A stretch of DNA of 64,000 nucleotides from Cognatundibacterium oligocarboniphilum (GTDB taxonomy: Bacteria; Pseudomonadota; Gammaproteobacteria; Burkholderiales; Burkholderiaceae_D), in contig NZ_JABXYJ010000010.1 in assembly GCF_013377855.1 (NCBI RefSeq), positions 1-64,000 of the forward strand, in the 5' to 3' direction. Shown piece by piece: positions 1 through 64,000 of this stretch. The translations under genes and the position numbers were made by a program. Every line of letters starts with the position of its first letter. The first letter of the stretch is position 1. Below the pieces are notes generated by a model. It searched no databases and was not told the origin of the DNA. It saw only the letters and a program-made list of their open reading frames with translations.

Positions 1-28
1 TGGTGCGCTCGAACTTACCTTTTGCCAT
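1..28 (-). CDS. tuf: Elongation factor Tu, first 9 codons (partial)
   Basis: The reverse complement of the first 28 bases reads MAKGKFERT, the invariant start of bacterial EF-Tu. A GAAGGAAG ribosome binding site lies just upstream of the ATG. It follows fusA on the same strand, the usual end of the str operon. The rest of the gene is outside the window. Confidence 0.93.
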
Positions 29-68
29 TTTATTCTTCCTTCAAAAAGAACGATTTATCAATAAGATG

Positions 69-95
69 CCTGCCCCGGCATGGGGCAGGTTTTTT
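69..95 (+). terminator. Stem-loop with U-tract between fusA and tuf, reading on the plus strand
   Basis: CCTGCCCC (69-76) pairs perfectly with GGGGCAGG (82-89) across a 5-base loop, followed by six T on the plus strand. In the direction of fusA-tuf transcription the run precedes the stem as A, so it is not a normal terminator for the operon. It would stop antisense transcription coming out of tuf, or act as a processing hairpin between fusA and tuf. Confidence 0.6.
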
Positions 96-109
96 CAGAT
101 ACCTGGAGA

Positions 110-2215
110 TTACTTCGCTTTCGCTGTAACGATCGCGTCGATCACATTCTTCGGTGCTTCAGAGTAGTGCTTGAATTCCATTGTGTAAGTTGCACGACCT
201 TGCGTTGCAGAACGCAGGGAAGTCGAGTAACCGAACATTTCGGACAGTGGCACTTCAGCTTTAATGATTTTGCCGCCGCCGCCTGGAATTTCATCCATAC
301 CCTGAACCATACCACGACGGGAAGACAGGTCACCCATCACGGTACCGGCGTAGTCTTCTGGCGTTTCTACTTCAACTGCCATCATTGGCTCCAGAATGAC
401 CGGGCTCGCCTTACGGCAGCCGTCCTTGAACGCCATCGAAGCAGCCATGCGGAACGCGTTTTCGTTCGAGTCAACGTCATGGTAAGAACCGAAGAACAGC
501 GTTACTTTAACGTCAACCACCGGGTAACCAGCCAGAACACCGGAATTCAGTGTTTCGATTACGCCTTTTTCTACCGCAGGGATGTATTCGCGCGGAACTG
601 TACCACCCTTGATTGCGTCAACGAATTCAAAACCTTTACCTGGTTCTTGCGGTTCGATCTTCAGAACAACGTGACCGTACTGACCGCGACCACCCGACTG
701 CTTAACGAATTTACCTTCGATTTCTTCGCATGTTTTGCGGATTGTTTCGCGGTACGCAACCTGTGGCTTACCAACAGTTGCTTCCACGTTGAATTCGCGC
801 TTCATACGGTCAACAATAATTTCCAGGTGCAGCTCACCCATACCGCCGATGATCGTCTGACCGGATTCTTCGTCAGTTTTTACGCGGAAAGAAGGATCTT
901 CCTGCGCCAGACGATTCAGTGCCAGGCCCATTTTTTCCTGGTCAGCCTTAGTTTTAGGCTCGACAGCCTGCTGAATCACTGGCTCTGGGAACACCATTTT
1001 TTCCAGAGTGATGATCGCGGAAGGATCACACAGTGTTTCACCGGTTGTCGCGTCTTTGAGACCAACTGCCGCAGCGATATCGCCGGCGCGGACTTCTTTG
1101 ATTTCTTCACGCTGGTTAGCATGCATCTGCAGAATACGACCCAGGCGTTCTTTCTTGCCCTTGATCGGGTTGTAAACGGTATCGCCAGAATTAATCGTGC
1201 CGGAATACACGCGGAAGAAGATCAACTGACCAACGAATGGATCGGTCATGATCTTGAACGCCAGCGCTGCGAATTTTTCATCATCAGCTGCTTTACGTGT
1301 TGTAGGCTGATCATCTTCATCCGTACCAGCAACCGGTGGAATATCCACTGGGGATGGCAGGTATTCGACCACCGCATCCAGCATGGCCTGCACGCCTTTG
1401 TTTTTAAACGCAGTACCGCACATCATCGGAACGATTTCAGACGCGATAGTACGCTGACGCAAAGCCTGCTTGATTTCAGCTTCGGACAAATCGCCTTCTT
1501 CCAGGTATTTGTTCATCAACTCTTCGCTGGCTTCGGCAGCTGCCTCAACCATTTTTTCGCGCCATTCAGCAGCCTGATCAGCCAGTTCTGCAGGAATATC
1601 ACGATAATCGAACTTCATACCCTGAGACGCATCATCCCAGATAATCGCTTTCATCTTGACCAGATCGACTACGCCCAGGAAGTTTTCTTCCGCGCCGATA
1701 GGAATCTGAATGGCGATAGGATTGGCTTTCAGACGGGCACGCATCTGCTCGTAAACTTTGAAGAAGTTGGCGCCGGTACGATCCATCTTATTCACGAATG
1801 CCAGACGTGGCACTTTGTACTTGTTAGCCTGACGCCATACGGTTTCAGACTGTGGCTGCACACCACCCACTGCGCAATAAACCATGCAAGCGCCGTCGAG
1901 AACGCGCATAGAACGTTCAACTTCGATTGTGAAGTCCACGTGGCCCGGCGTATCAATGATGTTGATACGGTGCTCAGGGAAGTTGTTTGCCATGCCCTTC
2001 CAGTGGCAAGTCGTTGCCGCGGAAGTAATGGTAATACCGCGTTCCTGCTCTTGCTCCATCCAGTCCATGGTAGCGGCGCCGTCATGCACTTCACCGATCT
2101 TGTGATTTACACCGGTGTAGAACAGTACGCGTTCCGTGGTCGTTGTTTTACCTGCGTCGATGTGAGCGGAAATACCGATATTACGGTAGCGCTCAATGGG
2201 GGTCTTACGGGCCAT
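110..2215 (-). CDS. fusA: Elongation factor G
   Basis: This 701-residue protein is the ribosomal translocase GTPase EF-G. It starts [20 protein letters not shown] and carries the G1 loop AHIDAGKTT near residue 18, the DTPGHVDF G3 motif near 88 and NKMD near 142. The full-length C-terminal domains end in VTAKAK. The length matches the family. It is the third gene of the str operon, 128 bases after rpsG, with tuf 82 bases downstream. A 728-codon open frame on the opposite strand is only the mirror of this highly conserved gene. Confidence 0.98.
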
Positions 2216-2343
2216 AGGATATTCCTAAATCTTTTAATGGACAAAACCGAGCGCAATTTTTTGTGAAAATCGCGCCCGGCCTGATTCAAAATACTTGCCA
2301 GAGCCATTGCATAAAAACATACAACAGCTCCCTGCACTTACTC

Positions 2344-2814
2344 TTAGAAGCGGAAGTGAGAGAAGGCCTTGTTGGCTTCAGCCATACGATGGACTTCGTC
2401 ACGCTTCTTCATTGCACCGCCGCGACCTTCTGCGGCTTCCAACAACTCACCAGCCAAACGCAATGGCATGGATTTTTCGCTGCGCTTGTTAGCAGCTTCA
2501 CGCAGCCAGCGCATAGACAGTGCTAAGCGACGGACTGGGCGAACTTCAACCGGAACCTGGTAGTTTGCACCACCAACGCGGCGGGATTTAACTTCCACCA
2601 GTGGCTTGGCATTGTTGATCGCCAGAGCAAATACTTCCAGCGGATCTTTGCCGGATTTTTGCTGAATCTGATCAAATGCACCGTAGATGATGCCTTCAGC
2701 AACAGATTTCTTGCCGGACAACATCAATACGTTAACAAATTTTGCTACTTCTACATTGCCGAATTTTGGATCCGGCAAAATGTCCCGTTTCGGGACTTCA
2801 CGACGACGTGGCAT
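2344..2814 (-). CDS. rpsG: 30S ribosomal protein S7
   Basis: The 156-residue product begins [19 protein letters not shown], typical of betaproteobacterial S7, which organises the 3' domain of 16S rRNA. A longer frame would add five residues (MKGIE), but the ATG at 2814 has an AAGGAA ribosome binding site about 8 bases upstream, so I start there. The 142-base gap to rpsL is in the position where enterobacterial str mRNA carries the S7 autoregulatory site; whether this leader does so is not visible from sequence alone. Confidence 0.97.
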
Positions 2815-2956
2815 TTCTATTCCTTTCAATCTTCAGTTGAGCGTCAGGTAACATTTTTACCGACCCTCGCGGCAGACCATCATAGTCAGCCACTTACTCG
2901 ACCCATTCCGATCGACACTGAACCGTAAAGCTTACGGTGATTAAATGACGGGTTAA

Positions 2957-3340
2957 TTACTTCTTAGCAGCCTTAGCACGCTTCGCACCATATTTGGAGC
3001 GGGCTTGCTTACGGTCTTTAACACCCTGGGTATCCAAAGCACCGCGGACCATGTGATAACGCACACCCGGCAAATCTTTTACACGGCCGCCGCGGATCAG
3101 CACGACACTGTGTTCTTGCAAGTTGTGGCCTTCACCGCCGATATACGAAATGACTTCGAAACCGTTGGTCAGACGAACTTTGGCAACTTTACGCAAAGCC
3201 GAGTTAGGCTTTTTCGGAGTTGTCGTATAAACGCGGGTGCAAACCCCACGTTTCTGCGGGCTGTTTTCCAGCGCCGGCGATTTGCTCTTAACCACAGCGG
3301 AGACGCGTGGCTGGCGAATCAGTTGATTGATGGTTGGCAT
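2957..3340 (-). CDS. rpsL: 30S ribosomal protein S12
   Basis: The product starts [12 protein letters not shown] and contains [18 protein letters not shown] and [13 protein letters not shown], the two loops that carry Lys43 and Lys88. Both lysines are present, so the streptomycin-sensitive form is expected. The frame extends 23 codons upstream, but that part is unlike S12, so I use the ATG at 3340. It is the first gene of the str operon here: the next gene upstream (3812) is divergent and unrelated, so rpoBC does not directly precede it. Confidence 0.97.
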
Positions 3341-3811
3341 CGTTTTTAATCCAACAAAATACAACGTTAATACAAACCCGGAAACGGTTGCCCGGGAACT
3401 CAAAATCATTTGTCCATGCCTGAAAAATCCCAGACACGCCCGCTCAGGCTGCCTGCTTTTTCAGCACCTTTCTGACCTGATTAATCAGTCAGTCCGGAGC
3501 TGGAACACGCAAACCCAAAATCGAGAACTCGCAATTTTATTTGGTATTATCCAGACCTGTCAATGATTTTCGCTTGGCCTGCATGGATGGGAATACGGTC
3601 AGGACAGCTTTTCAGGGTATGAAATTTTCCTGAAAAATCAAGTATTTCCGCGTTTTCCGTTCATTTTGGACGCTGCCGGGCGGACGGTGAATCCTGTCGG
3701 TGCCGCGGCAGCAATGATTCTCCCTGAAGCGCCTTAAATCATTTATATTTACGCCCTTCTTTCTGACAGGCGCGGGTTGCGGCAGTTATTTGCCGGCAAC
3801 AGGCCGCCTTA
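3341..3811. other. Divergent intergenic region with the str operon leader
   Basis: This 471-base gap separates rpsL (minus) from the phosphoethanolamine-transferase-like gene (plus). It contains the str promoter at 3534-3563, hence a leader of roughly 185 bases ahead of rpsL. Inverted pairs include CTGATTAATCAG near 3477-3488 and TTTTCAGG/CCTGAAAA at 3609-3636. No open frame of gene quality is visible. Confidence 0.6.
3534..3563 (-). promoter_or_regulatory. Sigma-70 promoter of the str operon
   Basis: On the minus strand TTGACA (3563-3558) is followed after 18 bases by TAAAAT (3539-3534). The -35 is a perfect match and the -10 differs by one base. Transcription should start near 3527. Confidence 0.8.
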
Positions 3812-5704
3812 TTGGATGCTTTCCTGATATCTGCCATGCGTTCCCTGTTCCGTCCCGGCCCGGCCATATTACTGTTTAGCTATTTATTGCTATCCATCGT
3901 GCCCTTTTTTCCCATGCTGCTGGGCAAACCGGTCGGAGATGGCTGGCTGATCGCGGCGACCGAGGCGATCTGCTGGTTGGTGCTGTGGGCACTGTTTCAG
4001 CATCCCCGCTGGTTTCATTATGTGTTGCTGCCGGCGATGTGGGCGGTGCCGGTAGAAATTTATCTGCGTTTGTATTTCGGCCAGGGCATTTCAACGCACC
4101 ATCTGGGGATCATGCTGGAAACCAGCCCGAAGGAGGCTGCCGAATTTTTAGGTTACAAAGCCTGGCTGTTGCTGCTGCTGGCCGTGTCGGTCACAGGCTG
4201 GTGGTGGGGGTTGTTGCAGATTGCGCGCCGCCATGATGTGCTGCGCTGGACACACGGCAGCCGCTGGCTGTTGCTGGCACTGTTTGCAGCGGGCGCCGGC
4301 GTCTGGACATATGGCGAATATGTCGGGGTGCAGACACAGAAACCGGATGCCGGCATTGCGGCGAGTCAGCAAGAGGATGCGCACGCTGACAATGGCGCCG
4401 GCAAAGCCGCTTCCGGCCATGCGCTCAGCAATCCGCTGGTTGAGCAATTACGACTGGCGGCGACCAGGCAGATCGGTCCTTTGCCGCACTGGGCCAGGAT
4501 TCCGTATGACGACGGTTTGCTGGCGCGCAGCTGGCCGTTCGGGTTGGCATTGCGGATTGCCGATTTCTGGCACGAACGGCAATATCTGCATGATCTGGCG
4601 GAAAAAAGCCGCGCCTTCCGCTTTAATGCACATCTGCAAGGTGATCCGAATCTGCCGCAGACGGTGCTGATGGTGATCGGTGAATCATCCCGTTTTGACC
4701 GCTGGCAGATTAATGGCTATGACAGGGAAACCAACCCGCTGCTGTCGCTGGAAGAAAATCTGGTCAGTTTCAGCGATATGGTCAGCGCGGTGTCCGCCAC
4801 CCGTCTTTCAGTTCCGATTATTGTGTCGCGCAAGCCGGCAGCGCAGAGTCTGAAAGCCGGCTTTGCCGAAAAATCTTTTCTGACTGCTTTTAAGGAAGCC
4901 GGATTCAAAACCTTCTGGATTTCTAATCAGATGAGCTTTGGTCAGTTTGACACGCCGACTTCGGTTTTTGCGAATGAGGCGGATGTCACGCAGTTCCTGA
5001 ATCTGGGTGGGTTTACCAATAACTCCAATCTGGACGATGTGCTGCTGGAACCCATGAGCCGCGCATTGCAGGATCGTGCGCCGAAAAAGCTGATCGTGCT
5101 GCATACGCTGGGCAATCACTGGAATTACAGTCACCGCCACCCCGGAGAATACGATCACTGGAAGCCGTCGCTGTACGGTATCGACAATCCGGCTTATACC
5201 GATCTGAAAAACAAGGAAGCGCTGAACAACAGTTACGACAATTCGATTCTGTACACGGACTGGATTTTGTCGGAACTGATCCAGCGCCTGAAGGCCAGCG
5301 ATCAGATCACATCCATGATGTACGTGTCCGATCATGGACAGACGCTGTATGACGGTACCTGCAATCTGGCATTTCATGGACATAACACGCAGTATGAGTT
5401 TCACATTCCGGCATTCATCTGGTATTCCGACGCCTATCAGCAACTATATCCGGAAAAGATCAAACAGTTGCAACTGCACCGGAAATCCCGCCTGTCGACT
5501 GAAAATGTGTTTCACACGCTGCTCGACATGGGCAATGTGCGCTATCCCGATGAGCGTCTGGAATGGAGCATCCTGAACAGGAAATGGCGTGCCCACACCC
5601 GCTATGTCGACAGCTACGGCTGGAGTAATTATGACAATGCCAGCTTCCGCAGCGACTGCCGTGAAGTCATCGATAGGAAAACGCCGCTGCAGCAGGAGAA
5701 ATAA
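3812..5704 (+). CDS. Phosphoethanolamine transferase-like / sulfatase-fold membrane enzyme
   Basis: This 630-residue protein has about five hydrophobic segments in its first 170 residues, a linker, and an exported alkaline-phosphatase-fold domain. The domain shows VLMVIGESSRFDRWQINGYDR (near 285), a candidate nucleophile Thr in SATRLSVP (near 330), LHTLGNHWNY and VSDHGQTLYDG (near 505). These are the landmarks of EptA/CptA enzymes that move phosphoethanolamine from phosphatidylethanolamine onto lipid A or LPS core. The sequence sits between EptA and CptA types, so the acceptor is not assigned. An in-frame ATG at 3836 is an alternative start; neither has a clear ribosome binding site. Confidence 0.82.
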   Translation: MDAFLISAMRSLFRPGPAILLFSYLLLSIVPFFPMLLGKPVGDGWLIAATEAICWLVLWALFQHPRWFHYVLLPAMWAVPVEIYLRLYFGQGISTHHLGIMLETSPKEAAEFLGYKAWLLLLLAVSVTGWWWGLLQIARRHDVLRWTHGSRWLLLALFAAGAGVWTYGEYVGVQTQKPDAGIAASQQEDAHADNGAGKAASGHALSNPLVEQLRLAATRQIGPLPHWARIPYDDGLLARSWPFGLALRIADFWHERQYLHDLAEKSRAFRFNAHLQGDPNLPQTVLMVIGESSRFDRWQINGYDRETNPLLSLEENLVSFSDMVSAVSATRLSVPIIVSRKPAAQSLKAGFAEKSFLTAFKEAGFKTFWISNQMSFGQFDTPTSVFANEADVTQFLNLGGFTNNSNLDDVLLEPMSRALQDRAPKKLIVLHTLGNHWNYSHRHPGEYDHWKPSLYGIDNPAYTDLKNKEALNNSYDNSILYTDWILSELIQRLKASDQITSMMYVSDHGQTLYDGTCNLAFHGHNTQYEFHIPAFIWYSDAYQQLYPEKIKQLQLHRKSRLSTENVFHTLLDMGNVRYPDERLEWSILNRKWRAHTRYVDSYGWSNYDNASFRSDCREVIDRKTPLQQEK

Positions 5705-5781
5705 AGCGGCGCCGCTGTCGTCACCGGTCGTCGCCGATCTCGCATACCTGTCAATGCAGGACTACATGACGATGCCGTAAG

Positions 5782-5798
5782 CATCCGATTGCCGGATG
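5782..5798. repeat. Short inverted repeat after the transferase gene
   Basis: CATCCG (5782-5787) pairs with CGGATG (5793-5798) over a 5-base loop. There is no T run. It is REP-like in appearance and may protect the 3' end of the upstream mRNA. Confidence 0.3.
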
Positions 5799-5827
5799 AG
5801 GCGGCTTTCGGGATGACTGAAAACAGG

Positions 5828-5849
5828 AATATACTCCCCCCAGTATATT
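5828..5849. promoter_or_regulatory. CsoR/RcnR/FrmR-type operator palindrome
   Basis: AATATACT and AGTATATT are perfect 8-base arms around six C. On the other strand the core is TACT-GGGGGG-AGTA, the layout known for operators of the CsoR/RcnR/FrmR family, which sense metals or formaldehyde. It lies 106 bases upstream of the Mla-like operon. No gene of that regulator family is in the window. Confidence 0.55.
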
Positions 5850-5868
5850 TTCAAGCCCTTTATTTATT

Positions 5869-5889
5869 TGGGCGACAGCCCATTTTTTT
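5869..5889 (+). terminator. Possible weak terminator/attenuator upstream of the Mla-like operon
   Basis: TGGGC (5869-5873) pairs with GCCCA (5878-5882), followed by seven T. An upstream GCCC (5855-5858) could pair with the same GGGC instead, giving two mutually exclusive hairpins. The stem is only 5 bp, so this is tentative. Confidence 0.35.
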
Positions 5890-5954
5890 ATGGATACTCC
5901 CTGATTATTGATTCAACCCAGGAAGATCTCCGGCGCCGGAGGTGAATAATCCGG

Positions 5955-7139
5955 ATGCGATTGGCGGCATTTGCTTCATTGCAGCAAAAGCATGATCTCG
6001 CGTACACTCATGGGATGCGATCTGTGACCTCTCCCACTCTGCGTATCAGCCAGTCAAGTCCGGCGACAGTGACTATCTCCGGCGACTGGACCGTGCATGC
6101 GCTGACCGACGGACATTGTCTGCACAATCTGCATGCTGAGCTGCTCAGCTGCCAGCAACGCAGCGACCCGATCTGGGATTTATGCGGCGTCAATGCGCTC
6201 GATCATACCGGCGCGCAGGTGCTGTGGCATGCCTGGCAATGCCGGCGCCCGGCACAGCTGCGGGTACATGCAAACCATCAGGGAATTTTTGAACGGCTGG
6301 AGCAGGTCAGCCAGCGTCCGCTGCCGAAGCCACCGAAACAGCGGCTCAACAGCATCATGCAACTCGGCATGGTGATGCTCGGTTTCTTCAGTCATGCGCG
6401 CGACCTGCTGACCCTCTTGGGACAGCTGATTTTTGATCTGGGCCGTTTCCTGCGCCATCCGCTGCGCGGCCCCTGGAAGGAGCTCTCCGCCAATCTGTAT
6501 CGCATGGGTGCGCAGGCGCTCGGCATCACGGCGCTGGTCGGCATCCTGATCGGCATCGTGCTGTCTTATCTGTCGGCGCAACAGCTGCGTACTTTTGGCG
6601 GCGATCTGTTCATCGTGAATATTCTCGGCATGAGTATTATCCGCGAGCTGGGGCCGATGCTGGCGGCGATTCTGGTGGCGGGCCGTTCCGGTTCCGCCAT
6701 CACGGCCCAGCTCGGCGTCATGCGGGTCACCGAAGAGCTCGACGCCATGAGGGTCATGGGTATTCCGCACGGCTTCCGGCTGATCATGCCGAAAGTACTG
6801 GCGCTGGCGCTGGCCATGCCCTTGCTGGTGATCTGGACCGATGTGATGGCGCTGATCGGCGGCATGATTTCGGCACAGGCGCTGCTCGGTATGACGCCGG
6901 AATTTTTCGTTTATAAATTGCCGGAAGCGGTGCCGCTGCTGAATTACTGGATCGGCCTCGGCAAAGGCGTTACGTTTGGTATCCTGATTGCACTGATCGC
7001 CTGCCACTTCGGCCTGCGTATCGAACCGAACACCGAGAGTCTCGGACGCGGCACCACCGGTTCGGTAGTCATTGCAATTACTGTCGTGATTATCGCGGAT
7101 GCGGTGTTTGCCATCATTTTCAGCAAGGTGGGTTACTGA
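5955..7139 (+). CDS. STAS-MlaE fusion: lipid ABC transporter permease
   Basis: The first ~110 residues look like a STAS/MlaB-type domain (SGDWTVHALTDG, DLCGVNALDHTGAQVLWHAW). The rest is a MlaE permease with ELGPMLAAILVAGRSGSAITAQLG and five or so membrane spans, ending IFSKVGY. The system moves phospholipid between inner and outer membranes. The fusion places in one chain what E. coli encodes as MlaB and MlaE. The start is either 5955 or the ATG at 6015 (MRSVTSPT). It abuts the ATPase gene, so the two are translationally coupled. Confidence 0.88.
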   Translation: MRLAAFASLQQKHDLAYTHGMRSVTSPTLRISQSSPATVTISGDWTVHALTDGHCLHNLHAELLSCQQRSDPIWDLCGVNALDHTGAQVLWHAWQCRRPAQLRVHANHQGIFERLEQVSQRPLPKPPKQRLNSIMQLGMVMLGFFSHARDLLTLLGQLIFDLGRFLRHPLRGPWKELSANLYRMGAQALGITALVGILIGIVLSYLSAQQLRTFGGDLFIVNILGMSIIRELGPMLAAILVAGRSGSAITAQLGVMRVTEELDAMRVMGIPHGFRLIMPKVLALALAMPLLVIWTDVMALIGGMISAQALLGMTPEFFVYKLPEAVPLLNYWIGLGKGVTFGILIALIACHFGLRIEPNTESLGRGTTGSVVIAITVVIIADAVFAIIFSKVGY

Positions 7140-7930
7140 TGGATGTGGATCATGTCATCGAAGTTGAGGATCTGCGCACCCAGTTTGGCCGCGCCGTGGT
7201 GCATGACCATCTGAACCTGAATGTGCGGCGCGGTGAAATCCTGTCCATCGTGGGTGGCTCCGGCACCGGAAAAACCGTGCTGATGCGGCAGATGCTGGGG
7301 CTGGAAATACCGCGCCGCGGCACTATCCGGGTACTGGGCGAAGACCTGCATGCCTCGCAGTCAGCGCATTTCGATGAACTGCGCAAACGTTCCGGCATGC
7401 TGTTCCAGCATGGTGCGCTGTATTCGGCGCTGAGCGTATTCGACAATATTGCGCAGCCGATGCGGGAATTGCGCAAACTGCCGCCAGCGCTGATCCGCGA
7501 CCTGGTCTATCTGAAACTGCATATGGTGGGTATCAGCTTTGAACACGCGCAGAAAATGCCGGCCGATTTATCCGGCGGCATGATCAAGCGCATTGCGCTG
7601 GCGCGCGCGCTGGCGCTCGACCCGGAGCTGCTGTTTCTCGACGAACCGACCGCCGGGCTCGACCCCGACCGCTCCGATAGTTTTGTCGGGCTGATCCAGT
7701 CGCTGCATCAGCAGCTACGACTCACCGTCGTCATGGTCACGCATGATCTGGATAGCCTGTTTGCGCTTTCCAGCCGGATCGCGGTACTGGCTGAAAAAAA
7801 AGTAATCGTGGTCGGCACACCGCAGGAAGTGGTGCAGTTCGATCATCCGTTCATACAACGCTTCTTCCTTGGCGGCCGTGGCCGGCGCGCCATGGAAGTT
7901 CTGTCCCCTGTTCCATATTGGGAAAATTAG
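7139..7930 (+). CDS. MlaF-like ABC transporter ATP-binding protein
   Basis: This 263-residue ATPase has a Walker A GGSGTGKT (39-46), signature LSGGMIKRIALARAL (near 145) and Walker B LLFLDEPTAGLDPD (near 165), followed by the switch histidine in VTHDLDSL. The Met-Ile-Lys signature is typical of MlaF/Ttg2A. Its ATG at 7139 shares one base with the TGA of the permease gene. It powers lipid movement together with the flanking permease and MCE genes. Confidence 0.92.
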   Translation: MDVDHVIEVEDLRTQFGRAVVHDHLNLNVRRGEILSIVGGSGTGKTVLMRQMLGLEIPRRGTIRVLGEDLHASQSAHFDELRKRSGMLFQHGALYSALSVFDNIAQPMRELRKLPPALIRDLVYLKLHMVGISFEHAQKMPADLSGGMIKRIALARALALDPELLFLDEPTAGLDPDRSDSFVGLIQSLHQQLRLTVVMVTHDLDSLFALSSRIAVLAEKKVIVVGTPQEVVQFDHPFIQRFFLGGRGRRAMEVLSPVPYWEN

Positions 7931-7937
7931 GAAAGCC

Positions 7938-8891
7938 ATGGAAAACCGTTCACATGCCCTGATTGCTGGCTTATTCACCCTAGCGCTGATCGTGCTGGCA
8001 ACCCTGCTGGCGATCTGGCTGGGACGCGATAAAATCCAGCGGGTCCCTTACATAATCGTGACCAAAACCGCCGTTTCCGGCCTGAATCTGCAGGCGGCGG
8101 TGCGCTATAAAGGTATTAAGGTCGGCAATGTCACCGACATCGATTTTGACGCCAGAACACCCGGCCAGATCATCCTGCGACTGGAAGTGCTGCCGGATAC
8201 GCCGGTAACCCGTTCCACCTTTGCCACGCTCGCGTATCAGGGGGTGACCGGCATTGCTTTTGTGCAGCTCGACGATGATCCGCAATCCACACAAGCTTTG
8301 CTGCAGGCGCAGGCCGACGACGCGCCGCCGCGGATTCCGCTGCGTCCCGGCACGCTGCAGACACTGGAGCAGCACGGTCTGGCCATCCTGACCCAGACCG
8401 AAGAGCTGACCCGCCGCCTGAACAGCCTGCTGGATCCGCAGAACCAGAAAACCATCATCAGCAGCATTGATAACGTGAACAAGGCCGCGCTCGCCTGGCA
8501 GGCAATGCCGGCGCGGCTGGAGCCGGGACTGGCGCAATTGCCGGTCTTGATGAGCGAGACACAGCAGACGCTGCAATCAGTGCATCACCTGTCCGACAAT
8601 GCCGCCCAACTGAGCCGCAGCCTGACGCAACTCAGCGACCAGCTGCAAACTGCGGACGGGCCGGTCGCCCGCTTTAACACGGCGCTGGACCAGATCAACC
8701 GCGGCATCGTCAGCGATACCCTGCCGCGCATCCAGAGCCTGGCCGGCGAGGCGCGCAGCAGCCTGCGCTCACTGAACCGTACTGCCGAGACGCTCAACGA
8801 ACGGCCGCAAAGCCTGCTGTTCGGCTCTCCGGCAACACCGCCCGGTCCCGGCGAAACCGGTTTTACCGCTCCCCGCTCTGCCTCCCGTTAA
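7938..8891 (+). CDS. MCE-domain (MlaD-like) lipid-binding protein
   Basis: The 317-residue product begins MENRSHALIAGLFTLALIV with one N-terminal membrane anchor (about 8-30). An MCE domain follows (VPYIIVTKTAVSGLNLQAAVRYKGIKVGNVTDI), then a long helical, Gln/Leu-rich C-terminal region that may form a periplasmic barrel or needle as in PqiB/YebT/LetB-type or Mce proteins. A frame of 23 more codons exists, but the ATG at 7938 follows AGGAAA, so I start there. It is longer than E. coli MlaD (183 residues). Confidence 0.9.
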   Translation: MENRSHALIAGLFTLALIVLATLLAIWLGRDKIQRVPYIIVTKTAVSGLNLQAAVRYKGIKVGNVTDIDFDARTPGQIILRLEVLPDTPVTRSTFATLAYQGVTGIAFVQLDDDPQSTQALLQAQADDAPPRIPLRPGTLQTLEQHGLAILTQTEELTRRLNSLLDPQNQKTIISSIDNVNKAALAWQAMPARLEPGLAQLPVLMSETQQTLQSVHHLSDNAAQLSRSLTQLSDQLQTADGPVARFNTALDQINRGIVSDTLPRIQSLAGEARSSLRSLNRTAETLNERPQSLLFGSPATPPGPGETGFTAPRSASR

Positions 8892-8952
8892 CTGCAACTG
8901 CCCCATGCACGCCATATTCATGAATCCAGCACAGCGAGTAAGGAACACGACC

Positions 8953-9564
8953 ATGTCACTCTCACGTTTCTGCCACGGCGCAACGGCCCTTGTCTTCAGC
9001 TGGCTGCTGCTGTTGCTCGGCGGCTGCGCCGGTACAACCGCAGCGCCGAAACAGAGCTACGACTTCGGCGCATTTCAGCAGGCCACCGTGCCGGATACCC
9101 GGCTGCAGGTGGTTCTGGCCGAGATCCAGACCACACCGGCGCTCGACAGCAATGCCATGCTGTATCGCCTGAATTATGCCAACGGCCAGCAACTGCAGCC
9201 CTATGCGCAGGCACGCTGGGCGATGCCACCGGCGCAACTGCTGGCACAACGGCTGCGCCAGCAGTTTGCAGCACGCGGCAGTCTGCTCGGCAGTCCCGCA
9301 GACGGCGTGGATAAGCTGCCGCAGCTGCGCCTGGAGCTTGAGGAATTTTCCCAGATTTTCACCACGCCGGAGCGCAGCCATGCACAACTCAGTCTGCATG
9401 CGGTGCTGGTCAAAAACCGCCACGTCATCGCGCAGGGCCATTTTGTGCGGCAAACGCCGTCGGCCACGCAAGATGCAGCCGGTGGCGCACAGGCAATGCA
9501 GCAGGCCGCCGACCAGTTGAGCACCGATTTGCTGGACTGGCTCAACAGCCAGCTGCGCCCTTAA
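8953..9564 (+). CDS. ABC-type transport auxiliary lipoprotein (PqiC/YmbA-like)
   Basis: The 203-residue protein has a lipoprotein signal (LLLLLGGC, Cys near residue 22) and the ABC_trans_aux pattern: YDFG near the mature start, PDTRLQVVLAEIQTTPALDSNAMLYRL, then ARWAMPPAQLLAQRLRQQF. Such outer-membrane lipoproteins dock onto MCE proteins of Pqi-type systems. The start is the ATG at 8953 preceded by AAGGAA. It completes a four-gene permease/ATPase/MCE/lipoprotein operon. Confidence 0.86.
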   Translation: MSLSRFCHGATALVFSWLLLLLGGCAGTTAAPKQSYDFGAFQQATVPDTRLQVVLAEIQTTPALDSNAMLYRLNYANGQQLQPYAQARWAMPPAQLLAQRLRQQFAARGSLLGSPADGVDKLPQLRLELEEFSQIFTTPERSHAQLSLHAVLVKNRHVIAQGHFVRQTPSATQDAAGGAQAMQQAADQLSTDLLDWLNSQLRP

Positions 9565-9591
9565 CAACCCCTGTCCGACCGCTATTGATCC

Positions 9592-10707
9592 GTGATACCT
9601 GAAGCCAATCCGCCCTTGCGCAGCTCGCCATTCGCACGCAGCTGCCTGGTGGCTTATCTGATCCTGATTCTGTACGCCAGCTGGTATCCGTTCACCGGCT
9701 GGCAGGCCAATAATCTGTCCGCTCTGCCGGACGTGATCCGCCAATGGCCGCGTTACTGGACCGGATTTGACGCCGGTATCAATGTCGTCGGCTATATTCC
9801 GTTCGGCATGCTGATCGTGCTGGCGCTGTATCCCCGTATTCCGCGCTGGTGGGCAGCCTTGCTGGCCAGCGGATTCGGCGCGCTGGTGTCAGCCATTGCG
9901 GAACTGGTGCAGTATTTTCTGCCAAGCCGCGTCACCTCATTGCTAGACTTTCTGACCAACAGCGGCGGCGCGATTATCGGTGCCTTGCTGGGTGCGGCAC
10001 TGACGCCGCTGCTACTGGAAAAGGGACGGCTGCAATTCTTGCGACGGCAATGGATCACGCGGGAATCCAGCCGCGATCTGGTCATACTCGGCCTGTGGCC
10101 GATGGCACAACTGTATCCGCAGGCCTACCTGTTCGGACTGGGGCAGATTTTTCCGCTGGCCTCGCAACACCTGAGCGACTGGTTCGATATGGATATCGAC
10201 TTCAGCGCCATGCTGCTGCACGGCCTGCAACTGACGGCCGAAGAATATCTGCTGGCAGAAACCCTGATCACCGCCTGCGGCTGCACCGGCGCGGTGCTGA
10301 TCGGGCTGAGCCTGCTGAACCGGCATGCGCCGAAATTCGGGCTGTCTGCCCTGCTGCTGAGTCTGGCATTACTGGCCAAGGCGCTTGCCAGCGCGCTGCT
10401 GTTCAGGCCGGAATATGCGTTTGCATGGCTGACGCCGGGCGCAGTCGCCGGCCTGCTGATCGCCATCCTGATGCTGTACGGCTTTTCGTTTGCACCGGTA
10501 CATGTGCAGAAACGACTGGCATTCCTGATGCTGGCACTGTCGCTGATCGTGCTGAATCTGCTGCCGGACAATCCTTATTTCACCGTCACCATGCAGACCT
10601 GGATACAGGGGAAATTCCTCAATTTCAACGGTGCCGCACAGTTTCTGTCGCTGTGCTGGCCATTTCTGGGGATATGGGTGATTTTGCGCCAGCCGCGCCC
10701 CGGCTGA
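9592..10707 (+). CDS. VanZ-like family membrane protein
   Basis: The 371-residue, GTG-started protein has about nine hydrophobic segments. The N-terminal half carries the VanZ-like landmarks NVVGYIPFGMLIVLAL (near 65) and AELVQYFLPSRVTSLLDFLTNSGGAIIGALLG (near 105). VanZ gives teicoplanin resistance in enterococci, but most chromosomal relatives have no known role. It starts 28 bases after the lipoprotein gene and could be co-transcribed with the lipid transporter. Confidence 0.78.
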   Translation: MIPEANPPLRSSPFARSCLVAYLILILYASWYPFTGWQANNLSALPDVIRQWPRYWTGFDAGINVVGYIPFGMLIVLALYPRIPRWWAALLASGFGALVSAIAELVQYFLPSRVTSLLDFLTNSGGAIIGALLGAALTPLLLEKGRLQFLRRQWITRESSRDLVILGLWPMAQLYPQAYLFGLGQIFPLASQHLSDWFDMDIDFSAMLLHGLQLTAEEYLLAETLITACGCTGAVLIGLSLLNRHAPKFGLSALLLSLALLAKALASALLFRPEYAFAWLTPGAVAGLLIAILMLYGFSFAPVHVQKRLAFLMLALSLIVLNLLPDNPYFTVTMQTWIQGKFLNFNGAAQFLSLCWPFLGIWVILRQPRPG

Positions 10708-10802
10708 CACAAGCGGGGAGCGACTTGCAGTATCATATCTGCCTTGCGTGATGCACCATCCGGCCATCAGCATCACAGCAGCACAAGAAAGAATGCCTGA
10801 CC

Positions 10803-11129
10803 ATGACTGAACCTCTGTATTTTCAAAAACATGTTTTTTTCTGCATGAACCAGCGCGACGATGGCCGCCCCTGCTGCATGGACCGTGGCGCTCAGGCGGC
10901 GCAGGAACACGCCAAGCGCCGCATCAAGCAACTCGACATGAACGGCCACGGCAAAATCCGCATCAATAAGGCCGGCTGTCTGGATCGCTGCGATGAAGGC
11001 CCGGTGCTGGTGGTGTATCCACAAGGAACCTGGTACACCTTTGTCGACCAGAGCGATATCGATGAAATCATCGATGTTGACCTGATTGGCGGCGGCGTCG
11101 TGGAGCGTCTGAAATTACCGAATGCCTGA
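10803..11129 (+). CDS. Thioredoxin-like [2Fe-2S] ferredoxin
   Basis: The 108-residue protein has Cys14, Cys24/25, Cys59 and Cys63 (FFCMNQRDDGRPCC and AGCLDRCDEGP). This is the cysteine layout of the Shethna-type/thioredoxin-like [2Fe-2S] ferredoxins. It is likely a soluble electron carrier; the partner is unknown. The alpha/beta hydrolase gene follows 47 bases downstream, a pairing often kept in Burkholderiales. Confidence 0.86.
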   Translation: MTEPLYFQKHVFFCMNQRDDGRPCCMDRGAQAAQEHAKRRIKQLDMNGHGKIRINKAGCLDRCDEGPVLVVYPQGTWYTFVDQSDIDEIIDVDLIGGGVVERLKLPNA

Positions 11130-11176
11130 GCCGGCTGAACACCTGACCCTGGTTCCGATCCCGATTCCCTGTCCGC

Positions 11177-11815
11177 ATGAACGCTCACACTGAACATTTT
11201 CTGATCACCGGCGCTGCCGGCGCGCTGGAATGCGCACTCGATCTGCCTGACGGCGACAGCTTTGCCGCACCGCGAGGGCTGGCACTGGTCGCGCATCCGC
11301 ATCCGCTGTATGGCGGTACCATGGATAACAAGGTGGCGCAAACGCTGGCGCGCACCTTCACCGGCCTCGGCTACGCAGCGGTCCGCATGAATTTCCGCGG
11401 CGTCGGCCAGTCGGCCGGCACACATGACGCCGGCATCGGTGAAACCGATGACATGGCAACGCTGCTGCGCCATATGCGCCAGCGCTTTCCCGCTCTGCCG
11501 CTGGCGCTGGCTGGCTTTTCATTCGGCACTTTCGTACAGGCCAGGCTGCAGCAAAGGCTGATGCAGGAAGGTGCCGCAGTACAACGCCTGGTGCTGATCA
11601 GTGCGGCAGCAGGCAAGTGGGCCATGCCGGATATTCCGGCCAATACCATCCTGATTCACGGCGAGCTGGATGACACCATCCCGCTGTCGGCCGTGCTGGA
11701 CTGGCTGCGGCCGCAAGATATTCCGGTGACCGTGATTCCGGGTGCCGATCATTTTTTTCATCGCCGCCTGCACCATATCAAGCAACTCGTGACCGGTATG
11801 TGGGATACGGCCTGA
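11177..11815 (+). CDS. Alpha/beta hydrolase
   Basis: The 212-residue protein has an oxyanion region AHPHPLYGGTMDNKV, a NFRGVGQSAGTHD loop, the nucleophile elbow GFSFG (Ser near 115), an HGELDDTIP acid region and a GADHFFH histidine near the end. It belongs to the small alpha/beta hydrolases of the YfhR/CocE-related group. The substrate is unknown. It probably shares an operon with the ferredoxin gene. Confidence 0.85.
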   Translation: MNAHTEHFLITGAAGALECALDLPDGDSFAAPRGLALVAHPHPLYGGTMDNKVAQTLARTFTGLGYAAVRMNFRGVGQSAGTHDAGIGETDDMATLLRHMRQRFPALPLALAGFSFGTFVQARLQQRLMQEGAAVQRLVLISAAAGKWAMPDIPANTILIHGELDDTIPLSAVLDWLRPQDIPVTVIPGADHFFHRRLHHIKQLVTGMWDTA

Positions 11816-11937
11816 CACGCCATATCAGGGTTGATGCAAGCGGGTTGAATGTTGTCGTCCGACTGTATATTTCTCGCTGCATTTTTTGTATTTTTGTCGT
11901 ACTTTTTTGTTGTACTTTTTATCCTTAAGCCTCACCC

Positions 11938-13086
11938 ATGAAAAAATTTCTCGCTTCGATTGCTGTATCGCTGCTGACACTGTCGGCTGCTTTTGCACAG
12001 ACTCTCCCGGCTCCGACCATTGCCGCCAAATCCTACCTGCTGCTGGACGCCACCAGCAATCAGATACTGGCTGCGCAGGAGCCGGATCTCCGGATTGAAC
12101 CGGCATCGCTGACCAAGATCATGACGGCGTATCTGGTCTTTGCTGCGTTAAAGGAAAAGAAACTCGACTTAAACCAGAGCGTCAACGTATCCACCCATGC
12201 CTGGAAAGTCGATTCCAGCAGCTCCAAGATGTTCATCGAACCGAATAAGCCGGTCTCGGTCAATGAACTGCTATACGGCCTGATCGTTCAGTCCGGCAAT
12301 GATGCCGCCGTCGCGCTGTCAGAAACGGTGGCGGGCAGCGAAGAAGCATTTGCGGTGCAGATGAACCGCGAAGCAGAGCGCATCGGCATGAAGAGCAGCC
12401 ATTTCGCCAACTCGCACGGTCTGCCCAGCCCGGAAAACTATGCCACTGCCCGCGACCTGTCGCTGCTGGCAGCGCGTCTGATCGCTGATTTCCCGGAGTA
12501 TTACAAAACTTATTACAGCACCAAGAGCTTCACCTACAACAAAATCACTCAGCCTAACCGCAACCGCCTGCTGTGGCTGGACCCAACCGTTGACGGCATG
12601 AAAACCGGCCACACCGAGGCCGCCGGCTATTGTCTGGTGTCAACGGCCAACCGTCCGAACGGCTCCGGCAGCCGCCGCCTGATTTCTGTCATCACCGGTG
12701 CCGCCAGCGACCAGATCCGCGCCCAGGAAAGCCTGAAACTGCTGAACTGGGGTTTCCTGAATTTCGATACCGTCAAGCTGTATGATAAAGACCAGGCCGT
12801 AGCGACTCCGGAAGTCTGGAAAGGCACGCAGCCGCAAATCAAAATCGGCTTTGACCGCGATCTGTATGTGACTTTGCCCAAAGGCAGCGCCGCCAAACTG
12901 AAACCGACGCTGGAACGCAAAGACCCGCTGGTAGCGCCGATTGCACAGAACAGCAAGGTCGGCAGCATGAAGATGATGCTCGATGGCAAACCGGTCGCCG
13001 AATTCCCGGTACTGGCACTGGAAAAAGTCGATCAGGCCAGCATCTTTGGACGTGCATGGGATTCGATCCGTCTGCTGCTGAAGTAA
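11938..13086 (+). CDS. dacA: D-alanyl-D-alanine carboxypeptidase (PBP5/6 family)
   Basis: The 382-residue protein has a signal peptide (MKKFLASIAVSLLTLSAAFA, cleaved after residue 20). The three penicillin-binding motifs are S57-L-T-K60, S119-G-N121 and K222-T-G224. The C-terminal beta domain ends in a helix (IFGRAWDSIRLLLK) that anchors PBP5-like enzymes to the inner membrane. It trims the terminal D-Ala of peptidoglycan stem peptides. A strong terminator follows at 13104. The AT-rich 120 bases upstream probably hold its promoter. Confidence 0.94.
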   Translation: MKKFLASIAVSLLTLSAAFAQTLPAPTIAAKSYLLLDATSNQILAAQEPDLRIEPASLTKIMTAYLVFAALKEKKLDLNQSVNVSTHAWKVDSSSSKMFIEPNKPVSVNELLYGLIVQSGNDAAVALSETVAGSEEAFAVQMNREAERIGMKSSHFANSHGLPSPENYATARDLSLLAARLIADFPEYYKTYYSTKSFTYNKITQPNRNRLLWLDPTVDGMKTGHTEAAGYCLVSTANRPNGSGSRRLISVITGAASDQIRAQESLKLLNWGFLNFDTVKLYDKDQAVATPEVWKGTQPQIKIGFDRDLYVTLPKGSAAKLKPTLERKDPLVAPIAQNSKVGSMKMMLDGKPVAEFPVLALEKVDQASIFGRAWDSIRLLLK

Positions 13087-13103
13087 AAAATTAACGCCGG
13101 TTC

Positions 13104-13138
13104 AAAGACAGAGCAGATTTACTCTGTCTTTTTTTTAT
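13104..13138 (+). terminator. Rho-independent terminator after dacA
   Basis: AAAGACAGAG (13104-13113) pairs with CTCTGTCTTT (13122-13131) over an 8-base loop, and the T run continues to 13137. The arms match perfectly. Confidence 0.88.
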
Positions 13139-13288
13139 ATTGCGCATTACTAGATATTGCTTTTTGATTACAAAAATTTCATTTTAGATTATCATTTTTA
13201 ACATTATTGATAATTAATTTTCAATATATTCAGTTGTGAAAATATCTCGTAAAAATTTTAATAATTTGAAATTTTGAAAGAAAATATT

Positions 13289-13504
13289 ATGAAACCATAT
13301 TTGATTTTACTAATCCTCTGTGCATTATCTGCATGCAGTACGATTGATAAACCATCTCCAAATGGCAGCAAAACCGTTTTGGACGATGGTGACTACGTGA
13401 CCGGCAGTAATCTTCCGCAACGCGGAAAACGCATCCAGACTTTAACGCCGGAACAAGTTGAGGATATGAAACGCGGGGTGACGCAACAAGGAAGAGGTAA
13501 CTAA
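13289..13504 (+). CDS. Small lipoprotein, unknown function
   Basis: The 71-residue product begins MKPYLILLILCALSAC, a lipoprotein signal with lipobox L-S-A-C (Cys at 16). The polar mature part includes DDGDYVTGSNLPQRGKRIQTLTPEQVEDMKRG. The TGSNLP...R segment recalls short lipoproteins next to dacA in Burkholderiales, but I do not know a function. The start is the ATG at 13289; a TTG 15 bases earlier is in frame but less likely. The 150 bases before it are unusually AT-rich compared with the neighbours. Confidence 0.75.
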   Translation: MKPYLILLILCALSACSTIDKPSPNGSKTVLDDGDYVTGSNLPQRGKRIQTLTPEQVEDMKRGVTQQGRGN

Positions 13505-13571
13505 CAGACCTTCAATTCACAGAAAAACATCTGCCGCCAACGGCACAGGAATTGTATTTGCCAGAATCAGG

Positions 13572-13601
13572 AACAGGGGAGACCTAACCAGTCTCCTCCT
13601 G
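13572..13601. repeat. Hairpin after the small lipoprotein gene
   Basis: GGAGAC and GTCTCC pair across CTAACCA, and CAGG/CCTG extend the stem with a bulge. No T run follows on either strand, so termination is doubtful. Confidence 0.35.
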
Positions 13602-13687
13602 CTTCACATTAATATGCGATATTTGCATAAGTCCCGCGGTGGATTTATGTAAAAATGCCTTCTTCCCATCCCACTTCCTGTGCAATC

Positions 13688-14533
13688 ATGAACGAAGCTC
13701 TCGTCTACCTGAATGGCGCGATGACGCCACTTTCCGAAGCCAAAATTTCCGTGCTCGACCGCGGTTTTATTTTTGGCGACGGCATCTATGAAGTCATTCC
13801 CGTCTATGGCCGCAAAATGTTCCGCGCCGATCAGCATCTGGCGCGCCTGTTCCGCAGTCTGGCAGCCATTGGCATTCCAAATCCGCATAGCAAAGAACAA
13901 TGGCTGACGCTGATCCGGCAGGTGATGGATGCCCACGAATCCGATGACCAGATGGTGTATCTGCAAATCACGCGCGGTGTGGCCAAGCGCGCACATGCTT
14001 TTCCGAAAGAGGTGACGCCGACGGTGTTCATCATGACCAATCCTATCGTGCTGCCGTCGGCAGCGGCACGTGAGCATGGTGTGGCCTGCGTCTCAATGGA
14101 AGACCGGCGCTGGCTGCATTGCGAAATCAAATCAATTTCCCTGCTGGGCAATGTGCTGGCCGCGCAAAATGCCGCCGAGCATGGCGTGGCCGAGAGCATC
14201 CAGTTCCGCGACGGCTACCTCAGCGAAGCGTCGGCGTCGAATGTCTGGATCGTCAAAAACGGCGTGCTGATGGGGCCGCCGAAAGATCACCTGATTCTGG
14301 AAGGCATTCGCTACGCGCTGCTCGAAGAACTGTGCGCTGCCACAGGAATTCCGTTTGAAAGCCGCCGCATCACCCGCGAAGAAGTGTTCGGTGCCGACGA
14401 GGTGATGCTGTCGTCCGCCACCAAAGAAGTGCTTGCGGTCGTAAGGCTCGACGAGCACACTATTGGAAATGGCGGGCCTGGCCCCATATACCAGAAATTG
14501 TATGCGGCTTATCAATTAGCCAAAGCAGCCTGA
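13688..14533 (+). CDS. dat: D-amino acid aminotransferase
   Basis: The 281-residue protein is a fold-type IV PLP aminotransferase: YLNGAMTPLSEAKISVLDRGFIFGDGIYEVIPVYG at the start, the PLP lysine in CEIKSISLLGNVLAAQNA (near 145) and EASASNVWIVKNG (near 190). It interconverts D-Ala and D-Glu with 2-oxo acids, supplying peptidoglycan precursors, which fits the neighbouring carboxypeptidase. An ATG 33 bases upstream (13655) gives a 292-residue form; neither start has a clear ribosome binding site. Confidence 0.9.
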   Translation: MNEALVYLNGAMTPLSEAKISVLDRGFIFGDGIYEVIPVYGRKMFRADQHLARLFRSLAAIGIPNPHSKEQWLTLIRQVMDAHESDDQMVYLQITRGVAKRAHAFPKEVTPTVFIMTNPIVLPSAAAREHGVACVSMEDRRWLHCEIKSISLLGNVLAAQNAAEHGVAESIQFRDGYLSEASASNVWIVKNGVLMGPPKDHLILEGIRYALLEELCAATGIPFESRRITREEVFGADEVMLSSATKEVLAVVRLDEHTIGNGGPGPIYQKLYAAYQLAKAA

Positions 14534-14614
14534 CTGCGGTATTGCCCTGACTGTGTTTCCCTCTTTCCGGGCAGACGGGCAGAGCCGGCTGTCCACGAAA
14601 GAAATGGAAACAAC

Positions 14615-14896
14615 ATGGAAATGAAACCGATTCCTCCCGAAGAAAGCCTGATCGAATACCCGGGGGAATTCCCGATCAAGGTGATGGGGGCAATGCATGC
14701 CGAATTTGCCCAGACGATTGTCGAAGTCGTCACGCTGCACGACCCGACCTTCCACGCCGGAAAGATGGACATGCGTCCGTCCAGCAAAGGCACCTACCTC
14801 TCGCTGACCGTCACTGTCTGGGCGACCAGCCGCGAGCAGCTCGACAACCTGTACCGCGAATTATCCGGTCACCCGATGGTCAAGGTCGTCCTGTAA
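14615..14896 (+). CDS. ybeD: DUF493/YbeD family protein
   Basis: The 93-residue protein contains PGEFPIKVMGAMHAEFAQTIVEVV and the C-terminal pattern YLSLTVTVWATSREQLDNLYRELSGHPMVKVVL, diagnostic for the YbeD/DUF493 family. It sits between dat and lipB, as is common in this group; a role in lipoate metabolism is suspected only from this conserved context. The ATG at 14615 follows a GAAAGAAATGGAAAC purine-rich stretch. Confidence 0.92.
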   Translation: MEMKPIPPEESLIEYPGEFPIKVMGAMHAEFAQTIVEVVTLHDPTFHAGKMDMRPSSKGTYLSLTVTVWATSREQLDNLYRELSGHPMVKVVL

Positions 14897-14918
14897 ATCT
14901 GCACAAACTGTCCTCAGC

Positions 14919-14951
14919 CGCCGCGCCGCTGCCCTGCCGCGCGGCGTTTTT
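14919..14951 (+). terminator. Rho-independent terminator after ybeD
   Basis: CGCCGCGC (14919-14926) pairs with GCGCGGCG (14939-14946), followed by five T. The upstream genes dat and ybeD read into it. Confidence 0.82.
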
Positions 14952-15052
14952 ATTGTCGGGATTGTTAAAATGGCCGACATAAGCAGCTGCATGCGCACCC
15001 AACTCACCGCCCGGCCCCACGAACAGAGGCAGACCGATTCAACACTCAGAAA

Positions 15053-15071
15053 TATACTCCCCTCCAGTATA
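15053..15071. promoter_or_regulatory. Second CsoR/RcnR-like palindrome
   Basis: TATACT and AGTATA flank CCCCTCC, giving TACT-GGAGGGG-AGTA on the other strand. It resembles the site at 5828-5849 with one extra spacer base. It lies between two gene 3' ends, so a promoter role is not obvious. Confidence 0.35.
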
Positions 15072-15090
15072 AAAAAACATCCAATGTTTT
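15071..15090 (-). terminator. Weak terminator-like hairpin after the LysR gene
   Basis: On the minus strand AAAACAT pairs with ATGTTTT over TGG, and the T run extends to seven. The stem is AT-rich and weak. Confidence 0.4.
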
Positions 15091-15113
15091 CAATGAGAAC
15101 AGAGGTGTTTCTC

Positions 15114-16052
15114 TTAAGCAGCGGGGGAGTATCCGATATCCTCCGCCTGTTTCGCCTGCGCCACCTCGGCCAGCAGCCATTCCCGGAAAGCGCGCACCTG
15201 CGGTTTGTCCAGCGCATGCGCCAGATACACCAGATAGTAGGAAACCGGGCTGGGAATCGTGATATCGAACAAGCGTCGCAACAACCCGGCGCGGATATCC
15301 GACTGCACAATCGCATGGCGCGCCAGCGCAATCCCCTGCCCGTCCACCGCAGCACGTGCCAGCATCGAGGAATCCTGAAAAATCAGACCGCCGCTCGGCT
15401 CTTCCGCATCCAGCCCCGCCGCCCGGAACCACGGTTCCCACGGTTCCTCGTCACAGCGCAGCAGATGTCCGCGCGCCAGTTCTTGCGGCGTCTCGGGAAT
15501 CTTGTCCAGACTGTAATGCGGACTGATGACCGGGTAATACCAGTCGCCCATCAGCAACTCGCTGACCAGCCCCGGATAATTACCCAAGCCGAAACGGATG
15601 CCGATATCCACCTGTTCCCGCCCGAAATCGCTCAGCGAAGAACTCGACTGCAGGCTGACTTCGAGATCGGGATAATGCTCAATAAACCGCCCCAGCCGCG
15701 GTGACAGCCAGCGTGCGGCAAATGACGGCAGAGAAGTAATTCCGAGCCGCTGATGACGGTGCCGGTTTTGCAACAGTTCCGCCGCCTCGGCCAGCGTTTG
15801 CAGCGCCTGCCGTATCGTTGCCGCAAACTGCTCGCCATCCGGCGTGATCGCAATCCGCTTGCCATGTCGCGCAAACAGCGCGACGCCCAGCTCCTGCTCC
15901 AGCGCACGCACCTGATGGCTGACCGCGCCATGCGTGAGATGTATCTCTTCTGCAGCTTTCGAGAAATTCTGATGCCGGGCGGCGGCCTCGAAAGCGCGTA
16001 AAGCGGCCAGATTAGGAAGTTTTCGGAAATCCATTTGCGTGATAACTGACAT
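15114..16052 (-). CDS. LysR family regulator (GcvA-like)
   Basis: The 312-residue protein has an N-terminal winged helix (LPNLAALRAFEAAARHQNFSKAAEEIHLTHGAVSHQVRALEQELG) and a C-terminal effector domain. The 'LxALRAFEAAARH...LThGAVSHQV' form is that of the GcvA subgroup. Starts at 16052 (MSVITQM) or 16034 (MDFRK) are both plausible; an upstream frame to 16097 is less so. It is divergent from the DUF2917 gene, a pairing common in Burkholderiales, so it probably regulates that gene. Confidence 0.88.
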   Translation of the reverse strand: MSVITQMDFRKLPNLAALRAFEAAARHQNFSKAAEEIHLTHGAVSHQVRALEQELGVALFARHGKRIAITPDGEQFAATIRQALQTLAEAAELLQNRHRHQRLGITSLPSFAARWLSPRLGRFIEHYPDLEVSLQSSSSLSDFGREQVDIGIRFGLGNYPGLVSELLMGDWYYPVISPHYSLDKIPETPQELARGHLLRCDEEPWEPWFRAAGLDAEEPSGGLIFQDSSMLARAAVDGQGIALARHAIVQSDIRAGLLRRLFDITIPSPVSYYLVYLAHALDKPQVRAFREWLLAEVAQAKQAEDIGYSPAA

Positions 16053-16230
16053 GTCCAGCGCAAATATTACTGTGAATTTTATTAGCAAGCAAAGCAAAAA
16101 TTTCTCGTTTTGTTTCTGCTTTGACAGCGCCTAAAATACACTCATTGAAAAATCAACGAAGATTTCTCCTTAAAAATCAAGGATAAATCATTTGTGCTGA
16201 TTTAATTACCTTAAAGCAAGGAGTCTGGAA

Positions 16231-16551
16231 ATGACAAATAATTTCACAAACCAATCACTCTCTCTACAAGCTGGGGAAACTGTATCCGGCATTTCTGAGC
16301 AAGCGCGCCAGATTCGCCTCAGTCGTGGTCGCGTCTGGCTCACCATCGCCGGTGTCGATGCAGATTTCTGGCTGCATGCCGGCGAAACCATGACCATTCC
16401 GGCGCACCGCCTGATCGTGCTGGAAGCCGATCAGCAAGACAGCCAGCTCGAATTTTGCAGTGTCAGAAATACAGTAAACACACCGGCAAGCTCCGGCGTT
16501 TTGTCTTACATGCAGAAACTGACGCAGAAGTTCACCCAGGCCTGGGCCTGA
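16231..16551 (+). CDS. DUF2917 family protein
   Basis: The 106-residue product has the DUF2917 core: LQAGETVSGISEQARQIRLSRGRVWLTIAGVDADFWLHAGETMTIPAHRLIVLEA, probably a small cupin-like beta barrel. A good ribosome binding site (AAGGAG) precedes the ATG. Function is unknown. The divergent LysR gene and 180-base shared intergenic region suggest that LysR controls it. Confidence 0.85.
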   Translation: MTNNFTNQSLSLQAGETVSGISEQARQIRLSRGRVWLTIAGVDADFWLHAGETMTIPAHRLIVLEADQQDSQLEFCSVRNTVNTPASSGVLSYMQKLTQKFTQAWA

Positions 16552-16761
16552 TTGTTTGGCGCGCACCTTCTGAGCGTATGGCCGACTCTGCCCGGAGCCA
16601 GCCATACGCCCGGCTACCTGCCAGACGCCACTCTCCTGCCGCATTCAGCAAGTCAAGCGAGTCGAGACAACCCCTTCAGCACAGTCCCGCACTGAAACGG
16701 CACTTCCCGGCACTGCAAGAATTACGGCCTGTTCCGGTGCAAAATGTTACACTAGCGCCTT

Positions 16762-17439
16762 ATGCAAGCAGCTCCCACATCCTCTGCCACTCCCCGACTC
16801 CTGCATCGCGGCACTGAACCTTACCAGGTCACTTTCGATGCGATGCGCGCCTTTACCGACGCCAGAGATGCCGACACGTCCAACGAATTCTGGGTCGTCG
16901 AACATCCGCCGGTGTTTACCCTCGGCCTCGGCGCCGACCGCTCGCACGTGCTGGCGCCGCATGATGTGCCGGTAGTGCAGACCGACCGGGGCGGCGAAGT
17001 CACCTACCACGGGCCCGGTCAGGTGGTGATTTACCTCATGATGGACTTACGCCGCAGCCATCCGAAAGCACGCTTGTTCGCGCGCGAATTCGTGCATCAG
17101 ATCGAACAGGCGGTGATCAACACGCTGGCCACCTACGGCATCGCCGGTGAACGCAAAACCGGTGCGCCGGGCATTTACCTCAGCAGTGGCCCGCATCAGG
17201 GTGCCAAGATCGCCGCGCTCGGCCTCAAGGTCCGCGGTAACGGCTGCACCTACCACGGCGTATCCCTGAATGTGAATATGGATCTGGCGCCATTTTCATG
17301 GATCAACCCCTGCGGCTATGCCGGCCTTGCTACCGTCGACATGAAAACCGTAGGCGTCGATGCCGCACTTGCCGACGTGCAGGCGACCCTCGCCAGAAAT
17401 TTGCAAGACCTGTTATCCGTTTCCACCGAAACGCCCTGA
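16762..17439 (+). CDS. lipB: Octanoyltransferase LipB
   Basis: The 225-residue enzyme moves octanoyl groups from acyl carrier protein to lipoyl domains. It shows [12 protein letters not shown] (76-87), the catalytic lysine in [12 protein letters not shown] (Lys149) and the acyl-thioester cysteine in INPCGYAGL (Cys184). The length is normal. lipA follows 21 bases later, so octanoylation and sulfur insertion are co-expressed. Confidence 0.96.
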
Positions 17440-17460
17440 TTTTTCGATACGCTCCGTACC

Positions 17461-18471
17461 ATGACAACCGAAAATACACCCGCCTCCCCAGACCTGAACC
17501 AGCATACCGCGTCAGCCGCTTACGATCCGACCGAAAAACAGAAAGGCGCCAGCAAGACTGCGCGCATCCCGATCAAAATCGTACCGATGGAGCGCCTGCC
17601 CAAGCCGGACTGGATCCGCGTCAAAGCCGGTTCACCGACCACCCGCTTCTACGAAATCAAAGACATCCTGCGCGCCAACAAACTGGTCACCGTCTGCGAA
17701 GAAGCATCCTGCCCGAATATCGGCGAATGTTTCGGCAAAGGCACGGCCACCTTCATGATCATGGGTGACAAATGCACCCGCCGCTGCCCGTTCTGCGACG
17801 TCGGCCACGGCCGCCCTGATCCGCTGGACGTGAACGAACCGCTGAATCTGGCAAAAACCATTGCCGACCTGAAACTCAGCTATGTCGTCATCACCTCGGT
17901 TGACCGTGACGATCTGCGCGACGGCGGCGCCGCGCATTTTGCCGAATGCATCTCCAAAATCCGCGAACTGTCGCCGCTGACCCGCATCGAGATCCTGACC
18001 CCGGATTTCCGTGGCCGCATGGACCGCGCACTCGAAATCCTGAACATGGCGCCGCCGGACGTGATGAACCACAACCTGGAAACCGCACCGCGTCTGTATA
18101 AGGAAGCACGTCCGGGTTCCGATTATGAATATTCGCTGAACTTGCTGAAGCGCTTCAAGGAACAGCATCCTGCTGTGCCGACCAAATCCGGCATCATGGT
18201 CGGACTCGGTGAAACCGATGAAGAAGTGCTGCAAGTAATGCGCGACATGCGCGCCCACAACGTCGATATGCTGACCATCGGCCAGTATCTCGCGCCCAGC
18301 GGCCACCACCTGCCCGTACGCCGTTACGTGCATCCTGATGTATTCAAAATGTACGAAGAAGAGGCCTACAAAATGGGCTTCGCCCATGCCGCAGTCGGCG
18401 CAATGGTACGATCGTCATACCATGCAGACCAGCAAGCGCATGGGGTAGGAACGGATGTGAACAACCAGTAA
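17461..18471 (+). CDS. lipA: Lipoyl synthase LipA
   Basis: The 336-residue radical SAM enzyme inserts two sulfurs into protein-bound octanoyl chains. The auxiliary cluster cysteines are C79, C84 and C90 ([12 protein letters not shown]) and the radical SAM cluster is C105-x3-C109-x2-C112. The conserved end [12 protein letters not shown] is followed by a short tail [10 protein letters not shown]. The last codons overlap the first copy of a degenerate 20-base repeat that continues past the stop codon, so the tail may have been altered by the rearrangement next to it. Confidence 0.96.
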
Positions 18472-18533
18472 ATAATGAGACAGACCAGTAGATAACGAGA
18501 CTAATCAGAAGTTAATGAGACAAAATCAGTCTA
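18454..18533 (+). repeat. Four degenerate 20-base tandem repeats at the lipA 3' end
   Basis: Units start at 18454, 18474, 18494 and 18514. The last three begin AATGAGAC, AACGAGAC and AATGAGAC; the first two share -CCAGTA-AT at their ends. The first unit covers the lipA stop codon. They mark the boundary of a region that differs from its neighbours. Confidence 0.65.
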
Positions 18534-18843
18534 ACTTGTCTACTGAATCTACTAAAAACCCCTTTAATAACAATCCCTTGCCATCAATTTTCGCCTTTCC
18601 GAAGGATGAAAATTTTTGGCGAATTGACTGGTTCGGTGTAGTAGTCGCTTTCCCTAATCGACTGCTACACCGAACGCAACCCTCTGTGCTGGTACACCTT
18701 TCGCGTGTACTGAATCCTTTCTTTCAGGAAAATCCCGCTCTACTCCTTGCTCCAGACTGCACATTTGCGTCGAGACAACGCAAGGTGTGGATTTCGGTCG
18801 GAACATTGCCCCTGCTGCGCACCGGCGATATCTGGTGCAATAG
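18472..18843. other. Low-GC junction region between lipA and the two-component island
   Basis: This 372-base stretch has no convincing gene. It carries the 20-base repeats (18454-18533) and a 17-bp inverted repeat (18631-18675). An open frame of 169 codons from 18515 runs through it and into the antisense of the kinase gene, with no recognisable domain. It is likely debris of an insertion. Confidence 0.5.
18631..18675. repeat. 17-bp inverted repeat (long hairpin)
   Basis: GTTCGGTGTAGTAGTCG (18631-18647) and CGACTGCTACACCGAAC (18659-18675) are inverted copies with a single mismatch around an 11-base loop. No T run is present, so it is not a standard terminator. Confidence 0.75.
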
Positions 18844-20220
18844 TCAGTTGATATTCGCCAGAGAAGAGGCGGTGACGGGAAAGTGGATGGTGACGCTCAA
18901 GCCGGTCTGTTTCTCTGGGTCGGAAAAGTCGAGGCGGATCTCAGCATTGATACGACTGACAATCGTCTGGACGATGGATAGCCCCAGGCCCGAGCCAATC
19001 TGCTCGCTCCCGAGTGTGCGGTAGAAAGGGTCAAAGACCCGTTCTCGTTCAGTCAACTGAATGCCGGGTCCATTATCCTGAATACGCAGTACGACCTGTC
19101 CTTCTGACACACCTACAGAAAGATCAACCCGCCCGCCCTCTGGCGTATAGCGAATGGCGTTATCAACCAGATTCCTGACCACAGCGATCATGTCCAGCTC
19201 GCTGGCCCACACTCCGGCGTCCTGCGTACCTTCGACGCCGATGTCGATGTGCCTGGCCTCGGCCAGCGGCATCTGGTCTTCCAGCACGCGGCGGTAGATG
19301 CTCTGCACGGATACCGGCGCCTTCGGGACGTCGGTGGTCGACTGCGCTTTAGCCAGGGCCAGAAGCTGATCCAGCAGGCTGCGACCGCGCTCGATCCCCT
19401 GGCGCAGAACGGTGAGCCGTTCGCGCGCCAGGCCGGACATTTCGGCATCGGCCAGCCGCTCAGCCTGGAGCGACAGTGCAGTCAGCGGTGAGCGCAACTC
19501 GTGCGCAGCATCGGCCACAAAGCGGCGCTGAGCGTCCATCGACTGGCCGACACGGGTCAACAGGCGATTGATCGCCACAGCGAATGGGCGTACCTCAACC
19601 GGAAGATGGTGGTCTTCGACGGGGTGTAGCTCTTGCTCTGCCCGCTGGTCGATTTCTCTGGAAAGTGCCGCAATGGGCCGGAACATCTTGCGCACCAGAT
19701 CAGCGACGATCAACAACAGCACCGGCATAAGAATCAGGAAAGGCATCACCGTGCGCAGCGCCCCGTCACGGGCGATTTCATTGCGAAAGCCAGACTCCTG
19801 AGCCACGGCGATGCGTTCGCCGTTCGCCGTAGTTCTGACCAGCACACGAAACGTCTCGCCACCAAGCTCCAGCGTATGTAATCCATCCGCCAGGGCCGTC
19901 GGGAGCGGGAGTACGCCTCCTGCGTCCACACCTGCGGCAGAGTGGCTGATTGCACCCAAGCGCTGGACGATCACGTGCGACTCTTCATCGGTATCCTTGC
20001 GGCGGGTATCGGTGGTCGGCATTGTCGGCGACAGATGCTGACGATCCATGAGCTGCGCCACCTGACGCAGTACGTCGTCCTGCAGCTCGTGGGCCTCGTC
20101 GAAGGCAGATATAAAAGAGAAGACGCCAGCTACGATAGCCACGACGAGGATAGCCAGCGACAAGGTGAATGACAGCTTGAGCTGGACCGACTCGTTCAAG
20201 CGTCTTTTGAGACCATCCAT
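18844..20220 (-). CDS. Sensor histidine kinase (QseC/PmrB/TctE type)
   Basis: The 458-residue membrane kinase has one span near 17-39, a periplasmic sensor region, and a second span near 158-175. It then has a HAMP-like linker, the phosphoacceptor H240 in RFVADAAHELRSPLTAL, an N box NLVDNAIRYTPEGG, and DNGPGI and GSGLGLSIV ATP-lid motifs. Its gene overlaps the response regulator by 25 bases. It is last in a run of minus-strand genes (from 23962) that probably form its own regulon, since PepSY proteins and cytochrome b561 are often targets of such systems. Confidence 0.9.
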   Translation of the reverse strand: MDGLKRRLNESVQLKLSFTLSLAILVVAIVAGVFSFISAFDEAHELQDDVLRQVAQLMDRQHLSPTMPTTDTRRKDTDEESHVIVQRLGAISHSAAGVDAGGVLPLPTALADGLHTLELGGETFRVLVRTTANGERIAVAQESGFRNEIARDGALRTVMPFLILMPVLLLIVADLVRKMFRPIAALSREIDQRAEQELHPVEDHHLPVEVRPFAVAINRLLTRVGQSMDAQRRFVADAAHELRSPLTALSLQAERLADAEMSGLARERLTVLRQGIERGRSLLDQLLALAKAQSTTDVPKAPVSVQSIYRRVLEDQMPLAEARHIDIGVEGTQDAGVWASELDMIAVVRNLVDNAIRYTPEGGRVDLSVGVSEGQVVLRIQDNGPGIQLTERERVFDPFYRTLGSEQIGSGLGLSIVQTIVSRINAEIRLDFSDPEKQTGLSVTIHFPVTASSLANIN

Positions 20221-20861
20221 CCGACTCCCCTGACGTTTTTAATGACTCCGCTGCCGAGTTTGCGTCGCAGCGCGTGAATCAGATATTCAACCGCATTGCT
20301 TTCGACTTCCTCGCTCCAGCCGTAGATGCGATCCTCCAGCTCGCTGCGCGAGAGAATAGCCCCGGGTCGCACCAGCAAGGCTTGCAGCAGCGAGAATTCC
20401 CGATTGGACAGTTGTTGAGGGGAGCCACCATTGACGCTGGCCTCTTTGGTGGCGGGATCCAGCGAGACCATGCCGTTGCTGAGTACGGGTGAGGCGTTGC
20501 CGCCCTTACGTCGCAAAACAGCGCGCATCCTGGCCAGCAGTTCCGCCATCTGAAAGGGTTTGGATACATAATCGTCGGCTCCGCCGTCCAGGCCGCGCAG
20601 TCGGTCATCCAGGCCATCCCGTGCCGTGATAATGAGCAGGGGAATCGGGTTATCCGTGGAGCGAATGGTGTCCAGCACCTCCAGACCATCCTTGCCTGGC
20701 AGCCCCAGGTCGAGCAGCATCAGATCGTAACGCTGGCAACGCAATGTCGTGAGAGCATTCTGCCCATTTCTCACCCAGTCGGTAGCATAAGACGCATCCT
20801 TCAATGCGCCCATGATCGCTTCACCGATCATGAGATCGTCTTCGACCAGCAATACCCGCAT
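20196..20861 (-). CDS. OmpR/PhoB-family response regulator
   Basis: The 221-residue protein has a receiver with acidic pair in VEDD, phosphorylated D51 (LLDLGLPG) and lysine in DDYVSKPF, then a C-terminal winged helix (LSNREFSLLQALL, YLIHALRRKLG). I start at the ATG at 20861, preceded by GGAGGAAT; a longer frame adds ten residues. It overlaps the kinase gene by 25 bases and lies 26 bases after the cytochrome b561 gene. Confidence 0.93.
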   Translation of the reverse strand: MRVLLVEDDLMIGEAIMGALKDASYATDWVRNGQNALTTLRCQRYDLMLLDLGLPGKDGLEVLDTIRSTDNPIPLLIITARDGLDDRLRGLDGGADDYVSKPFQMAELLARMRAVLRRKGGNASPVLSNGMVSLDPATKEASVNGGSPQQLSNREFSLLQALLVRPGAILSRSELEDRIYGWSEEVESNAVEYLIHALRRKLGSGVIKNVRGVGWMVSKDA

Positions 20862-20887
20862 TATTCCTCCATTCAAATTACGGTATA

Positions 20888-21442
20888 TCAAGGAAGCATG
20901 GAATCAAGCACATCATCTTTCAACCTGAAATGATGGTAAAGGGCGGCACAAGCATGAATTCCCGCCAGCCAGAGAATGGAATCACCCAAAAACTTGTGCA
21001 CATCCCCCCAGTCTGCGACTTCCGCCAAAGATGAACTGGTCATCCATGGTAACCCGTTCATCCGTAGTCCACCTAGCAAAGTCAGGGGATGGCTTTCGGA
21101 TCCCAATGCCATCAGTGCAGACAAAGGCAGTGCAAACAGCAGCCCCCATAAAGCAATATGCATGAACCGGGACAAAAAATGTTGCCACGGAGGCAGTGGA
21201 TGGTGAGGTGCATCTGGTCGGAAGAGAACCCAGATCAAACGCAAACAGGTCATAACAAATACACCGGCACCGAGAGTTTCATGCCAGACAATATCGCGTC
21301 TTGTTCCTGGGTCGATACCGGAACCGATCAAATGGCCGAAATCATCAGGGCCTAACAAGAATGCTGCGAAAACCATCACTGCAGTAATCCAGTGAAAGAC
21401 TCTGCTGAAAACATCATACTGATTACTTTTGCTTTTGTTCAA
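20888..21442 (-). CDS. Cytochrome b561 family protein
   Basis: The 184-residue protein has four membrane spans and histidines suited to binding two b hemes: H17 (FHWIT), H54 (WHETLG), H149 (VHKFLGD) and H163 (IHACAALYHHF). It should transfer electrons between quinol and a periplasmic partner, as CybB-like proteins do. It sits directly upstream of the response regulator gene on the same strand. Confidence 0.9.
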   Translation of the reverse strand: MNKSKSNQYDVFSRVFHWITAVMVFAAFLLGPDDFGHLIGSGIDPGTRRDIVWHETLGAGVFVMTCLRLIWVLFRPDAPHHPLPPWQHFLSRFMHIALWGLLFALPLSALMALGSESHPLTLLGGLRMNGLPWMTSSSLAEVADWGDVHKFLGDSILWLAGIHACAALYHHFRLKDDVLDSMLP

Positions 21443-21584
21443 TTTGATACCTCTTCCGAAAATTCTGTGCGCATTTGAAAAAAAATTGCGGTATCAGTGC
21501 ACCGTCCTGACAACCCGCAGGCACAGATTCATGAACATCGAGACAGCATCACTACCGGTTTCGCAGGAGGTGGCAGCAATCTTG

Positions 21585-21655
21585 ATGAGCCACAAACCCA
21601 GCGTGACCTCGATCCCCTGGACAGCATGTGTTCAGGGGATTCATGAGCCACAAAC
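21585..21655. repeat. Hairpin flanked by 13-base direct repeats
   Basis: ATGAGCCACAAAC occurs at 21585-21597 and 21643-21655. Between them ATCCCCTGGACA (21612-21623) and TGTTCAGGGGAT (21629-21640) form a 12-bp stem with one mismatch. The arrangement resembles a small inserted hairpin with duplicated flanks. Confidence 0.55.
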
Positions 21656-21658
21656 GGA

Positions 21659-22099
21659 TCAGGCTTTGCCTTCGAGCGTATCGAAGGTTTTCAGTAAATT
21701 AGCCATCGCTGCCTTGCAATCGGCCTGGTTTGGCGTATCGGCGCGCAGAGCAGCCAATGACTTGTCGATAGCTTTGTCGAGCAGATGCCAGTCATCGGCT
21801 GCCCTGGGTTTCAAGCCAGCCTCGGCTGAGTCCCATGCGACTTCCAAATCTTTGATGCGTGTCTTGGCGGCAGGCAGATCACCCTTGTCAACAATAGTGG
21901 CAACGTCGACGGCGATGCTGCGGAAAGCCGACAGATCACCGAGTCTGGAAGCGGTTTTCCCCTGTGTTGAGGTGACGGTCTGAGCCGGTGTGCTTGCGTT
22001 GTTCTGATCGGCGGACTTGGAACAACCGGCTGCCAGCGCCAGCAACATGACCGCTGACGCGGCGACAACAGGACGAATGATTAAGTGATGCTTGAACAT
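21659..22099 (-). CDS. Small helical lipoprotein, unknown function
   Basis: The 146-residue product has a lipoprotein signal ending LALAAGC, then a Thr/Ser/Gln-rich linker and a mainly helical domain ([41 protein letters not shown]...). I do not recognise the family with certainty. It lies between the COG4705 gene and the cytochrome b561 gene, and all are on the same strand with short gaps, so a role in the same envelope response is likely. Confidence 0.72.
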
Positions 22100-22128
22100 A
22101 TTTTTCTCCTTGTGTGATGGGAAGTACG

Positions 22129-22911
22129 TTATTCAGCGAGCTGGGTTGAGCGGCGTCCATTCATACCGATCTGCGCGACGGCCACCAGCATGACGATCAC
22201 CGAGAGGAACAGGGCGCTTGTCCACATGGCACCCATGCCAAGACCGCCATAGGTTCTGGCCTGCGTCAGCAAGTCGCCGAGCGCAGCGCCGAAAGGACGG
22301 GTCAGGATGTAGGCGATCCAGAAGGTCAGCACCGCGTTGCCGCCCATGCGCCAGGCCACATAGGTGACGCCAATCAGCGTACCGAATGCCACGACGCCCC
22401 AACTAAAGCCCAGACCCAATGCCTCGGTCGCCAGATCGCCGGCAGCCGTGCCTAGCGCAAACGTACAGAGGATGGCAGCCCAATAGAACAACTCCCGATT
22501 GCGCGTTACGATGTCATGAATCGACAGGGTGCGCTCGACCCGATACCAAACGAAGAAGATCGCGGCAAGCGCCACGGTGAACGCCGGGGTACTGATATAC
22601 AGGCTGACGCCAAGGCCATCGGTCAGCAAATCGGTTATCTGCGTGCCGACCACGCTGACCAGCACCACCGTCAGCCAATAAATCCAGGGGGTATAGCGGC
22701 GGGTACGCAGCTGCATGAACATGGCGGTCACCAACAGAGCGGCCATGACGCTTCGCGTCAGACCTTGCCCCAAGCCCGCCTCGACTGCCAGATAGTCGGC
22801 AACAGTTTCCCCAACTGTCGTGGACATGATTTTGATGATCCAGAAGGAAAGAGCGACCTCCGGGACTTTGTTGAGCCAGCCAGTGGTGGTGCTCGTTGGT
22901 AATTTGTTCAT
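22129..22911 (-). CDS. COG4705-type uncharacterised membrane protein
   Basis: The 260-residue protein has about seven membrane spans and internal similarity between repeats: [19 protein letters not shown] near the start and related segments around [11 protein letters not shown] and [19 protein letters not shown]. This is the COG4705 pattern. Function is unknown; relatives commonly neighbour two-component systems and PepSY proteins, as here. It is 30 bases upstream of the lipoprotein gene and 68 bases downstream of the PAP2 gene. Confidence 0.8.
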
Positions 22912-22979
22912 TGTGTTCTCCTTCCGAGGTAAAGTATTTAGCGTTAGTTTGTCTGGCCAGACTTAGCCAACCCATAGGC

Positions 22980-23576
22980 TTACTCGCGTACCCATCCGAG
23001 CGCGATCAATTTGCCAAAAAGCCGGTGATGAATTGCGGTGGCGAGTCTGTAACCAGGCCCCAGATACCAGTGGGCTCCACGCAAGGTAAGCCAAGCACTG
23101 AGTAAAGCGACCGAGATCGCCCCGAGCATGTCAAACGGGAAATGCACACCAAGGTAGATGCGCCCCCATGCGATGGGGACGCCCAACAAGGCTAGACCAA
23201 TGCCTGTGCTGCGATGTTGTTGCTGTAGCAGGAGGCTAAACGCAACGGTCCACCACAGCGTCAAGTGATCGCTTGGAAAAGAGGAATCGGCAATATGAGG
23301 GATAAGGGTGTGCCCTAGACCGATCATGAAAGGTCGGGGGTGCGTCCAGGCCAATCCGATGGCTTGGTTAATCAGAAGGCCCAGTAACCCCGATGCGGTT
23401 GCAATGAGCATGGCCTTGCGAATGCCTTCGCTGCCCCGCAGCCAGCCGATACCGATCAGAAGCGGTACTGCCCAGATGAGCTGCTCGGCAAAGAAGGTGG
23501 CCAGCATCAGCGCCAAAGCACTGGGACGCTCTGGCGCGTTCAGCCAGAGAAACAGTGTGTGGTTGAGTGATTCCAT
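22980..23576 (-). CDS. PAP2-family membrane phosphatase (BcrC-like)
   Basis: The 198-residue protein carries the three phosphatase motifs: THPRP (78-82), SFPSDH (99-104, with PSDH where PSGH is usual) and WGRIYLGVHFPFD (137-149; Arg139, His145, Asp149). Such enzymes remove phosphate from undecaprenyl diphosphate or from lipid A/PG phosphates. The Asp in PSDH is shared with BcrC-type undecaprenyl-diphosphatases, so cell-envelope lipid recycling is the best guess. Confidence 0.85.
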   Translation of the reverse strand: MESLNHTLFLWLNAPERPSALALMLATFFAEQLIWAVPLLIGIGWLRGSEGIRKAMLIATASGLLGLLINQAIGLAWTHPRPFMIGLGHTLIPHIADSSFPSDHLTLWWTVAFSLLLQQQHRSTGIGLALLGVPIAWGRIYLGVHFPFDMLGAISVALLSAWLTLRGAHWYLGPGYRLATAIHHRLFGKLIALGWVRE

Positions 23577-23632
23577 AAGATCTCCGTGCCGGATCGCCGA
23601 TCAAGAGACAACCCGGCCATGTTGGCGAGGTG

Positions 23633-23962
23633 TCAGTCCTGCTTATCGTAGTCGTCATCTGCTTTATCTTCAGCGGACGAGATGACCGTGCCTTTGTCGG
23701 CATCAACCCGGACATCGAAGACCCTGGCTCCGCTGACGACCTCCACGTCGTAGACCCAGCCTTGCTTTGAGTTCTCGTATTCGACACGCGACGCCTTGCC
23801 GTTGGCATGTTGCTCGGCGACAGTGACGGCCTGAGCAAGCGGAATCTTGGCTTTACTGATTGCCATGGCATCGTTTTCCATGCCGCCTTTGGCGGCGTAG
23901 GCCACGGCCCCTGTCGCTGCAATGGCGATAGCCAGTAAGGAAAGTTTGGTGTAGCGGTACAT
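23633..23962 (-). CDS. PepSY-domain periplasmic protein
   Basis: The 109-residue product has a signal peptide (MYRYTKLSLLAIAIAATGAVAYA) and a PepSY domain (AQAVTVAEQHANGKASRVEYENSKQGWVYDVEVVSGARVFDVRVDADKGTVIS). The tail is acidic (EDKADDDYDKQD). I start at the ATG at 23962. It is the first gene of the minus-strand island; small PepSY proteins are frequent strongly induced targets of adjacent two-component systems. Confidence 0.87.
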   Translation of the reverse strand: MYRYTKLSLLAIAIAATGAVAYAAKGGMENDAMAISKAKIPLAQAVTVAEQHANGKASRVEYENSKQGWVYDVEVVSGARVFDVRVDADKGTVISSAEDKADDDYDKQD

Positions 23963-24060
23963 GATATTTCTCCAGAAGAGTGCAGGAATTTGCACAATGG
24001 AGAAGTTACACATGTAGACTTAGCTCATACTGAGTTCATCCGTCGCCGCGATTGCTGCGG

Positions 24061-24213
24061 ATGACACAATATCCTGCCCCGGAATTGGCTGATACCGGAC
24101 TGCAGGCAGAATTTTCGGAAACGGAGCTCACATCCCTGACCGCTGGCGTCGCTGCAATCAATGCCTGGAACCGCATCGCTGGCGACTTGAAGTTTTCCCC
24201 GTCAATTGAATAA
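24061..24213 (+). pseudogene. C-terminal remnant of an AhpD/carboxymuconolactone decarboxylase-family gene
   Basis: This frame encodes 50 residues ending in a stop. The part QAEFSETELTSLTAGVAAIN followed by AWNRIAGDLKFSP matches the C-terminal helices of AhpD-like CMD proteins (typically FSdeEiv.LT.aia.INaWNRl). The catalytic N-terminal part (CxxC) is missing. TfoX follows in the same direction. The truncation coincides with the outer edge of the minus-strand island, suggesting that the insertion cut this gene. Confidence 0.68.
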
Positions 24214-24240
24214 GTCCATACAGCCCAATCAGGAAGGCGC

Positions 24241-24543
24241 ATGAATACCAGCAGTCAATTCGTCGATTACGTACGGGAGCTTCTTGCTCCATTAGCGCCA
24301 TTCACGGATGGAAAATTTTTCGGCGGCCATGCCATGAAATACCAGGGTATCCAGTTCGCCATGATCATGGGGAATACCCTTTACTTTCGCGTCAACGCCA
24401 ACACCCGGCCTGAATACGAAAGACGTGGCTGTCAGCCGTTTTCATACAGCACAAAAAAGGGGCTTGTCGAGGTCAGAAAATTTTATTCTTTGCCAGAGGA
24501 ACTGTTTGAGCAGCCCGAAGAATTGCTGGTCTGGGCCAGATAG
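24241..24543 (+). CDS. TfoX N-terminal domain protein
   Basis: The 100-residue protein matches the TfoX_N domain: FVDYVRELLAPLAPFTDGKFFGGHAMKYQGIQFAMIMGNTLYFRVN, then the YSTKKGLVEVRKFYSLPEELFEQPEELLVWAR ending. TfoX regulates competence in some gammaproteobacteria, but stand-alone N domains have no settled role. It starts 27 bases after the truncated CMD gene and was probably co-transcribed with it. Confidence 0.9.
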   Translation: MNTSSQFVDYVRELLAPLAPFTDGKFFGGHAMKYQGIQFAMIMGNTLYFRVNANTRPEYERRGCQPFSYSTKKGLVEVRKFYSLPEELFEQPEELLVWAR

Positions 24544-24584
24544 GCCATCCTCGCCTCAGAAGACCGATAAAGAAAGCATGTACT

Positions 24585-25301
24585 TTACTCGGTCGTACTG
24601 GGGCTCCAGAATGCCTGCTTGACGGCAGGCTGGTCGGCCATGCGGCTCAGGATTGCATCAAGTTCGTCGGAATTCACCGAGGTGGACATCAGCGTGGCTT
24701 CGATTTCAATATCGTCGCTACCGAAAGCGTGCACTTCCAGATCGCGGATCGGGTAATTCGCCAATTCCAGCTCTCTGGACAAATGCGCCAGCACCAGTTT
24801 CTGATGCGGTTTGGCCGCGATGATGTACACGGTGTTGGTGACTTCCACTTCGTCGCCCTCGATCGGCTGGCGGTTGATGCTGTTGACGATCGGTCTTAAC
24901 AAGGTATTGGCCGCCAGCACAAACAAAGTCGCAGCGATGGCTTCCAGGATCAGGTCAGCTCCGGCGGCAGCACCGACTGCGGCTGACCCCCACAGGGTTG
25001 CCGCCGTGTTCAGTCCGCGCACATTGCCGTCTTCACGCATGATGGCACCCGCGCCGAGAAAGCCGATGCCGGACACCACATAGGCGATCACATGCACAGC
25101 ACCGGCATGACCTTCCAGCCGGTTTGCCATATCGACGAATACCGCCGCACCCACTGCCACCAGCACATTGGTTCTCAAGCCAGCGGTCCGCTGCCGGTAT
25201 TGCCGTTCGTAACCGATGACACCGCCCAGCGTGAAGGCGGTAACCAGACTCAGCAAGGTGTCCAGAAATGAACTCAGGTTGATATTTTGTATGGCTTCCA
25301 T
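24585..25301 (-). CDS. MgtC/SapB family membrane protein
   Basis: The 238-residue protein has four to five N-terminal membrane spans with the MgtC signature (GGVIGYERQYRQRTAGLRTNVLVAVGAA, VSGIGFLGAGAIMRE, GLNTAATLW). A C-terminal ACT-like cytosolic domain follows (VYIIAAKPHQKLVLAHLSRELE...). MgtC proteins support growth at low magnesium and in macrophages, in part by inhibiting ATP synthase. It lies 124 bases downstream of the EHGHFH-protein gene on the same strand. Confidence 0.92.
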   Translation of the reverse strand: MEAIQNINLSSFLDTLLSLVTAFTLGGVIGYERQYRQRTAGLRTNVLVAVGAAVFVDMANRLEGHAGAVHVIAYVVSGIGFLGAGAIMREDGNVRGLNTAATLWGSAAVGAAAGADLILEAIAATLFVLAANTLLRPIVNSINRQPIEGDEVEVTNTVYIIAAKPHQKLVLAHLSRELELANYPIRDLEVHAFGSDDIEIEATLMSTSVNSDELDAILSRMADQPAVKQAFWSPSTTE

Positions 25302-25424
25302 CTTGCCCCATCAGAAAAGTCACTCTTCATGTTTTCAGAATGATAAACAATTTTTGCCTGCGCTTCAGAAAAACTGTTGATCCGGCGGCAGCGCAACAAG
25401 TGACTGTTCAGGGGCGATATGGTT

Positions 25425-26114
25425 TTATCCGGCGAGGAATTGCCGGTCCAGATCAATCGGCAGATGCGACAGCACTTCCAGTGTCTGATCCGTGAGTACA
25501 GTACCCGGCTGACAGCTGGCCAGCGCCGCATCGCGCGCAACCAGCAACAGTCTGATCTGCGGCAGGCAGAGCCGGATCAGGTTTGTCAGCATACGTTCAA
25601 TGTCAGGGTGACCGGTGTTGAGCTGTATCCGGGCCAGTAATTGTTCGGTCAGGACGGCGTTCAGCATCAGGTCGCCGGTGACCCAGCTGTTCACCGTAAA
25701 CAGGCTGACCGGCACGCCTTTCGCGTCCAGGCCGATACTCAGCAAATGCCGGGTTTGCACTGTACGCTGCGGTTGCCCGGTAAGCCTGGCGAATGCCTGT
25801 TCGGTACGGGAGTGCAGCCGCCTGCTCCACAGAGGTCGGCGCGCAAACAGGTGAAAGTGCCCATGCTCAACGCTGCCAGGCCGGTCTTCGGGAGAATGCG
25901 AATGATAAAACCACTGATAGGCGCTGCGCAGATCAATCGCATCCTCCTCCGGATAATGCTGCCACTGGCGGGGAGGCTGACCGTCGAGCAAGCGCTGCAA
26001 CAGATGCTCACCCCGCTCAGCCAGCCCGGCGTATGTCTCCAGAATACGCCGGACAGCAGCTGCTCCGGAGGTCTTGGCCAGCGCTGCCGGCCTGCGTCCG
26101 GACGATACGTTCAT
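25425..26114 (-). CDS. Protein with conserved HYPE / YHSH / EHGHFH motifs, function unknown (possibly DUF6969)
   Basis: The 229-residue protein has no signal peptide. A helical N-terminal part (RRILETYAGLAERGEHLLQRLLDG) leads into a histidine-rich core: HYPEED (53-58), YHSH (70-73) and EHGHFHLF (83-90), then a domain with SIGLDAKGVPVSLFTVNSWVTGD. The six histidines could bind a metal. I recall similar proteins as DUF6969, but the label is uncertain. The start is the ATG at 26114, which shares one base with the stop codon of the Cys-rich peptide gene (TGATG), so the two are translationally coupled. That argues for a common function: handling, modifying or exporting the peptide or its metal. 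Confidence 0.78.
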   Translation of the reverse strand: MNVSSGRRPAALAKTSGAAAVRRILETYAGLAERGEHLLQRLLDGQPPRQWQHYPEEDAIDLRSAYQWFYHSHSPEDRPGSVEHGHFHLFARRPLWSRRLHSRTEQAFARLTGQPQRTVQTRHLLSIGLDAKGVPVSLFTVNSWVTGDLMLNAVLTEQLLARIQLNTGHPDIERMLTNLIRLCLPQIRLLLVARDAALASCQPGTVLTDQTLEVLSHLPIDLDRQFLAG

Positions 26115-26392
26115 CAGTGTTTTGGAGCGCACTTAGGTGCACACTTCGGCGCGCATTTCGGGGCACATTTCGGAGCGCACTTCGGAGCACATTTTGCTCC
26201 GCATTTTGCGCCACATTTAGCTTTGGCATGTTTTGCCGGAGCACACCTGGATGCGCATTTCGGAGCGCATTTGCGCATACCGGCTGGCTGGCATTTTACC
26301 TGTGCGTCCGGCATGTCGCCAGCTGCTGCCGGGAGCGCCAGAGTTGCTGCAGTCAGTGCTGCCAGCGAAGCCATTTTCAAAGAAGATTTCAT
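26114..26392 (-). CDS. Exported Cys-rich KCAP/KCG-repeat peptide (novel type)
   Basis: The 92-residue product has a Sec signal peptide (MKSSLKMASLAALTAATLALPAAA) and a mature part of about 68 residues. The mature part holds 12 cysteines (34, 42, 46, 50, 60, 64, 68, 72, 76, 80, 84, 88), nearly all in Lys-Cys-Ala-Pro or Lys-Cys-Gly-Ala steps four residues apart, ending APKH. The six C-terminal KCAP units are encoded by six different synonymous 12-base units, so the repeat is kept at protein level. Lys/Cys repeats of this sort suggest soft-metal (Cu, Zn, Cd) binding or a precursor for cysteine modification, as in HvfA/bufferin peptides, but no DUF692 (MNIO) gene is nearby. Function is inferred. 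Confidence 0.8.
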   Translation of the reverse strand: MKSSLKMASLAALTAATLALPAAAGDMPDAQVKCQPAGMRKCAPKCASRCAPAKHAKAKCGAKCGAKCAPKCAPKCAPKCAPKCAPKCAPKH

Positions 26393-26695
26393 GTATGTCT
26401 CCAGATCAGATTAAAAAAGTAACGGTGCAGAGGTATAACCTGCCCAGCTAAGAGGATGTGAACAAACAAAACGGTTCGCGGTTTCTGAAATTTTTTTTGA
26501 AGTCTCCGGCTTGCCTTACAGCAGCACGCTGCTCACTTACCGCGGCGCGCCAGATGAATGCTGTGTAAAAATATTCCAAGAATGTTTTTAAAAATATTTT
26601 TAAAGAATATTTTTAAATTTCCGCGAACCGTTTTGATGCGAACCCGGCTCTTAGCAAAGGAGGATTGACCTCACACTGACAAAAAGGAGAACACC
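26393..26695. other. Divergent intergenic region between the Cys-rich peptide and DUF2892 genes
   Basis: This 303-base gap must hold promoters for both directions, but most of it is an inverted-repeat element (26447-26655). Very AT-rich tracts with repeated AATATTTTTAAA lie at 26565-26620. The DUF2892 gene has an AAGGAG ribosome binding site at its downstream edge. Confidence 0.6.
26447..26655. mobile_element. MITE-like non-autonomous element with imperfect terminal inverted repeats
   Basis: The left end reads GCTAAGAG (26447-26454), then AAAACGGTTCGCGG (26468-26481). The right end carries exact inverted copies CCGCGAACCGTTTT (26621-26634) and CTCTTAGC (26648-26655) at the same relative spacing (13 bases between the blocks on both sides). 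Inside both arms is an AAATTT. The ~209-base unit has no coding capacity and an AT-rich core. A clear target-site duplication was not seen. Confidence 0.6.
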
Positions 26696-26905
26696 ATGTT
26701 TTACACAAAGAATGTCCCTGGATGGGAACGTCTATTACGCATCGTCATGGGTATCATGGGGCTGGCGTTTGCCGCGATGAACTGGAATACTTCTGCCATG
26801 ATGACGGGCGTTGGTATCATGGCGGCAATGCTGGCTGTCACCGGACTGATCGGTTTTTGCCCGATGTGCGCCATGGTGGGCCGCAAACTCGATAAGGGGA
26901 AATAA
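26696..26905 (+). CDS. DUF2892 family inner membrane protein
   Basis: The 69-residue protein has two membrane spans and the DUF2892 pattern: VPGWERLLRIVMGIMGLAFAAM, then AVTGLIGFCPMCAMVGRKL. The same fold is the membrane part of the rhodanese YgaP. The CPMC motif offers a cysteine pair in the membrane, which may matter for sulfur or redox chemistry. It overlaps no gene but is only 3 bases from the ECF sigma gene downstream. Confidence 0.88.
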   Translation: MFYTKNVPGWERLLRIVMGIMGLAFAAMNWNTSAMMTGVGIMAAMLAVTGLIGFCPMCAMVGRKLDKGK

Positions 26906-26908
26906 ATC

Positions 26909-27460
26909 ATGACCAGCGGGATCGACAGAACTGACCTGATTTTTGCAGCGCAGGCCGGTGATCCTGTTGCGATCAAACGCTTGCTGACAGTCTGCCAGGC
27001 CGATGCGCGGCGCTATGCCCGCCGCCATTGCCAGGCCAGCGATATTGACGATGCGGTACAGGAATCCCTGCTGGTGATTTCGCGCAAAGTATCGGGGCTG
27101 AAAGCGGCAGCGGCCTTTTCCTCCTGGCTGTTTACGGTGATCAAACGCGAATGCCGCAAGCTCGAACGTCTGATGCTGAGACATGATCCGCTGGAAGACG
27201 ACGCAGCAGAACACCAACTCAGCTGCCGCACGGACGATGCCTTGCGGATTGATCTGGCAAATGCGCTGGAATCCTTGCCGGCGCATTATCTGGAAGTGGT
27301 TTTACTGCGCGATTTTGAAGAACTGACGATTGCAGAAATCGCGGAACGGCTCGGTGAACAACCCGGTGCGGTCAAGAGCCGCCTGCACCGCGCCCGCGAA
27401 CTGGTGCGGGAATACCTGCTGGCGCCGGAAACCGTGCCGACCACGCCCTTCACGCACTGA
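26909..27460 (+). CDS. ECF-type RNA polymerase sigma factor
   Basis: The 183-residue protein has region 2 (ARRYARRHCQASDIDDAVQESLLVISRKV...FSSWLFTVIKREC) and region 4 (LESLPAHYLEVVLLRDFEELTIAEIAERLGEQPGAVKSRLHRARELVREYL). No anti-sigma factor gene follows, which is unusual for an ECF factor, though DUF2892 upstream is a small membrane protein. It is coupled to DUF2892 with a 3-base gap and faces away from the Cys-rich peptide unit, so it may direct that unit. Confidence 0.9.
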   Translation: MTSGIDRTDLIFAAQAGDPVAIKRLLTVCQADARRYARRHCQASDIDDAVQESLLVISRKVSGLKAAAAFSSWLFTVIKRECRKLERLMLRHDPLEDDAAEHQLSCRTDDALRIDLANALESLPAHYLEVVLLRDFEELTIAEIAERLGEQPGAVKSRLHRARELVREYLLAPETVPTTPFTH

Positions 27461-27490
27461 TATTCCGCCGCTGATTGCCTGACATTTCAC

Positions 27491-27518
27491 GGCGGCACTG
27501 CGCCGCCCTGCCTTTTTT
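27491..27518 (+). terminator. Possible terminator after the sigma factor gene
   Basis: GGCGGC (27491-27496) pairs with GCCGCC (27502-27507); a T6 run starts five bases later. The gap before the T run lowers confidence. Confidence 0.45.
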
Positions 27519-27535
27519 CCTCATTCATCCTACAG

Positions 27536-27552
27536 CCTGATGCCGCATCAGG
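27536..27552. repeat. Palindrome with 7-bp arms
   Basis: CCTGATG and CATCAGG are perfect arms around CCG, reminiscent of REP palindromes. It lies between a terminator-like hairpin and the redox operon and could equally be an operator. Confidence 0.4.
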
Positions 27553-27772
27553 TATCCGGCACAGCATGTCAGACTGCAGCCACCAATCACAACCAACAAC
27601 CTCTGACGAGACGCAAAAACAACGTCATCACAAAATGCCGCCTCAAATAAAAAAACATCGTTATATAATAAAAACACTGTTTTATTTCATCCAGGACAGT
27701 ACAAAAAAATTACAGACAGAGACTCGCCTGCACCATCACTGTGAGCGCAGTGTTAAAAAAGGATGTTGTTCT

Positions 27773-28159
27773 ATGTACCGCACTTTCATACAGACGGTGA
27801 GCGCGGCATGGCTGCTGTGCGCCTGCCAGCCGCAGCATGTCATGCCCGGACCGCAACAGATCAGTGCCGCCGAAGCCGCACGCCCCGCCGATACGACGCT
27901 GTCCCGGATTTATCAGCGTTCCTGCATCAGCTGCCATGTATCTCCGGCCAGCACCGCGCCACTGGTCGGCTTTGCAGCCGACTGGGCGCCACGGCTGACG
28001 CAGGGTCAGGACGTGTTGCTACAACATGCGCGCGATGGCTACAAGGCCATGCCGCCGAAGGGCTTTTGCAGCGATTGCAGCGATCAGGATTTACGTCGCC
28101 TGATCGAATTCATGTCCACCCCGATTCACATACCACCTCCGGCAAAGGAAGCAGCATGA
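27773..28159 (+). CDS. Cytochrome c5-like lipoprotein
   Basis: The 128-residue product has a lipoprotein signal with lipobox L-C-A-C (Cys18), a heme c site C51-I-S-C54-H55, an axial Met93 in AMPPKGFC, and a C99-x2-C102 pair as in cytochrome c5. It should be an envelope-anchored electron carrier. Its stop codon overlaps the ATG of the FAD oxidase gene (ATGA), so it is probably the electron acceptor of that oxidase. Confidence 0.87.
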   Translation: MYRTFIQTVSAAWLLCACQPQHVMPGPQQISAAEAARPADTTLSRIYQRSCISCHVSPASTAPLVGFAADWAPRLTQGQDVLLQHARDGYKAMPPKGFCSDCSDQDLRRLIEFMSTPIHIPPPAKEAA

Positions 28160-29586
28160 CCCAGTCCACTCCCAGCGCGCTGCGCAGAAATATGATCCGT
28201 GCCGGTGTTGCCGCCGGCGCGCTCGGCGGCATCGGCATCCTGACGGAATGTTCCCGCATGCCGGTCGAACCGTTCACACCGCCAGCGCCGGATCTGCCGC
28301 CGCAAACTTCGCCCCGGGCGCTGACCTGGCAAAACTGGTCTGGCATCCAGACCTGCCAGCCGCAGGCCATACAAAGTCCGGCAGATGAAACAGCGGTACT
28401 GCAATTACTGAAAAACAGCCAGTCGCCGGTGCGCTGCGTCGGCGCCGGTCATTCTTTCACGGCGCTGGTGCCGACACCGGGACAGATCGTGTCGCTCGAC
28501 AGCCTGTCGGGCATTGCCGGTCAGGACGGGACGCTGGTACGGATACAGGCTGGCACCCGGTTGGCGCAACTGGCACGCGAGCTGGATGCGCGTGGCCTCG
28601 CGATGCACAATCAGCCGGATATTGACGCCCAATCGCTGGCCGGCGCCATCAGCACTGCGACGCATGGTACTGGCATGACTTTGCCGGCGCTGCACGCAAA
28701 AGTGAAAGCGCTGCGTCTGGCGACACCCTCCGGACAAATCGTCGAATGCAGCGAACAACACCATCCCGAATTACTGCAGGCAGCCAAAGTATCGCTCGGC
28801 AGTCTCGGCATCCTGACCGAAATCACGCTGGAGGCGGTACCGGCCTATCGTCTGCGTCGCAAGGTCTGGCTGCTGCCGGTGCAGGATATGCTGGATCAGG
28901 CGCCGCAGTTGGCAAGGCAGCATCGTCATTTTGAATTTTATTATCTGCCGTTCACCGGCTATGCCGCAGCGATCACGCACGATATCGCTACCAGCAATGA
29001 ACTGTTGCACCCAGATTCCGGCGACGAAGCCATGCTGCACAGCCTGAAACAGCTGCGCGACCGGCTGGGCCGCTTTCCCGAGTTGCGGCGCTGGATTGCG
29101 AAAAAACTCATCAATCCGGCGCAGCAGGAAACCGCGCAGGATCAGTCCTGGAAGCTGTTATCCACATCGCGTCCGACCCGTTTTAATGAATCGGAATGCC
29201 ATGTGCCGCAAGACGCGGGAATCGCCTGCGTCCGCGAAGTGATCCGGCGGCTGGAACAGCGCAACGACGTCTACTTCCCGCTGGAATTCCGTTTTGTGCA
29301 GGAGGATGATGCCTGGCTCAGTCCGTTTTATCAGCGCGCCTCCTGTTCGGTGGCGGTCCATGCTGCGGCTGGTGAGGCATGGCGTTATCTGGTCGATGAT
29401 ATCGCGCCGGTATTCCGCCGTTACGAAGGCCGCCCGCACTGGGGCAAGCTGCATGCGCATCAGGCCGGCGATTTCGCAACACTGTATCCGCGCTGGAAAG
29501 ACTTTCTGGCAATTCGGCAGGAATACGATCCGGCAGGACGCATGCTCAATCCGCATCTGCGCCAGATTTTCGGAGTGCAATCATGA
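28156..29586 (+). CDS. Exported FAD-linked oxidoreductase, D-arabinono-1,4-lactone oxidase family
   Basis: The 476-residue protein opens with a twin-arginine-like signal (LRRNMIRAGVAAGALGGIGILTEC) that also ends in a lipobox (Cys32). The FAD domain of the vanillyl-alcohol-oxidase type contains VGAGHSFTALVPTPG (the His is the usual covalent flavin site) and GAISTATHGTG. The C-terminal ALO domain has RPHWGKLHAHQ and YDPAGRMLNPHLRQIFG. Known relatives oxidise aldonolactones or alditols. Here the coupled cytochrome c suggests a dehydrogenase rather than a hydrogen-peroxide-forming oxidase. Substrate unknown. It overlaps both neighbours by four bases. Confidence 0.86.
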   Translation: MTQSTPSALRRNMIRAGVAAGALGGIGILTECSRMPVEPFTPPAPDLPPQTSPRALTWQNWSGIQTCQPQAIQSPADETAVLQLLKNSQSPVRCVGAGHSFTALVPTPGQIVSLDSLSGIAGQDGTLVRIQAGTRLAQLARELDARGLAMHNQPDIDAQSLAGAISTATHGTGMTLPALHAKVKALRLATPSGQIVECSEQHHPELLQAAKVSLGSLGILTEITLEAVPAYRLRRKVWLLPVQDMLDQAPQLARQHRHFEFYYLPFTGYAAAITHDIATSNELLHPDSGDEAMLHSLKQLRDRLGRFPELRRWIAKKLINPAQQETAQDQSWKLLSTSRPTRFNESECHVPQDAGIACVREVIRRLEQRNDVYFPLEFRFVQEDDAWLSPFYQRASCSVAVHAAAGEAWRYLVDDIAPVFRRYEGRPHWGKLHAHQAGDFATLYPRWKDFLAIRQEYDPAGRMLNPHLRQIFGVQS

Positions 29587-30875
29587 TTTCCCGCCAGCGA
29601 CGCAAACTGCTGGCCGCCACCGGCATCGGTCTGGCAGGATTGTGGGCATTGCGCCCCTCAGCCAAAGGTGCCCCGCATGATGCTTACTTCACACGCAGTG
29701 CGCAGGCCTTGAAGCAGGCAGGCATCAGCACCCCGGTCCTGCTGATAGATCGTCAGCGGCTGTTGCAGAATGCGCAACAGATCATGCGCCATATCGGTCA
29801 GCGCATGCAGTTCAGGCTGGTGGTGAAATCGCTGCCCTGCGAAGCACTGATCCGTGAAATCAGCGTTGTCACACAGAGCCCGCGCATGATGCTGTTCAGC
29901 CTGCCGCAATTGCGCATGATGGCGCAGGGTGGCAATGATATTTTACTGGGTAAGCCGATGCCGGTCGCTGCTGCCGCGCAGTTCTATCAGGAACACGCGG
30001 CCAATCCGCGCGGCTTCGTTCCACAACAGCAATTGCAATGGCTGATCGACACACCACAGCGGCTGGTGCAATACCGCGATCTGGCGCGCCAGCTGAATAC
30101 CATGATGCGCATCAGTTTTGAAATCGATGTTGGCCTGCATCGCGGCGGCATCGACAGCATGGCCACATTGCATGAAATGCTGACCTTGCTGCAAAGCGAA
30201 GCGCGCCTGCAATTCAGCGGCATGATGGGTTATGACGCGCATGTCGCCAAGATTCCCGATCTGCCGGGGTTGCAGCAGCAGGCGCATGAACATGCGCACC
30301 AGATCTACACTGCCATGGCGCAGGAAGCGCTTGCGGTGCTGAACCGCAGCAGCACGCACGCCATTCATCATCCGCTGGTTTTCAATGCCGGCGGCTCGCC
30401 GACTTACCGCCTGTATGACGGTAGCGGGATTGAAAATGAAGTGTCGGTCGGCTCGGCGATGGTGAAGCCTTCGGACTTTGATCTGCCTTTGCTGTCCGAC
30501 CTGCAGACAGCGGCAATGATCGCCACACCGGTGTTGAAGGTCAGCGAGCAGTTTCGCATGCCTTACGGCGTGGAATGGCTCGGCGACGCAGCCCGCGCCT
30601 GGGATCCGAACCAGCAGCAGGGGGTTTTCATTTACGGCGGTAACTGGCTGGCAGACCCGGTATCACCTGTCGGGCTCAGCGCGAGCGGGCTGTACGGCAC
30701 CTCGTCCAATCAACAGTTGCTGCTGGAATCGGGACGCCAGCAACTGCAGGTCGATGACACGGTGTTTTTCCGACCGCGCCAGAGTGAGGCGGTGCTGCAG
30801 CAATTCGGCGATATTGCCTTGCTCGACGAAGGTCGGATCAGCGCGATGTGGCCGGTATTTCCAGCCACAGCCTGA
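29583..30875 (+). CDS. Exported DSD1-family PLP-dependent enzyme (alanine racemase-like fold)
   Basis: The 430-residue protein has a twin-arginine-like leader (SRQRRKLLAATGIGLAGLWAL). A PLP-binding barrel follows with the PLP lysine at K82 (RLVVKSLPC), IDVGLHRGGI and GMMGYDAH. The C-terminal domain belongs to the D-threonine aldolase / D-serine dehydratase group (DSD1). Such enzymes act on D-3-hydroxy amino acids. An exported form is unusual, because PLP proteins are normally cytosolic; a Tat signal would allow export after cofactor binding. The start overlaps the oxidase stop (ATGA). Confidence 0.83.
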   Translation: MISRQRRKLLAATGIGLAGLWALRPSAKGAPHDAYFTRSAQALKQAGISTPVLLIDRQRLLQNAQQIMRHIGQRMQFRLVVKSLPCEALIREISVVTQSPRMMLFSLPQLRMMAQGGNDILLGKPMPVAAAAQFYQEHAANPRGFVPQQQLQWLIDTPQRLVQYRDLARQLNTMMRISFEIDVGLHRGGIDSMATLHEMLTLLQSEARLQFSGMMGYDAHVAKIPDLPGLQQQAHEHAHQIYTAMAQEALAVLNRSSTHAIHHPLVFNAGGSPTYRLYDGSGIENEVSVGSAMVKPSDFDLPLLSDLQTAAMIATPVLKVSEQFRMPYGVEWLGDAARAWDPNQQQGVFIYGGNWLADPVSPVGLSASGLYGTSSNQQLLLESGRQQLQVDDTVFFRPRQSEAVLQQFGDIALLDEGRISAMWPVFPATA

Positions 30876-30978
30876 AATATTTTCAACGCAGTTTCAACAC
30901 GATTAAACGGTCAGTCAAAAGGACACGAGCCGGCTCACCGTTTTTTTCACTCATCCAAACCAAAAAAGAGGAAGACAT

Positions 30979-33354
30979 ATGCAGCTGAAAAAACGAAAAA
31001 TCGCTGTCTGCATCACGCAGGCATTATTACTGGAGGCCGGGTGGCTGACGCTGGCGCATGCCGATGAGGAAACAATGCAATCCGTCACCGTCACCGCCCA
31101 GAGCCGCGCGCAGGAAGCGCAGGCGGTGCCGATTCCGTTCCAGATTCTGAAAGCGGAGCAGCTGGAAAAAACCGGCATCACCAATCTGGGCAGCATGAAT
31201 GGTTTTATTCCCGGTCTGCAGGCCGATGGTAACCGCGCGACCCAGCCTTCCCTCTATCTGCGCGGGGTCGGCACCGAAGATTTTGGCATCGGCACCGATG
31301 CGCCGGTCGGCGTGTATGTCGATGGCGTCTATAGCGGTAAAACCGGCGGCGCGCTAATGAATTTCAACGATGTGCAGCGCATTGAAATCCTGAAAGGTCC
31401 GCAGGGTACGCTGTTTGGACGCAACAGCGCCGGCGGCGCCATCTCTATCGTATCCAACGAACCGTCCGACGAACTGGAAGCCGAAGCGACGCTGCGGGCC
31501 GGCAATTACGGCAGCCGCTATTTGTCCGGGCTGCTGAATATTCCGCTCAGCAACGACCTGTCTTTGCGCTTTAATGCCGTCGATCAGCAAAGCGACGGCT
31601 GGCTGCGCGACAGCGGCAACGGGCAGCGCTATAAAGACCAGAACAACTGGGGAACCCGCACCAGCCTGCTATGGAAAGGGCCGGAAAAAACCCGCGTCCT
31701 GCTGAGCTGGGAACATGAAAACCTGAACCAGATGGCACGTCCGCCGATCTCGCTGGTGCCGTTCAGCCCGGCGGGCACAGCACCAGCGTTCCCGGCCAGC
31801 ATCAGCAGTTTTGTCGATCCGCGCCGTGAACTGGTGTACAACGATACCAACGGCGGCAATACGGAAAGCCGCCGCTTCGACGGCGTGACCATCCGCATTG
31901 AAAAGCCGCTGGGCTGGGCCGATTTCACGTCGACCACGGCTTACCGTCACTTCAATTCGTTTAATCAGGAAGATGAAGACGGCACCAATAATCCGGTAAC
32001 TTTTCTGAATACCGCCAACATCGAGCGCAACAGCACCTGGCAACAGGAATTCAAACTGGCGGGAAAAAACGGAATCGCCGACTGGCTGGCCGGCGCCAGT
32101 TTTTATAAAGAAAACGCTTTCCAGATCAGCCAGGTTAACGCCAACACCGACAGCTACAACACGATTGCCAATAATATGCTCGGTATCCCCTTGTTCAGTA
32201 TGCTCAACGGTGGTGCCGCCCAGTATGGTCTGCCGCTGAATTTCCTTGGTCAGAGCTGGCAGGAAAACATGATTAACCATGGCGATTATCAGTCGGCTGC
32301 CGTGTATGGCGATGTGATCTGGCACCTGCAACCGAAGCTGAATCTGACGACTGGACTGCGCCTGACCCGTGACAGCAAGGAATTCAGCTGGAATTACCCG
32401 GCCCGTCTGGCAGCGGGACTGGATCAGCAGATCGCACTGGCAAACCAGTATGGATTTTTCACCGGTCAGGATGCAGCACTGGCTGCGCTGACCCAGAATT
32501 TTTTCATCAATGGTTCGGCCACCAGCAGCGCGGCTGCCGTGAAAAAAAGCTGGACGGATGTCAGCCCGCGTCTGGTGCTGGATTATCACTACACACCGGA
32601 TATCATGAGCTATGCCTCGGTCACCAAAGGCTATCAGTCCGGTGGTTTCAATTCGGTCACGATGGGTGCGCAATTCCAGCCGGAGGATGTCTGGAATTAT
32701 GAGATCGGCATCAAGAGCTATCTGCGCAACATCAAGCTGATGCTGAATGCCTCACTGTTTCATTACAAGTTCACCAATCTGCAATCGCTGACCTTGATTC
32801 AGGCGCCCGGCACACCGATTCCGGCCTATCAGGTCACTAACAGCGATCAGGATGCGACCGGACTGGATGTGGAAGCCAGCTGGGCACCTGTGCGCGGAAT
32901 GAAGCTGTTTGGCAATGCCGAATACATCGACCAGAAATACACGCATTATGTGGTGCAGAACGGACCGGACCTGTCCGGCCAGCCGGTTGGCACGCCAACA
33001 TGGAGCATCACCGGCGGCGTTGATCACACCTGGTATGACGTACTCAATGGCAATCTGAATCTGATGCTGCAACATGCCTATACCGGCGCGACCCGTTGCA
33101 ATGACAATTCCGCTGCGCAGATGAGCTGTGTCAAGGCACCCGGCTTCAACATCGGCGGACCGCAGCACCGGACTGATCTGCATTTCGGCTGGCAGCGGCA
33201 GGATCGGCGTTGGGGCGTATCGCTGTTTGTGAATAATCTGTTCAACCAGCGTTACGTGTTCAATGCCAATCCGATCACTGCCGTGCTCGGCACACCGTTC
33301 GCCTCGGTCAGCGCACCGCGCATGGCGGGACTGCAGTTGAACGTGCGGATGTAG
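30979..33354 (+). CDS. TonB-dependent outer membrane receptor
   Basis: The 791-residue protein has a signal peptide (cleaved near LAHA-DEE), a TonB-box-like MQSVTVTAQ, a plug domain (IPGLQADGNRATQPSLYLRGVG, GVYVDGVYSGKTGGALMNFNDVQRIEILKGPQGTLFGRNSAGGAISI) and a 22-stranded barrel ending LQLNVRM. It belongs to the broad FecA/CirA-like 'GVG...D' receptors used for siderophores, sugars or aromatic compounds; the ligand is not readable. It follows the exported redox operon by 103 bases and may import the same substrate. Confidence 0.93.
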   Translation: MQLKKRKIAVCITQALLLEAGWLTLAHADEETMQSVTVTAQSRAQEAQAVPIPFQILKAEQLEKTGITNLGSMNGFIPGLQADGNRATQPSLYLRGVGTEDFGIGTDAPVGVYVDGVYSGKTGGALMNFNDVQRIEILKGPQGTLFGRNSAGGAISIVSNEPSDELEAEATLRAGNYGSRYLSGLLNIPLSNDLSLRFNAVDQQSDGWLRDSGNGQRYKDQNNWGTRTSLLWKGPEKTRVLLSWEHENLNQMARPPISLVPFSPAGTAPAFPASISSFVDPRRELVYNDTNGGNTESRRFDGVTIRIEKPLGWADFTSTTAYRHFNSFNQEDEDGTNNPVTFLNTANIERNSTWQQEFKLAGKNGIADWLAGASFYKENAFQISQVNANTDSYNTIANNMLGIPLFSMLNGGAAQYGLPLNFLGQSWQENMINHGDYQSAAVYGDVIWHLQPKLNLTTGLRLTRDSKEFSWNYPARLAAGLDQQIALANQYGFFTGQDAALAALTQNFFINGSATSSAAAVKKSWTDVSPRLVLDYHYTPDIMSYASVTKGYQSGGFNSVTMGAQFQPEDVWNYEIGIKSYLRNIKLMLNASLFHYKFTNLQSLTLIQAPGTPIPAYQVTNSDQDATGLDVEASWAPVRGMKLFGNAEYIDQKYTHYVVQNGPDLSGQPVGTPTWSITGGVDHTWYDVLNGNLNLMLQHAYTGATRCNDNSAAQMSCVKAPGFNIGGPQHRTDLHFGWQRQDRRWGVSLFVNNLFNQRYVFNANPITAVLGTPFASVSAPRMAGLQLNVRM

Positions 33355-33410
33355 TGTGGTTCTGGCTGAGCTGCAGGAGAATCTCTGTTCTTGCTCCCGC
33401 AGGGCTTCAG

Positions 33411-33416
33411 TATAAT
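33411..33416 (+). promoter_or_regulatory. -10 element upstream of the TetR gene
   Basis: A perfect TATAAT sits 62 bases before the GTG start and two bases before the operator palindrome, so a repressor on the palindrome would block transcription start. The -35 is not well conserved. Confidence 0.5.
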
Positions 33417-33418
33417 AA

Positions 33419-33451
33419 GCCCGTACAGCATGGCATTCATGCCGTACGGGC
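33419..33451. promoter_or_regulatory. Operator-like palindrome before the TetR regulator gene
   Basis: GCCCGTACAGCATG (33419-33432) and CATGCCGTACGGGC (33438-33451) are inverted copies with one mismatch around GCATT. It lies just downstream of a -10 element and ahead of a TetR-family gene, as expected for autoregulation. Confidence 0.65.
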
Positions 33452-33477
33452 ATTTAACTTTTGATAGGAATTCAGTT

Positions 33478-34140
33478 GTGACCAGGGCTGCTGCCAATTT
33501 ACAGGAACGCAAACGACGCGAATCCGAAGCCAGGAAAAAACACATTATTTCAGTAGTCAAAGGGCTGGTCAAAAAAGGCGGCGCCAGAGAACTCACGATC
33601 CGCAATGTGGCAGAAGAAGCCGGTTTTTCAACCACGGTGGTGTATGCGCTGTTTCGTGATAAAGCGACGCTGATTACACAGGCGATGGACGAAACGCTGT
33701 TTGAACTGGTCGACATCATGAAAAAAGCGGCCGCCCATAGCAATGACCCGGCAGAAAAAATCCGCGCCACCGGCAAAGCCTATATTCAATACGGACTCAG
33801 CAATCCGGATGAATACGCGCTGGTATTCATGGAACGCCGTCCGCATGCTCCGGTGGAAGCCGCGGTGGTTGAGCATGGCAATATCGAGCAGGACCCGTAT
33901 GCCTTTGCACACCATCTGTTTGTGCAGCTCAGGGATGCCGGAGAGGTCGCCGGCGATGACGATACCCTGCACCTGATGACGCAGATTTTCTGGCAGGGCA
34001 TCCATGGACTGACTTCCATCAGCCTGGTCATGGATGAAGGCGATGTCTGGACGCCGAAGCTCAACCCGCAACATCATGTGGATGCCCTGCTCGATGTGCT
34101 GCTGCTGGGCATACAGCAGCGCTTTCCGGCACGGCGCTGA
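33478..34140 (+). CDS. TetR/AcrR family transcriptional regulator
   Basis: The 220-residue protein starts at GTG (VTRAAANLQERKRRESEARKK) after an AGGAATTC ribosome binding site. The helix-turn-helix is ELTIRNVAEEAGFSTTVVYALFRDKATLITQAM, and the C-terminal domain is of the WHG type (EYALVFMERRPHAP, FWQGIHGLTSISL). Upstream in-frame codons include the operator palindrome, so I exclude them. It probably controls the TonB receptor and itself. Confidence 0.88.
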   Translation: MTRAAANLQERKRRESEARKKHIISVVKGLVKKGGARELTIRNVAEEAGFSTTVVYALFRDKATLITQAMDETLFELVDIMKKAAAHSNDPAEKIRATGKAYIQYGLSNPDEYALVFMERRPHAPVEAAVVEHGNIEQDPYAFAHHLFVQLRDAGEVAGDDDTLHLMTQIFWQGIHGLTSISLVMDEGDVWTPKLNPQHHVDALLDVLLLGIQQRFPARR

Positions 34141-34174
34141 TCTGTATTTTCCCCTGCTCTGTCACGGCGCAGGA

Positions 34175-35092
34175 TCAGCTCTGACGACTGACCCAATCCG
34201 CTACCGCCTCCAAATGACGGAAATCCGCTACTGAACGGCAGGCAATCTGCGGATATCTGGCCTGCAGCATCTTGCTCAGCGCATTACCCGGCCCAAGCTC
34301 CAGGGCGATCGTGATGCCTGCCTCGTTCAGGCTTTCCATGCACCAGTCCCAGCGTATCGTCTGCGTGATCTGTGCCAGCAATGCCTGCCTGCTTTGCTGC
34401 GGCGTGTGGCAGACGCTGCCATCGACACCCGCCAGCACCGGCAGCGTTGGCGCGGATAAAGGCACCGCATCCAGCGCAGCGTGGATCAGCGGTACTGCTG
34501 CTGCCATCAGCGTGGTGTGGGAAGCAATATGCACCGGCAGCTCCGTCAGGTGGCAGCGCGGCATGGTTTGCAATATCGTCGCGGCTTCCGCCACCCGGCT
34601 GGCAACTCCGGCAATGATGGCCGCGTCCGGCCCGGTAATGATCGCCACCTGTAACTGGTGGTGGGCGCAAAACTCCTGCACCTCCGCCGTCAACATGCCA
34701 CTGATGGCCAGCATGCGCTGCGGTACGCCCGGCAGCACACAATCCTGCATCGCCTGCGCCCGTTGCCGCGCCAGCTGCACCGCGGCGTCCGGCGTCAGCG
34801 TGCCACCGATCGCATGGGCACTCCATTCGCCGATACTGTAACCCGCCACCAGCGCTGGCGACGGTAACAGCGTCCGCAACGCCAGCCAGTTCGCCAGCGT
34901 TGCAATGACGATCAGCGGCTGCGCCAGACGGTTGTCAAACAAGGCCTGCATAGTCAGCGCAGCAGGCTGCACAGCCCCATCCGCCTCCAGTCGTTGCAGC
35001 CAGTGGCGGGCAGCAGCATCGGATTGCGCCAGCGTCAGCATCTGTGCAGACTGACCGCCCTGTCCGGGACACAGCAAAGCCAGTCTAGCCAT
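34175..35092 (-). CDS. mdcH: Malonate decarboxylase-associated malonyl transacylase
   Basis: The 305-residue protein begins MARLALLCPGQGGQSAQM with the acyltransferase nucleophile in GYSIGEWSAH (near Ser90). It loads malonyl from malonyl-CoA onto the special acyl carrier subunit to start the decarboxylation cycle. I start at 35092, eight bases inside mdcB, and drop a seven-residue upstream extension. It is the last gene of the mdc operon. Confidence 0.93.
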   Translation of the reverse strand: MARLALLCPGQGGQSAQMLTLAQSDAAARHWLQRLEADGAVQPAALTMQALFDNRLAQPLIVIATLANWLALRTLLPSPALVAGYSIGEWSAHAIGGTLTPDAAVQLARQRAQAMQDCVLPGVPQRMLAISGMLTAEVQEFCAHHQLQVAIITGPDAAIIAGVASRVAEAATILQTMPRCHLTELPVHIASHTTLMAAAVPLIHAALDAVPLSAPTLPVLAGVDGSVCHTPQQSRQALLAQITQTIRWDWCMESLNEAGITIALELGPGNALSKMLQARYPQIACRSVADFRHLEAVADWVSRQS

Positions 35093-36059
35093 ACTGCACC
35101 GGCGGAAAATCAAGGTCAGTCAATTGATGCACCAGCCAGCTGGCGGCCAGCAGATCTGCCGCGCCGCCGGGAGACAGACGACGCTGCACAAACGCTGCAT
35201 GGCAGGCTTGTGCCTTGTCAAACCAGTCCGGCTGACGGGTTCCGCCAGCGGCTATCCAGGCCTGCGCCTGCTGCCGCGCAAAGTCGGCACCGGCCTGACC
35301 GCCGCGGTAATACAGATTGGTGTCGCTGACATGCGCAATCAGACAGAACAAGGCTTCCGTCCTGGCTGTCTCGCCGCAGCCGCTGTCTTGCAACACCTGC
35401 GTCAGACGCGGTAAGGCCAGCTCGAATACGGCAGGAAATCCCAGTGCCGCTTCTTCTCTGGCACCGCTGGCAGCAAAGCGTTGCGCGACCTGCAGGCCAT
35501 GGCTGTCTGGCGTGCTATCCGGCACCGTGGCGCAATGCTGCCTCAGCGCTGCTCCCCAATGCTGTTGCAAGGCGTTGCGAATCGCATCTGCCGTTAAACG
35601 CTGACCGGCAGCCACGCAGGCGGCGCCGGCAGCACACAGCATACCGAGCGCAAAAATCGCACCGCGATGCGTATTGATGCCCCGGGTGGCCAGCAACATG
35701 CACCGTTCGGCCTGTATCCCCAAATGCTGTAATTCGGAAAACGGCGCGCAGTGCAGACCTGCGGCAGCAATCGCCCTGAAATAATGACGCAGCGCGAACA
35801 GGCTGCGTATAAACGTCGCAGCAGTCATGTCGATATGACTGCCGTTATCGCGCAGCGACACCAGCCCGGGCTTGGGATACAACGCCAGCTCGGCATACAG
35901 GCTGCGCACGGCGCACAGCGCGATGGCACGGGCTATCTGTCTTTGCTGCCAGGCAGAGAGGCTCTTGTCTGTCCGCGACAGCAAATATCCTTCAGACAGA
36001 CAGCCTGCCGTTTCAGGTTGTGGGAAGAAACCAGCTGCCCAAGAGAGTGGATGGTTCAT
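35085..36059 (-). CDS. mdcB: Triphosphoribosyl-dephospho-CoA synthase
   Basis: The 324-residue protein of the CitG/MdcB family makes the 2'-(5''-triphosphoribosyl)-3'-dephospho-CoA precursor of the malonate decarboxylase prosthetic group. Landmarks are ALYPKPGLVSLRDNGSHIDM, LGIQAERCMLLATRGINTHRGAIFALGML and SDTNLYYRGG. I start at the ATG at 36059, which overlaps the mdcG stop (ATGA). Confidence 0.93.
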   Translation of the reverse strand: MNHPLSWAAGFFPQPETAGCLSEGYLLSRTDKSLSAWQQRQIARAIALCAVRSLYAELALYPKPGLVSLRDNGSHIDMTAATFIRSLFALRHYFRAIAAAGLHCAPFSELQHLGIQAERCMLLATRGINTHRGAIFALGMLCAAGAACVAAGQRLTADAIRNALQQHWGAALRQHCATVPDSTPDSHGLQVAQRFAASGAREEAALGFPAVFELALPRLTQVLQDSGCGETARTEALFCLIAHVSDTNLYYRGGQAGADFARQQAQAWIAAGGTRQPDWFDKAQACHAAFVQRRLSPGGAADLLAASWLVHQLTDLDFPPVQYG

Positions 36060-36739
36060 GTCGATGGCAGGCTGTCCAGCAATTCCTGCCGGTTGACCAG
36101 TCTGACCGTCTGGCTGTCTTTGACCAGAACACGCTGGTTGGCATGGGCATCGACCAGGGTGTCGGCAGTCGCCCATTCTTTCCAGGCCACGGCCTGTTCC
36201 CGCGGAAAAATAATTTCTCCATCCAGCGGCAGCCATGCGCGATAACGTTGCAGCAATGCCAGTCCCAACCGCAACTGCTGCCGGTCAGACGGACGGAACA
36301 GTAAGTCAATATCCGATTGCGGCGTCATATACGGCACGCCGGTCAGAAATTGCATCGCCAGCGAGCCATAGACCCGGAAGCGGATGCCCTGCTGCTGCGC
36401 ATCGCGCTGCATCGCCTGCAGATACTCCTGCGCGCTGTCACCTGCCACCGCCATCGCGGTGGACAAGGACAAACCGGGCTGATGCGCGCTGATCTGCTGC
36501 ACCGGTACCCGCGCCGCCACCCGGATTTTCCGGCCTTGCTGCGGCGGCAGCGCCAGACCGATGCACACCTCATGCTCTGTCGCATCGCCATCGCGCCGCC
36601 TGACCACAGCCGGCCACTCGGCCTGCTGCCACTGGCGCAGTTGTGCTGCCAGTGCTGGTTGCTGCTGAATCAGCATATCCCACGCGGGATGCGCCAGCCA
36701 GACCAGATCATGCCGGTGAAATTGTTCCGTCTGTTCCAA
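36056..36739 (-). CDS. mdcG: Malonate decarboxylase holo-ACP synthase
   Basis: The 227-residue protein attaches the prosthetic group to the acyl carrier subunit MdcC. It contains a nucleotidyltransferase motif, GSLAMQFLTGVPYMTPQSDIDLLF (near 135-158). Translation appears to begin at TTG (36739) because no suitable ATG lies in the conserved N-terminus. It ends within the start of mdcB. Confidence 0.9.
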   Translation of the reverse strand: MEQTEQFHRHDLVWLAHPAWDMLIQQQPALAAQLRQWQQAEWPAVVRRRDGDATEHEVCIGLALPPQQGRKIRVAARVPVQQISAHQPGLSLSTAMAVAGDSAQEYLQAMQRDAQQQGIRFRVYGSLAMQFLTGVPYMTPQSDIDLLFRPSDRQQLRLGLALLQRYRAWLPLDGEIIFPREQAVAWKEWATADTLVDAHANQRVLVKDSQTVRLVNRQELLDSLPST

Positions 36740-36751
36740 TTCGGACTCACT

Positions 36752-38407
36752 TTAATGTCGCAAAGGTAGAGATAATAGGCGATCTGCCACCTTCTTTGCC
36801 ATTGTGCGGCCGCCACGCTGCGCTCCAAGCTCCATCCGTGTGTCCTGCGTGTCTGCTGTATGCAGCGCCTCCTGCAGCGCTGCGCCCAGATCGCCGTACC
36901 AGATCGCCTGTATGCCACCCATGCGTTCATAATTGGCCGGCCCCGGCGCAAACACCGGATTATCCTGCGCCAGTGCGGTCAGCTTTTCTTCCGGCACCTT
37001 GGTGATGCGCGCCATCGCCGGTAATGCCATGACGCGGATCACTGCTTCCGGCAACGCATAGCAGGCATTGGCCATCATGCCGCTGGTGATGAAACCGCCC
37101 GACAATGCCTGATCGTAAACCAGTGCAATGATCTGATGGCCGGATTGCCGTGCCAGCTCCAGGCATTTCGCCAGATGCGCCATATAGCTGTTGATGCCAA
37201 GCATTTCATCGCGGTGACGCAGACGCTGGCCAACGGTATCGACCAGCAATACAATCGGCCGTCCCGGATGCTGGCGCACAGCGTCCAGCACCGCGGTTGC
37301 CTGCGCCAGTGCGATTTCCACCCCGATCGGAACATGATCGCAGGTGCCGGTCACCGCCACCGTTTTGCCATCCACTTGTGCCGTGCCGGACAAAACCGAG
37401 CCCTGCGCGCTGACCTGCGCCCCCTGTGGAAACAGACGCGCGATCAGCGCCTGCCAGCCGACAGCATACGGTTGCACCTCCTGTTGCCCGGCAGCCTGCG
37501 CAGTGAACGCGGTGTCTTTGTGAAGCGCCCCCATCGGCGACAGGGCATCAGCCATGGCGATAAATTCAGCGGTTTCCATCATGGCGACCCGGCTGGCATC
37601 AGGCACCCCCAGCGCACTCCATAACTGTGCCGGATCACGGTAATCGGCAGCGAATACCAGTCGCTGCTCCAGCATGGCATGCTCCGCTTCCAGCGCCTGC
37701 AGACTCAGCTCCGGCCGGGTTATCTGACGGACTGCTGCCGCTGCTGCATCCCGGAATGCGCTCAGATCATCGGCCACCAGCATCTGGCAGTCGCCCATCA
37801 GGTAACGGTGCTTGCCGCCGGTCGTACGCCAGACCAGCGCCCTGTCGCGCGCATCGAATTCTTCCACGCCATGTGCCGTTTCGATCACTTCCGGACCGGA
37901 CATCGCGAGCCGCGCTTCTTCCGACATGATGATGTAATTCGCGCAGCGCGCCACAATGCCCATGCCGCCAAAACAGCCATTGCTGCCGCCGTTGAGTACG
38001 ATCACCGGAATACCGGCCGCACGCACGGCGAACAGCGCCCGCATCACCTCTGACACCGCAATCAGTCCGGCATTGGCTTCATGCAAACGCACACCGCCGG
38101 ACTCGGCCAGCAAAATCAGCGCCGCCGGTTTGTCGATCACCGCCCGGCGCATCAACCCGACCAGTTTGGCGCCATGCACCTCGCCAACCGCGCCACCCAT
38201 GAAACCGCCCTCTTGTGCCGCGGCAAACACCCATTGCCCCTGCAAATAACCGCTGCCGGCCACCACACCGTCATCAAACGACACCGGCGCGTTCAGCAAG
38301 GGCAGATGCGGACTGGTCCATTCCGGGCCGGGCGGCAACATTTCTTCAAAGTTGTCCACCAGCGCCAACATGCGCTGCCGCGCCGTGGCTTCCAGATAGC
38401 TGCTCAT
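36752..38407 (-). CDS. Fused malonate decarboxylase beta-gamma subunit (MdcD-MdcE)
   Basis: This single 551-residue frame covers two subunits normally encoded separately. Residues 1-~290 match MdcD (NFEEMLPPGPEWTSPHLPLL, AESGGVRLHEANAGL, NGGSNGCFGGMGI) and ~310-551 match MdcE (GWQALIARLFPQGAQVSAQG, LLVDTVGQRLRHRDEMLGINSYMAHLAK, ALSGGFITSGMMAN). Together they decarboxylate malonyl-S-MdcC to acetyl-S-MdcC and CO2. The junction is a continuous frame with no internal stop. The start overlaps the mdcC stop by four bases. Confidence 0.92.
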   Translation of the reverse strand: MSSYLEATARQRMLALVDNFEEMLPPGPEWTSPHLPLLNAPVSFDDGVVAGSGYLQGQWVFAAAQEGGFMGGAVGEVHGAKLVGLMRRAVIDKPAALILLAESGGVRLHEANAGLIAVSEVMRALFAVRAAGIPVIVLNGGSNGCFGGMGIVARCANYIIMSEEARLAMSGPEVIETAHGVEEFDARDRALVWRTTGGKHRYLMGDCQMLVADDLSAFRDAAAAAVRQITRPELSLQALEAEHAMLEQRLVFAADYRDPAQLWSALGVPDASRVAMMETAEFIAMADALSPMGALHKDTAFTAQAAGQQEVQPYAVGWQALIARLFPQGAQVSAQGSVLSGTAQVDGKTVAVTGTCDHVPIGVEIALAQATAVLDAVRQHPGRPIVLLVDTVGQRLRHRDEMLGINSYMAHLAKCLELARQSGHQIIALVYDQALSGGFITSGMMANACYALPEAVIRVMALPAMARITKVPEEKLTALAQDNPVFAPGPANYERMGGIQAIWYGDLGAALQEALHTADTQDTRMELGAQRGGRTMAKKVADRLLSLPLRH

Positions 38408-38718
38408 GTTTCCGGCTCCAGACAGGTTTCGATCGCCTGATCCAGCCGCAAGCGCACGACTGCAGGTGTTGCACCCATATCGTTGATTGCAATGCGGACA
38501 TCGGCCAGTTGCCAGCGCTCCTGAAAATCGTTCATGACAGCCTGCCAGATCGCCCCAAAACCTTCCGCTGCGGTACTGACATGAATCTCACAGCCGGTAC
38601 CCGGTTCAGTGCTGTGCACCAGCACTTCCAGATTGCCCGAGCTGACCACGCCCACCAGCCGGGGCTGCGTCGCTAAACGTCGCTGCCCCTGCGTGTAATG
38701 AAATACCAGTGTTTCCAT
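38404..38718 (-). CDS. mdcC: Malonate decarboxylase acyl carrier subunit
   Basis: The 104-residue protein carries the prosthetic-group serine in LVGVVSSGNLEVLV (near Ser26). It starts at an ATG preceded by AAGGAGAAT and is eight bases downstream of mdcA. It shuttles malonyl and acetyl groups between MdcA and MdcDE. Confidence 0.93.
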   Translation of the reverse strand: METLVFHYTQGQRRLATQPRLVGVVSSGNLEVLVHSTEPGTGCEIHVSTAAEGFGAIWQAVMNDFQERWQLADVRIAINDMGATPAVVRLRLDQAIETCLEPET

Positions 38719-38726
38719 GATTCTCC

Positions 38727-40391
38727 TTACCAGTTCCTGAAACGTCTGGGCGGCAGATATAAGCCACCCGAAGCACGCACCAGATCCTTCATCGTTTTTG
38801 CCGCCAGCAGATCGCGGGTCGCATCGCGCGGATCAATGCCCAGATCGGCAGGGCGGCGGATCACGCCGCGGTCGCGCAGATTGTCCACCATGCGCCGGTC
38901 GCGTGCCAGTCCCACCGGCGTGTAACCGGCTACGCCGCGAATCGCCTGTTCCCGCTCCTCATCGTTGCGGCATAACAGTAAATTCGCAATCCCTTCTTCG
39001 GTCAGGATATGGGTGACATCCTCGCCGTAAATCATCACCGGCGGCAACGCCATGTCTGCCTGTTCAGCCAGTTGCCAGGCATCGAGCGTTTCCACAAATG
39101 CCGGCTGCATATGTTCGCGGAACGTTTCCACCATCTGCACCACCAGCTTCTGGCCGCGCGGCATGGCGTTTTTACCGGCACGGGCTTCCCGTCCGGCTTT
39201 CAGCCACGCCGGGCTGGCATGGCGACGCCCGCGCGCATCGGCACCCATATTCGGCGCACCGCCAAAACCGGCGATCCGCCCCAGCGTCGCAGTCGAGGAA
39301 TTACCCTGCAGATCAATCTGCAACGTCGAGCCGATAAACATATCGCAGGCATAATGCCCTGCTGCCTGACTCAGCGCGCGGTTGCTGCGCATGGAGCCGT
39401 CGGCGCCGACAAAAAACACATCGGGGCGGGCGCGGATGTAATCCTCCATCCCGAGTTCAGACCCGAAAGAATGCACCGACGTCACAAAGCCGGCTTCAAT
39501 CGCCGGAATCAGCGCCGGATGCGGATTGAGCGCCCAGTGGCTGGCTATTTTTCCCTTCAGACCGAGCGAGGCGGCATACGTCGGCAACAGCAGTTCGATC
39601 GCTGCCGTATCAAAACCGATACCATGATTCAGCCGCTGCACGCCGTATTCTGCGTAGATGCCTTTAATCGCCATCATCGCCATCAGCACCTGGATTTCGG
39701 AAATCAGCGCCGGATCGCGCGTGAACAGCGGTTCGATGTAATGCGGTGCCGGCGCTGCCACCACGTAGTCCACCCAGTCAGCCGGAATATCAATCCGCGG
39801 CAGCACATCAACCACCTCATTTACCTGCGCAATCACCATACCGGACTTGAAGGCAGTCGCCTCCACGATCGTCGGCGTGTCTTCGGTATTCGGGCCGGTG
39901 TACAGATTACCGTGGCGGTCGGCTGCCTGCGCTGCCACCAGCGCCACTCTCGGCGTCAGGTCGACAAAATAGCGCGCATACAATTCGAGATAGGTATGGA
40001 TTGCGCCGATATTGAGCCTGCCTGCCGATGCCAGCCGGGCAAGACGGGTGGCCTGCGGGCCGGAAAAGGAAAAATCCAGCTTCGATGCAATGCCTTTTTC
40101 AAACACATCCAGATGTTCGGGCAAGGCAAGCACCGATTGCAGCATGTGCAGGTCATGCACCTGCGCCGGATCAAGCTGTGTCAACGCCTGCGCCAGAAAA
40201 TCGGCCTGCTTCTGATTATTGCCTTCGATGCAGACCCGGTCACCGGATTCCAGCACCGCATGCAGCAAATCACGGATACGGGATGCAGGCAGAATGCGCC
40301 CCTGCAAATCCGCACCCAGCCGCTCTGCAACGCGCTGCAGACGCTGCTGACGGTTCTGCTGCAGAGTATTCCACGAGCCAGGCGACACCAT
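38727..40391 (-). CDS. mdcA: Malonate decarboxylase alpha subunit (acetyl-S-ACP:malonate ACP transferase)
   Basis: The 554-residue CoA-transferase-like protein swaps malonate for acetyl on MdcC. Landmarks include NRQQRLQRVAERLGADLQGRILPASRI, GFGGAPNMGADARGRRHASPAW and PRGQKLVVQMVETFREHMQPAF. A GTG one codon earlier is in frame, but the ATG at 40391 overlaps the TRAP permease stop (TGATG), so I use it. Confidence 0.95.
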   Translation of the reverse strand: MVSPGSWNTLQQNRQQRLQRVAERLGADLQGRILPASRIRDLLHAVLESGDRVCIEGNNQKQADFLAQALTQLDPAQVHDLHMLQSVLALPEHLDVFEKGIASKLDFSFSGPQATRLARLASAGRLNIGAIHTYLELYARYFVDLTPRVALVAAQAADRHGNLYTGPNTEDTPTIVEATAFKSGMVIAQVNEVVDVLPRIDIPADWVDYVVAAPAPHYIEPLFTRDPALISEIQVLMAMMAIKGIYAEYGVQRLNHGIGFDTAAIELLLPTYAASLGLKGKIASHWALNPHPALIPAIEAGFVTSVHSFGSELGMEDYIRARPDVFFVGADGSMRSNRALSQAAGHYACDMFIGSTLQIDLQGNSSTATLGRIAGFGGAPNMGADARGRRHASPAWLKAGREARAGKNAMPRGQKLVVQMVETFREHMQPAFVETLDAWQLAEQADMALPPVMIYGEDVTHILTEEGIANLLLCRNDEEREQAIRGVAGYTPVGLARDRRMVDNLRDRGVIRRPADLGIDPRDATRDLLAAKTMKDLVRASGGLYLPPRRFRNW

Positions 40392-41740
40392 CACTGCCCT
40401 CCCATGATCATGTCAGGAAACGCGGTGGCGATCTGCGGAAACAGGCTCAGCAGAACCACCGCCAGCAGCATCAGCAGCAGAAATGGCAACACACCCCAGA
40501 CGATCTCCTTCAGCGGAATATCCGGCGCGATATTCTTGATGACAAAAATATTCAATCCGACCGGAGGATGGATTAGCCCCATTTCCATCACGATGGTCAT
40601 CACGATGCCGAACCAGACCAGATCAAACCCCGCAGCCCGTAAAGGCGGCAAAATGATCGGACACATCATCAGAATGATCGATACCGGCGGCAGGAAAAAG
40701 CCGAACACCACCACCATCAGCAAAATCACGCACAGCAACATCCATTTATCGAGATGCAGATCGACCACCCATTGCGCGGCAGACTGGCTGATGTGCAGAT
40801 AGCTCATGACGTAGGAATACAGCAGCGACATGCCGATAATCAGCAGCAGCATGGTCGATTCCTTGATGGTGGAGGTCACAAACGGCGCAATCTCAGATGG
40901 CCGCCAGACGCGGTACACCAGCGCAATCAGCGCCATCGCCAGCAAGGCCCCCAGCCCGGCAGTCTCTGACGGTGTGGCATAACCGCCGTACAGGGCCACC
41001 ATGACGCCGATGAGCAAAATCACAAATGGCAGGACGCGCGGCAGCATTTCCATTTTCTGCGCCAGCGTGAAATGCTCTTGTTCCAGATAGGCCGAATGCG
41101 TTCCGGTCTGCTGGTAGGCACGGTAAGCCTGCGTATATTCCGCCCTGGCGCGGTACACGGCATATCCCGAAAACAGCAGCACCATCAATAGCCCGGGGCC
41201 GATCCCCGCCAGAAACAAGCGCCCCAGCGACTGTTCAGCAGCGACTGCATACAGGATCATGGTGATAGAAGGGGGCAATAAAATACCGAGCGTTCCTCCG
41301 GCTGCAATAATGCCGGCAGCGAATCCCGGCGAATAGCCGCGACGCCGCATTTCAGGAATGCCCGCCGAACCGATGGCGGAACAGGTCGCCGGCGAAGAGC
41401 CGGCCATCGCAGCAAACATTGCGCAGGCAAACACATTGGCAATGCCGAGTCCGCCCGGCACCTTATGCAGCCAGGCATGGATGGCTGAATACAAATCCCG
41501 CCCGGCAGCAGATTTTCCGATGGCGGCGCCCTTCAGGATGAACAGCGGTATCGATAGCAAGGTGATGGATGCCATCTCTTCATACACATTTTGCGTGATG
41601 GTATCGAGCGATGCCGCCGGCATCAGAAAATACATGAAGCCGGTCGCCACCGTACCGAGCGCAAAAGCTATCGGCATTCCCGAAAACATGACCAGCAATG
41701 TCACCACGCCATACAGCACACCCAGGGTTAATGGATTCAT
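40391..41740 (-). CDS. TRAP transporter large permease (DctM family)
   Basis: The 449-residue protein has twelve or so spans with the DctM patterns GMPIAFALG, SIPLFILKGAAIGKSAAGRDLY, MAGSSPATCSAIGSAGIPEM and IHPPVGLNIFVIKNIA. It imports a dicarboxylate, here presumably malonate, using the sodium gradient. It overlaps both the small permease and mdcA by 1-4 bases. Confidence 0.94.
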   Translation of the reverse strand: MNPLTLGVLYGVVTLLVMFSGMPIAFALGTVATGFMYFLMPAASLDTITQNVYEEMASITLLSIPLFILKGAAIGKSAAGRDLYSAIHAWLHKVPGGLGIANVFACAMFAAMAGSSPATCSAIGSAGIPEMRRRGYSPGFAAGIIAAGGTLGILLPPSITMILYAVAAEQSLGRLFLAGIGPGLLMVLLFSGYAVYRARAEYTQAYRAYQQTGTHSAYLEQEHFTLAQKMEMLPRVLPFVILLIGVMVALYGGYATPSETAGLGALLAMALIALVYRVWRPSEIAPFVTSTIKESTMLLLIIGMSLLYSYVMSYLHISQSAAQWVVDLHLDKWMLLCVILLMVVVFGFFLPPVSIILMMCPIILPPLRAAGFDLVWFGIVMTIVMEMGLIHPPVGLNIFVIKNIAPDIPLKEIVWGVLPFLLLMLLAVVLLSLFPQIATAFPDMIMGGQ

Positions 41741-42354
41741 GCTTTCTCTCCCCGAGCTGCCTGTCCCGCCACTGCAGGTTGGCCGGTGAAGGTTGTTGAT
41801 GTCGCAGGCATTGCCAGCACCGTCAATGCATCCAGCACCTGAATCAGCAATTGCAAGGTCAGCAGCGTCATGCCCGCCGCCATCATGGCGTAGGGAATCC
41901 AGAGCGGCGGGGCAAAAGTGGAGGATGTGGTCTGGCCATCGATCCAGGCTTCGTAAAACAAAGTCCAGGATTTCCAGGTAAAGAATCCGCAGAACGCCAT
42001 ACTGAGCAGATCTACCAGCAGCAGACGCCAGCGGTTCACTGCTGGCGACAACAGCGATGACAGCACTTCGATGCCGATATGACCGCGGTACGACTGCACA
42101 TAGGCGGCTGAAAAAAATGTCACGCCAATCAGCATGAACACCGATGCCTCATCCTGCCAGTCGGTCGGCACCCGGAACAGATAACGCGAGATCACCGAAT
42201 AAGTCAGGATCAGCGTGGTGAGCAACATGGCGATCATCGACAGGCGGATAATCCAGCGGTTCAGCCAGTGCAGGCCGGTCGCCAGCATTCTGAGCACCGG
42301 ATGCGCCGGCAACGGCACCGTTTTACCCGGCGTCATCTCAAAGCCGTGGCTCAT
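41737..42354 (-). CDS. TRAP transporter small permease (DctQ family)
   Basis: The 205-residue protein has four spans and DctQ landmarks (YSVISRYLFRVPTDWQDEASVFMLIGVTFFSAAYVQSYRGHIGIEVLSSLL). I start at the ATG at 42354, which overlaps the stop of the binding-protein gene (ATGA). It forms the membrane complex with the large permease. Confidence 0.92.
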   Translation of the reverse strand: MSHGFEMTPGKTVPLPAHPVLRMLATGLHWLNRWIIRLSMIAMLLTTLILTYSVISRYLFRVPTDWQDEASVFMLIGVTFFSAAYVQSYRGHIGIEVLSSLLSPAVNRWRLLLVDLLSMAFCGFFTWKSWTLFYEAWIDGQTTSSTFAPPLWIPYAMMAAGMTLLTLQLLIQVLDALTVLAMPATSTTFTGQPAVAGQAARGEKA

Positions 42355-43379
42355 AACAGTTTCTCCGCCAGTTTCAGCAGTTTTGCGCAATTTTCGTTTT
42401 TATCCGCATAATCTTTCCAGGCCGTCGTACGGGCAATTGCCTGCCAGCGTTTGACGGTGGCAGCATTCATGTCGGCGACTTTGGCGCCCTTTTTTTCATA
42501 CACGCTGGCGACGGTCAGATCATCCTGTTTCGCTGCCTTGATGGCAAATGCTTCCAGTTCTGCGCCGACGGTCATGATGATGTTCTGTTGCTCTTTGGTC
42601 AGCCGGTCAAACACGGCTTTCGATATCATCAGGGGCTCAAACATATACCAGTAACTCTGCCCGCGACCGCTGGTGAGAAATTTGGACACCTCTTCCAGCC
42701 GGAAGGAAATCAGCGAAGTGGACGACGTCAGCGCGGCTTCCATCGCACCGGTCTGCATCGCGGCATAGATTTCATTCGACGGCAGCGACACCACGGCAGC
42801 ACCGGCCGCTTTGAGCATCAGATCCACTTCGCGTGAACCGCCGCGGATTTTCATACCTTTGACGTCATCCGGCTCCACCACCGCTTTGGTGCGCGAGGCC
42901 ACACCGCCTGCCTGCCAGATCCAGCTGACCAGCACGATGCCTTTGTCCAGCAACAGTCGGTTCAGCTCTTTGCCGACCTCGGCATTTTTCCAAGCCGCGC
43001 CGGTTTCATAGGAAGGCACCAGTCCCGGCATCAAACCGATGTTAACCTCCGGAACCTCACCGCCGGCATACGATAAAGGCACCAGCGACAGGTCCAGCGC
43101 ACCCTTACGCATCGCAGAAAACTGGGCATTGGTTTTCATCAGCGAAGAACCGGGATAAATCTCGAATTTCAAGCCGCCATTGCTGCGTTTTTGCACCTCC
43201 GCAGCAAACATGCGGCACAGGCGATCACGGAAATCACCTTCTTCCAGCGTGCCGCCGGGAAACTGATGTGAAATTTTAAGCGTCACGCCCTGTGCCTGCG
43301 CCAGCAGGGGGTGAACGAGGGACAAAGCGGGGGCCAGACTGAGCGCCCGCAAAGCATGTCTGCGACTGAATTGCGTCAT
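42351..43379 (-). CDS. TRAP transporter substrate-binding protein (DctP family)
   Basis: The 342-residue periplasmic protein has a signal with a twin arginine (MTQFSRRHALRALSLAPALSLVHPLLAQAQG) and the DctP fold: LKISHQFPGG, FAAEVQKRSNGGLKFEIYPGSSL, VEPDDVKGMKIRGGSREVDLMLKAAGAAVVSLPSNEIYAAMQTG. The IRGG...R segment houses the conserved carboxylate-binding arginine. Being first in the mdc operon, malonate is the likely ligand. Confidence 0.93.
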   Translation of the reverse strand: MTQFSRRHALRALSLAPALSLVHPLLAQAQGVTLKISHQFPGGTLEEGDFRDRLCRMFAAEVQKRSNGGLKFEIYPGSSLMKTNAQFSAMRKGALDLSLVPLSYAGGEVPEVNIGLMPGLVPSYETGAAWKNAEVGKELNRLLLDKGIVLVSWIWQAGGVASRTKAVVEPDDVKGMKIRGGSREVDLMLKAAGAAVVSLPSNEIYAAMQTGAMEAALTSSTSLISFRLEEVSKFLTSGRGQSYWYMFEPLMISKAVFDRLTKEQQNIIMTVGAELEAFAIKAAKQDDLTVASVYEKKGAKVADMNAATVKRWQAIARTTAWKDYADKNENCAKLLKLAEKLL

Positions 43380-43492
43380 GTTATCTCCTAAGGATTGTTG
43401 TCAGTGTGCGGTTCTTGGTCCGCTGGTTTCCGGCCCGCTTCAGTGCAATGCAGTGTTTTGCGGTTTGTTCTGAGTATGCCAGATATTTTTTA

Positions 43493-43502
43493 TTGTATAC
43501 AA
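43493..43502. promoter_or_regulatory. MdcY-type GntR operator TTGTATACAA
   Basis: A perfect 10-bp palindrome preceded by A (ATTGTATACAAG) sits between dctP and the GntR gene. As I recall, the Acinetobacter repressor MdcY binds ATTGTATACAAT. A partial second copy (ATCGTATATT) follows at once. Confidence 0.7.
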
Positions 43503-43589
43503 GATCGTATATTTTGCATTCAAAGTCAACTTGAATATATACTCATACTATTCACACTATTAAATTTTCTGTCCAGAACACTGATTGCC

Positions 43590-44255
43590 ATGAAAAACCG
43601 TTCCGCCAGCCTGCGCGAAGAAATTGAAGAACTGATCGCCACCGGACAATTACCGCCCGGACACCATCTGGATGAAACCGAGCTGGCTGCCCGCTTTCAT
43701 GTCTCCCGCACACCGGTACGGGAAGCGCTGATTCAGCTGGCGTCGATGGGGATTATCGAGATGCGGCCGCGGCGTGGCGCGCAGGTCGCCACCATCAGCC
43801 CGCAGCAGTTGGTGGAAATGTTTGAAGTGATGGCGGAATTCGAAGCCATGTGCGGCAGAATGGCTGCCCGCCGCATGTCTGCCGGTGAGCAGCAGGCGTT
43901 ACAGGCAGCGCATGAGGCCTGTAAAGCTGCCCGCGATGCGGAAGATACCGATGCCTATTTTTATAAAAATGAAGTGTTTCACGGCCTGATCTACACGGGC
44001 AGTCATAACCAGTTCCTGGCGCAGCAGGCTACCAATCTGCACCGTCGTCTGCGGCCTTACCGGCGTTTGCAGCTGCGGGTGCGGGACCGCCTGAAAAATT
44101 CCTACCACGAGCATGACGACGTCGTGCAGGCAATTCTGCAGGGTGACGGTGAAAAGACAGCGCAGCTGCTGCGTAACCATATCACCATCCAGGGAGAGCG
44201 TTTTGCCGATCTGATGGCTTCGTTATCTGACAGCGCCGGCAACACAGCTATTTAA
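43590..44255 (+). CDS. GntR/FadR-family regulator, likely malonate operon repressor (MdcY-like)
   Basis: The 221-residue protein has an N-terminal winged helix (LREEIEELIATGQLPPGHHLDETELAARFHVSRTPVREALIQLASMGIIEMRPRRGAQV) and an all-helical FCD effector domain with metal-binding residues (EVFHGLIYTGSHNQFL, HRRLRPYR, HDDVVQAILQGD). It starts at the ATG at 43590. It is divergent from dctP-mdc, with an MdcY-type operator in between, so it is expected to repress malonate uptake and decarboxylation until malonate binds. The stop overlaps the convergent HD-GYP gene by four bases. Confidence 0.9.
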   Translation: MKNRSASLREEIEELIATGQLPPGHHLDETELAARFHVSRTPVREALIQLASMGIIEMRPRRGAQVATISPQQLVEMFEVMAEFEAMCGRMAARRMSAGEQQALQAAHEACKAARDAEDTDAYFYKNEVFHGLIYTGSHNQFLAQQATNLHRRLRPYRRLQLRVRDRLKNSYHEHDDVVQAILQGDGEKTAQLLRNHITIQGERFADLMASLSDSAGNTAI

Positions 44256-45538
44256 TTTTTCTCGACCTGACGTTCCGAATCAAAGAAATACGTCATCCGC
44301 TTGCGCGGACTCAGATAGTCATGGATTTCGGGGCTCAGTTGTCCCGGCTTCATGCTCTGGGTAATTTCAAGCAAGGGATCATGCATCAGATCAAGAATGA
44401 TGGCTTCATTTTTTGGCACGCTGGGATCGTAAATCAGCACGCTGGGGCGCAGGGGTTTCTGGGAATTCACGGCAATCACCATTCCGAGGGTACCGTCAGA
44501 TAATTTAACAATGGTTCCAGGTGGATAAATCCCCATGCTGCGGATAAACAGATTCAGTGCCGGAACGTCGAACTGCTTGCGCAACTGGCTGAACATATAT
44601 GCCATTGCCTCATGCGGGCTCATTGATTCCTGATAATTAGGCCGGTTGCACAGATTGTCGTAGGCATTGGTGATCGCGACGATGCGCGCCAGCGGCGAGA
44701 TTGCATCGCCTTTCAATCCCTCCGGATAACCGCTGCCGTCAATATATTCGTGGTGCTGAGCGATAATATCCCTGACTTGCTTCGGCAATGAAAGCTTATC
44801 TGCGATCTTTAATCCGTAGTAACAATGCTGCTGCATCAGATGCATCTCGGCCTTGGTCAGCTGGAAAGTCTTGTTCACTACCCGGTCGGGAATTTCCATC
44901 TTGCCGATATCGTGAAACAGACACCCCATACCCAGCAGTTTCAGATCCTCGCGGGAAAAAGACAATTCCTTCGCCAGCATCATGGTCAGCACAGCGGTAT
45001 TGAGCGAATGGTAATAAGTGTCCTCGCCAGCGATCTTGTCGTTCATCAGATGAATCGCAATGTCTTTGTCGATCAGCAACGAATCCACCATCTGTTCGAC
45101 CAGTTGCTCGGCCTGCTGTACCGACTCCTGAGGGCGCGAAAACAGATTGCGATTAATGTTTTTCAAAGCAGTGGCCGTCTTCAGCAGCTGTTTTTCGCAT
45201 TCGGCAATGGCATTGCGCTCACGAATCAGGCGATCGATGCGTGCCTTCTTTTCACGGATTTTTTCCTGCTCTTCTTCGGTCAGTTCCAGCTTTTCCGGAT
45301 CTGCTTTCGGTTCAGCCGAAGGCGCCGGAGGCGGTAGCGGGCGGCAATCCGACTTCACCGGATTGACCCGGATGGTCGGGACACCCAGTTGTTTCAGTGC
45401 ACGCAATTCCTGTTCAGTTTTTATCTTGAAGCTGCTGAGCGCAAAGGAGTGATCCAACCAGGGAATATCCAGATGCACATAAAGACCAATACAGAGTTGC
45501 TCAATTGGGACGTTGACAGTTCTAGGCGCGGCGCACAT
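44252..45538 (-). CDS. HD-GYP domain protein with N-terminal DUF3391
   Basis: The 428-residue protein has a DUF3391 N-terminus (VPIEQLCIGLYVHLDIPWLDHSFALSSFKI), a charged linker and a canonical HD-GYP phosphodiesterase domain. The domain shows FHDIGKMEIPD, MQQHCYYG, AQHHEYIDGSGYPEGLKGDAISPLARIVAI. It should hydrolyse cyclic di-GMP. No membrane spans or sensor domain are seen beyond DUF3391. Confidence 0.93.
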   Translation of the reverse strand: MCAAPRTVNVPIEQLCIGLYVHLDIPWLDHSFALSSFKIKTEQELRALKQLGVPTIRVNPVKSDCRPLPPPAPSAEPKADPEKLELTEEEQEKIREKKARIDRLIRERNAIAECEKQLLKTATALKNINRNLFSRPQESVQQAEQLVEQMVDSLLIDKDIAIHLMNDKIAGEDTYYHSLNTAVLTMMLAKELSFSREDLKLLGMGCLFHDIGKMEIPDRVVNKTFQLTKAEMHLMQQHCYYGLKIADKLSLPKQVRDIIAQHHEYIDGSGYPEGLKGDAISPLARIVAITNAYDNLCNRPNYQESMSPHEAMAYMFSQLRKQFDVPALNLFIRSMGIYPPGTIVKLSDGTLGMVIAVNSQKPLRPSVLIYDPSVPKNEAIILDLMHDPLLEITQSMKPGQLSPEIHDYLSPRKRMTYFFDSERQVEKN

Positions 45539-45695
45539 TGACGGTTCGGGAAGTATGGATGCAATATTTTAGCAGCCTCTTTAACAAAAGAAACATGGGT
45601 TTGCTGCAATCGCTCACATCCCGGGCGCTATTTCATGATTACTATTACAATCAGCAGAATTTCCGATCCGTCCCATCTTTTTCAGAAAGTCCCTG

Positions 45696-46406
45696 ATGAA
45701 TCAGCCCGTCAAGCAATACAAATACTATGATTTTGTCATGGCCGCTTTTGTCACTGTACTGCTGTGCTCCAATCTGATCGGCGCTGCCAAAGCCGCCCAG
45801 GTCACCTTGCCAGTGCTGGGCACCATCAGCTTCGGTGCCGGCGTACTGTTTTTTCCGATCTCTTATCTGTTTGGCGATATCCTGACCGAAGTCTATGGAT
45901 ACGGACGGGATCGCCGGGTGATCTGGGCAGGATTTGCCGCCTTGCTGTTTGCAGCAGTGATGTCCGTCGTCGTACTGGCGCTCACACCAGTGGCCGACGC
46001 GTTCAATCAAGATTACCAGAAGCATCTGACTGCGGTGTTCGGCAATACTCCCCGTATCATTCTGGGTTCCATCACGGCGTTCTGGAGCGGCAGTTTCGTC
46101 AATAGCTATGTGCTGGCGAAAATGAAAATCGCGACTAAAGGCAGACATCTCTGGCTGCGTACGATCGGCTCCACCATGTGCGGCGAGCTGGTCGACTCCA
46201 GCCTGTTTTATGTAATTGCGTTTTATGGCATCTGGTCCGATCATCAGCTCATTACCGTGGCGATTGCCCAGTATCTGCTGAAAACCGGCTGGGAGGTTGT
46301 GATGACACCGGTGACCTATAAAATAGTCGGTTTCCTGAAGCACAAAGAACAGGAAGATTTTTATGACAGGCACACTAACTTCACGCCTTTCCGCCTGAAG
46401 GTGTAA
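45696..46406 (+). CDS. Queuosine precursor transporter (YhhQ family)
   Basis: The 236-residue membrane protein has about six spans and YhhQ landmarks: NLIGAAKAAQV, FFPISYLFGDILTEVYGYGRDRRVIWAGF, FWSGSFVNSYVLAKMKI and RTIGSTMCGELVDSSLFYVIAF. It imports 7-cyano- or 7-aminomethyl-7-deazaguanine for tRNA queuosine synthesis. I looked for a preQ1 riboswitch upstream and saw none. Confidence 0.93.
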   Translation: MNQPVKQYKYYDFVMAAFVTVLLCSNLIGAAKAAQVTLPVLGTISFGAGVLFFPISYLFGDILTEVYGYGRDRRVIWAGFAALLFAAVMSVVVLALTPVADAFNQDYQKHLTAVFGNTPRIILGSITAFWSGSFVNSYVLAKMKIATKGRHLWLRTIGSTMCGELVDSSLFYVIAFYGIWSDHQLITVAIAQYLLKTGWEVVMTPVTYKIVGFLKHKEQEDFYDRHTNFTPFRLKV

Positions 46407-46528
46407 TCCCGTAACAGACAATCAGTGCACCCAAAAAAATTATTATTTATCTATTTATCGCTGTTTCGTGACGCAAAGTGCGGGACAAGGTATGATCTTA
46501 ATTTTGCTATCAGGAACTGGTTTGCACC

Positions 46529-46864
46529 ATGGAAGGACTCTCTGATCAGGCGCTGACGCAAGTCGCACAATACTTTTCTGCTCTGGCGGAACCGACCCGT
46601 TTGCGTATCCTGAATTGCCTGCGCGATGGCGAGCTGAATGTCGGGGAACTGGCAGAACGCTGCGAATGTTCGCAGGCGAATGTATCGCGTCACTTATCCA
46701 CTCTGGCCAAGCATGGCTTTATCCAGCGCGAAGGCCGGGGCAATGCCGCCTATTACCAGATTGCGGACGAATCCGTCTATGCCTTATGCGATCTGGTCTG
46801 CAGCAACGTGGCGCGCCAGCTTGATGCGCAGGCCGCATTACTGAATACCCTTCGCAACCGCTAA
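46529..46864 (+). CDS. ArsR/SmtB-family regulator, probably sulfur/persulfide-sensing
   Basis: The 111-residue repressor has the ArsR helix-turn-helix (LAEPTRLRILNCLRDGELNVGELAERCECSQANVSRHLSTLAKHGFIQREGRGNAAYYQI). It carries cysteines at 30, 45, 47, 87 and 91, but not the CxC arsenic site in its usual place. The neighbours (sulfite exporter-type permease and a persulfide dioxygenase-like enzyme) point to a BigR/SqrR-like persulfide sensor. Which cysteines would react cannot be settled by eye. Confidence 0.87.
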   Translation: MEGLSDQALTQVAQYFSALAEPTRLRILNCLRDGELNVGELAERCECSQANVSRHLSTLAKHGFIQREGRGNAAYYQIADESVYALCDLVCSNVARQLDAQAALLNTLRNR

Positions 46865-46884
46865 CTCCTCTTTAGTGTGCCGAC

Positions 46885-47694
46885 TCAGTACCCCCACTGT
46901 TGCACGGCACGGATCAGCAGGCTGACGGCAACGCCCAGTACCAGTAACACAAAAACCATCTGCACTACCCGCACCGGCAGATGTGGCGCCAGCCGCCGCG
47001 CCAGCAGCGTACCGGCCACCGTCGCCAACGTAAAATAAACAGAAAAACCTGCCGGGATACTGGCGCCATGCCAGATTGCGGAAGCAATTCCCAGACTGCC
47101 GACCAGACTGATCACAAACAGCGACGTGGCAACCGCGCCCTGCAGCGTGACATTGGTCAGATGCCGCAACATCGGCACGATGATGAAGCCACCACCAACT
47201 CCCAGCAAACCCGTCATCAGACCGGCGACACTGCCGATCACGGCAATCACCGCAGCTGTTCTGGCTGACCAGTCAAAACGACCTGTGGTTTCGTTAATTT
47301 TCGCCAATACCTGATCCGGGTGTTTTTCATGATGTGCGTTCCGCAACTGCAATGCCAGCCGCGTCGCCACCAGCAACAGCACAAAGGCAAAACAGCCCAT
47401 CAGCCAGGCTTGCGGCAGACGCTGCGCCAACACCACGCCCAGCATGGTTGGCAAGCTACCCGCCAACGCCATCACGAAAGCCGCCCGGTACCGGACCAAG
47501 CGCTTCATAAATCCTTCTACAGCCCCGATCAGCGCCCCGGCAGTCACGCCCAGCAGAGCGACCGGCATCGCCTGCTGCATGCTCCAGCCCTGGCTGTACA
47601 CCAAAGCCGGAACCGCCAGAATACCGCCTCCTGCGCCGGTCACGCCCATCAGTAGTCCGATCACCGCACCCAGTAATATCGCCAATAAATCCAT
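46885..47694 (-). CDS. TauE/SafE-family sulfite/sulfur-compound exporter
   Basis: The 269-residue protein has eight spans and the duplicated TauE motif (GAVIGLLMGVTGAGGGILAVPALV and GSVAGLMTGLLGVGGGFIIVPML). Relatives export sulfite, sulfoacetate or thiosulfate-type anions. I start at the ATG at 47694. It is convergent with the ArsR gene and divergent from the dioxygenase gene, the arrangement of bigR-type sulfur loci. Confidence 0.9.
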   Translation of the reverse strand: MDLLAILLGAVIGLLMGVTGAGGGILAVPALVYSQGWSMQQAMPVALLGVTAGALIGAVEGFMKRLVRYRAAFVMALAGSLPTMLGVVLAQRLPQAWLMGCFAFVLLLVATRLALQLRNAHHEKHPDQVLAKINETTGRFDWSARTAAVIAVIGSVAGLMTGLLGVGGGFIIVPMLRHLTNVTLQGAVATSLFVISLVGSLGIASAIWHGASIPAGFSVYFTLATVAGTLLARRLAPHLPVRVVQMVFVLLVLGVAVSLLIRAVQQWGY

Positions 47695-47815
47695 ACACGC
47701 CGCTTGTTGTTGCAAATTGAGGAATCCGTCTGCAGCGGTACCGGTTGTTGGTCCAATGCATTCCGGTTTACTATGATGTTTCTCCTCTTTATCCTCTTAT
47801 TTTAACGGCTTCACG

Positions 47816-48679
47816 ATGCGACCGCCCCAGATTCAGCCTTTTTTCGATCCCGTATCCTGCACTGCCACTTACGTTGTCTATGATGAAAGCGGCGGGCATG
47901 CCGCAGTGATTGATCCAGTACTTGATTATGATCCCAAATCCGGTCGCACCGGAACCACCCGCGCTGATCAGATTCTCACGTTCCTGCAACAGCAGCAGCT
48001 GCGCCTCTGCTGGATACTGGAAACCCATGCCCATGCCGATCACCTGTCTGCGGCGCATTATCTGCGCCAGCAAGCCGGCGGAAAAATCGCCATCGGCGCT
48101 CATATCGGACAAGTGCAGCAAACCTTTAAGACCCTGTTCCATCTGGAACCGGAGTTTGCAACCGACGGCTCGCAATTTGATCAGTTATTTGACGACGGCG
48201 CCTGTTTTCCAATCGGCCAGCTGGAAGCGCAGGTCATGTTTCTGCCCGGTCATACACCGGCAGACATCGCTTACCGGATCGGTGACGCAGTATTTGTCGG
48301 CGATACCTTATTCATGCCGGATGTCGGCACGGCACGCTGTGATTTTCCCGGCGGGAATGCGCGCAAGTTATACCAATCCATCCGCAAGCTGTTGTCACTA
48401 CCTGCCGAAACACGGCTGTTCATGTGCCATGACTATCCGCCTGCTGGCCGTACAGTGAATCTGGAAACCACAGTAGCGGCACAAAGGGTGGAAAATATCC
48501 ATGTGCACGACGGAATTGATGAGGACGCCTTTGTCGCCATGCGCAACCGGCGTGATGCCGGACTGGAAATGCCGGTACTGTTACTGCCATCGGTGCAGGT
48601 GAACATCCGCGCCGGTGCCTTTCCGCCGGTCGAGGAAAATCAGGTCGCTTACCTGAAAATTCCACTGAATCAGCTCTGA
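47816..48679 (+). CDS. MBL-fold persulfide dioxygenase-like protein (ETHE1/Blh)
   Basis: The 287-residue protein has the metal motif H71-x-H73-x-D75-H76 (ETHAHADH), a further histidine in LPGHTPAD, DTLFMPDVGTARCDFPGG and MCHDYPP. The TARCDFPGG loop marks ETHE1/Blh enzymes, which oxidise glutathione persulfide to sulfite. The adjacent TauE protein could then export the sulfite. Confidence 0.9.
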   Translation: MRPPQIQPFFDPVSCTATYVVYDESGGHAAVIDPVLDYDPKSGRTGTTRADQILTFLQQQQLRLCWILETHAHADHLSAAHYLRQQAGGKIAIGAHIGQVQQTFKTLFHLEPEFATDGSQFDQLFDDGACFPIGQLEAQVMFLPGHTPADIAYRIGDAVFVGDTLFMPDVGTARCDFPGGNARKLYQSIRKLLSLPAETRLFMCHDYPPAGRTVNLETTVAAQRVENIHVHDGIDEDAFVAMRNRRDAGLEMPVLLLPSVQVNIRAGAFPPVEENQVAYLKIPLNQL

Positions 48680-48718
48680 CCCTGCGGTATTTTCCGTTCC
48701 GGACTCCAAGGAAACCTC

Positions 48719-49828
48719 ATGTCACAGACCATACGCCGCATCGCCATCAGCACCGGAGGCGGTGATGCACCAGGATTGAACGCAGTCATCCGCTCGGTTG
48801 TGTTTGCGGCTGTCCGGCGCGGTTGGGAATGTTATGGTATCCGCGAAGGATTCAATGGCATTCTCTGCCCTGACCGTTATCCGGAAGACGGTATCACGCG
48901 GCTCAGTATCGAGCAGGTTGACCAGATCGGCCATCTGGGCGGCACTCTGCTCGGCACCACCAACCACGGTAATCCATTACGTTATCCGACCCGCATGCCG
49001 GATGGCAGCATGCAGGAAACCGACCGCAGCGGTGAAATCCACGCCGCACTCAGGAACAGGGATATTGATGCGCTGATCTGTGTTGGCGGCGACGGCACAC
49101 TGACCATTGCCCACGCCCTGCATCTGCAAGGGATGCGGGTGGTGGGCGTACCAAAAACCATCGACAACGATCTCGATAAAACCTTTACCACGTTTGGCTT
49201 CGACACGGCAGTATCGTTCGCCACTGAATGTATAGACCGTCTGCACAGTACCGCCGCCAGCCACCGCCGCATCATGGTGGTGGAAGTTATGGGGCGTTAT
49301 GCCGGATGGATCGCGCTGCATTCCGGGATTGCAGCCAATGCGCACGGTATCCTGATCCCTGAAATTCCCTATGACATCGATCGGCTGGCGACACATCTGC
49401 TGGCACGCGAAGCCGCAGGCCAGCATTACGCCATCGTGATTGCGGCGGAAGGCGCCAATCCGGTCGGTGGCAATGCCACGCTCCAGAAACAGGCAAGTAC
49501 CGGTTACGTTGAAAGACTGGGCGGAATCGGAGAAAAACTGGCGCATGAATTGCAGCAAAAAACCGGCAAGGAAACCCGTGCAGTCGTGCTCGGCCATTTA
49601 TTGCGGGGCGGCAGTCCGAGCGCCTTCGACCGCGTATCCGCCATGCGCTTCGGCGCGGCGGCTGTGCGTGCGCTGGACGAAGGGCATTCCGGCATTATGG
49701 TGGCGCTGGCATTTCCGGATGTGAATTATGTCGCGCTGGAAGAAGTGGCCGGACGCATGAAAAATGTTCCGCTGAACAGCGATTGCCTGCAGACTGCGCG
49801 CGACCTGCATATCTGTCTCGGCGACTGA
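48719..49828 (+). CDS. 6-phosphofructokinase
   Basis: The 369-residue enzyme phosphorylates fructose 6-phosphate. It shows TGGGDAPGLNAVIR (12-25), GGDGT (123-127), PKTIDNDLD (145-153), the MGRYAGWIAL region (191-200) and GHLLRGGSPSAFDR. A Gly at the position equivalent to E. coli 104 usually means ATP use, whereas pyrophosphate enzymes have Asp. The Lys in PKTIDND is shared with pyrophosphate and trypanosomal/actinobacterial ATP forms. So an ATP-dependent member of the atypical clade is most likely. Many betaproteobacteria lack PFK. Confidence 0.9.
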   Translation: MSQTIRRIAISTGGGDAPGLNAVIRSVVFAAVRRGWECYGIREGFNGILCPDRYPEDGITRLSIEQVDQIGHLGGTLLGTTNHGNPLRYPTRMPDGSMQETDRSGEIHAALRNRDIDALICVGGDGTLTIAHALHLQGMRVVGVPKTIDNDLDKTFTTFGFDTAVSFATECIDRLHSTAASHRRIMVVEVMGRYAGWIALHSGIAANAHGILIPEIPYDIDRLATHLLAREAAGQHYAIVIAAEGANPVGGNATLQKQASTGYVERLGGIGEKLAHELQQKTGKETRAVVLGHLLRGGSPSAFDRVSAMRFGAAAVRALDEGHSGIMVALAFPDVNYVALEEVAGRMKNVPLNSDCLQTARDLHICLGD

Positions 49829-49850
49829 ACAGGATTCAAACGATGAGGTC

Positions 49851-52800
49851 TCATTCCGGCGAATGACGCTGCCGGATAAATTCTTCCAGCTGCGCTGCCG
49901 GCATCGGTTGCGCAAAGTAATACCCCTGCACTTCGGTGCACCCCTGCTGTCGCAGAAACTCCAGCTGCTCGGCGGTCTCCACTCCTTCGGCAATCGTCTT
50001 CAAACCCAGGTTTTTAGCCAGCCCGATGACCGCACTGACAATCGCCTTATCTTCCGGATCAGTATGAATATCGCGCACAAAGCTGCGGTCAATCTTGAGT
50101 TTATAGACTTTAAATTTCTTCAGATAACTCAGCGAAGAATAACCGGTTCCGAAATCATCAATCGACATTCTGACACCGTACCGATGCAAGTTACTCATCA
50201 TCTCGATCGCAGCTTCCGGGTCATGCATCGCCACACTTTCTGTCAGCTCCAGCTCCAGGAAAGCGGCGGACATTTTTTCTGCCGCCAGAATCTGGCTGAC
50301 CACATGCGGCAAGTCCCCATGGCGGAATTGCACCGCCGAAAGATTCACCGCCATGCAAAGCTCTTTATACCCCAGCTCATGCCACAACCGCAGCTGATGA
50401 ATGGCGGTGTTCAGCACCCATTCGCCGATCTGCAAAATCATGCCGCTTTCCTCTGCTACCGGAATAAACTCTACCGGTGATATTGCTCCCAGTTCCGGAT
50501 GCTGCCAGCGCAGCAAGGCTTCGGTACCGATCACCTGTCCGGTTCCGATATCAATCTGTGGCTGATAATGCAAAATAAACTGCTGCTTTTCCAAAGCCTG
50601 CCGCAATGCGTGGACCAGCTCCAGATGGCGCGCAGAGCGCGCTTGCATCTCCTGCGTGAAAAACCGGTAAGCATTGCGACCCTCACGCTTTGCCCGGTAC
50701 ATGGCGACATCGGCATTTTTGGACAAAGTTTCCAGATTCTGACCATCGTCCGGACACATTGCTATTCCTGCCGAAGTAGTAATCGTCAGGTCGACATTTC
50801 CAATGTGGTAAGGCAGGCAAACAATTTCCATCAGCTTGGTTACGACCCGCTCTGCTCCCACACTGTCCACACCCGGCAGTATCAGCACGAACTCATCCCC
50901 GCCAAGACGTGAAATCGTATCGTCCGCCCGCAGGCTGACCGACAGGCGGTGCGCAACTTCCATCAGCAGCGCATCGCCGATGCTATGGCCCAGTGAGTCA
51001 TTGATATCTTTAAAATGGTCGAGATCAAAAAAAATCACCGCCAGCGGCTCTCCGGTGCGTACGACCCGGCCAAATGCATAGCGCGCCCGCTCTTCCAACA
51101 GCACCCGGTTAGGCAAACCGGTCAGCGCATCAAAATGCGCCAGATATTGAATTCTTTCCTCGTTCCGTTTTTTCTCACTGATATCTTCTTGCATGATGAG
51201 AAAATGAGTAATTTCCCCGGCACCATCTCTCACTGGAGAAATATGAATCAGATCGGTATGCATTTTTCCTGAAACATCGGCCCGAAGCAATTCCCCATGC
51301 CAGCTTTCTCCTTGTTTCAACAACTTGCGGGTCTTACGGTAATTCGCCCGGCTGAGTTGTCCGGGATACATCAGCGGTGGCCGCTGCCCGATCAATTCTT
51401 CCAGTGTCTTGTGATAGCGCTTCAGATAGGCCGCATTGACGTATTCAATATGCGCCTTGCGGTCGATAATTAGAATGGCATTGAAACTCTGCTCAACAGC
51501 CTGGGATAATTTACGCAAAGTCTCTTCGGCCTGCTTCCGTTCCAGAGTGCTTGCAATGTAATGCGCGGTCATTTCCAGTAGCTGAATCTGAAACACCGTC
51601 GGCTTGCCCGGCAAATGATTGTAAATCGCAAAAGCTCCTAACATCTTGCCTGTAGAAGAGACGATCGGTTCTGACCAGCATGATCTGAGTCCGGCCTGCC
51701 TGGCCAGAGTAGTATATTTTGCCCAGAATGGGTGACTCTCTATATCTGCTGCGATCGTCCTGGTCGCAGTGGCCATTGTATTGCCACAAGAGCCTTCTCC
51801 GGGAGCGATTCCCAGACCATTAATCGCATGCAGAAAAAAATCCGGCAAACTGGGTGCTGCGCCTGTTCTGATACGGTGTCCGTCTTTATCTAATAACATG
51901 ATGGTACACATACTTCCGGGGATCACCACTTCCAGCTTCAGTACGACATCATGCAGAATATCTCGGACAGACTGGTTCCCAGTGGTGTGCTCTATCAGGT
52001 AGCTCCGCACAGCTTCCATCTGCAAAGATTGGCTTCTGGCCTGTTCCAGCTCAAATCGGGTCAGGGCATGGCTGATATCGACCGCCATTTCCAGCAACAA
52101 CCGGCGAGAGGGTTCATCGAAGGCATCAATCTGATCCAGCAACAGATTAAATGTCCCCACCACTTTGCCATTTTTATGTAAAGGCAAAATTGCCATGGAT
52201 TTCCACCCGAATGAGACACTGCGCTGATGCCAGTGCCGATGCTGGGTATCCTGCTGTAAATTCTGATACCAGAACGGCTCATCATTCATCAGCACGCTCG
52301 AAATCGGTCCGATATTGCCATTTTGATCCGGTTCTCTGGAAATTTTCAGGTCTGACAGATAGCCGGTTTCATCGCCATATTGCGCCACAGGCCGGAATTC
52401 CTGGGTATCTTCATTCACAAGCCCAATCCACGCCATATTCATGCCGCCATGCACCACCGCATGATGGCAAACCCGCTCAAACAGCTCCTGCTCAGAGCTG
52501 CTGCGCACGATAGACTGGTTGCACAGGCTGAGCGCATTGTAAAGCCGAGTCAGACGCTGGTTTTTCTGGCTGATTTCCCGATTTTCGGCGTCAACTCTTT
52601 CCAGATACTGTCGTGTCTGCACAATCCAGGATTTAATACTGGTAACATCTTCCCTGCCACGATCACCCGCAGCAGGCATATGCCGCCCACCAAGCTGGGA
52701 AAGCTGCTGGTAAATTTCTTCCAGCGTCCCCCCCATCATCTTCCAATGTGAACGATAGCTGCGCACCAGCAGTACCAGAATAATCAGGCCATTGAGCACC

Positions 52801-53471
52801 ATGATTTTCTGCAACCACTGTACCCGCGACTCAAGTTCGGAGGCAATTTGCTCCAGCCGGACATGCGCCATCCTGCGCGCCTGGTTGATCTGTTCGATGA
52901 TGGAAATCTTTTGCTGCAGATAGGCCGGATCGTACAAGGGTATGCTGGCGGCCTTCTGGGCTTCCGACAGAGTATGGTCAGCACTATCGCTGACCATGCG
53001 CATGGCATTCAGCTCCGTCTGGCACAGATGGTCAGACTGTATTTTGGCTGCATTTAACCTGCTGATTTCCTGCTCGGTAAAACCAGCCTGGGAAATCAGC
53101 TCCATCAGGGCGATTTTTTTCCCGACCGGCTCCCGCGTTTTGTCAGGATTGGACAGCATCTCCCATTCCATGCGGGCGCCGCCTGCTGGTCGTGGGCGGC
53201 GGCCATCCCGGATATCCAGAACTTCCTGATAATAGCGCTGATAAATCGGGTCGCCCGTTGCCACATAGGCGCGTGCCATACGGGTCAGATCATCGGCGGA
53301 TTGCCGCAACTCATCGACCAGGGAAAGCGCTTTGAAGTGTTGCTGCTGCAGGGTATCGAGCTGGTTTTCAGAACGGATATAGACAGTAAAGAAGAGAAGA
53401 AAAATCAGCACACTGGCCGACACTATCCAGAAATTCCGGGTATAAGCGGATAAAGTATGATGCGCTCGCAT
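49851..53471 (-). CDS. Membrane GAF-GAF-PAS-GGDEF-EAL cyclic di-GMP protein
   Basis: The 1206-residue protein has a membrane span near 14-30, an extracytoplasmic helical region with a second span near 222-240, two GAF-like domains (about 310-470 and 490-650) and a PAS domain (about 655-770, NAILIIDRKAHIEYVNAAYLKRY). A GGDEF domain follows with an intact RLGGDEFVLILPG, then an EAL domain with GTEALLRWQHPELG, LELTESVAMHDP and IDDFGTGYSSLSYLKKF. Both active sites look complete, so it could make or break c-di-GMP depending on its inputs. It reads convergently toward the phosphofructokinase gene. Confidence 0.93.
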   Translation of the reverse strand: MRAHHTLSAYTRNFWIVSASVLIFLLFFTVYIRSENQLDTLQQQHFKALSLVDELRQSADDLTRMARAYVATGDPIYQRYYQEVLDIRDGRRPRPAGGARMEWEMLSNPDKTREPVGKKIALMELISQAGFTEQEISRLNAAKIQSDHLCQTELNAMRMVSDSADHTLSEAQKAASIPLYDPAYLQQKISIIEQINQARRMAHVRLEQIASELESRVQWLQKIMVLNGLIILVLLVRSYRSHWKMMGGTLEEIYQQLSQLGGRHMPAAGDRGREDVTSIKSWIVQTRQYLERVDAENREISQKNQRLTRLYNALSLCNQSIVRSSSEQELFERVCHHAVVHGGMNMAWIGLVNEDTQEFRPVAQYGDETGYLSDLKISREPDQNGNIGPISSVLMNDEPFWYQNLQQDTQHRHWHQRSVSFGWKSMAILPLHKNGKVVGTFNLLLDQIDAFDEPSRRLLLEMAVDISHALTRFELEQARSQSLQMEAVRSYLIEHTTGNQSVRDILHDVVLKLEVVIPGSMCTIMLLDKDGHRIRTGAAPSLPDFFLHAINGLGIAPGEGSCGNTMATATRTIAADIESHPFWAKYTTLARQAGLRSCWSEPIVSSTGKMLGAFAIYNHLPGKPTVFQIQLLEMTAHYIASTLERKQAEETLRKLSQAVEQSFNAILIIDRKAHIEYVNAAYLKRYHKTLEELIGQRPPLMYPGQLSRANYRKTRKLLKQGESWHGELLRADVSGKMHTDLIHISPVRDGAGEITHFLIMQEDISEKKRNEERIQYLAHFDALTGLPNRVLLEERARYAFGRVVRTGEPLAVIFFDLDHFKDINDSLGHSIGDALLMEVAHRLSVSLRADDTISRLGGDEFVLILPGVDSVGAERVVTKLMEIVCLPYHIGNVDLTITTSAGIAMCPDDGQNLETLSKNADVAMYRAKREGRNAYRFFTQEMQARSARHLELVHALRQALEKQQFILHYQPQIDIGTGQVIGTEALLRWQHPELGAISPVEFIPVAEESGMILQIGEWVLNTAIHQLRLWHELGYKELCMAVNLSAVQFRHGDLPHVVSQILAAEKMSAAFLELELTESVAMHDPEAAIEMMSNLHRYGVRMSIDDFGTGYSSLSYLKKFKVYKLKIDRSFVRDIHTDPEDKAIVSAVIGLAKNLGLKTIAEGVETAEQLEFLRQQGCTEVQGYYFAQPMPAAQLEEFIRQRHSPE

Positions 53472-53569
53472 ACCAACTGGCCCTAGGTTTTAGTTCACGC
53501 CTGATTCCTGATTCCGGTGTTTTTTGATCTTGATGACTTTCCGATGTGATCCCTCAGTATGCCGGAAAT

Positions 53570-54871
53570 TCATGGATGCTGCTTTGGATAAATTCTGACC
53601 AGTACAATACGCGGTCCATTCATTTTTTTCACCACTGCATCAAATTGCTCAAATTCTACTTTTTGCCCCTCGGCGGGCAGATCGCCCAGCTTTTGCATAA
53701 TCAGTCCACCGATTGATTCTACCTCATCGCTGTCCAGATCGAAGCCAAGCGCCATGCCCAACGTATATAAAGGCAGGCTGCCTTTTCCGATCAGCGTGCC
53801 GTCATCCAGCAATGTCCAGTCATTTTCATTTTGTCTGAATTCATCCCGTATCTGGCCGACCAGCGCACTCAGCAAATTATCCAGTGTCAGGAAGCCAACA
53901 GGCTTGCTGCCTTTATGTCCGACAATCGCAAAATGCGGTGCGCCTTTACGGAAACGACGGAACAATTCCAGTGCCGGCATGTTCGGTGGTACGAATTCCA
54001 CCTGCCGCAAATGCTTGCTCAAATCATCCAGTGGCTTACCGGATTGCTGTGCCAGAAACAGGTCTTTCAGATGCAGCATGCCAAGCACGGTCTGTTCATC
54101 ATCGTCGAAATAAGGATAGCGGCTGAAGCGGTTTCTGGCAGCTGTTTCCATATTTTCTTCCAGGCTGACAGATTTATACATGGCAACGACTTCATTAATC
54201 GGACGCATCAGATCGGAGATTTCCAGACCGCCAAAATCCAGCACTTGCGCCATGATGCTCCACTCGTCGCGGGTTTCTTTGGCTCCCGCATGACCGCCCC
54301 GCAGGATCAGTTTCAATTCTTCCGGCGAATAATGGCTGTCGCTGCCGTGTACGGTGTCAAGGCCAATCATTTTCAGCACCAGATTCGAGCTGCTGTTCAG
54401 CGCCCAGATGGCCGGATACATGAGCCAGTAGAATCCGTACAAAGCAGGCGCCGTCCAGAGCGACACCCTTTCCGGCATACGGATCGCCATCGACTTGGGA
54501 GCAAGCTCACCCACCACGATATGCAGGAAAGAAATGACGAAAAATGCAAAGAAGAAGGAAATGCCGTGAATGACCTCTGCCGACGCCACGCCGATCTGAT
54601 GCAGTAAAGGCTGCAGCAGGCGCGCAAATGCAGGTTCACCGATCCACCCCAGCCCCAGAGAAGCCAGCGTGATACCCAGCTGGCAGGCAGAAAGGTAGGT
54701 ATCGAGATGCTGGTGTACGGTAACCAACAGGCGGCCGCGCAGCCCGGATGTCTTGGCGATGCTGCGCACACGCGTCTGGCGCAGTTTGACCAGTCCGAAT
54801 TCAGCCGCAACAAAAAATCCGTTTAACAAAACCAGAAGCAGTGCAGCCACCACTAGCAATAAATTATCCAA
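53570..54871 (-). CDS. CNNM/CorC-type hemolysin family protein
   Basis: The 433-residue protein has an N-terminal DUF21 membrane domain (VAAEFGLVKLRQTRVRSIAKTSG, CQLGITLASLGLGWIGEPA), two CBS domains (DLMRPINEVVAMYKSV..., VPPNMPALELFRRFRKGAPHFAIVGHKG) and a C-terminal CorC_HlyC domain (DSDEVESIGGLIMQKLGDLPAEGQKVEF). Family members act in magnesium/cobalt efflux or as regulators of ion transport. A perfect 16-bp palindrome lies 34 bases upstream of the start. Confidence 0.93.
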   Translation of the reverse strand: MDNLLLVVAALLLVLLNGFFVAAEFGLVKLRQTRVRSIAKTSGLRGRLLVTVHQHLDTYLSACQLGITLASLGLGWIGEPAFARLLQPLLHQIGVASAEVIHGISFFFAFFVISFLHIVVGELAPKSMAIRMPERVSLWTAPALYGFYWLMYPAIWALNSSSNLVLKMIGLDTVHGSDSHYSPEELKLILRGGHAGAKETRDEWSIMAQVLDFGGLEISDLMRPINEVVAMYKSVSLEENMETAARNRFSRYPYFDDDEQTVLGMLHLKDLFLAQQSGKPLDDLSKHLRQVEFVPPNMPALELFRRFRKGAPHFAIVGHKGSKPVGFLTLDNLLSALVGQIRDEFRQNENDWTLLDDGTLIGKGSLPLYTLGMALGFDLDSDEVESIGGLIMQKLGDLPAEGQKVEFEQFDAVVKKMNGPRIVLVRIYPKQHP

Positions 54872-55171
54872 CGCCCTGCCTTCAAAATAAACACGGCACT
54901 ACTTTAGTCTAATTAGACTACTTTGGATACATTTGCATACAATTACCCGCCTGCCTGACAGAGCATGAAACTTTTCCCGGTAACAACGGTCTGTCTGAAC
55001 GTAGGCCGTATCCTGTTGACTATCCCGTCCGCCCTATAATCATCCAGGCCGGTACTGCAACAGCGGATTGCCGGTCCGTCGCGCCAGACACCCGGTGACA
55101 GATACATCCGGCACCGCATCCCTTACTGCGGTCACCGGCCTGCCGTGTACATTACATATAGCGTACGACCC
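54872..55171. other. Divergent intergenic region between the CorC-type and Gcr genes
   Basis: About 300 bases. It holds a 16-bp palindrome (54905-54920), a TATAAT at 55035-55040 without a well-spaced -35, and the upstream edge of a 28-codon ORF. No terminator or RNA gene was recognised. Confidence 0.55.
54905..54920. promoter_or_regulatory. Perfect 16-bp palindrome, candidate operator
   Basis: TAGTCTAATTAGACTA is a full palindrome without spacer, placed 34 bases upstream of the CorC-type start. The binding protein is unknown. Confidence 0.5.
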
Positions 55172-55258
55172 ATGAAACATGCCCGCCATCACCATCACCG
55201 GGCCAAACAGATACGCACCCGCCGCCGGTCACACCGGTCATGGTGCCTGTCCCAATGA
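55172..55258 (+). CDS. Small His/Arg-rich ORF upstream of the Gcr gene (28 residues)
   Basis: An ATG at 55172 opens a frame for MKHARHHHHRAKQIRTRRRS followed by HRSWCLSQ and a stop, 12 bases before the Gcr GTG start. Ten residues are basic Arg/Lys and six are His. Its ending inside the Gcr ribosome binding region suggests a leader peptide, but no ribosome binding site is obvious and chance cannot be excluded. Confidence 0.4.
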   Translation: MKHARHHHHRAKQIRTRRRSHRSWCLSQ

Positions 55259-55270
55259 AAGGAGAGTACA

Positions 55271-57310
55271 GTGTCTTTAGACATCATCCTGATGGAAATC
55301 ACTTCAGAACTGCAGCAACATCCCGACACCAGCCATATCCGCCATCTGCAGGCGCTGGTTGCCACCATCCGTCCGCGGCATGCCCGCGATATCGCGCATG
55401 CGACTGACAACATTCGTGCATTGTGTTTCGTGCTGCAGCAACATCCGGCCTGGCGTCGCGCCTTGCTGCAATATCTGGTGCAGGTATTGACCAGCCGTAA
55501 ATTACTGCATCTGCTGACCGATACCGGCATCACATTGAATAATGGCTTCTGGGGTGCAGCCACCCATCGCCTGTTGAGCAAATGCTTACCGCCGCTGGTC
55601 AATGACGATTACGTCAAAGATATTTTCGGTCAGATTTTCAACGAGGCGGACGACCATATCTGGATCAATGGCATATCAGATCATGTCTGGATGGATTTAC
55701 TGGCCAATATCGGTTTGCGCACCATCACTGTGCGCCAGACCCATCACACCCTGAGCAACGAAGTACTGAGTGCGGTACAGGTGCTGTCATACCGGATCAC
55801 CACGATCGGACTGGAAGCGGAGCTGGTCAGGAATTATCCGGATATCGAAAAATTTGAATCTCCCTTTTTACGACAGAACGACGAAATCAATGATTATATT
55901 TTACGTTACCGCGCATGGCTGAATGACCGTCAGATCAAGCGTGATGACAGCCTGCATATCGACGTTCTGCTCTCACAGTGCGATGAGATCGTCAGTAAAA
56001 TTCGCAAGACTGCCGCCGCCAACGGCGTATCCGTCAGCCTGACCCGGCTGTTGCTAAGGCTGACGCAAAGCATGTTCAGACTGCGCAAGCTGCTGGCCCT
56101 GCTGGATGCCGGACAACGCGACCGGATTAACCGCACGTCGGTTCAACTGTTCAAAGAACTGGTCACTGCAGAAAACAGACGCCACAGCCTGCGTGACCTG
56201 ATCCAGACCAATACCGAATTATTGTCGCTGCAAGTCACGGAACGGGCTGGTAAAAGCGGTGAGCATTACGTCACCGGTAACCGCAGCGAATGGCTGGGCA
56301 TGTTCAGGTCAGCGATGGGCGCCGGGTTCCTTGTCGGATTCATGGCAATGATCAAAGTGCTGATGAGCAAGATGGCGCTGGCACCGTTCGGCTATGCTGT
56401 TCTCTACAGCCTGAATTACTCGTCGGGTTTCATGCTGGTACACGTGCTGCATTTCACGATTGCGACCAAACAGCCTGCCATGACTGCCGCACTGATTGCC
56501 CGCGCGATCGATCAGGGCAAGCAGAAACTGGATGAACTGGCGGATCTGATCGTTGCCGTTTTCCGCTCGCAGCTGATCGCGATCATCGGCAATATCGCAC
56601 TCGCCCTGCCGACGGCCTATGCGATTGCCTGGGCCTGGTACGGCATCACCGGCAGTCATCTGGCGCCTCCGGAAAAAGCCCAGCATCTGCTGCATGATCT
56701 CGATCCGTTTGGCAGCCTTGCCCTGCCTCACGCGGCCATTGCCGGGGTTTGTCTGTTTGTATCAGGACTGATTTCCGGGTACTACGACAACAAGGCCAGT
56801 TATGCGCATATTCCGGCACGCTTGCGCCAGCTACCGTGGCTCAGGAAATGTCTGGGCGAAGCCCGTCTGCATGCAGTCACGCATTACATCGGCAATAATC
56901 TGGGGGCACTGGCGGGTAATTTCTTCTTCGGCATCATGCTGGGAACAATCGGCCAGCTTGGTGTCTTTTTCGGTCTTCCGGTAGATATCCGGCATATCAC
57001 TTTTTCCAGCGCCAATTTTGCATTTGCGCTGGTCGGTCTGGAGCATCAGATCAGCTGGCAACTGGCGCTGTATTCACTGTCCGGTATCCTGCTGATCGGT
57101 CTGGTGAATCTGGGTGTCAGCTTCAGTCTGGCGCTGCTGGTGGCGCTGCGCTCACGCAGGGTCAGCTTCGGCCAGGGCGGCACATTACTGAGTCTGTTAT
57201 GGCAACGTTTTCGTTCTGACAGCCGGGCATTTTTCCTGCCGCTGCCGGATGCTGTGTCGCATCAACAAACAGACGGTGAGAACAATCCGTCGTCAGATAC
57301 GCGACACTGA
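55271..57310 (+). CDS. Gcr-type 'site-specific recombinase' family membrane protein
   Basis: The 679-residue protein starts at GTG after AAAGGAGA. The N-terminal 340 residues are helical and soluble. The second half has about six membrane spans (MFRSAMGAGFLVGFMAMIKVLMSKMALAPFGYAVLYSLNYSSGFMLVHVLHFTIATKQPAMTAALIA, and others). This matches the family named after Neisseria Gcr. I see no serine- or tyrosine-recombinase motif, and a multi-span protein is an unlikely recombinase, so the family name should be treated with caution. Confidence 0.85.
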   Translation: MSLDIILMEITSELQQHPDTSHIRHLQALVATIRPRHARDIAHATDNIRALCFVLQQHPAWRRALLQYLVQVLTSRKLLHLLTDTGITLNNGFWGAATHRLLSKCLPPLVNDDYVKDIFGQIFNEADDHIWINGISDHVWMDLLANIGLRTITVRQTHHTLSNEVLSAVQVLSYRITTIGLEAELVRNYPDIEKFESPFLRQNDEINDYILRYRAWLNDRQIKRDDSLHIDVLLSQCDEIVSKIRKTAAANGVSVSLTRLLLRLTQSMFRLRKLLALLDAGQRDRINRTSVQLFKELVTAENRRHSLRDLIQTNTELLSLQVTERAGKSGEHYVTGNRSEWLGMFRSAMGAGFLVGFMAMIKVLMSKMALAPFGYAVLYSLNYSSGFMLVHVLHFTIATKQPAMTAALIARAIDQGKQKLDELADLIVAVFRSQLIAIIGNIALALPTAYAIAWAWYGITGSHLAPPEKAQHLLHDLDPFGSLALPHAAIAGVCLFVSGLISGYYDNKASYAHIPARLRQLPWLRKCLGEARLHAVTHYIGNNLGALAGNFFFGIMLGTIGQLGVFFGLPVDIRHITFSSANFAFALVGLEHQISWQLALYSLSGILLIGLVNLGVSFSLALLVALRSRRVSFGQGGTLLSLLWQRFRSDSRAFFLPLPDAVSHQQTDGENNPSSDTRH

Positions 57311-57431
57311 CGGGCCGTATCAACCTCTATCGTTTGACACATGTCAATGAATCGTGAAGCCGCGCCGGCGGCCCGCTGCCGGTGCGCAAGACCCGCGTAC
57401 AATGGACATTCTTTTTCCCTGGTTCATCGCT

Positions 57432-58064
57432 ATGTCTGCCCCTGTTCCGCCATCGAAGCGGTTTGTACCGCACAGTCTGCTGGAAGATATTCTGGCCATA
57501 CTGACAGGCACACTGTTTGTGTCGCTGGGCGTAGCGCTGTTTAATCAAGCCGGTCTGCTGACCGGCGGCACTGCCGGGCTGGCGTTTCTGATTCACTATC
57601 GTACCGGTCTGACATTCGGGCTGGTCTTTTTTCTCATCAACCTGCCTTTTTACTGGCTGGCGTGGAAGCGCATGGGCTGGCGCTTCACACTCAAAACCTT
57701 CTGTTCCGTGGCGCTGGTATCGCTGTTTTCCAGCCTGCATCCGCGACTGCTGCACCTGACTGGCGGCGGACTGCTGGAATCCTTCTACGTGGCACTGATC
57801 GGCGGACTGCTGATGGGCGTCGGCTTTATTGTCCTGTTCCGCCATCAGGCCAGTCTCGGCGGCATCAATATCCTCGCGCTGTATCTGCAGCAAAGCAAAG
57901 GAATCCGTGCCGGTAAATTACAGATGGGGTTGGATTTTCTGATCGTGCTGGCTTCGCTGGCAGTGGTGTCGCCACTGTCGCTGCTGGCCTCCATTCTCGG
58001 CGCCTTTGCGCTGAATCTCGCCATCAGCCTGAACCATCGTCCGGGCCGCTACATGGCGGTATGA
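57432..58064 (+). CDS. YitT family membrane protein
   Basis: The 210-residue protein has six spans with YitT landmarks (SLGVALFNQAGLLTGGTAGLAFLIHYRTG, FLINLPFYWLAWKRMGWRFTLKTF, GVGFIVLFRHQASLGGINILALYLQ). It lacks the C-terminal DUF2179 domain. Function is unknown. Two other in-frame starts (57402, 57354) are possible; the conserved part begins after 57432. Confidence 0.85.
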   Translation: MSAPVPPSKRFVPHSLLEDILAILTGTLFVSLGVALFNQAGLLTGGTAGLAFLIHYRTGLTFGLVFFLINLPFYWLAWKRMGWRFTLKTFCSVALVSLFSSLHPRLLHLTGGGLLESFYVALIGGLLMGVGFIVLFRHQASLGGINILALYLQQSKGIRAGKLQMGLDFLIVLASLAVVSPLSLLASILGAFALNLAISLNHRPGRYMAV

Positions 58065-58405
58065 AAATCGGATACTGATCAATGTGGCAACACATGCCGA
58101 TATGCCGGTGTGATAACAGAATAGGTATCCAGCATTAAAATTTAACCAATACTATTCTGGAACAAGCACTCTATTTCTGCCCGTTTTTGATAATCGTGTC
58201 TTGAATTTTGTGTAGAATCGAGCGACAACGTCGCGCAATTTTTGTGCAAAGTTTGCCTGAAACGGTGCGTCGACAATTACTCAGATATCTCATTCCACCC
58301 AATCAGACCGGGCATTGGTTCTTCCGTCTGTCGTCCCAGCAGGTTTTGACGAAAACAACAGGAACGTGACAGAAAATCAGGATGCCCATCCACAGAAAGC
58401 AAACG
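58065..58405. other. Intergenic region upstream of the KAS III gene
   Basis: About 340 bases with no gene. It contains AT-rich stretches and a plausible -10 (TAGAAT near 58213), but no well-spaced -35. No terminator for the YitT gene was recognised. Confidence 0.45.
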
Positions 58406-59530
58406 ATGAACAAAGTAGTCATCAGCGGTACCGGCCTGTTTACCCCTTCCGAATCGATCTCTAACGAAGAGTTGATTGCCTGTTTCAATGCCTATGTGCA
58501 GCAGTTCAATACCGAACATGCCGCCGCCATCGCTGCCGGGGAAGTGACTGCACTGGAAGAATCGAGCGTTGCCTTCATCGAGAAGGCATCCGGCATCAAA
58601 TCGCGCTATGTGATGAATAAAGAAGGCGTACTCGATGTGCAGCGCATGGTACCCCGGATTCCGGAACGCAGCGACGACGAGCCGTCAGTGATGTGCGACA
58701 TGGCAGTGGCTGCGGCAAACCAGGCGCTGCAACGCGCCGGCCGTACCGCTGCCGATGTCGATGCCGTGATCTGCGCCGCCAGCAATATGCAGCGCGCCTA
58801 TCCGGCGATGGCTGTCGAAATCCAGAATGCACTCGGGATTGATGGCTACGGCTACGACATCAACGTCGCCTGCTCGTCCGCGACTTTCGGTATTCAGGCA
58901 GCAGTCAGCGCCATCCAGTCCGGGCAGGCGCGGGCAGTGCTGGTGGTGAATCCGGAAATCACCAGCGGCCACCTGAACTGGCGCGACCGCGACAGCCACT
59001 TTATTTTCGGCGACGCCTGCACGGCAATTCTGGTTGAACGCGCCGATCTGGCGACCTCTGCGCATCAGTTTGAAATCGTCGGTCTGAAACTCAAAACCCA
59101 GTTTTCCAACAATATCCGCAATAATTTCGGCTTCCTGAACCGTGCCGATGAATCCGGTATCGGCACGCCGGATAAACTGTTCCGCCAGCAAGGCCGCAAA
59201 GTATTCAAGGATGTCTGCCCAATGGCGGCTGCCGTTATCACATCAACGGTTGAAACCTCTGGCATCGCTATCCCCGATGTCAAACGCTTCTGGCTGCATC
59301 AGGCAAACCTGAACATGAACCTGCTGATCGCCCGCATGATTCTCGGCCGTGATGCCACCCCGGAAGAATCACCGACGATTCTTGATACTTATGCCAATAC
59401 CTCTTCTGCCGGTTCCATCATCGCCTTCCATCAGTATCAGGACGATCTGCCGGCAGGGACCATCGGTGTGATCTGCTCATTCGGCGCTGGCTACTCAATC
59501 GGCTGCGTGGTCGTCAAAAAACTGGCCTGA
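58406..59530 (+). CDS. Beta-ketoacyl-ACP synthase III-type enzyme
   Basis: The 374-residue thiolase-fold enzyme has the catalytic triad of KAS III: Cys156 in [12 protein letters not shown], His in [11 protein letters not shown] (near 303) and Asn in YANTSSAGS (near 335). It is about 50 residues longer than E. coli FabH, with an extra segment near residues 30-55 ([20 protein letters not shown]). It condenses an acyl-CoA with malonyl-ACP to start fatty acid or related chains; the exact acyl donor is unknown. I start at the second Met ([10 protein letters not shown]). Confidence 0.9.
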
Positions 59531-59562
59531 CCGCACATCATCAGTCGCCCAACAGACTCATC

Positions 59563-59597
59563 ATGGCTGCCGCTGAAATACGGCAGCCATTTTTTTG
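59563..59597 (+). terminator. Rho-independent terminator after the KAS III gene
   Basis: ATGGCTGCCG (59563-59572) pairs perfectly with CGGCAGCCAT (59581-59590) over 8 bases, followed by six or more T. Confidence 0.92.
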
Positions 59598-59770
59598 CTC
59601 TCTGCTTCATGCCGCCATTGATGTCACTGTCATGCAGACGTCATCCCAACGCGGCACCATCTGAACAACAACGCCTGACCACATCCCGCTTCTTTGCACG
59701 CTGATAGGCGTGAGCTACACTGTACCGGCAGATTTTCCGATTTTCCATACTGATGGATGACTGAACAAAC

Positions 59771-62359
59771 ATGACTCCTGAACGCGATCGGCTCACTACC
59801 GGCCTGACGACGCAGGAAGCTGCCCAACGGCTGCTAACTGATGGTCCCAATGAACTGGCGGTAGCGCAATCGCGCAGACTGGGCAGCATGATCTGGAAGG
59901 TACTGACGGAACCGATGCTGCTGTTACTGTTCGCCTGTGGCGCTGTGTATCTGCTGTTGGGCGATCCCCATGAAGCCATCGTGCTGCTGTGCTTTGTACT
60001 GATTATCGTCATCATCAGCATCATTCAGGAACACAAGACCGAGAGGGCGCTGGAAGCATTGCGTGACCTGTCGAGCCCGCGTGCCAGCGTGATCCGCAAC
60101 GGGCAGCAAATCAGCATTGCGGGACGGGATATTGTGCAGGGTGACCTGATGCTGCTGACAGAAGGCATACGGATACCTGCTGACGGGGTATTGCTGACTG
60201 GCATCAACCTGAATGCCGATGAGTCGCTGCTGACCGGCGAATCGCTGGCTGTCACCAAAATCCCGGCTGACCCGGTACCGCCAGAAATGGGTGCGGCAGG
60301 TGGTGAAGGAACACCGTTCGTGTTTTCCGGCTCCCTCATTGTTCAGGGAACCGGCATTGCCCGCGTGCTCGCTACCGGTAACCGTACCGCGATCGGCCAA
60401 ATCGGGCAGGCGCTGGCGACAACGCATTCTGAGCCGACGCGGGTGCAGTCGGAAATGCAGCATGTCGTCAAAGTGATCGCCATTGCCAGCCTGTCGGTTG
60501 CCTGCCTGCTGGCACTTGGTTATGGCGTCAGCCGCCACGACTGGTTGACTGGCATTCTGGCTGGCATTACGTTTGCGATGGCACTGATACCTGAAGAACT
60601 GCCCGTCATCCTGACCCTGTTCCTCGGCATCGGCGCATGGCGGATTGCGCGGCAGCATGTGCTGACACGGCGGATTCCGGCCATCGAAATGCTGGGGGAA
60701 ACCACCGTGTTGTGCACCGATAAAACCGGCACCCTGACCCAGAACAAAATGGCAGTCGCACAGCTGTTTGCCAATGGCGCCAGCCACATCTGCAGCGATT
60801 CCTCGGCCGAACTGCCGGAAACATTTCACGAGGTACTGGAATACGCCATTCTTGCGAGTCAGCGCAAACCTTTTGACCCGATGGAGCTGGCGATTCAGGA
60901 ATACAGCCAGGCCAGCCTGACGCAGACGGAACACTGGCATAACAGTTGGGAATTGGTCGAGGAATACCCTTTGTCAAAAGAATTGCTGGCAATGTCGCGG
61001 GTATGGCAATCCACCGACCATGCCCATTTCGTCATTGCCAGCAAAGGCGCGCCGGAAGCAATCGCCGACCTGTGCCACCTGAGTGTTGACCAGACTGCCG
61101 CACTGATGGCGGAAGTCAACCACATGGCTGGACAAGGCCTGCGGATATTGGGCGTAGCCAGAGCGCTCTTTATGCCGGAAAGCGGCTCTCCGTCGGGTGA
61201 AAACAATCACGATCTGCCGCCAATCCAGCATGATTTTGTGTTTGAACTGGTCGGGCTGATTGCATTTGCCGACCCGGTGCGGGTCGGCGTGCCTGCCGCT
61301 ATTCGCGACTGCCGTAGCGCCGGTATCCGCGTTATCATGATTACCGGCGACTATCCGGCCACCGCGCGCCATATTGCGGCGCAATGCGGTATCGACAGTC
61401 CCGGCGGCACCCTGACCGGCCATGCGCTGGCGCAGATGGACGATGCCGGACTGCTGCAGCGCTTGCAGAATACCCATATTTTCTGCCGCGTCTCGCCAGA
61501 ACAGAAACTGCGTCTGGTGCAAGTGCTGCAACAGGCCGGTGAAACAGTTGCCATGACCGGCGATGGTGTCAATGATGCGCCGGCATTGCAGGCGGCGCAT
61601 ATCGGCATCGCCATGGGCAAGCGCGGTACTGACGTGGCGCGTGAATCCGCTGCGCTGGTGCTGTTGGAAGACGATTTCAACTCCATCGTCACCACGATTC
61701 GTGCAGGCCGCCGTATTTTCGATAACTTGCGCAAAACCATCAGCTTCATTATCGCCGTCCACATTCCCGTCATCGGCATGTCGCTGATTCCGGTCATTGC
61801 AGGCTGGCCGCTGGTGCTGATGCCGGTGCACATCATGGTGCTGCAACTGGTGATCGACCCGACCTGCTCGCTGGTGTTTGAGGCGGAACCGGAAGAACCG
61901 GATGTCATGCAAAAGCCGCCGCGCGCATCCGGTGCCAGCCTGTTTGATCGCGGCATTCTGCTGACGGGACTGTTCCGTGGCAGCGCATTGCTGTTGACGG
62001 TACTGGCGGTGTACTGGATGGCCTTGCAACAGTTTGATGCCGGGGAAGCGCGGGCACTGGCATTCACGACAATGGTGCTGGGCAACCTGGGGCTGATTTT
62101 TATTCACCGCAGCCAGTCAGCCAGCCTCTGGCACAGCCTGCGCCTGCCGAATCCGGCTCTATGGTGGGTGGTCGGCACTGGTATGGCGGTATTGCTGCTG
62201 GCGCTGACGGTGCCGGGTCTCAGCCAGTTATTCTATTTTGGCCGGCCGCAATGGCACAATGTGTTGTCCGGCGCGGCGGCAGCGCTTGCCTGCATTGTGC
62301 TGCTGGCATTGAGCAAAACGCTGCGTGACAGGCTGACGGCACGGTTTTCGGTCAGATAA
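59771..62359 (+). CDS. P-type ATPase, P2 (calcium/cation-transporting) type
   Basis: The 862-residue pump has a cation-ATPase N-terminus (GLTTQEAAQRLLTDGPNEL), actuator TGES (LLTGESLAVTK), M4 motif AMALIPEELPVILTLF, phosphorylation site CTDKTGTLTQNK, hinge MTGDGVNDAPALQAAHIGIAMG and about ten spans. The PEELP M4 and IDPTCSLVFEAE in M6 place it with bacterial Ca2+/Mn2+-like P2 ATPases; the ion is not certain. Its gene is flanked by a terminator upstream and stands alone. Confidence 0.92.
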   Translation: MTPERDRLTTGLTTQEAAQRLLTDGPNELAVAQSRRLGSMIWKVLTEPMLLLLFACGAVYLLLGDPHEAIVLLCFVLIIVIISIIQEHKTERALEALRDLSSPRASVIRNGQQISIAGRDIVQGDLMLLTEGIRIPADGVLLTGINLNADESLLTGESLAVTKIPADPVPPEMGAAGGEGTPFVFSGSLIVQGTGIARVLATGNRTAIGQIGQALATTHSEPTRVQSEMQHVVKVIAIASLSVACLLALGYGVSRHDWLTGILAGITFAMALIPEELPVILTLFLGIGAWRIARQHVLTRRIPAIEMLGETTVLCTDKTGTLTQNKMAVAQLFANGASHICSDSSAELPETFHEVLEYAILASQRKPFDPMELAIQEYSQASLTQTEHWHNSWELVEEYPLSKELLAMSRVWQSTDHAHFVIASKGAPEAIADLCHLSVDQTAALMAEVNHMAGQGLRILGVARALFMPESGSPSGENNHDLPPIQHDFVFELVGLIAFADPVRVGVPAAIRDCRSAGIRVIMITGDYPATARHIAAQCGIDSPGGTLTGHALAQMDDAGLLQRLQNTHIFCRVSPEQKLRLVQVLQQAGETVAMTGDGVNDAPALQAAHIGIAMGKRGTDVARESAALVLLEDDFNSIVTTIRAGRRIFDNLRKTISFIIAVHIPVIGMSLIPVIAGWPLVLMPVHIMVLQLVIDPTCSLVFEAEPEEPDVMQKPPRASGASLFDRGILLTGLFRGSALLLTVLAVYWMALQQFDAGEARALAFTTMVLGNLGLIFIHRSQSASLWHSLRLPNPALWWVVGTGMAVLLLALTVPGLSQLFYFGRPQWHNVLSGAAAALACIVLLALSKTLRDRLTARFSVR

Positions 62360-62473
62360 CAGCCGGCCGCGGAAACCGGTCAGGCGGATAGTGTTCCGGC
62401 ATCATACCGGCGTCATGAAAATCATGCAGCGGCAGGACAGGCCGCCGCCGCATTCAAGCTGTAGAAGCTGTGT

Positions 62474-62995
62474 TCAGGCCTTCAGCGCATTTTCCAGCAA
62501 GGTGTGCAGCTCAGAAAACGAAGGTTCGCCGACATAGCGCTTCAGGATCTGTCCCTGCTTATCGATCACATACGTTGTCGGGGTTAGTTTGACTTCACCG
62601 AAAGCCTGCGCCAGTTTCCCCTGGGGATCGAGCGCGACATGAAACGGCAATTGCCGTGTTTCAGCGTAATTCAGCACATAATTTGGCGGGTCGTAGCTCA
62701 TGGCCACGCCGATGTATTCCAGCCCTTGCGCATGGTATTTATTGTAGGTTTCCACCATACGTGGCATTTCAGCAATACAGGTTGAACAGGATGTGGCCCA
62801 GAAATTCACCATCAGCACCTTGCCACGCAACTGCTGGCTGCTCATCCGCTCACCTTTGAGGTTGGTGAAGGTAACGTCCGGCATCAGAGGCCTGGCGTGC
62901 AGGGATTGCCAGAATAAACCGCCCAGAATCAGCAGGGCCAGCCCGGCGATCACGCTGAACAGGGTAAATTTACGGGGTGAGGATGGCGCTAACAT
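62474..62995 (-). CDS. TlpA/ResA-like thioredoxin-fold protein
   Basis: The 173-residue protein has one N-terminal membrane anchor (about 11-28), then a periplasmic thioredoxin domain with the redox pair C70-S-T-C73 (NFWATSCSTCIAEMP) and the cis-proline region TPTTYVIDKQG. It probably reduces disulfides in cytochrome c maturation or envelope proteins. The gene is isolated. Confidence 0.9.
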   Translation of the reverse strand: MLAPSSPRKFTLFSVIAGLALLILGGLFWQSLHARPLMPDVTFTNLKGERMSSQQLRGKVLMVNFWATSCSTCIAEMPRMVETYNKYHAQGLEYIGVAMSYDPPNYVLNYAETRQLPFHVALDPQGKLAQAFGEVKLTPTTYVIDKQGQILKRYVGEPSFSELHTLLENALKA

Positions 62996-63082
62996 GGACT
63001 TTCCTTCAGATTCGGTCTTCGATCACAAGCGGACATTATACGTTTTTATGGGCCACCGTTCCGACCCGGCATCTGAGTCCGG

Positions 63083-63544
63083 TCAAGCTTCATTCTGATC
63101 CGGCGCCGGCACAATAATGGTTTTTCCGGCGACATGCGTGGTCAGCACAATCGCGGTGGAAGTTGATCCGAACGCATTGAGCGCATTGATAATCCGCTGC
63201 AGATGCTCCACATCCGTCGCCAGCACCCGCATCACGGCGCCATCCTCCCCGGTCACCGTATAGCAGTCGATGATTTCCGGGCAGGCAGCCACATATTGCG
63301 CATACGGCCGCCCCTGCTGGGTTGACAGCCGTATCATGGCAGTGATCTGATAACCCAGTGCCTTCGGGTTGATTTCTGCCCGATAAGCGCGTATCACTTC
63401 GGCAGCTTCCAGCCGTTTGATGCGTTCAGACACCGCAGGCTGGCTCAGGTGCACCTGCCGCCCGATTTCTGCGTGCGACATACGGGCATCCTGTTGCAAT
63501 AAAATTAAAATTTTCTGATCAAAGCTGTCGATTTTCAGGTTCAT
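63083..63544 (-). CDS. Lrp/AsnC family regulator
   Basis: The 153-residue protein has the Lrp helix-turn-helix (DSFDQKILILLQQDARMSHAEIGRQVHLSQPAVSERIKRLEAAEVI) and a C-terminal RAM domain (CPEIIDCYTVTGEDGAVMRVLATDVEHLQRIINAL). It is divergent from the lysA-like gene with 152 bases between, so regulation of that gene by lysine or another amino acid is likely. Confidence 0.93.
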   Translation of the reverse strand: MNLKIDSFDQKILILLQQDARMSHAEIGRQVHLSQPAVSERIKRLEAAEVIRAYRAEINPKALGYQITAMIRLSTQQGRPYAQYVAACPEIIDCYTVTGEDGAVMRVLATDVEHLQRIINALNAFGSTSTAIVLTTHVAGKTIIVPAPDQNEA

Positions 63545-63696
63545 AAGCGATATCCGTTATTTTCCGATGAATTCATTGAATCTGAATTGATTTACCAATC
63601 ATATCGTATTCATCCCGGGCGAAACACTTGTTAAAGTCTGGGTCATGCTTAACCAGCTGCGCCACCGCAACAGCGCCGCCTTTTTGAGAAATCATC

Positions 63697-64000
63697 ATGA
63701 CGACTTCCATCAGCAACATCCAGATCGCGCAAATCGCGCGGGACTTCCAGACACCTTGCTGGGCTTACGACGCCAGCACCATCCGGCAGCAGATCGCGCG
63801 CCTGAAACAGTTTGATGTCATCCGCTTTGCGCAGAAAGCCTCCAGCAATGTGCATCTGCTGCGCCTGATGCGGGCCGAGGGCGTGCTGGTGGATTCAGTT
63901 TCGCTGGGCGAAGTGGAGCGCGCGCTGGCTGCCGGTTATGATCCGCAGGCCGCCGGCCAGCAACATGCTCCCATCGTTTTCACCGCCGATCTGCTGGACC
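63697..64000 (+). CDS. lysA: Diaminopimelate decarboxylase-like PLP enzyme (partial, N-terminal 101 codons)
   Basis: The frame starts MTTSISNIQIAQIARDFQTP and carries the PLP lysine in RFAQKASSNVHLLRLMRAEG, then VDSVSLGEVERALAAGYDP. This fits LysA, which makes lysine from meso-diaminopimelate, though related ornithine/lysine decarboxylases cannot be ruled out from this part. The gene runs out of the window. Confidence 0.86.
   Translation, partial: MTTSISNIQIAQIARDFQTPCWAYDASTIRQQIARLKQFDVIRFAQKASSNVHLLRLMRAEGVLVDSVSLGEVERALAAGYDPQAAGQQHAPIVFTADLLD

Follow-up and report, generated by a model that had tools for sequence, protein, structure and literature searches.

A small, predicted exported cysteine-repeat protein and a histidine-rich partner of the DUF6969 family (PF22308) were encoded as a pair in the 64,000-nucleotide stretch of DNA analysed here (the window), and because the same pairing recurred in alpha-, beta- and gammaproteobacteria, it was not a product of chance. 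The pair probably represents a stress-induced, bufferin-like two-gene system linked to an ECF sigma factor, in which the cytoplasmic DUF6969 protein, and not an MNIO enzyme, matures the peptide before its export. A broader reading is put forward more tentatively. DUF6969 may represent a new class of metalloenzymes that mature peptides independently of MNIO and have a fold for which no structure has been solved. They would act in alpha-, beta- and gammaproteobacteria on Sec-exported cysteine-repeat proteins (KC, NPC, GCC and CAA types, some fused to cytochrome c and some with a single NPC cysteine) and would introduce an undescribed cysteine modification for the handling of copper or sulfane sulfur in the periplasm. 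We know of no described function for DUF6969. The terms DUF6969 and PF22308 and the peptide repeat strings were not mentioned in the open papers searched, and the pairing was not found in print there.

The precursor gene (26114..26392, minus strand) encoded 92 residues of the KC type with 12 cysteines. Its N-terminus, MKSSLKMASLAALTAATLALPAAA, was judged signal-like on inspection and under a hydrophobicity rule, and the putative Sec-type signal sequence covered residues 1-24 (26321..26392, minus strand), with the cleavage placed by eye between AAA and GD. The cysteine-repeat region (residues 34-92; 26117..26293, minus strand) was built mostly of KC[AG][AP] steps of four. Its cysteines, at residues 34, 42, 46, 50, 60, 64, 68, 72, 76, 80, 84 and 88, were spaced by exactly four residues in nine of the 11 gaps, the remaining two being 8 and 10, and were preceded by lysine in 11 cases and by arginine in one. 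A putative signal peptide followed by 12 cysteines at mostly every fourth residue, as described in an earlier sequence-only reading of this DNA, was borne out by the open reading frame. No Pfam or NCBIfam family scored above the cut-off for the precursor, which had no DUF2282 match in Pfam and no EGKCG in its sequence. The precursor stop TGA (26116-26114) and the DUF6969 start ATG (26114-26112) had one base in common, which confirmed the sharing of stop and start reported in the same reading; a longer GTG start at 26132 was also open. The second gene (25425..26114, minus strand) encoded 229 residues in which the motifs HYPEED, YHSH and EHGHFH were present as claimed, together with a conserved histidine core seen in the alignment and the model, and no signal sequence was seen in it. 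It was a full-length DUF6969 protein (E 5.9e-55), scoring 186.4 bits where 27 suffice and covering positions 2-201 of the 201-position profile, with no further Pfam family at an E value of 1 or better and a sole NCBIfam match of 12.6 bits, far below the cut-off of 35. Directly downstream of it lay a gene for an MgtC/SapB family protein (24585-25301, minus strand); among the loci compared, only L003 and L129 shared this neighbour.

A scan of genome contigs for relatives of the window DUF6969 protein gave 345 places, the best 80 of which represented 79 loci; these came from alpha-, beta- and gammaproteobacteria, apart from one MAG labelled Acidobacteriaceae. In samples of 398 phylum genomes and 300 order genomes, chosen independently of likeness to the window protein, PF22308 was carried by 20 genomes each, the window's own being counted in both. 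The peptide search covered 116 of 118 DUF6969 loci, omitting L040, which had no upstream sequence, and L139, in which the profile did not find DUF6969. A peptide was defined as a signal-like open reading frame with at least four closely spaced cysteines and a low-complexity tail; this rule was relaxed in view of the misses of an earlier, stricter one, which had given 67 of 97 loci and, in the control, 36 of 648. Such a frame was found directly upstream of DUF6969 or within 3 kb at 98 of the 116 loci, counts that are not independent because of partial redundancy (L109 repeated L067, the L129 peptide was the L003 peptide, and L137 and L138 were alike). It lay directly upstream on the same strand at 60 of 78, 11 of 20 and 12 of 17 loci in the three sets and in the window, and otherwise within 3 kb at 8, 5 and 1 loci, respectively. 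The same rule, applied as a control to 679 other genes in these loci, selected 1 of them, or 9 of 679 if genes near a DUF6969 peptide were counted. Nine more loci were recognised by eye (L048, L051, L072, L078, L122, L130, L131 and the single-cysteine L049 and L053). No peptide was in reach at nine of the 116 loci (L022, L044, L065, L070, L103, L110, L113, L123 and L124), among which L110 offered only 265 bases upstream to search; a match at L113 was dropped as an artefact in a 4.8-kb open reading frame. At record positions 1281716-1280762, the pSymA replicon of Sinorhizobium meliloti 1021 encoded a 124-residue peptide with five cysteines whose gene overlapped a confirmed DUF6969 gene by 8 bases; the record holds one annotated feature in all, so the missing annotation is uninformative.

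The opposite arrangement, peptides widespread without the partner, had been named beforehand as the finding that would speak against a paired system, and it was looked for with peptide profiles. The KC-type profile A2, which like profile A5 was built partly or wholly from DUF6969-adjacent peptides, so that matches beside DUF6969 arise partly by construction and the informative part is what else matched, gave seven matches in the 300 order genomes. The five best lay beside DUF6969 (G000, G585, G501, G431 and G605), and the two others were weak (E 3e-4) and came from genomes in which no DUF6969 was found (G526 and G428, the latter within a frame of 2081 residues). Among 43 genomes of the genus, PF22308 occurred in ten, all of which had a cysteine peptide beside DUF6969 (KC in three, GCCAAKK in six and NPCGP in one). 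The KC profile matched in 3 of 43 and the GCC profile in 6 of 43, every match lying beside DUF6969, and neither profile matched in the 33 genus genomes without DUF6969. G700 also carried a further DUF6969 fragment (L160), a short one, with no peptide beside it. The paired-system idea was not refuted by this search and is strongly supported by the conserved pair and by the position of the KC and GCC peptides, which stood beside DUF6969 in all but the two weak matches.

The 98 peptides varied in length and flanks and comprised KC, NPC, GCC and CAA types. The motif C[AGS][APGS]K was common to the different types, occurring in 93 of the 98 peptides and twice in 87; its 511 occurrences compared with an average of 27.7 after shuffling of the tails, and the rule used for picking peptides favours the letters of the motif, though not the sequence in which they stand. 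In some sphingomonad-type peptides, CAAAG or CC repeats took its place. In 16 aligned precursors, the signal columns M1, L13, T14, A15, A16, A19, L20, P21 and A23 were invariant. Peptide type was clustered on a quick DUF6969 tree with 46 of 110 forks open (21 changes against 60.8 after shuffling, with seven groups including the no-peptide group), a pattern that species kinship alone could explain. At L049 and L053, the signal-bearing frame just upstream of DUF6969 contained a single cysteine and ended in RAANPCAGQ; these frames are possibly the minimal substrate of DUF6969. Cysteine repeats were fused to a c-type cytochrome domain in L062, L067, L057, L077, L107, L111 and L127, and for L067 Pfam showed the domain to be SoxA/TsdA-like. 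This repeat-fused cytochrome also had a stand-alone relative, encoded divergently beside KC-type peptides (e.g. L036 3141-3635).

The gap between 26392 and 26696 contained one ECF-promoter-like CGAACC-N18-CTCTTA site at each side. The site ahead of the precursor and DUF6969 (26449..26478, minus strand) started 86 bases before the ATG. The second, divergent site (26624..26653, plus strand) preceded a gene for a 69-residue YgaP-like small membrane protein with CPMC near its end (26696..26905, plus strand; PF11127, 6e-16) and a gene for an ECF-type sigma-70 factor identified by family profiles (26909..27460, plus strand). A terminator-like stem-loop followed the sigma gene (27491..27507, plus strand) by pattern match only, a weak indication because two such stem-loops were found in the stretch against 3.1 expected by shuffling. 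The motif had been noticed on inspection of the window before it was tested in the other loci. Over 1.12 Mb of loci, a spacer of 18 gave 69 sites when one mismatch was allowed, 41 of them perfect; the other spacers between 14 and 22 gave 0-3 sites apiece, none perfect. The open reading frames downstream of the 69 sites were precursors of the KC type, as judged by eye, in 28 cases, members of an ECF cluster in eight and a c-type cytochrome in seven; of the other sites, five preceded members of a mixed cluster, four thioredoxin, three members of an unnamed cluster, two CcdA and three single frames, and nine had none called, one of these being the plus-strand site of the window, where the YgaP-like gene was missing from that gene list. 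Of the peptide types, only KC was found to have the site. Homologues of the ECF sigma factor occurred in 42 of 117 loci, of the YgaP-like protein in 20, of thioredoxin in 25 and of CcdA in 24. A motif common to the sigma unit and the target unit, the hallmark by which an ECF-sigma regulon was judged, was present in the window, and we infer that CGAACC-N18-CTCTTA is recognised by the sigma factor encoded at 26909-27460.

An alignment of 65 DUF6969 sequences, the most distant at 29% identity, had 18 invariant columns, including H71, H73, H84, H86, H88, D58, E83 and N142. In a wider alignment, in which the window protein was included twice, H71, H73, H86, H88, F139, N142 and V145 were unchanged in 126 of 126 rows, and substitutions were found for D58 in two, D61 in five and P135 in six. 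H84 was replaced by Asn, Ser or Ile in five of the 126 rows (L113, L136, L137, L138 and the Burkholderia glumae protein), which ruled out a strictly invariant EHGHFH and showed that this motif was not strictly required. AlphaFold2 models of the window protein (pLDDT 92.1, pTM 0.89) and of a Marinobacter relative (pLDDT 95.9, pTM 0.92) both had no match among solved structures. By DSSP, H71 and H73 were located at the end of one strand of the model and H86 and H88 in the next, so that each pair would face one side, judging from the strand register. To judge from the conserved residues, the histidine core looks enzyme-like and resembles a metal site. The expectation that the peptide has a different kind of partner held up, as DUF6969 is a distinct family for which no profile relation to DUF692 was seen; comparison with the two MNIO sequences of the window's genome gave a probability of 0.3 of 100.

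Redox genes accompanied DUF6969: Pfam domains near it in the relatives included DsbD_TM, Thioredoxin, SoxA-TsdA_cyt-c, FGE-sulfatase, SelR, Sulf_transp and zf-HC2, and FGE-sulfatase, MsrB (SelR), rhodanese, a sulfur transporter, DUF3179, pyridine nucleotide-disulphide oxidoreductase and zf-HC2 recurred in other clades. Sulf_transp genes lay just upstream of the single-cysteine frames of L049 and L053, and a rhodanese-like frame followed DUF6969 by Pfam in L049 and by eye in L053. In eight loci (L050, L054, L058, L063, L064, L105, L106 and L108), an FGE-sulfatase gene was directly upstream of DUF6969 and a cysteine-repeat protein was encoded on the opposite strand beyond it; in the first five of these, that protein ended in a CxxCH-bearing domain. 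A TRAP-transporter-like gene (DctM, DUF3394) was near DUF6969 in L070, L103, L105, L106 and L108, of which L070 and L103 had no cysteine peptide. Plasmid p28s3p of B. glumae carried, in a row, genes for thioredoxin, CcdA, a sigma factor, zf-HC2, an MFS protein, a KC peptide and DUF6969, the last with ENGHFH instead of EHGHFH. After this row came a gene for MTA phosphorylase and others annotated as arsenosugar biosynthesis, with a TVP38/FAD oxidoreductase near.

Bacterial metallothioneins are short, cysteine-dense and of low complexity, as is the window peptide. Unlike them, the window peptide is predicted to be exported, has a dedicated partner gene and gave no Pfam metallothionein match. Bufferins and captophorins are cysteine precursors modified by MNIO enzymes, and bufferins are Sec-exported, according to excerpts of two papers (PMC12452194, PMC13097082). 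Measured against the excerpted account of bufferins (PMC12452194), the window pair is similar in combining a small, predicted exported cysteine precursor with a dedicated cytoplasmic protein, part of the DUF6969 loci likewise have sigma genes nearby, and both systems show fusions to cytochrome c and links to FGE-sulfatase. In contrast to bufferins, the window unit had no MNIO gene (DUF692, PF05114), no DUF2063 match was found in the five proteins scanned (24585-27460), the partner was DUF6969 and the precursor lacked a DUF2282 match; with the MNIO and DUF2063 genes missing from the unit, the pair is not a member of the bufferin systems. The earlier claim that DUF692 is absent was correct for the neighbourhood but not for the genome, whose only two MNIO matches were on contigs C29 and C32, the window being on C2. 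They belonged to two operons (L001, 1073-3104; L002, 1001-3103), in both of which a DUF2282 precursor and a DUF2063 partner were encoded as well, and the genome had three cysteine-precursor systems with the window pair included. These enzymes might modify the peptide in trans and leave another job to DUF6969, an explanation we regard as very improbable. It is favoured by the two operons, by MNIO genes in 10 of the 19 other DUF6969 genomes and in 39 of 43 genus genomes, and by the similarity of the Lys-Cys motifs to MNIO substrates in the excerpts of PMC13097082; yet no MNIO was found in the other 9 of the 19, both operons have a DUF2282 precursor of their own, and MNIO presence did not track the peptide within the genus.

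Two further explanations keep DUF6969 as the direct partner. The peptide could be a periplasmic carrier of sulfane sulfur whose cysteines are primed by DUF6969 before export, presumably working like the C-terminal cysteine arm of SoxY. As in the SoxY/SoxXA and TsdA systems, a SoxA-TsdA-like cytochrome domain was beside or fused to the cysteine repeats in relatives, and Sulf_transp next to the single-cysteine peptides, the rhodanese of L049 with its counterpart by eye in L053, and the YgaP-like protein of the window point the same way. The cytochrome match was modest (E 4e-9, 6e-10), however, and CCP_MauG also matched the same stretch; the YgaP-like protein was the only sulfur pointer in the window, and 12 cysteines in a row exceed what a carrier needs, in repeats that we take to be unlike SoxY. 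SoxY-like genes also did not stand out among the recurrent neighbours. We consider a carrier role unlikely. Slightly better placed, though still improbable, is a non-catalytic DUF6969 that acts as a chaperone or metallochaperone, binding the reduced cysteine-rich chain or loading it with metal in the cytoplasm before handing it to Sec, so that the peptide would be an unmodified periplasmic buffer of metal or thiol. The same pairing evidence, the cysteine-rich peptide and the lack of a known enzyme family or solved relative for DUF6969 are consistent with it. The unchanged H71, H73, H86, H88 and N142 resemble a metal site and speak against it, although a metallochaperone could have one too, and the single-cysteine partners in L049 and L053 need little protection.

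For the preferred reading, maturation by DUF6969, all of the biochemical steps are ones that we infer. The ECF factor would be set off by metal or thiol-oxidation stress in the envelope and would drive transcription of both its own unit and that of the precursor and DUF6969 from the CGAACC-N18-CTCTTA promoters. Coupled translation would then allow the partner and its substrate to be made together. A metal centre of DUF6969, built from the conserved histidines with Asp or Asn, may modify the cysteine motifs of the small-small-Lys kind (CAPK, CAAK, CGAK and NPC[AG]) or, less likely, DUF6969 may metallate or protect the peptide. The modified peptide would subsequently be exported by Sec and, in the periplasm, would bind a soft metal, most likely Cu(I), or sulfane sulfur. 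In many relatives, a thioredoxin/CcdA pair may keep it reduced, and it may be linked to a c-type cytochrome. The single-cysteine frames of L049 and L053 fit poorly with chelation by multiple cysteines.

An exported cysteine-repeat protein with a near-constant histidine-rich partner in many bacteria looks like an undescribed route to peptides that handle metal or sulfur without the known enzymes. The reading is directly testable, since the pair consists of two small genes and a copy is found on pSymA of S. meliloti 1021, a laboratory strain. If it is true, a substrate, regulator and pathway would be assigned to DUF6969, a family present in 20 of the 398 sampled phylum genomes, and the handling of metal or sulfur by peptides in the envelope would have arisen with a partner for which no relation to MNIO was seen.
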